Positions 1 through 38,840 of a stretch of 38,840 bases of DNA are shown here, piece after piece. The notes below the pieces were generated by a model. That model had not been told where the DNA came from, made no database searches, and saw only the letters and a list, made by a program, of their open reading frames with translations. Each line of letters opens with the position of its first letter. The first letter of the stretch is position 1. The position numbers and the translations under genes were made by a program. Source of the stretch: Propionibacteriaceae bacterium (GTDB lineage Bacteria; Actinomycetota; Actinomycetes; Propionibacteriales; Propionibacteriaceae); contig JAISUF010000104.1 in NCBI GenBank assembly GCA_031272195.1, positions 1-38,840 of the forward strand. The letters are read 5' to 3'.

Positions 1-2
1 CC

Positions 3-737
3 GACTTGGAGGCTATGGGGGCGACGCCGGTGGCCGTGGTGGTGGCCCTGACGGTGCCGCCGGACGAGTCGGCGCAGTGGGTCGAGCAGTTGCGCGACGG
101 CATGGCGCAGGAGTGCTCCATGGCCGGCCTGGCGCTGGTCGGCGGCGACCTGACCGGCGGCGCGACCGTCGTCGTCACTTGCACGGTGGTCGGCGATCTG
201 GCCGGTCGGCCACCGGTCAAACGCAGCGGGGCCGCCCACGGCAACGTCGTCGCCCAGATCGGACCCCTCGGCATGGCCCAGGCCGGATTGGCCGTCCTCA
301 GCCGGGGGTTCCGCTCGCCCGCCGCGGCCGTCGAGGCCCACCGGCGTCCCCAACCGCCCTACGGCCAAGGCGCCGTCGCGGCGGCGGCGGGGGCGACGGC
401 GATGATCGACGTCTCCGACGGCCTGGTGGCCGATCTGCGCCACGTCGCCGAAAGCTCCGGCGTCCAACTCCAGCTCAAGTCGGCGCTGCTGCCCGTCAAC
501 GACACCCTGCGGGCGGTGGCGGGAGCGCTGGGCGGGCTGGACCCGGCCGGCTTCGCGCTGGACGGCGGAGACGACCACGCCCTGGTGGCCACCTTCCGAC
601 CCGAGGACGTGCCCGAAGGCTGGCGGATCATCGGCCAAGTGGTCGACGCCGCCGAGCACACGGTCCTGGTGGATGAGCGCCCCTGGACGGGCTGCGGCGG
701 CTGGGAGCACTTCGCGTCCGGCCGGCCCCGCGATTGA
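3..737 (+). CDS. thiL: Thiamine-monophosphate kinase, 5' truncated by window edge
   Basis: Frame open to the window edge; translation has ThiL-like DLEAMGATPVAVVVALTVP, VGGDLTGG and MIDVSDGLVADL motifs. Confidence 0.88.
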   Translation, partial: DLEAMGATPVAVVVALTVPPDESAQWVEQLRDGMAQECSMAGLALVGGDLTGGATVVVTCTVVGDLAGRPPVKRSGAAHGNVVAQIGPLGMAQAGLAVLSRGFRSPAAAVEAHRRPQPPYGQGAVAAAAGATAMIDVSDGLVADLRHVAESSGVQLQLKSALLPVNDTLRAVAGALGGLDPAGFALDGGDDHALVATFRPEDVPEGWRIIGQVVDAAEHTVLVDERPWTGCGGWEHFASGRPRD

Positions 738-992
738 TCGGGCGGGCCGCCTGCCCGCCGCCGAGACCGAGCCCGGCCGATCACCCGCGCGGCGCCGGGA
801 TGCGCCTGAGTCAAACAGGAGGGGATGCCTGGCTCGCCCCGGCCATCCGCGCGCGCGACGCCGCGCCATTCCCGACCACGGCGCACACCACTGGCCAAGC
901 TGGCCATGCCGCCGGCGCGCGGCCGTCGCGGTCGTCGCCGTCGCGATTGGCCAGCGCGTCGCCGAATGTGGCAAGATTGGTTTTTGTGCCGT

Positions 993-1020
993 GACGCCCC
1001 TGCCACAGGGGGTTGGCGTC
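993..1020 (+). promoter_or_regulatory. Candidate hairpin in the rplS leader
   Basis: gacgCCCCTGccaCAGGGGgttggcgtc: inner 6-bp stem plus outer gacg/cgtc, about 50 nt before the rplS start. Confidence 0.3.
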
Positions 1021-1068
1021 CAGCGGCAGCTAGCAACGACACGAAGTGGCCTGTGGCACTGGTGAGGA

Positions 1069-1425
1069 ATGGCAATGAGCAACCTGGTAGAAGAGGTGGC
1101 GCGCGACCAACTGCGCTCCGACATCCCCGATTTCCGGCCCGGCGATTCGGTGCGGGTCCACGTCAAGGTCATCGAGGGAAACCGCTCCCGCGTCCAGGTG
1201 TTCGCCGGCGAGGTCATCTCGCGCACCGGGGCCGGCGTCAGCGAGGCCTTCACCGTCCGCAAGGTGTCGTTCGGCACGGGCGTCGAGCGCACCTTCCCCC
1301 TGCACTCCCCGATCATCGACAAGATCGAGGTCGTCCGCTTCGGCGACGTGCGCCGCGCCAAGCTGTACTACCTGCGCGGCCTGCGCGGCAAGGCCGCCAA
1401 GATCAAGGAGAAGCGGGAGCGCTGA
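1069..1425 (+). CDS. rplS: 50S ribosomal protein L19
   Basis: Translation typical of L19: [34 protein letters not shown]...[21 protein letters not shown]. Confidence 0.97.
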
Positions 1426-1480
1426 GCGGCCCGATTGGCCGACGCGGCTAGACTCTAGCCAGTTGCTGAAAGAGGAGCCA

Positions 1481-2257
1481 ATGGCACCCGTCGAAGAACG
1501 CCAAGACCGGCGCAGCGCCGCCCAAGTGCTCGGTTCGTGGCTCAAAGAGCTTGTCATCGTCGTGCTGGGGGCTCTCGTCGCCTCGACGCTGTTGCGCGTC
1601 TTCGTGATCCAAATGTTCAACATCCCCTCCGAGTCGATGGAGAACACGCTGCTGGTCGGCGACCGCGTCGCGGTCCAGAAAGTCACCGGCTATCAGCGCG
1701 GCGACGTCATCGTCTTCCAAGACACCCAGCACTGGCTGGCCGACAGCGGCCGCCAGTTGAGCCCCTTGGAGCAGGCGCTGGTGTTCATCGGCTTCGCCCC
1801 AGACGAGAGCAAGGGCTACCTCGTCAAGCGGCTCATCGGCATGCCCGGCGACCACGTCGCCTGCTGCGACGCCCAGGGCCGGGTGACGGTCAACGGCGTG
1901 GCGGTCGACGAGACCGATTATCTCTACAAAGACCCGACCACGGGGCAACAGGCCGACCCATCGCTGTACAGCTTCGACCTGGTGGTGCCCAAGGGGCGGG
2001 TCTTCGTCATGGGCGACCACCGCAACGCCTCGGAGGACTCCCGCCCCCACCTGTGCGAAGAGCTTTCCGGCCAGCCCAAGGGCATGAAGGGGTTCGTGCC
2101 GGAGGCCGACATCGTCGGCGTCGGGCTGGCTGTGGTCTATCCGTTCACGCATTGGCACGGTTTGGGGCGCTCCGCCAGTTGGGCCAGCGTGCCGGACCCG
2201 ACCGGCGACCCGCCCGCCGAGCCCGTGGTCACAGTGTGGCCCGACATCTGCGGCTAG
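1481..2257 (+). CDS. lepB: Signal peptidase I
   Basis: IPSESMENTLLVGDRVAVQK (Ser box), VKRLIGMPGDHV (Lys box), VMGDHRNASEDSR; N-terminal TM segment. Start set to ATG 1481, preceded by agaggag, rather than the TTG at 1463. Confidence 0.95.
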   Translation: MAPVEERQDRRSAAQVLGSWLKELVIVVLGALVASTLLRVFVIQMFNIPSESMENTLLVGDRVAVQKVTGYQRGDVIVFQDTQHWLADSGRQLSPLEQALVFIGFAPDESKGYLVKRLIGMPGDHVACCDAQGRVTVNGVAVDETDYLYKDPTTGQQADPSLYSFDLVVPKGRVFVMGDHRNASEDSRPHLCEELSGQPKGMKGFVPEADIVGVGLAVVYPFTHWHGLGRSASWASVPDPTGDPPAEPVVTVWPDICG

Positions 2258-2264
2258 CCGGAGC

Positions 2265-2876
2265 GTGGACGCCAGAGTCGGCCACGAGGAGTCGCTGCGG
2301 GCGGCCGGTTTCAACTTGGTCGCCGGCGCCGACGAGGCCGGGCGGGGGGCCTGTGCCGGGCCGCTGGTGGCCGCGGCGGTGATCCTGCCGGATGGCGGCG
2401 TGGCGGGCGCGCGCGACTCCAAACAGCTGTCTCCTGCCCAGCGCGAAACCCTTTACGAGGCGATCGTCCAACGGGCTGTCGCCTGGTCGGTGGCCGTTGT
2501 CGAGGCCGGCGAGTGCGACGCCTGGGGCATGCAGGCGGCCAACCTGGCGGCGCTGCGCCGGGCTTTGCTGAAGTTGGATCCGCCGCCCGACTTCGCCATC
2601 GTCGACGGCTTCGGAGTCGACGGATTGCCGTTCCCCAGCTTGGGAGTGTGGAAAGGCGACCAGGTGGCGGGCTGCGTCTCGGCGGCGTCGATCCTGGCCA
2701 AAGTGACGCGGGACCGCATGATGCGCCGACTCCACGAGGACTATCCGGCCTACGGCTTCGACGAGCACTTCGGCTACTGCACCGCGTCCCACCAGGCGCG
2801 TCTCGAAGAACTCGGGCCCAGTCCGGCGCACCGCCTCAGCTTCGCCAATGTACCTGGTAAGGTGGCATCGCTATGA
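2265..2876 (+). CDS. rnhB: Ribonuclease HII
   Basis: AGADEAGRGACAGPLVAAAVIL, DSKQLSPAQRE, SILAKVTRDRMM...YGFDEHFGYCTASHQARL. Confidence 0.96.
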   Translation: MDARVGHEESLRAAGFNLVAGADEAGRGACAGPLVAAAVILPDGGVAGARDSKQLSPAQRETLYEAIVQRAVAWSVAVVEAGECDAWGMQAANLAALRRALLKLDPPPDFAIVDGFGVDGLPFPSLGVWKGDQVAGCVSAASILAKVTRDRMMRRLHEDYPAYGFDEHFGYCTASHQARLEELGPSPAHRLSFANVPGKVASL

Positions 2877-3184
2877 GCACCGAAGATTTGGAGCGCTACG
2901 AATCGCAACTGGAGTTGCAGCTCTACCGGGAGTACAAGGATGTCGTCGGCATCTTCACCTATGCCGTAGAGACGGAGCGGCGCTTCTACCTGTGCAACAC
3001 CGTCGACTTGAAGGTTCGCACCGAGGGCGGGGACGTCTATTACGAGGTGTCGATGGGCGACGCCTGGGTGTGGGACATGTACCGCCCGGCCAGGTTTGTG
3101 AAGTCGGCCAAGGTGCTGACGTTCCGCGACGTGTCGATTGAGGAGATCGCCCACTCGGACTTGAGCGTCCCCGACAATTTGTGA
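2873..3184 (+). CDS. DUF2469 family protein
   Basis: MSTEDLERYESQLELQLYREYKDVVGIFTYAVETERRFYLCN matches the conserved actinobacterial DUF2469 family; ATGA overlap with rnhB. Confidence 0.92.
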   Translation: MSTEDLERYESQLELQLYREYKDVVGIFTYAVETERRFYLCNTVDLKVRTEGGDVYYEVSMGDAWVWDMYRPARFVKSAKVLTFRDVSIEEIAHSDLSVPDNL

Positions 3185-3296
3185 GGCCGCCGCCGCGCGT
3201 GGGGCGGCCTGCGCCGTGAAGGTGTGGCGATACTGGCGATGGCCGCGTGCGGCGCGCCACGGCGGGCTTGTTGCGGTTGTGATCTTGGCGCGGGCC

Positions 3297-3334
3297 TGTG
3301 GACAGTGTCCTCGGTTCGTCGGCGGTTTTCCACA
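3297..3334 (+). promoter_or_regulatory. Inverted pair of DnaA-box-like 9-mers
   Basis: TGTGGACAG (3297-3305; reverse complement CTGTCCACA) and TTTTCCACA (3326-3334), each one mismatch from TTGTCCACA. Confidence 0.4.
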
Positions 3335-3396
3335 GATTTTCATCGCCTGAGCCGCGCGCGCCCCGCGTCCACATACTTGCCTGCGGAGGTGCTGGC

Positions 3397-3750
3397 ATGG
3401 ACAGATCGCAGACCGGCGCGGCAGGCGAAGACGTGGCCGCCGACTACCTGCGCTCGTTGGGCTGGACGGTCGTCGAGCGGAACTGGCGCTGCCCGGCCGG
3501 CGAGCTGGACATCGTGGCGCGGACCGGCCAGACGCTGGTCTTCTGCGAGGTGAAGACGCGCCGGGGGACGGGTTTCTGCTCGCCGCTGGAGGCCATCACC
3601 GCCCGGAAGCTGCGCAAGCTGCGGGAGTTGTCGGTGTTGTGGCTGCGCGAGCACCGCGTGTGCCCAGCGCGGGTGCGAATCGACGGCATCGGCGTCGTCT
3701 GGCGTCTGCGCGAGCCCGCCCAGATCATCCACAGGAAGGGGATCGGATGA
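3397..3750 (+). CDS. yraN: YraN / UPF0102 family protein
   Basis: GAAGEDVAADYLRSLGWTVVERNWRCPAGELDIVARTGQTLVFCEVKTRRGTGF; ATG 3397 preceded by ggagg. Confidence 0.93.
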   Translation: MDRSQTGAAGEDVAADYLRSLGWTVVERNWRCPAGELDIVARTGQTLVFCEVKTRRGTGFCSPLEAITARKLRKLRELSVLWLREHRVCPARVRIDGIGVVWRLREPAQIIHRKGIG

Positions 3751-5273
3751 CAATCGCCAGAGCGTGGTCGGTGGCGCTGGTCGGCATGGAGGGGGCGATG
3801 GTCGAGGTCGAGGTGGCGATCGGCTCCGGTTTGCCCAAGACGGTCTTGGTCGGCTTGCCCGACGCCTCGCTGGCCGAGGCGGCGCACCGTTGCAAGGCCG
3901 CCATGTGCTCGGCGCGTTACGGTTGGCCGACCGATCCGGTGACGATCAATCTGTCGCCGGCCACCCTGCCGAAAGCCGGCTCCCACTACGACCTGGCTAT
4001 CGCGGCCGGGATGGGCGCGGCCCTTGGTTTGTGCCCCGCCGCGAGTTTGGAGTCCCGGGCGCTGTTCGGCGAGTTGGGCTTGGACGGGCGGGTGCGCCCG
4101 GTGCGCGGCCTGTTGCCGGCCCTGCTGGCGGCGTCCAAACACGGTTTCACGACGGTCACCGTACCGGCGGCGCAAATGGCCGAGGCGGCGCTGGTCGAGG
4201 GTCTCGACATCACCGGGGTGGACGATCTGCCCTCGTTGTTCGACGTGCTGCGCGGCGGTCCGGGAGTGCCCGCCGCAGTTGCGGCCAAGGCGGCCGTGGC
4301 GGCGTCCAAGCCGAAAGACTGGGCCGACGTCGTCGGCCAGTTGGAGGCCAAGTGGGCCTTGGAGGTGGCAGCCGCCGGACGCCACCACGCCTTTCTGCAC
4401 GGCCCGCCCGGGGTGGGCAAGACTCTGCTGGCCGAGCGCCTGCCCGGCATCGCGCCCGATTTGTCGCCAGACGAGTCGTTGGAGGTGTCGGCGGTCCACT
4501 CCTTGCTGGGCGAGTCGCTGGACGAGGGGCTGATCCGGCGTCCCCCCTACGCCGATCCGCACCATTCGGCCTCTGTCGCTTCACTGGTCGGCGGCGGGGC
4601 GCGGGTGGCGCGGCCGGGGGCGGTGTCGCGGGCCCATCGCGGCGTGCTGTTTCTGGACGAGGCGCCTGAGTTCTCGCCCAAGGCCTTGGAATGCCTGAGA
4701 GTGCCGCTGGAGTCGGGGCGGGTGGTGTTGGCGAGGGCGGCGGCGACGGCCGTCTATCCGGCCAGTTTCCAGTTGGTCATGGCGGCCAATCCCTGCCCGT
4801 GCGGCCTGTCGTCGGGGACGGCGGGAGCCTGCAAGTGCTCGCCGCTGGCGGTGCGGCGCTACCGGGAGCGCATCTCCGGCCCGATTCTGGATCGCATCGA
4901 CATCCACCAGCAACTGCGCCCCATGCGCACCGCGCTGTTGAAGGCGGCGCTGGCCAGGGTCGAGCCGACCGAGGTGGTGGCGGCCAGGGTGTTGGAGGCG
5001 AGGCGGCGGCAGGAGCGCCGCCTGTCCGCCCAGGGATGGCGTTTCAACGCCGAGGTGCCAGGGGTGGCGATGCGCCGCAGCCTCCCGCTGCCGGACGGCA
5101 TCGAGCTGCTCGACGAGGCCGTCAACCGGGGGCAGTTGTCGGCTCGCGGTGTCGACAAAGTCTTGCGCCTGGCTTGGACGATCGCCGACTTGGCAGGCGC
5201 TAGCCGGCCCGACTCAGAGCACTTGCACCAAGCCCTCGGCTTGCGCCGGGGCGAGGAGAGGGGGAGGAATTGA
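3747..5273 (+). CDS. comM: ComM/YifB-type Mg-chelatase-like AAA+ ATPase
   Basis: MTIARAWSVALVGMEGAMVEVEVAIGSGLPKTVLVGLPDASLAEA; Walker A HGPPGVGKTLLAERLPGI; AANPCPCG; ATGA overlap with yraN. Confidence 0.94.
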   Translation: MTIARAWSVALVGMEGAMVEVEVAIGSGLPKTVLVGLPDASLAEAAHRCKAAMCSARYGWPTDPVTINLSPATLPKAGSHYDLAIAAGMGAALGLCPAASLESRALFGELGLDGRVRPVRGLLPALLAASKHGFTTVTVPAAQMAEAALVEGLDITGVDDLPSLFDVLRGGPGVPAAVAAKAAVAASKPKDWADVVGQLEAKWALEVAAAGRHHAFLHGPPGVGKTLLAERLPGIAPDLSPDESLEVSAVHSLLGESLDEGLIRRPPYADPHHSASVASLVGGGARVARPGAVSRAHRGVLFLDEAPEFSPKALECLRVPLESGRVVLARAAATAVYPASFQLVMAANPCPCGLSSGTAGACKCSPLAVRRYRERISGPILDRIDIHQQLRPMRTALLKAALARVEPTEVVAARVLEARRRQERRLSAQGWRFNAEVPGVAMRRSLPLPDGIELLDEAVNRGQLSARGVDKVLRLAWTIADLAGASRPDSEHLHQALGLRRGEERGRN

Positions 5274-6373
5274 TAGACGACCGAACTGCCCGCATGGCGC
5301 TGACCTGTTGTGTCGAGCCGGCCACGCCGCAAATCGCCGAGGCGGTTGCCGCCTATGGCGCCGAGGTGGTTTGGGAGGCTGTCCTGGGCGGGCAAGGGGC
5401 AGTCTCGCGGCGGGCGGAGAAGGTCGACTTGGACGCCGTCCAACGGTCGGCCGAGCGGGCCGGAGCGCGCTTCGTCATTCCGGGGGACGCCGAATGGCCC
5501 GACCGCCTGGCCGACCTGGCGGGCTGCGAGCAGGTCAACGGCATGGGCGGCCAGCCGATCGGATTGTGGGCGCGCGGCAACGGCGATCTCGGCCAACTGT
5601 GCCGCGACTGCGTCGCGATGGTCGGATCGAGATCGTCGACGGCCTACGGCGAGCGCGTCGCCTCCACGATGGCCTGCGACCTCGGCGAGGCCGGCGCCTG
5701 CGTCGTCTCGGGAGGGGCCTATGGCATCGACGCCGCCAGCCATCGCGGCTGTTTGGCCAGCCGGACGCCGACGGTGGCGGTGATGGCCGGGGGAGTGGAC
5801 TGCGCCTATCCTCCGACCCACGCCCGCCTGTTCGACGCCATCGCCGAGCGCGGCGTGCTGGTGGCCGAGCTGGCCCCGGGCGACCATCCGACTCGCGTCC
5901 GGTTTCTGGGGCGCAACCGTCTGATCGCCGCTTTGGCGCCCGGGGTGGTGGTGGTCGAGGCGGGGGTGCGCTCCGGCGCCCGCAACACGCTGAACTGGGC
6001 CAACGCCTTGGGCCGCGTGACGATGGCCGTGCCCGGCCCTGTCGAGTCGGCTATGTCGTACGGCTGCCACCAAGCGATCAGGGAGGCGGCCGCCGTGTTG
6101 GTGTCCAACGCGGCCGAGGTCCGCGAACTGCTCGGTCCGCTTGGCGTCGAAACGCCGCGCCCCGCCTCGCGGCGGCGTTTGACCGATACGCTGACCGCCG
6201 AGGAGTTCAAGGTGTACGAGGCCTTGCCCGCCCGCGGCGGGCGCTCGGCCGACGAGGTGTCCCTGCGGGCCGAACTGCCCCTTGGCCGCACACTCGGCCT
6301 GTTGAGCCAACTGGCCGACCGCGATCTGGCCGAGCAGACCGAGTCGCTCCAGTGGCGGATCGCGCGGGGGTGA
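5270..6373 (+). CDS. dprA: DNA-processing protein DprA
   Basis: VAMVGSRSSTAYGERVAS, VVSGGAYGIDAASHRGCL, AVMAGGVDCAYPPTHARLF. TTG start overlaps the comM stop, with ggggagg upstream. Confidence 0.93.
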   Translation: MIDDRTARMALTCCVEPATPQIAEAVAAYGAEVVWEAVLGGQGAVSRRAEKVDLDAVQRSAERAGARFVIPGDAEWPDRLADLAGCEQVNGMGGQPIGLWARGNGDLGQLCRDCVAMVGSRSSTAYGERVASTMACDLGEAGACVVSGGAYGIDAASHRGCLASRTPTVAVMAGGVDCAYPPTHARLFDAIAERGVLVAELAPGDHPTRVRFLGRNRLIAALAPGVVVVEAGVRSGARNTLNWANALGRVTMAVPGPVESAMSYGCHQAIREAAAVLVSNAAEVRELLGPLGVETPRPASRRRLTDTLTAEEFKVYEALPARGGRSADEVSLRAELPLGRTLGLLSQLADRDLAEQTESLQWRIARG

Positions 6374-6567
6374 GGCCAGTGCTCAGCCGAGGGCTGCGCG
6401 GCCGGGCCGTCCAGCGGTTCCGCGCCGGGGCCGGGGCGCCGCGTTGGCGGGCCCTTCGGGGGTCAAGGTGTCGGGGCAGTCGGCGGCGGTCTTGATCGAC
6501 GACAACTTCACGGCCCGCGCCTGCGGGCATGGCGTGGCGGACTGTCGGGCGACCAGTTCGCGGGCAT

Positions 6568-7455
6568 TCAACCGACCAGCGCCTTCAAGACGGCGCGGAC
6601 GCTGGGCACGCGGTCGGCGCCGGGACGGTGGCAGGCCGCTATGCGGCGGACGGACAATTCGGGCAGGGCCTTGACGGCGACTCTCGGGTCGCGATATGCG
6701 TCGAGGGCCGTTTGCGGCAGCACGGTGACGGCCAGGCCTTGCCCGACCAGCGACTGGGCGACGACGTAGTCGTCGGTTTCGTGGTAGACGCGCGGGGTGA
6801 AGCCGGCCGCTCGGGCGCAGGACAGCAGGTGCTCGCGGCAGCGCGGACAGCCGGCGACCCAGGCGGCGTCGGCCAACTCGGCCAGCGTCAAGTCGGTTCG
6901 GTCGGCGTCCGGGTGGCTGGCTGGCAGGACCAGTCGGATCTCGTCTTCGCGGATCGGGACGGCTGTTTGACCCGGCCCGCTGGTGAATCCGGGGGCGTCG
7001 GGATAGTCGAAGACGACGGCGATGTCGGCCTCGCCGCAGTCCAACAATTGCCCGGCGCGGTCGGGCTCGGCCTCGGTGAGGCGGACGTCCAGGCCAGGGG
7101 AGGAGGCCTCCAGCCGTGCCAGGGCCGCCGGGACGAGGGTCGCGAGTCCGGAGGGGAAGCAGGCCACGCGCACCGTTCCGCGGCGCAGCTCGCGCAGCTC
7201 GGCGACCTCCGTGGCGGCGGCGTCCAAGTGGGCCGCGATGGCGTCGGCGTGGGCCAGCAGCGCCTGTCCGGCCGGGGTCGGCGTCACCCCGTCGGCGTGT
7301 CGCAACAGCAGTGGCGTGCCGGCTGATCGCTCGAGGTCGCGGATGTGGCGGCTGATGGCGGGTTGGGTCCAGCCCAGGCGGCGGGCGCCAGCCGAGATCG
7401 ATCCGGCGTCCGCGACAGCCCGCAGGATGAGGAGTCGGCGCGGGTCAAGAGCCAT
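6568..7455 (-). CDS. LysR-family transcriptional regulator
   Basis: N-terminal HTH RRLLILRAVADAGSISAGARRLGWTQPAISRHIRDLER plus substrate-binding domain; divergent from the racemase. Confidence 0.9.
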   Translation of the reverse strand: MALDPRRLLILRAVADAGSISAGARRLGWTQPAISRHIRDLERSAGTPLLLRHADGVTPTPAGQALLAHADAIAAHLDAAATEVAELRELRRGTVRVACFPSGLATLVPAALARLEASSPGLDVRLTEAEPDRAGQLLDCGEADIAVVFDYPDAPGFTSGPGQTAVPIREDEIRLVLPASHPDADRTDLTLAELADAAWVAGCPRCREHLLSCARAAGFTPRVYHETDDYVVAQSLVGQGLAVTVLPQTALDAYRDPRVAVKALPELSVRRIAACHRPGADRVPSVRAVLKALVG

Positions 7456-7457
7456 GG

Positions 7458-7506
7458 CATAACGATACGGCATGGTTGTGATGCCAGTCACGGGTATTCC
7501 GTTATG
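7458..7506. promoter_or_regulatory. Putative LysR operator in the divergent intergenic region
   Basis: Nested inverted repeats: CATAACG (7458-7464)/CGTTATG (7500-7506), and GGCAT (7469-7473)/ATGCC (7481-7485). Confidence 0.45.
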
Positions 7507-7531
7507 GATGGGTTGGCGGCAGACTGGGCTC

Positions 7532-8221
7532 ATGCGCACCATTGGACTGCTCGGCGGCATGAGCTACCTCTCGACCGGCGACTACTACACCCGCGTCAAC
7601 GGCGCTGTCGCGGCTGCCCTCGGCGGCCACAACAGCGCCCCGATCTTGCTCGACTCGCTGAACTTCGCCGACGTGCACGCCTTCCAGAAGGCCGGCGACT
7701 GGGTTGGCGCCGGACGCCTGCTGGCCGACCACGCCCGCCGCCTGGCCGCCGCCGGGGCGCAGGCTGTGGCGATCTGCACCAACCTGATGCACAAGGTCGC
7801 CCCCGCCGTCGAGGATGCCATCGACGTGCCCTTGCTGCACATCGTCGACGCCGTGGCCGACGACGCCCGCGCCCGCGGCCTGCGCAGCTTGGGGATTATG
7901 GGCGCCCGTTGGACGATGACCGAGGACTTCTACGCCTCGCGGCTGTCAGCCAGGGGCGTCGAGCCGGTCAAGGCGGAGCCGGCCGACGTGGCGACGACCG
8001 ACCGGATCGTCTTCGACGAGCTGACCCAAGGCGTCATCCGCGACCAGTCGCGCGCCGAACTGCTCGGCGTCGTCGAGCGCCTGGTCGCCGCCGGCGCCGA
8101 CGGCGTCCTGCTCGGCTGCACGGAACTGCCGCTGATTCTGACGCCCGACAACTGCCCCCACCCGATCATCGATTCCACCCACGCGCACGTCGCCGCCATC
8201 GCGCGTTTCGTCCTGTCCTGA
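7532..8221 (+). CDS. Aspartate/glutamate racemase family protein (YgeA-like)
   Basis: MRTIGLLGGMSYLSTGDYYTRVN; catalytic-Cys contexts AICTNLMHK and LLGCTELPL. Confidence 0.9.
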   Translation: MRTIGLLGGMSYLSTGDYYTRVNGAVAAALGGHNSAPILLDSLNFADVHAFQKAGDWVGAGRLLADHARRLAAAGAQAVAICTNLMHKVAPAVEDAIDVPLLHIVDAVADDARARGLRSLGIMGARWTMTEDFYASRLSARGVEPVKAEPADVATTDRIVFDELTQGVIRDQSRAELLGVVERLVAAGADGVLLGCTELPLILTPDNCPHPIIDSTHAHVAAIARFVLS

Positions 8222-8395
8222 GCGGTTCGGCCGTGCCAGTCCGACCGATCCACATCGCCGACGGCGTTCGAGCCTCGGCGACGCGAGCAAGATCACGTCG
8301 CTCACGACGCGCCGCCAACCCGCCGGAGGGCACGCATAGGGCGCGAAAACACGCGAAACCCGCAGCCAAAGTGCCCCTGACTACGGGTTTTGTCA

Positions 8396-8477
8396 AGCTT
8401 GTGTTCCCAAGGCCGCGCTTCGCGCCACGCCGCTGGCGCGGCTTCCTCGCTGCGCTCGGGGCCTTGGTCAACAAGCT
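8396..8477. repeat. Imperfect palindrome (REP-like or structured intergenic element)
   Basis: AGCTTGT (8396-8402)/ACAAGCT (8471-8477) and CCAAGGCC (8407-8414)/GGCCTTGG (8460-8467) enclose smaller hairpins (gcgc-ttc-gcgc; gccgc-tggc-gcggc). Confidence 0.5.
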
Positions 8478-8490
8478 CGGTCGGCTCAAA

Positions 8491-8510
8491 CATGGAAGCG
8501 AGCTTCCATG
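8491..8510 (-). terminator. Hairpin about 20 nt downstream of tRNA-Leu, probable terminator
   Basis: Perfect CATGGAAG-CTCG-CTTCCATG on the minus strand, followed by TTTGAG. Confidence 0.55.
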
Positions 8511-8530
8511 TCCCTCGCCTCGGTCGCTTG

Positions 8531-8616
8531 TGCGCGAGAGAAGACTTGAACTTCCACGGCCCGTTGGGGCCACTAGCACCTCAAGCTAGCGCGTCTACCT
8601 ATTCCGCCACCCGCGC
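8531..8616 (-). tRNA. tRNA-Leu (anticodon GAG)
   Basis: Minus strand GCGCGGGTGGCGGAATAGGTAGACGCGCTAGCTTGAGGTGCTAGTGGCCCCAACGGGCCGTGGAAGTTCAAGTCTTCTCTCGCGCA folds as a type II cloverleaf: 7-bp acceptor, anticodon stem CTAGC/GCTAG with loop TTGAGGT, GGCCC/GGGCC variable arm, TTCAAGT T-loop; CCA not encoded. Confidence 0.95.
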
Positions 8617-8833
8617 AGGTGTGCAAACAGCGGATGAAACTATACCATGGCTCAACCTTCGCCGAAGCCGCCCGGGGCCGCCGTTGGCGGTCGGGGACTC
8701 GCGGTTGGATTGCGGGGGATGGCGGGTGGCGTCGGCGGCACCGTCGGAGGCGGGCGACATCGCGCTCGCCGTTGCGCGGTGCGGCGGGGCATCGGTGGGG
8801 GTGGCGGTTGGGGCGCCATGAGACAATGTGTCG

Positions 8834-11101
8834 GTGATAAGGCAACAGGGTGGCGGGCAGGGTCCGCGCGGGTCGGCTCGGGGCGGGTCGGGCAAAGGCA
8901 AGTCGGGCGGATTCGGCAAGGGCGGCTCAGCTGCCGGATCGCGCGGGCGGGGGAACTCGGGTTTTCGGTCCGGCGGGTCGGCGGGACGCGGACAGAGGCG
9001 TTTCGACTCGGACGCGGCTGGCGGGTCGCGAAGGTTCGACTCCGACCGGTCGTCGGACCCAGGTTACGGCGGACGGGGCCGCCAGGGGAGCGGGCGCTGG
9101 GACTTGGACAAGGCCGCCGGCCGGGGGCTTTCGCGCCGCGCAGCGGACGGATCCGGTGGACGTCAGGAACGCTTCGAGTCGGATGGTTCCGGCGGCGGAC
9201 GCGGGCGAGACGGCGACCGCTGGGAGCCAAGCCGATCGCGGAAGTCCGGCTGGGGCGAATCTAGTGAGCGGCGGTACGAGTCCGGCTGGGGTGGAGCTGG
9301 CGAGCAGCGGCACAACTCGGGCTGGGGTGGATCTGGAGAGCGGCGGTTTGAGTCTGGCCGTGGTGGATCGGGCGGGAAGCGCCGCGAGTCGAGTGGTGGC
9401 GCGTCGGGCAAGAAGCGTTTCGATTCCAGTGGCCACCGCAACCGGGATGGACAAACCCCTGGCGGCGGCAAGCCTTGGGGACGCGGCTCGCATGACGGGT
9501 ATTCGCGGCCCGGCGGGGCGTCGGGCCAGCAGGCCTCCGGCAAGCCGGGATCGGCTGCCAGTCGGCGTCAGGACTTGGGCCAGGGCCGGGTCTGGGCGTC
9601 GAAGGGCAGTGGCTACGGTGGCCGGAAGGGCAACTGGCCGCCCCGGCGGGACGGCGGGCAAACGGATCGGCGCGGGGGCGACGAGCGTTCGCGAGAATGG
9701 CGTGATGGTGGCCCGACGAAGGGTTGGGGCGGCGATGGTTGGCGGTCTCCCACCCCTGGCCAGGACGACTCCCGGGGAAGCCGCGAAGGCGGACGTGGCA
9801 GGCGTGATTCGCCCCCTGATCGCGACGGCGGCCATGGCTCGGGCCGCCGCAATGGCGCCGACGGCAGGCGGGATTCGGGGCGCGGGCAAGGCGTTGGTGA
9901 GCGGCAGTGGTCGCCCACCGGCCGTGATTCTCGCGGGGCCCGTGACGGTGGTCGAGGCTCTGATGGGCAGCGGTGGTCGGCCAACGGGCGCCAGGGCCCC
10001 GACGGGCGTCAAGACGGGGGCGAAAACGGCGGGCGCGCGCGTCGAGACGGGGGCGAAAGGCGCGGTGGCGAACGCGGAACCGACCGCCGGTCAGAGGGCG
10101 GCGGTTATCGAGGCGCTCCCCGCCAGGGCTGGGAAGATCGGCGCGGCGGCACCGGGCGCGACGACGCCCGCGGGGGCCGGGATTCCAGCCGGACGGACCG
10201 GGGGCGTCCGCCAAACAAACACCAGGTGCCCTCGACCAGGGAGCCGGCCGCCAGCCGCCCGGACCCAGGGCCGGAACTGCCCGAAGACTTGGACTTGCGC
10301 GCCCTGCCGCGCCCGGTGCGGGCCGAATTGCGGGGCGTGTCGGAGCGGATGGCCCACGACATCGGCGGGCACCTGCTGATGGCCGGGCAGTTGATCGACA
10401 GCGACCCCGAGCTGGCCTACCAGCACGCCATGGCCGCCAAGGAGCGCTCGCCGCGCCTGCCGATCGTGCGCGAGGCTTTGGGCGAGGCCGCCTACGCCGC
10501 CGAGCATTACGACGTCGCCTTGACCGAGTTCCGGGCGCTGCGTCGCATGGCGGGGCGCGACGACTACTTGGCCGCGATGGCCGACTGCGAGCGCGCGCTG
10601 GGCCGCCCCGAGGCCGCGTTGCGGCTTGTCAAAGAGGGGTTGCGGGCCGAGCCCGACGTCACGGCGCTGGTCGAGTTGCGCTTGGTCGAGGCGGGCGCGC
10701 GGTCCGACCTTGGGCAGACCGACGAGGCCGTCCGCCTGCTGCGCGACCAAATCGCCGAGTTGGGCGCCAAGGGGCCGAAACTGGCCAGGGCCAGGCTGCG
10801 CTACGCCTATGCCGACCGGCTGGAGGCGCAGGGTCGCACGGCCGAGGCGGAGCGCTGGTTCGCCACCGCCGCCGCCCTCGACGCCGACCACACCACCGAC
10901 GCCGAGGACCGCGTGACGGCGCTGCAAGGCTTCACCATCGTCTACGACGAGGACGAGGACGATGGCGAGCCGTCCCAAGTCGGGGACGAGCCTGGCGATT
11001 TCGAGCCTGGCGATTCCGAGGACGGCGAGGCCGAGGACGGCGAGCCGCCGCCGACCCCGGATCCGGGCGCGGCCGGCCAAGACGGCGGTGACGACTCGTG
11101 A
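8834..11101 (+). CDS. TPR-domain protein with long N-terminal RG/RGG-rich disordered region
   Basis: Long Gly/Arg/Ser/Asp-rich N-terminal region followed by a helical TPR-like domain (LDLRALPRPVRAELRGVSERMAHDIGGHLLMAGQLIDSDPELAYQHAMAAKERSPRLPIVREALG...). GTG 8834 preferred over GTG 8828 because GACAAT lies 6 nt upstream. Confidence 0.8.
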   Translation: MIRQQGGGQGPRGSARGGSGKGKSGGFGKGGSAAGSRGRGNSGFRSGGSAGRGQRRFDSDAAGGSRRFDSDRSSDPGYGGRGRQGSGRWDLDKAAGRGLSRRAADGSGGRQERFESDGSGGGRGRDGDRWEPSRSRKSGWGESSERRYESGWGGAGEQRHNSGWGGSGERRFESGRGGSGGKRRESSGGASGKKRFDSSGHRNRDGQTPGGGKPWGRGSHDGYSRPGGASGQQASGKPGSAASRRQDLGQGRVWASKGSGYGGRKGNWPPRRDGGQTDRRGGDERSREWRDGGPTKGWGGDGWRSPTPGQDDSRGSREGGRGRRDSPPDRDGGHGSGRRNGADGRRDSGRGQGVGERQWSPTGRDSRGARDGGRGSDGQRWSANGRQGPDGRQDGGENGGRARRDGGERRGGERGTDRRSEGGGYRGAPRQGWEDRRGGTGRDDARGGRDSSRTDRGRPPNKHQVPSTREPAASRPDPGPELPEDLDLRALPRPVRAELRGVSERMAHDIGGHLLMAGQLIDSDPELAYQHAMAAKERSPRLPIVREALGEAAYAAEHYDVALTEFRALRRMAGRDDYLAAMADCERALGRPEAALRLVKEGLRAEPDVTALVELRLVEAGARSDLGQTDEAVRLLRDQIAELGAKGPKLARARLRYAYADRLEAQGRTAEAERWFATAAALDADHTTDAEDRVTALQGFTIVYDEDEDDGEPSQVGDEPGDFEPGDSEDGEAEDGEPPPTPDPGAAGQDGGDDS
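9245..9424 (+). repeat. In-frame tandem repeat, five units of 36 bp (12 aa)
   Basis: SGWGESSERRYE / SGWGGAGEQRHN / SGWGGSGERRFE / SGRGGSGGKRRE / SSGGASGKKRFD. Confidence 0.85.
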
Positions 11102-12057
11102 CGGCCCTGATCGACGCCTACGACGCCGCCCTCTTCGATTTGGACGGCGTCATCTATTTGGGGCCGCAGGCCGTGCCCGGCGCGGTGGCGGCGACCGACG
11201 AGTTGGCGCGCCGCGGCGTCAAACTGATGTACGTCACCAACAACGCCGCCCGCAGCGCCCAGACGGTGGTCGACCAGTTGGTCTCGTTGGGGTTCGCCGC
11301 CGACTTGGACTCGGTGCTGACATCGGCCCAGGTGGCCGCGGCCAAACTTGAGGAGGAGCTGCCCGCCGGCGCGAAAGTATTGGTGGCCGGCACCGACAAC
11401 TTGAGGGGATTGTTGGCGCAAGCCGGCTTGCAGCCGGTCGACGGAGCCGACGACGGTCCGGTCGCGGTGGTGCTCGGCTACGACCCGGCGATGGGCTGGC
11501 CGAGACTGGACGAGGCCGCCTTGGCCGTCCAGCGCGGAGCGGCGTGGTACGCCACCAACGACGACCGTTCGCGTCCCACCGAGCGCGGCATCGTGCTGGG
11601 CGTCGGCGGCATGATCGCGGCCATCCGAACCGCCGTCGGCGGCCAGCCGACCACTTTCGGCAAACCGTTTCGGCCGATGATGGACGTGGCCAGGGCCCGC
11701 ACCGGCGCCGAACGCCCGATCTTCGTCGGCGACCGAATCGACACCGACATCATCGGGGCCAACAACGCCGCCATGGACTCGCTGATGGTCTTCACAGGGG
11801 CCCACGGCAAGCGCGACCTGCTGGCGGCCGGCCCCGGGCAGCGTCCCACCCATATCGGCTGGGACGTGTCGGCGCTGCTACAACCGCGGCGCGAGGTGGG
11901 GAGAACTGCCCAAGTCGAGTCCGGCGAGGTCGTCTTGACACAAGTGCCGCCCACCCGTGAGGGCCAGTTGGACGCCTTGTGGGACGTCGCCAACCTGGCC
12001 TGGGCCAGCGGGGCCGACGCCCAGGCGGCCCTCGACCAGTTGGCCGAACTGCCCTGA
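11098..12057 (+). CDS. HAD-superfamily (NagD-like, subfamily IIA) phosphatase
   Basis: YDAALFDLDGVIYLGPQAVPGA, MYVTNNAARS, TFGKPFRPM, FVGDRIDTDIIGANNAAMDSLMVFTG; GTGA overlap with the TPR gene. Confidence 0.92.
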   Translation: MTALIDAYDAALFDLDGVIYLGPQAVPGAVAATDELARRGVKLMYVTNNAARSAQTVVDQLVSLGFAADLDSVLTSAQVAAAKLEEELPAGAKVLVAGTDNLRGLLAQAGLQPVDGADDGPVAVVLGYDPAMGWPRLDEAALAVQRGAAWYATNDDRSRPTERGIVLGVGGMIAAIRTAVGGQPTTFGKPFRPMMDVARARTGAERPIFVGDRIDTDIIGANNAAMDSLMVFTGAHGKRDLLAAGPGQRPTHIGWDVSALLQPRREVGRTAQVESGEVVLTQVPPTREGQLDALWDVANLAWASGADAQAALDQLAELP

Positions 12058-12085
12058 GTCGGCCGCCGGAACCGGTATGGTGATA

Positions 12086-12164
12086 CGGACGGCGCGCGCC
12101 CTTGGGCGCCAACGTCGGGCAACCGCGGCCGACCGCAACCCGGCGCGGCTTGGCCGGCCGTCTG
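12086..12164 (+). promoter_or_regulatory. Candidate structured RNA leader of the bioYMN operon
   Basis: 8-bp closing stem (12086-12093/12157-12164), hairpin 12096-12100/12105-12109, extended stem 12113-12119/12139-12145 with inner 12125-12128/12133-12136, hairpin 12146-12149/12153-12156. Aaggag SD at 12175-12180, bioY GTG at 12189. Confidence 0.35.
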
Positions 12165-12188
12165 GAACAGAAGCTAAGGAGTAGTCAA

Positions 12189-12767
12189 GTGAAGAAGACC
12201 AGTGGAGCAATCGATTTGGCCCTGATCGCGGTATTCGCGGCGTTCGTGGCCGCCTGCGCGATGATCTCGATCCCGATGCCGTTCGGCGTGCCGATCACGT
12301 TGCAGACCCTCGGCGTGCTGCTGACCGGCTTGGTCCTGGGGCCGTGGCGCGGCTTCTTGTCGGTCGTCCTCTACCTGCTGGTCGGCTTCGCCGGGCTGCC
12401 GGTGTTCGCCGGCGGGACGGGCGGCCTCGGGGTGCTGTCCGGCATGAGCGTCGGCTATCTGCTGGCCTTCCCGTTCGCGTCGTTGGCGGCCGGCGCCCTG
12501 GCGATTTGGTTCGTGCGGGCCGGCTTCAAGGTCCGTTACGCCTGGCTGACCGTCGCCGCGGCCGTCGGCAGCTTCGCCGTCATCGACCTGGCCGGCATCT
12601 TCGGCATGATGGTCGTCGGCCAGACCGATTTCGTGACGGCCTTCGGCTACAACCTGCCGTTCGTCCTCGGCGACGCCGTCAAAGTCTTCGCCGCCTCGGC
12701 CATCGCCGTCGCGGTCAACAAAGCCTTCCCGGTGTTGCTGGCCGCGCGGAAGCCAGCGGCGGCTTGA
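12189..12767 (+). CDS. bioY: Biotin ECF transporter S component BioY
   Basis: MKKTSGAIDLALIAVFAAFVAACAMISIPMPFGVPITLQTLGVLLTGLVLGPWRGFLSVVLYLLVGFAGLPVFAGGTGGLGVL; SD aaggag upstream of GTG 12189. Confidence 0.94.
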   Translation: MKKTSGAIDLALIAVFAAFVAACAMISIPMPFGVPITLQTLGVLLTGLVLGPWRGFLSVVLYLLVGFAGLPVFAGGTGGLGVLSGMSVGYLLAFPFASLAAGALAIWFVRAGFKVRYAWLTVAAAVGSFAVIDLAGIFGMMVVGQTDFVTAFGYNLPFVLGDAVKVFAASAIAVAVNKAFPVLLAARKPAAA

Positions 12768-13465
12768 TCGAGTTTCGCGGCGTCGCGGTCAGCGTCCCCG
12801 TGCTGCGGGCGGGGCGGCTGGCGGAGTCCAAGACCCTGCTGGCCGGCGTCGACCTGCGGCTCGGGGAGCGCCGCGTGGCCGTGGTCGGGGCCAACGGCTC
12901 CGGCAAGTCCACCCTGCTGCGACTGGTCAACGGCCTGGTCGAGCCGACTTCGGGCAGCGTCGTCGTCAATGGGCTGGACAGCGTAGCCGACGGCCGCAAG
13001 GTGCGTTCCGAGGTGGGCTTCATTTTCACCGACCCGCTATCGCAACTGCTGATGGGGACGGCCCGCGACGACGTCGAGCTGTCCTTGCGCGGAATCGTGC
13101 CCGACAAGGCCGAGCGCCGCCGCCAGGCCACTGAATTGTTGGCGGCGCGCGGTCTCGACGGCGTGGCCGACCAGAGCGTCTACGATCTCTCCGGCGGGGA
13201 GCGCCAACTGGTGGCGCTGACGTCGGTGTTGGCGTGTCGGCCGCAGGTCGTCGTGGCCGACGAGCCGACCACGCTGCTGGACCTGCGCAACCGCAACCTG
13301 GTGGCCGAGGCCCTGTGGGGGCTGGAGCAGCAGGTGCTGGTGGCCACCCACGACTTGGAACTGGCCGCCCGTGCCGACCGCGTGCTGGTGGTCGACGCCG
13401 GGCGGGTCGTCGCCGACGCCGCGGCAGACGAGGCCGTCGAGCACTACCGCCGGATGATGTCGTGA
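12764..13465 (+). CDS. bioM: Biotin ECF transporter ATPase (BioM/CbiO-like)
   Basis: Walker A VVGANGSGKSTLLRL, signature LSGGERQLVAL, Walker B VVVADEPTTLLDL; TTG start overlaps the bioY stop. Confidence 0.9.
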   Translation: MIEFRGVAVSVPVLRAGRLAESKTLLAGVDLRLGERRVAVVGANGSGKSTLLRLVNGLVEPTSGSVVVNGLDSVADGRKVRSEVGFIFTDPLSQLLMGTARDDVELSLRGIVPDKAERRRQATELLAARGLDGVADQSVYDLSGGERQLVALTSVLACRPQVVVADEPTTLLDLRNRNLVAEALWGLEQQVLVATHDLELAARADRVLVVDAGRVVADAAADEAVEHYRRMMS

Positions 13466-14079
13466 ACGGCCTGTTCAGCCTGTACGCGCCAGGCGACTCG
13501 GTCTTCCACCGGCTGCCGGTCGGCTGGAAATACCTGATCATGTTCGCCGCCACATTCGTCGGCCTGCTGCTGCGCAATCCGTGGGTGTCGCTCGGCGTCT
13601 TGGCGGCCGTCACGCTGGCTTTGACGGCCTGCGGCGTCGGCCTCCGCCACGCCTTGGGGCTGCCGCCGGCGGTCTGGCTGACGGCGGGGTTCTTGCTGGC
13701 CTACCAAATCGCCGTCGGCGCCTGGGCGACGGGCGTCGTCGTGGCCTGCAACCTGGTCGGCGCGCTCTACGCCAGCCGCATCTTGACGGCGACGACGCCG
13801 GGCCCGGTGTTGGTGGACGCGCTGGTGGCGGCGGCGCGGCCGCTGCGTTTCGTCGGGGCCGACCCGGAGCGGATCGGCCTGGCCGTCATGTTGATGGCGC
13901 GCTCGCTCCCGATGATGTGGGACGCCTTCGGCCAGGTCCGCGACGCCGCCCGGGCGCGCGGCCGCGAGCGCAACTATTTCGCCCTCGTCGCGCCGGTCGT
14001 GGTGCGGGCGGTCGGCTACGCCCAGGCCACCGGCGAGGCGCTGATGGCCCGCGGTTTGGGCGAGCGCCGCAGTCGCTAG
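13462..14079 (+). CDS. bioN: Biotin ECF transporter T component (BioN/CbiQ-like)
   Basis: Hydrophobic protein, LYAPGDSVFHRLPVGWKYLIMFAATF, C-terminal ARARGRERNYFALVAPVVVRAVGYAQATGEALMARGLG; GTGA overlap with bioM. Confidence 0.88.
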   Translation: MNGLFSLYAPGDSVFHRLPVGWKYLIMFAATFVGLLLRNPWVSLGVLAAVTLALTACGVGLRHALGLPPAVWLTAGFLLAYQIAVGAWATGVVVACNLVGALYASRILTATTPGPVLVDALVAAARPLRFVGADPERIGLAVMLMARSLPMMWDAFGQVRDAARARGRERNYFALVAPVVVRAVGYAQATGEALMARGLGERRSR

Positions 14080-14082
14080 AAT
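14077..14082 (+). promoter_or_regulatory. -10 element of a predicted leaderless lysA promoter
   Basis: TAGAAT, 7 nt before ATG 14090; overlaps the bioN stop codon. Confidence 0.55.
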
Positions 14083-14089
14083 CTTCCCC

Positions 14090-15493
14090 ATGACTCACAT
14101 GCACGTGGCCGGGTCGGCGCACGCCGAGGCGGCCTCTCCGGCGCCGGTCTGGCTCGACATGCCAGCCGACGCCAACGCCTTGTCGCCCGCCGTGTGGAGC
14201 AGTCAGGCCAGGCGGCGGGCCGACGGCGCGCTGGAGATCGCAGGGGTCGAGGCCGAGGAGTTGGCCCGGCGTTTCGGCACCCCGCTCTACGTGCTGGACG
14301 AGGACGACTTCCGCTCTCGCGCCCGCCGCTGGCGGACGGCTTTCGACCCGTGGACGGTCTACTACGCCGGCAAAGCATTCTTGAGCGCCAAGGTGGCCCG
14401 GTGGGTCGCCGAGGAGGGCCTGTGCCTGGACGTCTGCTCGCTGGGCGAGCTGACCCTGGCCTTGCGCGCCGGGACCGATCCGGCCCGCATTGGCATGCAC
14501 GGCAACAACAAGTCGGCCGCCGAGCTGCGGGCCGGCGTCGAGGCGGGCGTGGGGCGCGTCATCGTCGACTCCTACGACGAGATCACCCGCGTCGAGTCGA
14601 TCGCCGAGGAGCTGGACACGACGGTCAAGGTAATGGTCCGCGTCACCACCGGCGTCGAGGCCCACACCCACGACTACATCGCCACCGCCCACGACGACCA
14701 GAAGTTCGGCCTGTCGGTCAACGGCGGGGCGGCACTGGTGGCGATGATGCGCTGCTACCACTCGCCGCGCCTGGAGCTGCTTGGCGTCCACTCGCATATC
14801 GGCTCGCAGATTTTCGACACCAACGGCTTCGAGGTGGCCGCCCGGCGGGCGTTGAAGCTGTTCGCGCAGTTCCGCGAGGCGACCGGCCAGTTGATGGGCG
14901 AGCTGGACTTGGGCGGCGGCTTCGGCATCGCCTACGTCGAGTCGGACTCCCCGGCCAGCGCCGAGGAGTTGGCCCAAGGGCTGCGCGAGATCGTCGACCA
15001 CGAGTGCCGCGGGTTCGGTTTGGAGCCGCCGCGCGTCTCGATCGAGCCGGGACGGGCCATCGTCGGACCGGCCGGGACGGCGCTCTACCGGGTGGGCACG
15101 GTCAAGGAGGTCGACGTCGGCGGGGGACACACGCGGCACTACCTGGCGGTCGACGGCGGGATGAGCGACAACATCCGTCCGGCGCTGTACGGGGCCGACT
15201 ACTCGGCCGCGGTGGCCAACAGGGCCTCCGAGGCGCCGCCGGTCCTGTCGCGCGTGGTGGGCGTGCATTGCGAGTCGGGCGACATCTTGGTGCGCGACGC
15301 CTTCTTGCCGGCCGACGCCCGCATCGGCGACCTGATCGCCGTGCCGGCGTCCGGGGCGTACAGCCGCTCGATGGCCAGCAACTACAACCACACGCCCAGG
15401 CCGCCGGTCGTGGCCGTGCGGCAGGGCGCGGTCGAGACGCTGCTGCGCCGCGAGACACTGGAAGACATGCTCGCCTTGGACGAGGGACTGTGA
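14090..15493 (+). CDS. lysA: Diaminopimelate decarboxylase
   Basis: FGTPLYVLDEDDFRSRARRW, YYAGKAFLS (PLP Lys), MHGNNKSAAEL, VHSHIGSQIFD, ELDLGGGFGIAY, EPGRAIVGPAG, CESGD. Confidence 0.96.
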   Translation: MTHMHVAGSAHAEAASPAPVWLDMPADANALSPAVWSSQARRRADGALEIAGVEAEELARRFGTPLYVLDEDDFRSRARRWRTAFDPWTVYYAGKAFLSAKVARWVAEEGLCLDVCSLGELTLALRAGTDPARIGMHGNNKSAAELRAGVEAGVGRVIVDSYDEITRVESIAEELDTTVKVMVRVTTGVEAHTHDYIATAHDDQKFGLSVNGGAALVAMMRCYHSPRLELLGVHSHIGSQIFDTNGFEVAARRALKLFAQFREATGQLMGELDLGGGFGIAYVESDSPASAEELAQGLREIVDHECRGFGLEPPRVSIEPGRAIVGPAGTALYRVGTVKEVDVGGGHTRHYLAVDGGMSDNIRPALYGADYSAAVANRASEAPPVLSRVVGVHCESGDILVRDAFLPADARIGDLIAVPASGAYSRSMASNYNHTPRPPVVAVRQGAVETLLRRETLEDMLALDEGL

Positions 15494-15500
15494 GGACAAC

Positions 15501-16784
15501 GTGGACAATTCGCTGAAGGTGGCCCTGCTCGGCTGCGGCACCGTCGGGTCGCAGGTAGCCCGTGTGCTGCTGGAGAACCAGCGCGTTCTTCAGGCGCGGG
15601 TCGGACGGCCCCTGGAGTTGGTCGGCGTGGCGGTGCGCGACGCCGCCAAGCCGCGCGCGGGCATCGACCCCGCCCTGCTGACGACCGACGCCGAGGCCCT
15701 GGTGCGCGGCGGCGGCGTCGACATCGTCATCGAGCTGATCGGCGGCGTCGAGCCGGCCCGCTCGCTGATCTTGGCGGCCATCGAGTCGGGGGCCTCGGTC
15801 GTGACGGCCAACAAGGCGCTGCTGGCCTGCGACGGGCCGACCATCTACGAGGCGGCCCAGGCCGGCGGCGTCGACGTCTACTTCGAGGCGGCCGTGGCCG
15901 GCGCGATCCCGATCATCCGGCCGCTGCGCGAGTCGCTGGTCGGCGACCAGATCACCTCGGTGGTGGGCATCGTCAACGGAACCACCAACTACATCCTGGA
16001 GCGGATGGCGAACGAGGGCGCCGACTACACCGACGTCCTGGCCGACGCCCAACGCCTGGGATACGCCGAGGCCGACCCGACCGCCGACGTCGAGGGCTTC
16101 GACGCGGCCAGCAAGGCGGCGATCCTGTCCAGCCTGGCCTTCCACACCCGCGTCACCCTCGAAGACGTCTCGCGCGAGGGCATCACCGGCATCACGGCCG
16201 AAGACATCGCGGCCGCCAAAGAGATGGGCTGCGTCATCAAGCTGCTGGCCCGCTGCTCGGTGGGGGAGGACCGCTCGGTCAGCGTCGGCGTGCATCCGAC
16301 GATGGTGCCGCTGGGGCATCCGCTGGCGGGCATTCCTGGGGCTTTCAACGCCGTCTTCATCGAGTCGCGCTACGCCGGCCGGCTGATGTTCATGGGTCCG
16401 GGCGCGGGCGGCTCGCCGACCGCCTCGGCCGTCATGGGCGACGTGGTGACGGCGGCCCGCAACCGGGCCCGCGGCACGGTCGGGCCGGGCGAGTCGGCCT
16501 ATTCCCACCGCAAGATCAACCCGGAGGGGGCCGAGCGCTCCCGCTTCTACACGGCGATGATCGTCGAGGACCGGCCGGGCGTCTTGGCCGAGGTGGCCGC
16601 GACCTTCGCCCGCCACGACGTCTCGATCCAGGCCGTCAGGCAGGACGGCCAGGGCGAGGACGCCAAACTCGGCATCATGACCCACGTCGCCGCCCACGCC
16701 GACCTGTCGGCGGCTCTGGCCGAGCTGGCCTCGCTGGGGGCGGTCAAGTCGAAGATCGCGATGATGCGGGTGGAGGGGGACTGA
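15501..16784 (+). CDS. hom: Homoserine dehydrogenase
   Basis: KVALLGCGTVGSQVARVL, TANKALLA, EAAVAGAIPIIRPLRESLVGDQI, GIVNGTTNYIL, C-terminal ACT-like domain. Confidence 0.96.
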   Translation: MDNSLKVALLGCGTVGSQVARVLLENQRVLQARVGRPLELVGVAVRDAAKPRAGIDPALLTTDAEALVRGGGVDIVIELIGGVEPARSLILAAIESGASVVTANKALLACDGPTIYEAAQAGGVDVYFEAAVAGAIPIIRPLRESLVGDQITSVVGIVNGTTNYILERMANEGADYTDVLADAQRLGYAEADPTADVEGFDAASKAAILSSLAFHTRVTLEDVSREGITGITAEDIAAAKEMGCVIKLLARCSVGEDRSVSVGVHPTMVPLGHPLAGIPGAFNAVFIESRYAGRLMFMGPGAGGSPTASAVMGDVVTAARNRARGTVGPGESAYSHRKINPEGAERSRFYTAMIVEDRPGVLAEVAATFARHDVSIQAVRQDGQGEDAKLGIMTHVAAHADLSAALAELASLGAVKSKIAMMRVEGD

Positions 16785-17389
16785 TGGACGTCGCCTGCTT
16801 GGACTTGGAGGGCGTGCTCGTCCCCGAGATCTGGATCAACGTGGCCGAGGCCACCGGCATCGACGCCCTGCGGCTGACCACCCGCGACGTCGCCGACTAC
16901 GACGAGCTGATGGCCCACCGCATCAAGACGCTGGACGCCAACGGCGTCAAGCTGTCGCAGATCCAGCGCGTCATCGCCGCCATGGGGCCGCTGCCGGGCG
17001 CGGCCGAGTTCCTCGACTGGCTGCGGACGGTGGCGCAGGTCGTCATTTTGTCGGACACCTTCTACGATTTCGCCATGCCGCTGATGGCCCAGTTGGGCTA
17101 CCCGACGCTGCTGTGCCACCGCTTGGAGGTGCGCGACGACCGCATCGCCGGCTACCGGCTGCGCCAGCCGGACTCCAAGCGCGCGGCCGTCAAGGCGCTG
17201 CAAAGCCTCAACTTCCGGGTCGTCGCGACCGGCGACTCCTACAACGACACGGCCATGCTGGCGCAGGCCGAGGCCGGCATCCTGGTGAACCCGCCGCCGA
17301 ACGTCGTCGCCGAGTTTCCGCAATTCCGGGTCGTTCGCGGCTTCGACCAGCTCAAGGCGGCGTTCGCCGACGCCCTGGCGTCCGCCTGA
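16784..17389 (+). CDS. thrH: ThrH-type phosphoserine phosphatase / homoserine phosphotransferase
   Basis: DVACLDLEGVLVPEIWINVAEATGIDALRLTTRDVADYDELM...VVILSDTFYDFAMPLMAQLGYPTLLCHRLE...GDSYNDTAML closely resembles Pseudomonas ThrH; TGATG overlap with hom. Confidence 0.9.
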   Translation: MDVACLDLEGVLVPEIWINVAEATGIDALRLTTRDVADYDELMAHRIKTLDANGVKLSQIQRVIAAMGPLPGAAEFLDWLRTVAQVVILSDTFYDFAMPLMAQLGYPTLLCHRLEVRDDRIAGYRLRQPDSKRAAVKALQSLNFRVVATGDSYNDTAMLAQAEAGILVNPPPNVVAEFPQFRVVRGFDQLKAAFADALASA

Positions 17390-17602
17390 GGCCGCTCGGC
17401 AGTCGAGAATCGGTCGATCCGGGCTGGGGCCGACGATGGACCCGACGCGGATCGATGCCGATCGGGGTTCGACGCCCGCGACTCCCAGGCCCACTGTGGG
17501 GTCGTCGTCGTCGGCTTTGACGGCTTGACAACCCATGAACCATTATGGTCTCATAGTCAGTTCGCTTTGGCCCGCCACAGCCCCCGAGCAGTAGGAGTTG
17601 GA

Positions 17603-19138
17603 ATGTCATCGCAAGACCCAACCGGTCCCCACGACAACAACCAGGCGGCCGACTCGTCGACGCCCCAGCCGGGATGGGGCGCGGCGGTCCCGCCGGTCCC
17701 GCCGCCCGGCGACTCGCCCCGCATCGCCCAGGACCAGCCCTCGGCCTGGGCCTCACCCGCGGCGCCAACCCCCGACGGGGCCTCGCCGCAGGCCGCTTAT
17801 CCGGCCTATGGCGCAGCGGGAACGCCATCGACGCCGTATCCGCCCGCGGCGGGCGCGCCCCAGGCGTTCGCTCCGGGCCAGCCCGGCTATCCCTATCAAC
17901 CGGGACAGCCCTACGCCGCGCAGCAGCCCTATCCGGCCCAGCAGCCGTATGCCCAGCCGAACGCCTCCGGGCAGCTTTACGCGGGGCAACAGCCCAGCCA
18001 GCCGTACCAGCCCGCCTACCAACCGCCGGCGGGGTCTGCGCCGAGCGCGCCGGCCGGCTATGGCTACCAGGCCCAGCCCTTGGCGGCGGCTACCGCCCAG
18101 CCCGCCGCCAAGAAGAAGGCCCCGGTCGTCTTGATCGCCGTCGCGGTCGCGGCGGTCGTGGTGGTGGCGGCGGCAGCCATCGCCATCCCGCGCCTGATCT
18201 CCGCCATCGCTCCCGACGGCGGGGGTCTCGGCCCGGTCCCCTCCGTCCCGACCAGCGCCGGGTCTGGCCAGGCCTCGGAGGCCCCCAAACCGGTGGCCGC
18301 CACGCCCGAGGCGGCCGTCCAGGCCTACTACGCCGCCCTGCAGGCGGGCGACGCCGCAACGGCGCTGAGCTGCGGCCAAACCGCGCCGACCGACCAGACC
18401 CTGCTGACCGACGAGGTCCTCAAACAGGCCGGGGCCGGCATCACCGACGTCAAGGTCGCCGCCAAGGAGGCCTACGGCGACACCTACGCCGCCGTCACGG
18501 CCTCGTACACCATCGGCGGCAAGCGCGTCTCCCAGCAGATGGGCGTGCAGAAAGTGGACGACCAGTGGCTGCTCGACAGCGCCGTCGGCACGCTGCGGGT
18601 CGGCGACGGCCTCTCCGATGCCGGGCTGTCGGTCTACGGCGTGGCGCTGACCCAGGACGGCACCTACGAGGCGTTCCCCGGCGTCTACGAGTTCGCCGTG
18701 TCCAACCCGCTGCTGTCGCTGGGCGACGACTCGACGGTCGCGGTGGAGTTCCCCGAGGCGTCGGGATCGGTTTACGGGCCGCTGGCGCTGTCGTCGGACG
18801 GCCAGGAGACGCTGCGCAAGGCGGCCCAGGCCAAGCTCGACGCCTGCCTGAAGCAGAAGGCGTCCCAGCCCAAAGGGTGCGGTTTCGGCGTCAGCGACGG
18901 CTCGTACAAGGTGAAAGAGTCGACGGTCAAGTGGAAGGTCAAGTCCGGCAAGATCAAAGCCTCCGACTTCCGGCTGGCCTACAACGACGCGACGACCGCC
19001 AGCGCCTCGGTGTCGGTGATCCTGTCGGTGACGGCCAAGTCGACCTCCGGCGCGTCCCTGAGCGGCTCCGCCTTTCTTTTCACGATCAGCGCCGACATCT
19101 CCAATCCGGACGACATCGTGGTGTCATTCGGCTCCTGA
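17603..19138 (+). CDS. Membrane-anchored protein with Pro/Gln/Tyr-rich cytoplasmic N-terminus
   Basis: QPYAAQQPYPAQQPYAQ low-complexity segment, TM APVVLIAVAVAAVVVVAAAAIAIP, then a Cys-containing extracytoplasmic domain; SD aggag. Confidence 0.75.
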   Translation: MSSQDPTGPHDNNQAADSSTPQPGWGAAVPPVPPPGDSPRIAQDQPSAWASPAAPTPDGASPQAAYPAYGAAGTPSTPYPPAAGAPQAFAPGQPGYPYQPGQPYAAQQPYPAQQPYAQPNASGQLYAGQQPSQPYQPAYQPPAGSAPSAPAGYGYQAQPLAAATAQPAAKKKAPVVLIAVAVAAVVVVAAAAIAIPRLISAIAPDGGGLGPVPSVPTSAGSGQASEAPKPVAATPEAAVQAYYAALQAGDAATALSCGQTAPTDQTLLTDEVLKQAGAGITDVKVAAKEAYGDTYAAVTASYTIGGKRVSQQMGVQKVDDQWLLDSAVGTLRVGDGLSDAGLSVYGVALTQDGTYEAFPGVYEFAVSNPLLSLGDDSTVAVEFPEASGSVYGPLALSSDGQETLRKAAQAKLDACLKQKASQPKGCGFGVSDGSYKVKESTVKWKVKSGKIKASDFRLAYNDATTASASVSVILSVTAKSTSGASLSGSAFLFTISADISNPDDIVVSFGS

Positions 19139-19313
19139 CCGGGCCGGTCGGCGGCCACAGCGCCGCGCGGGCTGCGCGCTGCGGCGTCAGCGCGGGGCCG
19201 ATCCGACCTGAGACGGCGCGGCCGATGAATGTCGTCAAGCTAGCCGATTGGCTACCGGCCCGGTCGCCGGGCAGGATAGATTTGTCTTTGCACAGCTAAT
19301 CCTCGGGAAGGCA

Positions 19314-21386
19314 ATGATGACTCTGGAATGGAACGATCTCGACTCGCGCGCCGTGGACGTCGCGCGCCTGCTGGCCGCCGACGCGGTCGAGAAGGCCGGC
19401 AACGGCCATCCCGGCACCGCCATCTCGCTGGCGCCGGTGGCCTATCTGCTCTACCAGAAGGTGATGCGCCACGACCCGGCCGATCCCGGATGGGTCGGGC
19501 GCGACCGCTTCGTGCTGTCGATCGGCCACTCGTCCCTGACGCAGTACGCCCAGCTCTTCCTGGCCGGCTACGGCTTGGAGCTGGACGATCTGAAGAGCCT
19601 GCGCACCGAGGGCTCCCTGACGCCCGGCCATCCCGAATACGGCCACACGGCCGGCGTCGAGTGCACCACCGGCCCGCTGGGGGCGGGCGTGGCCGACGCC
19701 GTCGGCTTCGCCATGGCGGCCCGCCGCGAGCGGGCCATGCTCGACCCGGACAACGCCGCGGACTCGGTCTTCGACCGGCAGGTCTATTGCATCGCCGGCG
19801 ACGGCTGCATGCAGGAGGGCGTCTCGGCCGAGGCGTCGTCCCTGGCGGCGACGCAGGAGTTGGGCAATCTGACGCTGATCTACGACGACAACCGCATCAC
19901 CATCGAAGGCGACACGTCGATCGCCTTCAACGAGGACGTCGAGGCCCGCTACGCCGCCTATGGCTGGCACGTCCAGCACGTCGACTGGACCAACTCCGGG
20001 ACGGGCTACGCCGAGGACGTCCAAGCCCTCTACGACGCCATCGAGGCGGCCAAGGCCGTCACCGACAAGCCGTCGTTCATCAGGCTGACGACGATCATCG
20101 GCTGGCCGCTGCCGACCAAGGCCGGCAGCCACCAGATCCACGGCTCCAAGATCGGCGCCGAGGAGGTCGCCGCGCTGAAGGCCAAGCTCGGCTTCGATCC
20201 GGCCGAGGCCTTCCCGGCGCCGGCCGAGGTGGTAGCCCACGCCCGCGACAACGCCGCCGCCCGGGCGGCTCGCGCCAAGGCCGACTGGACGCCCCGGTAC
20301 GAGGCCTGGCGCCAGGCCAATCCGACCCAGGCGGCCCTCTACGACCGACTGCGGGAAGGCCGCCTGCCCGACGGCTTCGAGCAGGCGCTGCCGGTTTTCG
20401 CGCCGGGCAAGAAGTCGACGCGGGCGGCCTCGGGAGAGGTGTTGACGGCCCTGGCCGACGCTGTGCCCGAGTTGTGGGGCGGCTCGGCCGACCTGGCCGG
20501 CTCCAACAACACCACCATGAAGGGCCAGTCGTCTTTCCTGCCGCCGGAGCGCTCCTCGCGCGAGTTCAGCGGCGACTTCTCCGGCCGCGTGCTGCATTTC
20601 GGCATCCGCGAGCACGCCATGGGCAACATCCTCAACGCGATCGCCATGTCCGGCCTGACCAGGGCCTATGGCGGCACGTTCATGGTTTTCGCCGACTACA
20701 TGCGCGGCGCGGTGCGGCTGGCCGCCCTGCAGCGCTGCCCGAGTATTTTCGTGTGGAGCCACGACTCGATCGGCGTCGGCGAGGACGGACCGACCCACCA
20801 GCCGGTCGAGCACCTCGCCAGCCTGCGAGCCATCCCCGGCCTGGACGTCGTGCGCCCGGCCGATGCCAACGAGACCGCCTGGGCCTGGGCCCAGATCTTG
20901 CGCAACAACGACCGCCCGGCCGGCATAGTGCTGTCGCGCCAGGACTTGCCGATCGTCGACCGGACGACAGGTGAGTACGCCGGGGCCGAAGGCGTCGCCA
21001 AAGGCGGCTATGTGCTGCGCGAGGCGTCCGGCGCGCCCAAGGTCGCCCTGCTGGCGACCGGCTCGGAAGTGGCCGTGGCGCTGGCGGCCCAGGACTTGCT
21101 GGAGGCCGACGGCGTGCCGACGCGGGTCGTCTCGCTGCCCTGTCTGGAGTGGTTCGCCGCCCAAGACCAGGCCTATCGCGACTCCGTCATCCCGCGGGGG
21201 GCCGCCAAAGTGTCGGTCGAGGCCGGATCGTCGATGGGTTGGCGCGAGTACGTCGGCGACGCCGGCGAGATCGTCGCCCTGGACCACTTCGGCGAGTCGG
21301 CGCCGGGCGGGCGCCTGTTCGAGAAGTACGGCTTCACCGCCGAGAACCTCGCCTCCCGGGCCAAGCTGGCGCTGTCGCGTGGCTGA
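19314..21386 (+). CDS. tkt: Transketolase
   Basis: ARLLAADAVEKAGNGHPGTAISLAPVAYLLYQ, GPLGAGVADAVGFAMAARRE, GDGCMQEGVSAEA, VWSHDSIGVGEDGPTHQPVEHLASLRAIPGL. Confidence 0.97.
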   Translation: MMTLEWNDLDSRAVDVARLLAADAVEKAGNGHPGTAISLAPVAYLLYQKVMRHDPADPGWVGRDRFVLSIGHSSLTQYAQLFLAGYGLELDDLKSLRTEGSLTPGHPEYGHTAGVECTTGPLGAGVADAVGFAMAARRERAMLDPDNAADSVFDRQVYCIAGDGCMQEGVSAEASSLAATQELGNLTLIYDDNRITIEGDTSIAFNEDVEARYAAYGWHVQHVDWTNSGTGYAEDVQALYDAIEAAKAVTDKPSFIRLTTIIGWPLPTKAGSHQIHGSKIGAEEVAALKAKLGFDPAEAFPAPAEVVAHARDNAAARAARAKADWTPRYEAWRQANPTQAALYDRLREGRLPDGFEQALPVFAPGKKSTRAASGEVLTALADAVPELWGGSADLAGSNNTTMKGQSSFLPPERSSREFSGDFSGRVLHFGIREHAMGNILNAIAMSGLTRAYGGTFMVFADYMRGAVRLAALQRCPSIFVWSHDSIGVGEDGPTHQPVEHLASLRAIPGLDVVRPADANETAWAWAQILRNNDRPAGIVLSRQDLPIVDRTTGEYAGAEGVAKGGYVLREASGAPKVALLATGSEVAVALAAQDLLEADGVPTRVVSLPCLEWFAAQDQAYRDSVIPRGAAKVSVEAGSSMGWREYVGDAGEIVALDHFGESAPGGRLFEKYGFTAENLASRAKLALSRG

Positions 21387-22308
21387 GGCCGCCCGCGGGC
21401 GGGCCAACTTCCTGCTGGTCCTGGCCTCGGCGATCTGGGGGTTCGCCTTCGTCACCCAGCGGATCGGGGCCGACTACGTCGGGGCGTTCACCTTCAACGC
21501 CGTCCGCTTCGCCTTGGGCGGTCTGGTGCTGGTGGCCGTCATCGCCTTTTTGGACCGGCGGCGCGGATTGTCGCGCGAGTTGCGCTGGGCGGCAACCAAG
21601 GCGGTGGTTTGGCCGGGCGCGGTCTGCGGAGCGCTCCTGGCGGCGGCGGCCGGTCTGCAACAGGCCGCCATGACAACTTCGACGGCCGGCAACGCGGCCT
21701 TCGTGACGGCGATGTACATCGTGCTGGTGCCCGTCTTCGGAGTCTTCCTGGGGCGGCGGGTGACCTGGTTCGTGGTGGCCGGCATCGTGTTGTGCGTGGC
21801 CGGGCTGTACCTGATCTGCGTCAGGGGGGATTTGGCGTTGGGCCCCGGCGACCTGTTGCTGCTCGGCGCGGCGGTCATGTTCGCGGTCCAAATCCTGTTC
21901 GTCGAGCGCTTTTCGGCCAAGTTGTCGGCGCTGCGCTTCTCGACCGCCCAGTTCTTCGGCTGCGCCGCCGTCTCGGCGGTGGCGGCGCTGTTCTTCGACG
22001 CCGCCCCGTTCGGCGGCATGGAGCGCGCCGTCGTGCCGCTGCTCTACACCGGCGTGTTGAGCGTCGGAGTGGCCTACACCTTGCAGGTGGTCGGGCAGCG
22101 CGACGCCCTGGCCGCCCACGCCGCGCTGATCATGAGTTTGGAGTCGGTCTTCGGGGCTTTGAGCGGGGCGCTGTTCCTGGGCGAGGACATGGGCGCTCGG
22201 GGCTATACGGGCGCGTTGCTGATGGTTGTGGGTATCGTGGTGTCACAAGGGGACCTCTTGGGGGAGTCATGGCTGAGAAGAAAAGGCGCGGCAAGCTCTT
22301 CGCGGTGA
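21379..22308 (+). CDS. EamA/DMT-family permease
   Basis: Multi-TM: FLLVLASAIWGFAFVTQRIGADYVGAFTFNAVRFALGGLVLV...; C-terminal EamA repeat; GTG start overlaps tkt end by 8 nt. Confidence 0.88.
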   Translation: MAEAARGRANFLLVLASAIWGFAFVTQRIGADYVGAFTFNAVRFALGGLVLVAVIAFLDRRRGLSRELRWAATKAVVWPGAVCGALLAAAAGLQQAAMTTSTAGNAAFVTAMYIVLVPVFGVFLGRRVTWFVVAGIVLCVAGLYLICVRGDLALGPGDLLLLGAAVMFAVQILFVERFSAKLSALRFSTAQFFGCAAVSAVAALFFDAAPFGGMERAVVPLLYTGVLSVGVAYTLQVVGQRDALAAHAALIMSLESVFGALSGALFLGEDMGARGYTGALLMVVGIVVSQGDLLGESWLRRKGAASSSR

Positions 22309-23996
22309 TCGGGGCGGTCGTGTTGGCCGTCCTCGTCATGGGCGTCGGCGCCCTGGCTTGGGGACGCCAAGTGGCGGGCACGAAACTGCCCCAGAACACC
22401 ACCGTCGCCGGCGTCGACGTCGGCGGCGTCGAGCCGGCCCAGGCCAAGGCCAAACTGCAAGCGGCGCTGGGCCCGAAGGCCGAGGGGAAGATCGCGGTGA
22501 CGGCGGGGGACCAGAGGGTCGAGTTGGACTCGTCGAAACTGGGCTTGACGATCGACTACGACGCCACCTTGGCCCAGGCCGGCGTCGGCGAGACGAGTTG
22601 GAATCCGGTCGAGGTGTTCGAGCGGCTGTTCGGCGGCTCGGCGCTGCCGACGGTGGTCGACGTCGACGCGGACGCCATGAAGACCGCTGTCGAGCAGTTG
22701 GCCAAGAAGGTCGACCATGACGCCGCCAACGCCGCGGTTTCCTACAAAGGCGTGACGCCCCAGGTGGCCGAGGGCTCCGACGGCGTGAAGCTGGACGTCG
22801 ACGCCACCGCCGAGGCGATCAAAGCGGCCTTCCTGGGCTCGCACGAGGTCGCCGCCGTCGTCGCCGAAACGCCGCCGCAGGTGACGACAGCGGCCGCCGA
22901 GGAGGTCGCCGACGGACTGGCCAAGGCGGCCACGGCCGCGCCGGTGACCGTCGCCGTGGGCGAGGCCGGCCAGCTGACGCTGGGGCCGGAGACGATCGCC
23001 GAGTGCCTGTCGTTCTCGCCGTCGGGCGACACGCTGACCGCGAAGGTCGACGAGGCCAAGCTGGCCAAGGCGCTGACCCCCCAATTGGAGAAGCTAGGCC
23101 TGAAGAAGGCCCAGGACGCCAAGTTCACCATCGCCGGAAAGAAGTCCGGCAAGCCCAAGATCACCAAGTCGGTCGACGGCCAAAGCGTCGATTTCGCCGC
23201 CATGGCGCAGGCCCTCCTGCCGGTGCTGTCCCAGGCCAGCGGCCGCCAACTGTCCGTCGAGCCGGTGGGGGTCAAAGCCGACTTCTCGACCGAGGACGCC
23301 GAGGCGATGGGCGTCAAAGAGATCACTGGCGAGTTCACGACTTATTTCCCCGGCTCGGCGTACCGCTACAACAACATCGGCAAGGCGGCCGGGCTGATCA
23401 ACGGCGTCTTCCTCAAACCCGGCGAGACGTTCTCGATGAACCAGGTGCTGGGGGAGCGCACCAAACAGGCCGGCTGGATGCCGGGCGGCGGCATCGCCAA
23501 CGGCAAGATCGATCCGAACATTTACGGCGGCGGCATCTCGCAGTCGACCACGACGACCTTCAACGCCATCTTCTTCGCCGGTTTGGAGGACGTCTACCAC
23601 AAGCCCCACTCGCTGTATTTCAGCCGCTACCCGATGGGACGCGAGGCGACGCTGGACTGGAAGTCGGTCGACATGAAGTTCCGCAACGACTCCAAGTACG
23701 GCGTGCTGATGCAGGCCTGGATCACCGGCCAGACCGGCTCGCAGGGCTCGGTCACGGTGCGGGTGTGGTCGACGAAGGTCTACGACATCAAAGCCACCAA
23801 GCCGATCCAGTCGAATTTCCGCTCGCCGGGGGCGACCGTCTACGACTCGTCGGCCGGCTGCATTCCGCAAGACGCCATGACCGGCTTCGACGTCAAGTAC
23901 TCGCGCCAGTTCTACCTGGACGGCAAGCTGGTCAAGACCGAGCCGTTCAAGTGGTCGTACAACTCCCTGACGCCGGTGGTCTGCGGCAAGAAGTGA
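22269..23996 (+). CDS. VanW-family protein with putative peptidoglycan-binding repeats
   Basis: Single N-terminal TM; VanW core GETFSMNQVLGERTKQAGWMPGGGIANGKIDPNIYGGGISQSTTTTFNAIFFAGLEDVYHKPHSLYFSRYPMGREAT; ATG 22269. Confidence 0.9.
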   Translation: MAEKKRRGKLFAVIGAVVLAVLVMGVGALAWGRQVAGTKLPQNTTVAGVDVGGVEPAQAKAKLQAALGPKAEGKIAVTAGDQRVELDSSKLGLTIDYDATLAQAGVGETSWNPVEVFERLFGGSALPTVVDVDADAMKTAVEQLAKKVDHDAANAAVSYKGVTPQVAEGSDGVKLDVDATAEAIKAAFLGSHEVAAVVAETPPQVTTAAAEEVADGLAKAATAAPVTVAVGEAGQLTLGPETIAECLSFSPSGDTLTAKVDEAKLAKALTPQLEKLGLKKAQDAKFTIAGKKSGKPKITKSVDGQSVDFAAMAQALLPVLSQASGRQLSVEPVGVKADFSTEDAEAMGVKEITGEFTTYFPGSAYRYNNIGKAAGLINGVFLKPGETFSMNQVLGERTKQAGWMPGGGIANGKIDPNIYGGGISQSTTTTFNAIFFAGLEDVYHKPHSLYFSRYPMGREATLDWKSVDMKFRNDSKYGVLMQAWITGQTGSQGSVTVRVWSTKVYDIKATKPIQSNFRSPGATVYDSSAGCIPQDAMTGFDVKYSRQFYLDGKLVKTEPFKWSYNSLTPVVCGKK

Positions 23997-24138
23997 GGAT
24001 TGCCACCCGGTCGGCTACACGGTCGGACGGGGCGTTCGGCGGCCGCCGCCGCGACACCGCCGGACGCGGCTGGAAGGGTTTTCACGCAGTGTCGCAGCGA
24101 TGCCCGCGCGGCGTTCGCGGCCAGCCGCGCGGCGGGGA

Positions 24139-24144
24139 TAAGCT
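24139..24144 (+). promoter_or_regulatory. -10 element of a predicted leaderless fdxA promoter
   Basis: TAAGCT, 6 nt before ATG 24151. Confidence 0.45.
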
Positions 24145-24150
24145 ACCGCT

Positions 24151-24468
24151 ATGACATACGTGATCACCCAGCCTTGCGTTGACGTCAAAGACAAGGCGTG
24201 TGTGGAGGAATGCCCCGTCGACTGCATCTATGAGGGTGAGCGGACGCTTTACATCCATCCCGACGAGTGTGTGGACTGCGGCGCCTGCGAGCCGGTCTGC
24301 CCCACGCAGGCGATCTACTATGAGGACGACGTGCCCGCCGACCAGGCGGCCTTCATCGAGGCCAACGCCGCCTTCTTCGCCGAGATCGGCTCGCCGGGCG
24401 GCGCCGCCAAGCACGGCCCGATCGCCGGCGACCACCCATTGGTGGCGGCTTTGCCGCCCCAGGCCTGA
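24151..24468 (+). CDS. fdxA: 7Fe ferredoxin
   Basis: [61 protein letters not shown]. Confidence 0.97.
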
Positions 24469-24541
24469 GGCGTCATTGGCGTTCGGCCGGTTTGGCCGGA
24501 CAGTGGCCCGCCGGGCGGGCCGGAAGAGGGGTTGTGGAAAG

Positions 24542-25624
24542 ATGTTGAGCCTGCCTGATTTCCCGTGGGACTCCCTGGCCGACGCCAAACGGCTGGCGGC
24601 CTCGCACCCCGATGGCATCGTCGACTTGTCGGTCGGCACGCCCGTCGACCCGACCCCGGCATTGGCCGTGGACGCCCTGTCCGGGGCGGCCCAGGCGCCC
24701 GGCTATCCCCAAGTGTGGGGGACGCCGGCGTTGCGGCAGGCGGTCATCGGCTATCTGGAGCGCCGCTGGCGGGCCTGCGGGTTGGACGAGGCCGGCGTCC
24801 TGCCGACGATCGGCTCCAAAGAGCTGGTCGCCTCGCTGCCGCTGCAGCTAGGGCTGGGAGCCGGCGACGCCGTCGTCATCCCGAGGCTGGCCTATCCGAC
24901 CTATGACGTCGGCGCGCGCCTGGCGGGCTGCCGGGTGGCGGCCTGCGACGACCCGGCCGAGGCCGCCGAGATCGGCCCGAAGCTGGTCTGGATCAACTCC
25001 CCGGCCAATCCACACGGGCGCGTCCTCGGCGCCGACGATCTGCGGGCCTGGATCGGGGCCGCCCGGGCGGTCGGCGCGGTGCTGGCCAGCGACGAGTGCT
25101 ACGGCGAGTTCGGCTGGGAGGCCGAACCCGTCTCCGTGCTGGACCCGGCCGTCAATGGCGGCTCGTTGGACGGGCTGCTGGCCGTCCACTCGCTGTCCAA
25201 GCGCTCGAATGTGGCCGGCTACCGGGCCGGTTTCGCGGCGGGCGACCCGTCGATCGTCAAACCGCTGTTGGAGGTGCGCAAGCACGCCGGTTTGATGCTG
25301 CCCGACCCGGTGCAGTCGGCGATGGCCGCTTTGTTGGCCGACGACGCCCACGTCGAGGCGCAGCGAGCGCGCTATCTGGCCCGGCGCGACGTGCTCCGCC
25401 CGGCTCTGGAGGGGGTCGGCTTCCGGGTCGACGACTCGCAGGGCTCGCTATATCTGTGGGCCTCCCAGGGCGTCGACGGGCGGGCCAGCGTCGGCTGGCT
25501 GGCCGAGCGCGGCATATTGGTGGCCCCAGGGGACTTCTACGGCCCGGACGGGCGCGACCACGTCCGGGTGGCGCTGACCGCCACCGACGAGCGGATTGCC
25601 GCCGCCGCGCGGCGTTTGGCCTGA
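24542..25624 (+). CDS. dapC: Succinyldiaminopimelate transaminase
   Basis: Class I/II aminotransferase: VDLSVGTPVDPTP, PTIGSKELVASLPLQLGLGAGDAVVIPRLAYPTYDVGARLAG, SLSKRSNVAGYRAGF (PLP Lys); near fdxA and dapD. Confidence 0.93.
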   Translation: MLSLPDFPWDSLADAKRLAASHPDGIVDLSVGTPVDPTPALAVDALSGAAQAPGYPQVWGTPALRQAVIGYLERRWRACGLDEAGVLPTIGSKELVASLPLQLGLGAGDAVVIPRLAYPTYDVGARLAGCRVAACDDPAEAAEIGPKLVWINSPANPHGRVLGADDLRAWIGAARAVGAVLASDECYGEFGWEAEPVSVLDPAVNGGSLDGLLAVHSLSKRSNVAGYRAGFAAGDPSIVKPLLEVRKHAGLMLPDPVQSAMAALLADDAHVEAQRARYLARRDVLRPALEGVGFRVDDSQGSLYLWASQGVDGRASVGWLAERGILVAPGDFYGPDGRDHVRVALTATDERIAAAARRLA

Positions 25625-25839
25625 TTCACGGGCGGTTGGCAGCCTGGGCCGGCCAGCTTGTCGTCGCCGCTGGCCGCCCACGCGCGCCGGGTCCGATTCG
25701 CCACGAGGCGGGCCGAGCCCGCTGGACCGTCGGCGACGCTCGTGACGGTAAGCAGGGTACTCAAGGGCGCCAAGGTCGAGTCCGTGGGCGGGCCGCTGAC
25801 GACGCGGTGCGGCCAGTGGCCGAATCCACGCCGAAATCT

Positions 25840-26673
25840 CTAGGCGAACAGCACCTGGACGGTCTTGGCGTCTTGCGAGTCGCCGGCCCACTCGGGCAGC
25901 GACCAGGCGTCTTGCGTCCACTTGGCGCCGCCGATGACGACGCCGCGCACCCCATAGCGCTTGGCGTTGGCGACGGCCGCCTCGGCCACCGACCAGGCCG
26001 CCCGCGCCGTCTTGGCGGTGGCGCTGAGCCCGCCGACCTCGGCCTTGACCGAGGCCGCTTTACCGTAGGTCTTGTCCAAGAACTCGGCCAGCTCGCCCGG
26101 CGCGGCCGCGCCGACGTCGCGCAGGGCGCAGGAGAACGAGGCCGGTGTCTGGCCGGTCAGGGCCGATGCCAGGGCGCGGGCGTTGGCGACGTGTTTGCGA
26201 TAGGCCTCGGGATAGCCGGAGCGCTGCACCGCCTGGGCGACGTCGTTCAAGTCGCCGGTCTCCCAGTCGGCGACCTTGACCAGCTCCTTGTAGAACTTGG
26301 TGGTCGAATACCACGGGTCGAGGATTTCCTCCTCGGTGCCCCAGCCTTGGGACGGGCGCTGCTGGAACAGCCCCAGCGAGTCGGCGTGGCCGTAGTCGAG
26401 GTTGCGGATGCCGGACTCCTGGTAGGCCGTCGTCAGCGCGATGCTGGCCGCCCGCGGGGCCAGTCCGCGCTGGACGGAGACGCCGGCGATCAGCGACGCC
26501 AGCTCGGCCTGCCCGACCGACAAAGTGGTGGTGTGGCCGCCGACGCGGGCCTCGCAGCGCTCGTCGACCAGGGGGATCGGCGCGGCGGTGAGCTGCGACC
26601 ACAGCGCCGCCGCGCCCCAGGCGGCGCCCGCTGCCAGGGCCAGCACGAGGGCCGCGACCAGCAGGCGGCGCAT
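25840..26673 (-). CDS. Lytic-transglycosylase/lysozyme-like exported protein
   Basis: N-terminal TM/signal [60 protein letters not shown] resembles SLT-type ES...GLxQ motifs; ATGA overlap with dapD. Confidence 0.7.
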   Translation of the reverse strand: MRRLLVAALVLALAAGAAWGAAALWSQLTAAPIPLVDERCEARVGGHTTTLSVGQAELASLIAGVSVQRGLAPRAASIALTTAYQESGIRNLDYGHADSLGLFQQRPSQGWGTEEEILDPWYSTTKFYKELVKVADWETGDLNDVAQAVQRSGYPEAYRKHVANARALASALTGQTPASFSCALRDVGAAAPGELAEFLDKTYGKAASVKAEVGGLSATAKTARAAWSVAEAAVANAKRYGVRGVVIGGAKWTQDAWSLPEWAGDSQDAKTVQVLFA

Positions 26674-27590
26674 CAGTTGCGGTGCAGCGCTTCGTTCAAC
26701 TCGACCCCTCCGGTGCGCGGCAGCGCCTTGACCGCGCCGGACAACGAGTCCCGCAGATAGAGCCAGCCGGACTGGCCGGACAACTCGCGGGCCTTGACGA
26801 CCGACCCGTCGGGCAGCGTCACCTTCGCGCCCGCCGTCAGATACAGGCCGGCCTCGACGACGCAGTCGTCGCCCAGGCAGATGCCGATGCCGGACTGGGC
26901 CCCGAGCAGGCAGCGCTCGCCGATGGTGATCTGCTCGCGTCCGCCGCCGGACAGCGTCCCCATGATGGACGCGCCGCCGCCGATGTCGGAGCCGGCCCCC
27001 ACGACGACGCCCGCCGAGATCCGCCCCTCGACCATCGAGGGGCCCAGCGTTCCGGCGTTGAAGTTGACGAAGCCCTCGTGCATGACGACCGTGCCCTCGG
27101 CCAGATGCGCCCCGAGGCGGACGCGGTCGGCGTCGCCGATGCGGACCCCGTCGGGGATGACGTAGTCGACCATCCGGGGGAACTTGTCGACGCCGTAGAT
27201 GGTGACGCGGCCGTCGGCCCGCAGGGCCATCCGCGTCTCCTCGAAACCCTCGCCCAGGCACGGCCCGGCGCTGGTCCAAACGACGTTCGGCAGGACGCCG
27301 AAGATGCCGTCCAAGTTGATCGCGCGCGGCTGGCACAGGCGCGCGCTGAGGAGGTGGAGGCGCAGATAGGCGTCGGGCACCGATTGGGGCGCGGCGTCGA
27401 GGTTGATCTCCAGCCAGACCGACTCGGTGTGGACGCGGCGGCGCGGATCGGTCTTGAGCAGCGCCTTGAAACCCCTCGGCTCGCGGTCGTCGCCGCCCGG
27501 GCCCAAGGCGGGGGACGGGAACCAGGCGTCGAGGGTTTGGCCACTGTCGTGGATCGTGGCCAGCCCCCAGCCGTGCGCGTTGCGAGTCAT
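26673..27590 (-). CDS. dapD: Tetrahydrodipicolinate N-succinyltransferase
   Basis: Left-handed beta-helix region: [61 protein letters not shown]. Confidence 0.95.
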
Positions 27591-27597
27591 GCGGTCC

Positions 27598-27603
27598 AGC
27601 CTA
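27598..27603 (-). promoter_or_regulatory. -10 element of a predicted leaderless dapD promoter
   Basis: TAGGCT on the minus strand, 7 nt before ATG 27590. Confidence 0.5.
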
Positions 27604-27620
27604 CCGGGTGGCGCCGACGC

Positions 27621-27626
27621 TATCAT
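27621..27626 (+). promoter_or_regulatory. -10 element of a predicted leaderless dapE promoter
   Basis: TATCAT, 7 nt before ATG 27634. Confidence 0.5.
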
Positions 27627-27633
27627 TGCCACC

Positions 27634-28680
27634 ATGGCATTGGACCCGACCGCCGAGCTTGGCGACTTGTTGCAGGCGCTGGTCGACATCGAGTCGGTCA
27701 GCGGCGACGAGGGGCGGCTGTGCGACGAGATCGAGCAGGTCTTGCGGGCCTGTCCCCATCTGGGCGTGACCCGCGACCAGGACGCGCTGGTCGCCAAGAC
27801 CGACTTGGGGCGGGCGAACCGTGTCGCGGTGGCGGGCCACATCGACACCGTCCCGGTGGCGGGCAACCTGCCCAGCCGCCGCCAAGGCGGAGTCGTCTAC
27901 GGGCGCGGCAGCGCCGACATGAAGGGCGGGATCGCCGTCATGCTGTCGCTGGCGGCAGCGCTCGACCACCCCAAACACGACGTGACGTGGATCTTCTACG
28001 ACCACGAGGAGGTCGAAGCGGACAAGAACGGCCTGGGACGCCTGTCGCCGGCCGACCTGGCCGCCGACCTGGCCGTCTTGATGGAGCCGACCAACGCCCT
28101 GATCGAGGGCGGCTGCCAGGGCACGCTGCGCTGCGAGATCGAGACCAGGGGCGTGGCCGCCCACTCGGCGCGGGCCTGGCTGGGCCACAACGCCATCCAC
28201 GACGCCTTCGACGTGCTGGCCAGGCTTCACCGCTACCAGCCGCGCGAGGTCGACGTCGAGGGTTTGACGTACCGCGAGGGACTCAACGCGGTCGGCATCA
28301 GCGGCGGCGTGGCGGGCAACGTCATCCCCGACTCCTGCGTCACGACGGTCAATTTCCGCTTCGCCCCCGACCGCGACGAGGCCTCGGCCAAGGATTTTGT
28401 CGAGGAGTTTTTCCCAGGCTACGAGCCGCGTTTCACCGATTTCGCCGCCGGCGCCAAGCCGGGTTTGGACGGCCGGCTGGCGCGCGAGTTCGCCGCCGCC
28501 GTGGGTGGTCCGGTGTCGCCCAAGTTCGGGTGGACGGACGTCGCCCGGTTCTCGGCGATGGGCATTCCGGCCTTGAATTACGGGCCGGGCGATCCGGGAA
28601 AGGCCCACAAGGACGACGAATGCTGCCCGGTGGACCAGTTGGAGGCCTGTCGGCGAGGGTTGGCCGGATACCTGGGATAA
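27634..28680 (+). CDS. dapE: Succinyl-diaminopimelate desuccinylase
   Basis: M20 peptidase family: [67 protein letters not shown]. Confidence 0.95.
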
Positions 28681-28687
28681 TGGCCGG

Positions 28688-29407
28688 GTGAGCAGACGTG
28701 TGAGCGGGCCTTTCAGCCCCGGCCTCCAAACCACCGCCGACGAGCGCTTCTTGAGCAGCTTGTCCGACACCTCGTGGGTCCATTCCGATCCGTTCCGGGC
28801 GATGCGCATCCAGTCGGAGTTCGTCGACGGCTTCGGCATCCTGGCGGAGGTCGGCCCGGCCATCGGCGTGTTCGGCTCGGCCAGAACCCCGCGCGAGGAT
28901 CCCCGCTACCAGGCGGCCGAGAAGATCGGGGCCGGCTTGGCCAAAGCCGGTTTTGCCACCATCACCGGCGGCGGTCCGGGCATCATGGAGGCGGCCAACA
29001 AGGGGGCCGCGCTTGCCGGGGGCGCGTCGGTCGGCCTGGGCATCGAGCTGCCCTTCGAGCAGGAGATGAACGACTACATCTCGATGGGCGTCAACTTCCG
29101 CTATTTCTTCGTCCGCAAGGTGATGTTCATCAAATACTCGATGGGCTTTGTGGTCATGCCAGGCGGTTTCGGCACGTTCGACGAGGTTTTCGAGGCGTTG
29201 ACGCTGGTGCAGACCTCGAAAGTCCGCTCGTTCCCGATCGTCTTGTTCGGCTCGCGCTTCTGGTCGGGCCTGCTCGACTGGATGGGCGAGGCGATGCTGG
29301 GCGACGCCTACATCGAGGCCCGCGACTTGAAACTGGTCCACCTGACCGACGACCCGGACGAGGCCGTCGAATTGGTGACCACCCTGGCAGTGTCGTCGGA
29401 CAAGTAA
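28688..29407 (+). CDS. LOG-family / TIGR00730 Rossmann-fold protein
   Basis: AIGVFGSARTPREDPRYQAAEKIGAGLAKAGFATITGGGPGIMEAANKGA ... VVMPGGFGTFDEVFEALTLVQT. Confidence 0.93.
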   Translation: MSRRVSGPFSPGLQTTADERFLSSLSDTSWVHSDPFRAMRIQSEFVDGFGILAEVGPAIGVFGSARTPREDPRYQAAEKIGAGLAKAGFATITGGGPGIMEAANKGAALAGGASVGLGIELPFEQEMNDYISMGVNFRYFFVRKVMFIKYSMGFVVMPGGFGTFDEVFEALTLVQTSKVRSFPIVLFGSRFWSGLLDWMGEAMLGDAYIEARDLKLVHLTDDPDEAVELVTTLAVSSDK

Positions 29408-29410
29408 TAT
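29405..29410 (+). promoter_or_regulatory. -10 element of a predicted leaderless promoter for the DivIVA-like gene
   Basis: TAATAT, 6 nt before ATG 29417. Confidence 0.55.
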
Positions 29411-29416
29411 ACGACT

Positions 29417-30904
29417 ATGGAATGGGTCCTTTGGATTCTCGCCGTCGCGATCCTGGGCGTGGGGGCGGCCCTGGCGGCGGGGCGGTTCGGCGAATTGCCC
29501 GACACCGTCCAGGACGTTTACCGCCCCGAGTTGCCCGAGGGCGAGCTGTCTGGCGACGATTTGCGCGAGACCAAGTTCGCCGTCGTGCTGCGCGGTTACG
29601 CGATGGAGCAGGTCGACGAGTTGCTGGCCAGGGTGGCCAAGCAGCTCGACCCCAGCCCCGGCCAGGTCGAGGTGCAGCTGCGCCGCGTCAACGAGCTGCT
29701 CGACCACTCCGAGGCGGTCCGGGAGGACACAGCCTCGCTGCCGATCGTGGGGGATGCCGAGCCGGTCGCTGTTGGCGGCGCAGTCGAAGCCCTGGCCGAC
29801 CAATCGGCTGAGGCGAGCGCGGCCGGCGCCGGCCAGGCGGCGGGCGATGCCGCCAAGGCCGTCACGCCGACGGCGCCCGCGCCGCGCCCGACCTGGGTGA
29901 GGAGCGTCGTCCCGGACCCGGCGGCCGAGCCGGACGAGCCGAAGGGGTCCAGGTTGGCCGACCAGCCGGGCGGGCCGCTGGCCGAGTTGTGGGGCCCCGA
30001 GCCGGCGGCCTCCAGCGCGGCGGACGCCAAGCCGCCGACGGGCGCGGCAGCCGCTGAGACCGCCGCCGCTGCGGCGCCGACTGCGGCGGTTCAGACTTCG
30101 ACCGGCTCGCCAGAAGCCAAGCCGGCTTCGGGCGGCGAGTCCGCCAAGACGCCATCGGCCGACACCTCCGCGCCCGGCCAAGCCTCCGCCGTCGCCGAGG
30201 GCGCTGGCGCGCCAAGACCGGGCCAGCCGGTTGGAGGCGCGTCGCCCGGCGGCCCCGCCTCGTCAGCCGAGTCCTCCGGGACGTCGTCTGGTTCGGGCGT
30301 TGCATCCGCCGCTGGACCGTCCGCCGCCACGCCTCAGCCTTCGCCGGCCCAGTCGCCCGCCGCTCCCGCGCCTTCGGGAACGCCCGCCGAGGCCGCACCG
30401 TCGACCGACGGGTCGGCGTCCCCGTCGTCGGTTGCCACACCCGCCGCGTCGACGACTGCCCCCGAGTCGGCAACGCCCGCGCCGACCCCTGCGGCGTCGC
30501 CGGACGCGGCCGCCATGCCGGGCCACGGCGTGGAATCGCCGAACGGCCAGCCAGGGCTCGCGCCCGCCGCCGCCTCCCCGACATCGGAGCCCGCAGCCCA
30601 GGCCGCCGACACATCCACGGCCCCGTCGGTCCCGGTCGCGCCCGCCAGTGGCGACCAGGCCGCCCCAGCCGCTGCGGGGTCCGCCGCCGAGGGGTCGGCC
30701 GATGGCCCAGGCCAGCCGGGCGAGTCCGCCCAGGGCGACGACGACATGGAATTCCCGGAGATCACGATGGAACAAGTCTTCCCGTCCGACTTCCATCTCA
30801 GGGAGGCCTCGACGATGGACTTGATCGCCCGCCTGGCCGATATGGCGCCCAGCGGCGAGGCCGTCGCCGAGACCGACCCCGAGCAGCCGACCGCCCAAGG
30901 GTAG
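29417..30904 (+). CDS. Membrane-anchored DivIVA-domain-like protein with long Ala/Pro/Ser-rich linker
   Basis: N-terminal TM EWVLWILAVAILGVGAALAAGRF, DivIVA-like KFAVVLRGYAMEQVDELLARVAKQL, long disordered linker, C-terminal MEFPEITMEQVFPSDFHLREASTMDLIARLADM. Confidence 0.8.
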   Translation: MEWVLWILAVAILGVGAALAAGRFGELPDTVQDVYRPELPEGELSGDDLRETKFAVVLRGYAMEQVDELLARVAKQLDPSPGQVEVQLRRVNELLDHSEAVREDTASLPIVGDAEPVAVGGAVEALADQSAEASAAGAGQAAGDAAKAVTPTAPAPRPTWVRSVVPDPAAEPDEPKGSRLADQPGGPLAELWGPEPAASSAADAKPPTGAAAAETAAAAAPTAAVQTSTGSPEAKPASGGESAKTPSADTSAPGQASAVAEGAGAPRPGQPVGGASPGGPASSAESSGTSSGSGVASAAGPSAATPQPSPAQSPAAPAPSGTPAEAAPSTDGSASPSSVATPAASTTAPESATPAPTPAASPDAAAMPGHGVESPNGQPGLAPAAASPTSEPAAQAADTSTAPSVPVAPASGDQAAPAAAGSAAEGSADGPGQPGESAQGDDDMEFPEITMEQVFPSDFHLREASTMDLIARLADMAPSGEAVAETDPEQPTAQG

Positions 30905-30907
30905 GGC

Positions 30908-30987
30908 GGCCGCGCCTGGCCACTGGCGGCCACCCCCGCCATCCGAAGGTCATGACCGTCACGGGTGGCCGCGCCTGGCCACCGGCG
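30908..30987 (+). repeat. 21-bp direct repeat, two copies
   Basis: GGCCGCGCCTGGCCACTGGCG (30908-30928) and GGCCGCGCCTGGCCACCGGCG (30967-30987), 1 mismatch, offset 59 bp. Confidence 0.8.
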
Positions 30988-31147
30988 TTGGCGGGAACGG
31001 CCCAGAAACCGTCGCGAGGCCTGTCCGCGCGTCGGCGTCTTGGCCGCGGGCAGCCGCCTCGACCCCGATGGCCGAGGTCGGCTGGGGAAACGTCGCGCCA
31101 GCGGGCTTGGCAATGCCTGTGTTTGGACTCCGTTGGGCAGGTCGTGA

Positions 31148-31153
31148 GATAAT
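31148..31153 (+). promoter_or_regulatory. Candidate -10 (GATAAT) for the DUF3117 gene
   Basis: GATAAT 45 nt before ATG 31193, TTGGAC at 31123-31128 (19-nt spacer). Confidence 0.4.
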
Positions 31154-31192
31154 TGCCTTTGTTCTAATCCCTTCAAAGCAGCGAGGTGTGCG

Positions 31193-31363
31193 ATGGCAGC
31201 GATGAAACCGCGAACCGGCGATGGCCCTATCGAAGTGGCCAAGGAGGGGCGCATCATCGCTATGCGGATCCCCGCCGAGGGCGGAGGCCGCTTGGTAATC
31301 GAACTCAACGCCGCAGAGGTCGCCGAATTGAAGCAGGCTTTGGAGGACGTCAAGGTCTCCTGA
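31193..31363 (+). CDS. DUF3117 family protein (56 aa; not in ORF track)
   Basis: Translated by hand: MAAMKPRTGDGPIEVAKEGRIIAMRIPAEGGGRLVIELNAAEVAELKQALEDVKVS; typical actinobacterial DUF3117, followed by a terminator. Confidence 0.93.
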   Translation: MAAMKPRTGDGPIEVAKEGRIIAMRIPAEGGGRLVIELNAAEVAELKQALEDVKVS

Positions 31364-31373
31364 TGGGCAAGTC

Positions 31374-31407
31374 GACGAGGGGCGCGGCCAGGGCGCCCCT
31401 CGTCTTT
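31374..31407 (+). terminator. Rho-independent-like terminator after DUF3117
   Basis: Perfect 12-bp stem GACGAGGGGCGC/GCGCCCCTCGTC, followed by TTTGCTT. Confidence 0.85.
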
Positions 31408-31442
31408 GCTTGTGTCGGCCCGCCAGAGAGGCTGGGCCGCCG

Positions 31443-32630
31443 TCAGCGCGACTGGTGCCAGGCGATGGCCGCCTCGTAGACGTCAACCGTCTGACGGGCG
31501 ATCTTCGACCAGGCGAACTCCTCGACGCAGCGCTGGCGTCCCGCCTCGCCGAAGGCGGCGGCCTTGGCCGGGTCGCGCGTCAAGGCGTTGACCCCCTCGG
31601 CGAACTTGGCCTCGAAATCGGCGATGTATGACGGGTCGTCGGCCCGTGCCGGATCGTAGGGCACCAGCGTCCCCGTCACGCCGTCGACGACGACCTCCGG
31701 AATGCCGCCCACAGCGCTGGCCACCACAGCGGTCTGGCAGGCCATCGCCTCCAAATTGACGATGCCCAGCGGCTCGTAGATCGACGGGCAGGCGAAGACG
31801 GTGGCGTGCGACATGACTTGGCGGACCGACGCCCGCGGCAGCATCTCCTGGATCCATGTCACCGGCCGCGACTTCTTCAACTCGGCGAAGGCGTCGTCGA
31901 ATTCGGCGGCGATCTGCGGCGTGTCCGGCGCGCCGGCCAACAGCAGCAACTGGGTGCCGGGGTCGAACTGGGCGGCGGCCCGCACCAGGTGGACCAAACC
32001 CTTCTGGCGCGTGATGCGTCCGACGAAGACGACCAGCGGCGCGTCCAAGTCGACGCCCAGCGCGCCGACGACATCGGTGCCCGGGTCGGGCTTGAACTCG
32101 TCGGTGTCGATGCCGTTGCGAACCACGTGCACCCGCTCGGGGTCCAGCTCGCCGTAGGAGGCCAGGACGTCGGCCCGCATCCCGGAGCTGACCGCGATGA
32201 CCGCCGCGGCGTCCAGGAAGGCCGTCTTCTCCGCCCAGCAGGAGACGCGGTAGCCGCCCTGGAGTTGCTCGGCCTTCCACGGCCGGTGCGGCTCCAGGGA
32301 GTGGGAGGTCACCACATGCGGGACGTCGAGGAACTTCGAGCCGACCAGGCCGGCGAAGTTGGCGTACCAGGTGTGGGAGTGGATGACGTCGGTGTCGGGC
32401 GGGATGGCCGCGGCCATAGCCACGTCGGTGCCGAGCACGCGCAGGGCCGGGTTGGCCCCTTCGGGGAAGGTTTCAGGATGGGAGGTGGCCCCGTCGCGCG
32501 GCTCGCCCATCGCCTGCACATCGACGTGCTCGACGATTTGGCGCAGCTGCGGCACGAGCTGTCCGACGTGGACTCCCGCGCCGCCGTAGATGAACGGGGG
32601 ATACTCCCGGGTCAGAATGGAGACTCGCAT
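31443..32630 (-). CDS. glgA: Actinobacterial GlgA-type glycosyltransferase (glycogen synthase or GlgM)
   Basis: MRVSILTREYPPFIYGGAGVHVGQLVPQLR, VIHSHTWYANFAGLV, VFVGRITRQKGLVHLVRAA, ACPSIYEPLGIVNLEAMAC; divergent from glgC. Confidence 0.92.
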   Translation of the reverse strand: MRVSILTREYPPFIYGGAGVHVGQLVPQLRQIVEHVDVQAMGEPRDGATSHPETFPEGANPALRVLGTDVAMAAAIPPDTDVIHSHTWYANFAGLVGSKFLDVPHVVTSHSLEPHRPWKAEQLQGGYRVSCWAEKTAFLDAAAVIAVSSGMRADVLASYGELDPERVHVVRNGIDTDEFKPDPGTDVVGALGVDLDAPLVVFVGRITRQKGLVHLVRAAAQFDPGTQLLLLAGAPDTPQIAAEFDDAFAELKKSRPVTWIQEMLPRASVRQVMSHATVFACPSIYEPLGIVNLEAMACQTAVVASAVGGIPEVVVDGVTGTLVPYDPARADDPSYIADFEAKFAEGVNALTRDPAKAAAFGEAGRQRCVEEFAWSKIARQTVDVYEAAIAWHQSR

Positions 32631-32636
32631 GACCTG

Positions 32637-32642
32637 ATCGTA
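32637..32642 (-). promoter_or_regulatory. -10 element of a predicted leaderless glgA promoter
   Basis: TACGAT on the minus strand, 6 nt before ATG 32630. Confidence 0.45.
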
Positions 32643-32704
32643 GTGCCTGCCCGGCTTCGGCGTCTTGGGAGCGCGTCCAGTCGGGGCGAAAGTTGCCCAA
32701 TCGG

Positions 32705-32733
32705 TTGTGAGAGGTGGTCAAACGCTCTAGGTT
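32705..32733 (+). promoter_or_regulatory. glgC promoter, predicted leaderless
   Basis: TTGTGA (32705-32710), 17-nt spacer, TAGGTT (32728-32733), ATG 6 nt later at 32740. Confidence 0.6.
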
Positions 32734-32739
32734 GTAAGC

Positions 32740-33963
32740 ATGGAACGACCCACAGTCCTCTCGATGGTTCTCGCTGGAGGGGAGGGCAAGCGGCTCATGC
32801 CACTGACGGCAGACCGGGCCAAGCCGGCCGTCCCCTTCGGCGGCACCTACCGCCTCATCGACTTCGTGTTGTCCAATTTGGTCAACTCCGGCCTGACCCA
32901 GATCTGCGTCTTGACGCAGTACAAGTCGCACTCGCTGGACCGCCACGTGTCGGTGGCCTGGCGGCTGTCGACCATGCTGGGCATGTACGTGACGTCGGTG
33001 CCCGCCCAGCAGCGCACGGGCAAGCAGTGGTACATGGGCTCGGCCGACGCCATCTACCAGTCGATGAACCTGATCAACGACGCCGACCCGGAGTACGTCG
33101 TCGTCTTCGGCGCCGACAACATCTACCGCATGGACATCGCCGCCATGCTGGAGGCCCACATCGACTCGGGCATGGCCTGCACGGTGGCCGGCATCCGCGT
33201 GCCGCGCCACGAGGCGCACGCCTTCGGCATTATCGACGCCGCCGACGACGCCAAGATCCGCGAGTTCTTGGAGAAGCCGGCCGACCCGCCGGGCCTGCCC
33301 GACTCGCCCGAGGAGTCGTTCGCCTCGATGGGCAACTACATCTTCACCCGCAAGGCCTTCGTCGAGGCGCTGCTGGACGACGCCGCCGACATGGAGTCGC
33401 GCCACGACATGGGCGGCAACATCATCCCCGAGTTCGTCAAGTCCGGCCAGGCGCAGGTCTACGACTTCACCAAGAACCGGGTGCCCGGGGCGACCGAGAA
33501 AGACATCAACTACTGGCGCGACGTCGGCACCATCCCCGCCTACCACCACGCCCACATGGATCTGATCTCGGTCGAGCCGGAGTTCAACCTCTACAACTCG
33601 CGCTGGCCGATCTGGACCTCCCAGGAGCAGCAGCCGGGCGCCAAGTTCACCCTGCGCGGCACCGCCGAGGACTCGATTGTCGCCAACGGCTGCGTCATCT
33701 CCGGCGGCGACGTCGACCGGTCGGTGCTCTCGCCCAACGTCCACGTCGAGAAGTGGGCCCGCATCGAGCACTCGGTGATCTTCAACAACTGCCGCATCGG
33801 GCGCAACGCCGTGGTCCACAACACCATCCTGGACAAGAACGTCGTCGTGCCCGACGGCGTCGAGATCGGCCTCAACGCGGAGCACGACCAGGCCCGCGGC
33901 TTCTACGTCGAGCAGGGTGTGACGGTGGTGCCCAAGAACACGGTCGTCCCGAACGCCTGGTAG
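32740..33963 (+). CDS. glgC: Glucose-1-phosphate adenylyltransferase
   Basis: [48 protein letters not shown]-terminal beta-helix repeats. Confidence 0.97.
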
Positions 33964-33994
33964 CTCCGGGGGTCCGTGCGGCCGCGGCCCGGAC

Positions 33995-34030
33995 GCCGGC
34001 CCCTTCGGCGAGTGACGGGCGGGGGCCGGC
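33995..34030 (+). terminator. Hairpin downstream of glgC (possible terminator)
   Basis: GCCGGCCCC/GGGGCCGGC 9-bp stem; no clear T-tract. Confidence 0.45.
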
Positions 34031-34063
34031 CCGCGCGGCCGATTGGCGGTAGGCTTGGGCAGC

Positions 34064-35848
34064 GTGATTGCCAGACTGTCGACCTATTTCGCGCGCACGC
34101 TGCGCCAAGACCCCGCCGACGCCGAGGTGCCCAGCCACAAGTGGCTGGTCCGGGCCGGCTATGTGCGCCGGGTCTCGCCCGGCCTGTACTCGTGGCTGCC
34201 GCTGGGGCTGCGGGTGATGCGGCGCATCGAGCAGATCGTGCGCGAGGAGATGGACCAGATCGGTTTCGAGGTGCGCTTCCCGGCGCTGCTGCCGCGCGAG
34301 CCCTACGAGCAGACCAACCGCTGGGTCGAGTACGGCCCCAACCTGTTCCGGTTGAAGGACCGCAAGGGCGCCGACTACCTGCTGGGGCCGACCCACGAGG
34401 AGATGTTCACCTTGATGGTCAAGGACTTGTACTCCTCGTACAAGGACCTGCCGCTGATCATCTACCAGATCCAGACCAAGTTCCGCGACGAGGCTCGGCC
34501 ACGGGCCGGGCTGCTGCGCTGCCGCGAGTTCGTCATGAAGGACTCCTACAGCTTCGACGTCGACGACGCCGGTCTGGCCGTCGGCTACGCCAAGCACCGC
34601 GACGCCTACATCAAGATCTTCGACCGGCTGGGATTGGAGTACGTCATCGTCAACGCCATGTCGGGGGCGATGGGCGGTTCGGCCTCGGAGGAGTTCCTGG
34701 CGCTGTGCGACAACGGCGAGGACACCTTCGTGCAGTCCGACGGCGGTTTCGCCGCCAACGCCGAGGCGGTCCGCTTCCCGGTGGCAGCGCCGGTCGACGC
34801 GGCCGGGGTCGGCCCGGTCCAGGTGATCGACACGCCCGGCACGGGCACCATCGCCGAGCTGGTCGAGGCCGTCAACGCCGCCTATCCGCGGGCCGAGGGC
34901 CCGTGGCAGGCCGCCGACACGCTGAAGAACGTCGTCTTCATGCTGACCCATCCCGATGGCGCCAAAGAGCCGCTAGTCGTCGGCTTGCCCGGCGACCGCG
35001 AAGTCGACCTCAAGCGCCTGGCGGCCGCCGTCGACCCGGCCGTTGCCGAGCCGTTCTCGCCGGAGGACTTCGCCGCCCACCCGGCCCTGGTCAAGGGCTA
35101 CATCGGCCCTGTCAAGGTCGCCGACGGTCGAGCCGAGCAGTTCCTGGGCGAGCAGGCCCCGGCCCGTGTGCGCTATCTGACCGATCCGCGCGTCGGCGAG
35201 GGCACCCGCTGGGTGACGGGTGCCAACATCGCCGACAAGCACCAGCTCGATGTTGTCGCCGGGCGTGATTTCACCGCCGACGGCGTCATCGACGTGGCCG
35301 AGATCCGTGAAGGAGACCCGGCCCCCGACGGCTCCGGCCCGCTGCGGCTGGCCCGGGGCATCGAGATCGGCCACATCTTCCAGCTCGGCCGCAAGTACGC
35401 GCAGGCCCTCGGCCTGGAAGTGCTCGACCGCAACGGCAAGCTGGTGACTGTGACGATGGGCTCCTACGGCGTCGGCGTGTCCCGGCTGGTGGCGACCATC
35501 GCCGAGGCGACCTGCGACGACAAGGGCCTGTGCTGGCCGCGCAACGTCGCCCCGTTCGACGTCCACATCGTCATCGCCGGCAAGGGCGACGACCAGGCGC
35601 GGGCCGCCGAGGAGCTGGCCGCCGAGCTGGACCGGTTGGGCGTCGAGGTGTTGTTGGACGACCGCTCGGCCAGTCCCGGCGTCAAGTTCGCCGACGCCGA
35701 GCTGCTGGGCGTGCCGACGATCGTCGTCATCGGCAGGGGACTGGCCGACGGGGTGGTCGAGTTGCGCGACCGCGCCAGCGGCCAGACCGCCAACCTTCCG
35801 GTGGGAGAGGCCGCCGCCCGGATCGCGGCCGTCGCGGGCGGCGACTGA
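34064..35848 (+). CDS. proS: Prolyl-tRNA synthetase (bacterial type)
   Basis: [79 protein letters not shown] 34064 preferred, with TAGGCT 8 nt upstream. Confidence 0.96.
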
Positions 35849-35978
35849 GGGCCAGCCCGGTTCGCTCTCGGCCAAGCGCCGCGACCGCCGCCATTGTCGG
35901 CCCGGCGCGTCTTGTAATATGCTGGGTGCCAGCCAGTCGGCAAGGTGGACCCCCACCAACTTGGAAGGAAAATTATCA

Positions 35979-36329
35979 ATGAGCGACCAATACAACCCTC
36001 AGGCGGCCCCGCAGGGCTCGAACGACAAGCTGATGTCGATCCTGTCCTACCTCGGCATCCTGTTCATCGTCCCGCTCATCACCGGCGACTACAAGAAGTC
36101 CGAGGTGGTGAAGTTCCACTTGAACCAGGGCATCGTGCTGTTCATTGTGGCCATCGTCGGTTCGATAGTCTGCAGCATCGTGGCCAACATCGTTGGCTTC
36201 CTGTGGTGGCTGGGCTCGGTGTGGAGTCTGTTGATCCTGGTGCTGGTGATCCTCGGCATCGTCAACGCCGCCAACAGCAAGCAGGAGCCGCTGCCGGTCG
36301 TCGGCACGCTGTTCACCGTCATCAAGTGA
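35979..36329 (+). CDS. Small DUF4870-like membrane protein
   Basis: KLMSILSYLGILFIVPLITGDYKKSEVVKFHLNQGIVLFIVAIVGSIV; SD aaggaa; TAATAT at 35915-35920. Confidence 0.75.
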   Translation: MSDQYNPQAAPQGSNDKLMSILSYLGILFIVPLITGDYKKSEVVKFHLNQGIVLFIVAIVGSIVCSIVANIVGFLWWLGSVWSLLILVLVILGIVNAANSKQEPLPVVGTLFTVIK

Positions 36330-36382
36330 GGCTTCGGCGATCATCGTAGAGCGGATGGGCGCAACCGCCCAAGCCGCGCCGG

Positions 36383-36422
36383 GCCCCCGCCACGACGTCC
36401 CTCCCGGACTGGTGGCGGGGGC
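36383..36422 (+). terminator. Strong hairpin before rimP (terminator-like)
   Basis: GCCCCCGCCAC/GTGGCGGGGGC perfect 11-bp stem. Confidence 0.65.
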
Positions 36423-36490
36423 TTCGCGTTGTTGGCGTATCATGGGCCTACAACCGCAGTTGACAATTGCACGGGACAATCGGATCGGGG

Positions 36491-36958
36491 ATGAACATGG
36501 ACTCAGGCCTTATCGAGACTTGGATCTCCCCGGTCGTGGCGGCCAACGGCCTTGAGATCGACCGAATCGAGATCCGGCCCGCCGGTCGGCGCAAACTGGT
36601 CCAGATCTTTCTCGACGGCGACGGCCCCGACGGGCGCGGCCCCTCGCTGGACGAGATCGCCTCGGCGACGGTCCAGCTCTCGCGGCTGCTCGATGAATTG
36701 GTTGCCTCCAACCAGCCCTACACCTTGGAGGTGTCCTCGCGCGGCGTCAGCCGCCCCCTGACGCAGGCCAAGCATTTCCGCCGCAACATCGGTCGGCTGG
36801 TGCGTTTGCAATTGGCCGACGGCGAGGTGACCGGACGCATCGCCGCGGTGGACGAAGACCGGGTGGTGGTGGCCGTCGACGGGCAAGAGCGGGCTTTGGC
36901 GCTGGCGGACATCGCCAAAGCGGTGGTCCAAGTTGAGATGGCGAAGCTGGAGGACTGA
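36491..36958 (+). CDS. rimP: Ribosome maturation factor RimP
   Basis: [34 protein letters not shown]...[28 protein letters not shown]; immediately upstream of nusA. Confidence 0.93.
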
Positions 36959-37923
36959 TGGACATCGACATGACGGCGCTGCGGGCGCTGGAGCGCGACA
37001 AGGAGATCAGCATGGACGTGCTGGTCCGGGCCTTGGAAGACGCCCTGCTGAACGCCTACAACAAGACCAAGGGCGCCAAAGAGGGGGCCAGGGCCGTGCT
37101 GGACCGCAAGACCGGCGCGGTCAAGGTCGTCGTGCCGCAAACCGACGAGAACAACCTCGTCGTCGGCGAGTACGAGGACACCCCGGAGGGTTTCGGCCGG
37201 GTAGCGGCTGCCACCGCCCGGCAGGTCATCACTCAGCGGCTGCGCGAGGCCGAGGACGAGCAGAAATTCGGCCACTTCTCCGGCGCCGAGGGCGACATCC
37301 TGCTTGGCGTCGTGCAGCAAGACGGCGACAACAAGACCGTCCGGGTCGACCTGGGGTCGATCGAGGCGATCCTGCCGGTGGCCGAGCAGGCGCCCGGCGA
37401 GGACTACGCGCACGGCAAGCGGCTGCGCGTCTACGTCGTCAGCGTGCGGCGCGACCTGCGCGGGCCGCAGGTGGTGGTCTCGCGCACCCATCCCAACCTG
37501 GTGCTGAAGCTGTTCAAGCTGGAGGTGCCCGAAATCGAGCAGGGCGTCGTCGAGATCAAGGCGATCGCCCGCGAGGCCGGCCATCGCACGAAGATCGCCG
37601 TCAAGTCCAACGATCCGAACGTCTCGGCCAAGGGGGCTTGCATCGGCCCGATGGGGCAGCGGGTGCGCGCCGTCATGCACGAGCTGAACGAGGAGAAGAT
37701 CGACATCATCGACTATGTCGACGACCCGGCCCGCTACGTCGCCCAGGCGCTGTCGCCGGCCAAGGTGACGTCGGTGCAGGTCGTCGACCCGGTCGCCAAA
37801 GCCGTCCGGGTGGTCGTGCCAGACTACCAGCTCTCGTTGGCGATCGGCCGCGAGGGCCAAAACGCCAGGCTGGCCAACCGCCTGACCGGCTGGCGCATCG
37901 ACATCCACTCCGACAGTGAGTGA
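36958..37923 (+). CDS. nusA: Transcription termination/antitermination factor NusA
   Basis: [77 protein letters not shown] domains; TGATG overlap with rimP. Confidence 0.96.
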
Positions 37924-38122
37924 GCCGATCAGGATGTGCCTGGCCTGCCGCCAGCGCGCCCCGAAGGCCGAGTTGACGCGGCTGGTGGCGCGAGACGGGC
38001 GCTACGAGGTGGACCCGACCGGCCGGGCCCAAACCAGGGGCGCGTACTCGCATCCGGGCTGCCTGGAGAAGTCGCTGTGCCGCCCGGTGAGACGACGCGG
38101 GCCGGCGTCGCCAACTGTTTGA
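37916..38122 (+). CDS. ylxR: YlxR family (DUF448) RNA-binding protein
   Basis: [51 protein letters not shown]; between nusA and infB. Confidence 0.88.
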
Positions 38123-38289
38123 GTTGTGCCAGGCGCGCGGTCGACTCTTGGCGGTGCGCCAACACGCGAGCGACCCGACGCGATGGCGGACGGCTGGTCG
38201 GTTATGAGTTTTGGCCCCAGGCGCGATAAGCTTTTCTTTGCGCGTCTGCCGACAACCGGCAAACACAACCAGAAGGTGGGTTAACGCTC

Positions 38290-38335
38290 ATGACCTCTCG
38301 ATGAGAATCCTGAAATGAGCACGCACAACAACTAG
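38290..38335 (+). promoter_or_regulatory. infB leader with three ATGA-overlapping micro-ORFs
   Basis: ATGACCTCTCGATGA (MTSR*, 38290-38304), ATGAGAATCCTGAAATGA (MRILK*, 38301-38318), ATGAGCACGCACAACAACTAG (MSTHNN*, 38315-38335). Confidence 0.5.
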
Positions 38336-38338
38336 CTG

Positions 38339-38358
38339 GTCCGCGCCTTCACGCGGAC
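38339..38358 (+). promoter_or_regulatory. Hairpin immediately upstream of the infB SD
   Basis: GTCCGCG-ccttca-CGCGGAC 7-bp perfect stem; SD aaggag (38362-38367), GTG start 38372. Confidence 0.6.
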
Positions 38359-38371
38359 GAGAAGGAGAGTA

Positions 38372-38840
38372 GTGGCCGTCCGCGTTCACGAGCTTGCCAA
38401 AGAGCTCGGGCTACCAAGCAAAGAACTGCTGAAGATCATCAACGACCTGGGCGAGTACGTCAAGGCGACTTCGTCGACCATCGAACTGCCCGTCCAGCGC
38501 CGGGCCAGGGAGAAGGTCGCCGAGTTGCGGGCGGCCCAGGAAGCCGCCGAGCCGAAACCGGCCAAGGCCCCGGCCAAGAAGGCCGCGGCGCAGGCGCCGG
38601 AGGCCGAACCGGCCCCCGAGCCCGCCGCTGGCACGGCCGAACCGGCGGCCCAGGCGGCCGCCGAGGCGCCAGGCGCGGTCGCCGTCGAGACGCCGCCCGT
38701 GCCAGCCGCCGAAGCCCCCGCACCCGAGGCGGCGCCGGCCAAACCCCCGACCCCCGTCGCGCCGGCCGTGGCGCCGGCCCCCGCCCCCCCCCCCCCCCCC
38801 ACCCCCGCGGCAACCCCCGCGCCGCCCGGGGGCCCCGGCG
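38372..38840 (+). CDS. infB: Translation initiation factor IF-2, N-terminal part (runs off window)
   Basis: GTG start: [70 protein letters not shown]..., the IF2 N-terminal domain followed by an Ala/Pro-rich linker; open to the window end. Confidence 0.95.

Follow-up and report, generated by a model that had tools for sequence, protein, structure and literature searches.

The leader of infB, the gene for translation initiation factor IF2, in a Propionibacteriaceae bacterium combines a chain of three overlapping micro-ORFs with a hairpin whose 3' arm can pair either with its own 5' arm or with the first codons of infB, and the same arrangement recurs across the bacterial class. We propose, with a probability of about 0.55, that this leader is a cis-acting translational attenuator of infB throughout the class, in which a completed chain of reinitiation events shuts infB off, i.e. 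acts by negative feedback. There would be an even chance that the element is an ancient, class-wide autoregulatory switch in which the chain measures IF2 activity, the probability of completion multiplying over at least three steps to give a steep response before the infB start is closed. An earlier inspection of the DNA without database searches (the sequence-only reading) had described three ATGA-chained micro-ORFs, the starts of which are correct to the base, and a perfect 7-bp hairpin directly before the infB Shine-Dalgarno (SD) sequence and GTG, which is indeed present (Table 1). It had overlooked that the 3' arm of this hairpin is also complementary to the first infB codons, over 9 bp in the window.

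Table 1. Features of the infB leader and its surroundings, in coordinates of the window. Counts of micro-ORF lengths and of last stops refer to 94 cluster representatives with at least three links.
Feature	Position	Strand	Remarks
ylxR	37916..38122	+	Pfam YlxR; context upstream of the leader, outside the switch
Purine-rich, weakly SD-like stretch AGAAGGTGGGT	38271..38281	+	about 9 nt 5' of micro-ORF 1
Micro-ORF 1, MTSR*, ATGACCTCTCGATGA	38290..38304	+	15 nt in 70/94 representatives
Micro-ORF 2, MRILK*, ATGAGAATCCTGAAATGA	38301..38318	+	ATGA overlap with stop 1; 18 nt in 75/94 representatives
Micro-ORF 3, MSTHNN*, ATGAGCACGCACAACAACTAG	38315..38335	+	ATGA overlap with stop 2; 21 nt in 53/94 representatives
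Last micro-ORF stop, TAG	38333-38335	+	TAA/TAG as last stop in 76/94 representatives
5' arm of leader (ON) hairpin, GTCCGCG	38339..38345	+	3 nt past the last stop; identical to infB nt 38378-38384
Shared switch segment ACGCGGACG	38351-38359	+	can pair with either the 5' arm or infB codons 2-5
3' arm of ON hairpin, CGCGGAC	38352..38358	+	from the ON fold and covariation
infB Shine-Dalgarno AAGGAGAG	38362..38369	+	inside the predicted OFF-hairpin loop (38360-38376)
infB GTG start	38372..38374	+	in the predicted OFF-hairpin loop; Pfam IF2_N; infB runs beyond the window end at 38840
infB coding segment CGTCCGCGT, codons 2-5	38377..38385	+	predicted 9-bp OFF helix with 38351-38359 (ACGCGGACG)

The window, i.e. 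the whole 38,840-nt stretch analysed, belongs to a 2.43-Mb assembly in 240 contigs and holds nusA (36958-37923), ylxR, a gap of 249 nt and infB in this order; the exact leader sequence is unique in its own genome. The ylxR frame encodes only 68 aa, matching positions 1-51 of the 75 in Pfam YlxR, and its C-terminal part has probably been lost by a frameshift, be it true or an assembly error. Close to the window end a long C run (38785-38840) falls in the proline-rich linker of infB, where the contig may end, and the run may be an assembly error.

We compared 196 distinct infB leaders of the same class with 37 from other classes of the phylum, a chain being defined as three or more micro-ORFs linked to one another through NTGA or TGATG overlaps. 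Such a chain is present in 189 of the 196 in-class leaders and in 0 of the 37 outgroup leaders, and no ATGA chain before infB was visible in the outgroup loci inspected, so that on the present sample the element is a class-level innovation. The controls gave 0 chains in 195 segments farther upstream, 0 in 196 infB coding segments and 51 in 3920 dinucleotide shuffles (1.3%). The conservation of the chain upstream of infB, for which the sequence-only reading had suggested looking, is thereby established, and the ATGA-rich streptomycete leader that it mentioned exists (L129, ATGAGCACTCGATGAGTACGCGATGAGTACGCCCATGAAGTAG). Two in-class outliers were seen: L020 retains a single clear micro-ORF, and L038 keeps the chain and has no hairpin before infB.

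The window's own genome has just seven places with three ATGAs at spacings of 8-17. Across 148 genomes we searched for ATGA-N7-ATGA-N10-ATGA (the 11/14 ATGA spacing), with the reversed pattern as control; among the 85 matches listed, 69 are located immediately 5' of infB, the other 16 are scattered, and the reversed pattern matched twice. That such chains form a general family, present at other genes too, was rejected at this sensitivity in view of the scatter of the 16 non-infB matches. Two genomes of a single genus have a further ATGA triplet of similar kind (ATGAAGGTTTCATGAC...) some 45-47 kb away from infB (G016:C34:132771-132799 and G161:C1:5043018-5043046), which may be another conserved chain.

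The NTGA or TGATG overlaps between stop and start that define ORFs coupled by termination-reinitiation are found throughout these chains, and it is the chain of starts and stops, not the peptide, that is conserved, because spacings vary yet the frame is kept and broken links have been independently repaired. The distance from one ATGA to the next ranges from 11 to 29 nt, and 124 of the 146 distinct linkers equal 2 mod 3 (11, 14, 17, 26 or 29 nt); many of those that do not are still coupled, either by a GTG start (mycobacterial-type leaders, CGTGA, ATGAGCACACCGTGAAG...) or by an in-frame internal ATG (Streptomyces). Repair is seen in L055 and L235, where CTGATGA in place of CGATGA gives a TGATG overlap, and in L080 and L090, where the middle ATG is lost and a 26-nt linker preserves the frame to the third ATGA; one clade (L084-L089) has at least four links. 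Columns of the chain carry a mean of 1.05 bits versus 0.13-0.22 in the flanks, with 1.9-2.0 bits at the start codons. A conserved peptide was considered and rejected, as lengths and overlaps stay constant but all residues apart from Met vary, and residues past the first few codons are poorly conserved. By comparison of leaders, these data are strong evidence that repeated termination and reinitiation have been under selection, and the conservation of frame argues for translation of the leader micro-ORFs. Where ribosomes would enter, the purine-rich position before micro-ORF 1 shows some conservation (a G/A-rich block of up to 0.9 bits), and the duplex with the anti-SD averages -7.6 kcal/mol versus -5.8 kcal/mol in shuffles, a modest difference; the weakness of this site counts against the attenuator.

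Behind the chain, a hairpin, which we designate ON, is found in 190 of the 192 leaders with a measurable tail. It starts 0-6 nt (median 2) past the final micro-ORF stop, leaves 12-20 nt between its end and infB and is 18-43 nt long. In the window it reads GTCCGCG-CCTTCA-CGCGGAC, with 7 bp perfectly paired, and its fold of -16.4 kcal/mol has a z of -4.0; the wider 146-nt leader region, with a z of -0.54, is not unusually stable, and the structure of the leader is therefore local. Covariation was assessed on 37 diverse hairpins over the outer six pairs, with the hairpin alone (without the SD) as alignment input. In this set 94.6% of cells are paired and there are 19 double changes, exceeding all 500 shuffles, and pairing falls to at most 59% when the partner is shifted by one column. 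Trimming of the hairpin sequences at their outer ends gives this register an advantage; the covariation score does not depend on trimming alone.

In the window the 5' arm is a copy of the infB start (GTC CGC G, codons 3-5), and therefore the 3' arm can also pair downstream, 38351-38359 with 38377-38385, with the SD and GTG in the loop. This alternative OFF fold (-16.5 kcal/mol, z -3.2) and the ON fold are equal in energy when each is considered in isolation. Two mutually exclusive helices sharing one strand, a trait of translation attenuators, are thus found in the window and also class-wide, the OFF helix having 8 bp or more in 67 of 100 representatives as against 0 of the 37 outgroups. It is 5 bp or shorter in 21 of the 100, notably where infB is without the K-V-R codons (L222), and this counts against an attenuator, as does one streptomycete for which OFF is, by prediction, the more stable fold by default. 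In family f37 (L222, L221, L246 and L251) the codons at the infB start are K-P-R, the usual OFF helix is weak or missing, and GTGGCAAAACCAC may form a small hairpin at the start codon, so that the lock may be of another kind in this family.

The pairing with infB is supported by changes at synonymous positions. The base of the 3' arm that lies opposite the wobble position of the infB CGN arginine codon forms a Watson-Crick pair with it in 52 of 65 representatives (59 of 65 if G-U is allowed), compared with a permuted mean of 29, and the same base pairs with its 5' arm partner in only 32 of 57. With one entry per family and state, a collapse that handles phylogenetic non-independence in part, the wobble base is matched in 26 of 38 (p = 2e-5), and 9 families show matches at codons other than CGG. 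Examples are CGT with ACACGGACC in L131 and CGA with CTCGGACC in L084 and L241; in L028 and L050, which have K-A-R, GGCCCGCG goes with CGCGGGCC. With the 5' arm blocked, opening the infB start is predicted to cost 17.0 instead of 10.7 kcal/mol, a rise of 6.3 kcal/mol as against 2.6 in synonymous recodings (76 of 87 leaders, p = 3e-13). By prediction, then, the target SD and start are closed off in the alternative hairpin, a further trait of attenuators. The plain unpaired probability of the SD showed no fall in the OFF state, the SD itself being in the loop, and the block is predicted to arise from the stem within the ribosome footprint.

Comparison of leaders establishes a conserved chain with its coupling frame and two conserved helices, and from these we infer that the switch could work as follows. 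A ribosome would load at micro-ORF 1, translate it and terminate, and would have to reinitiate at every ATGA, a step requiring IF2 and fMet-tRNA. A ribosome at a stop codon should cover about 10 nt beyond it, in keeping with the general size of its footprint, and because the 5' arm lies within 0-6 nt, a ribosome at the last stop would sterically cover that arm. The freed 3' arm could then pair with infB codons 2-5, looping in the SD and GTG, and infB translation would drop. If IF2 or initiator tRNA were scarce, reinitiation would fail and ribosomes would leave the chain, so that the 5' and 3' arms would pair, the SD and GTG would be free and IF2 would be made. The chain would be the sensor, by which the feedback reads reinitiation capacity, the 5' arm beside the last stop the transducer and the shared 3' arm the switch. 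In E. coli, reinitiation depends on IF2, perhaps to a greater degree than initiation de novo does, and IF2 has been reported to promote reinitiation and excess IF3 to lower it (PMC2268962); in mycobacteria, termination-reinitiation at AUGA has been demonstrated (PMC11260477). These two precedents make a sensor of initiation capacity plausible, and since reinitiation needs IF2, infB would be repressed when IF2 is ample.

The switch could also be real and its chain sense another step, such as release factor action or ribosome recycling, the supply of initiator tRNA or its formylation, or drugs that act on initiation, with IF2 not the main input. Each link needs termination, a balance of recycling and fMet-tRNA, the internal NTGA-type stops are all UGA, and IF3 likewise affects reinitiation (PMC2268962); in addition, the identity of the controlled gene is the sole sequence feature that singles out IF2. 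Control of the IF2 gene itself, however, would favour IF2-dependent steps by analogy with infC and prfB, and we consider a different main input unlikely.

The sign of the response could be the opposite if ribosomes that complete the chain get past the hairpin, by crossing or hopping over it, and then reinitiate on infB, the chain giving a positive signal and the hairpin being only a spacer that joins the last stop to the SD. The distance from the last stop to infB is indeed short (median 41 nt) and mostly hairpin, the linkers outside the hairpin are near-constant while its length is variable (sd 2.5 vs 5.0 nt), and coupling through AUGA is known to work in mycobacteria (PMC11260477). Such forward coupling nevertheless leaves the tracking of the first infB codons by the 3' arm unexplained; moreover infB has its own conserved SD, and the last junction is not a direct overlap, unlike all the other junctions of the chain. 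We rate it as rather unlikely. That the 3' arm is common to the hairpin and the infB codons points instead to negative feedback through occlusion of the start site. The sequence-only reading had suggested a reinitiation-based sensor; the pattern of conservation fits a reinitiation chain, and it is as to sign that the proposal changes, the shared 3' arm favouring negative feedback over simple forward coupling.

It is very improbable that chain and hairpin together form an untranslated RNA element, be it a protein-binding site or a spacer guarding the gap from Rho, in which the ORFs are incidental. The core ATGAGCACTCGATGAG is conserved at the nucleotide level too, but linker lengths step by three and lost links are repaired by other types of start and overlap, and frame would be irrelevant if the element were untranslated. 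A chance pattern or an artefact of a single genome, for which nothing speaks beyond the low information of short ORFs, is refuted by the conservation in 189 of 196 leaders, the specificity for infB, the covariation, the information in the columns and the wobble tracking.

Judged by its structure, the infB leader would belong with the translation attenuators, and these comparisons bear on a predicted function. In the erm and cat attenuators a ribosome positioned on a leader-peptide ORF selects between exclusive hairpins, one of which encloses the SD and start of the target gene. The infB leader likewise has short upstream ORFs and exclusive hairpins with the SD and start enclosed in one; it differs in that the signal would be repeated reinitiation and not drug stalling on a peptide, that the occupied state would be OFF and that the helix partner is formed by the gene's own first codons. 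The programmed frameshift of prfB serves the autoregulation of RF2, and there, too, the mRNA of a translation factor contains the reaction that its factor performs, termination and frameshifting in prfB and, on our reading, reinitiation in the infB leader. Autoregulation of IF3 through the AUU/AUC start of infC is similar in that initiation on the gene of an initiation factor reports the activity of that factor, and the Streptomyces infC also starts with ATC (PMC5472188). Unlike infC, infB has an ordinary GTG and a strong SD, and its sensor would be a separate upstream chain with an RNA switch. The 4-nt stop-start overlap is shared as a coupling device with termination-reinitiation at NTGA overlaps (Huber 2019, PMC6728339) and with uPPE2-PPE2 (PMC11260477), but these known cases lead from one ORF to the next gene, whereas the infB leaders string together three to six micro-ORFs and would use an RNA switch as their final link. 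E. coli infB, in the metY-nusA-infB operon, is the same gene and likewise has post-transcriptional control of the IF2 level; it differs in its promoters and cold-shock control and is not known to have a micro-ORF chain (PMC6511841).

What is new is that several reinitiation links are chained and that the gene's own codons serve as the alternative pairing partner. Rfam gave only chance-level matches, all below gathering scores, for the window and five other leader loci, and a search of the open literature brought up no account of such an infB leader, in agreement with the sequence-only reading, which had suggested that the element might be little described; in view of that scope, an earlier description may exist in subscription journals. 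If the attenuator is true, it would explain how a whole bacterial class, including the streptomycetes and mycobacteria, sets its level of IF2, and would complete a symmetry with the self-regulation of infC and prfB. It would also offer a multi-step readout of reinitiation that living cells carry naturally; the switch might also respond to drugs that target initiation. Even without a role as sensor, this is a strongly conserved regulatory RNA element absent from Rfam and from the literature searched.

Neither an intrinsic terminator nor a promoter was found in a consensus scan of the leader's coding strand. The leader has other neighbours in L064 and L065, two genomes of the window's genus: upstream of infB, L064 has a divergent ORF that resembles a peptide-binding protein, L065 likewise has a gene other than ylxR, and both keep the chain and the hairpin. 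The leader travels with infB, which in these two genomes no longer stands behind nusA-ylxR. No sigma-70 consensus was found in the L064 intergenic region, and this consensus says little for actinobacterial promoters; if the assembly is right, transcription of the leader, at least in L064, must begin at a promoter located between the two divergent genes.
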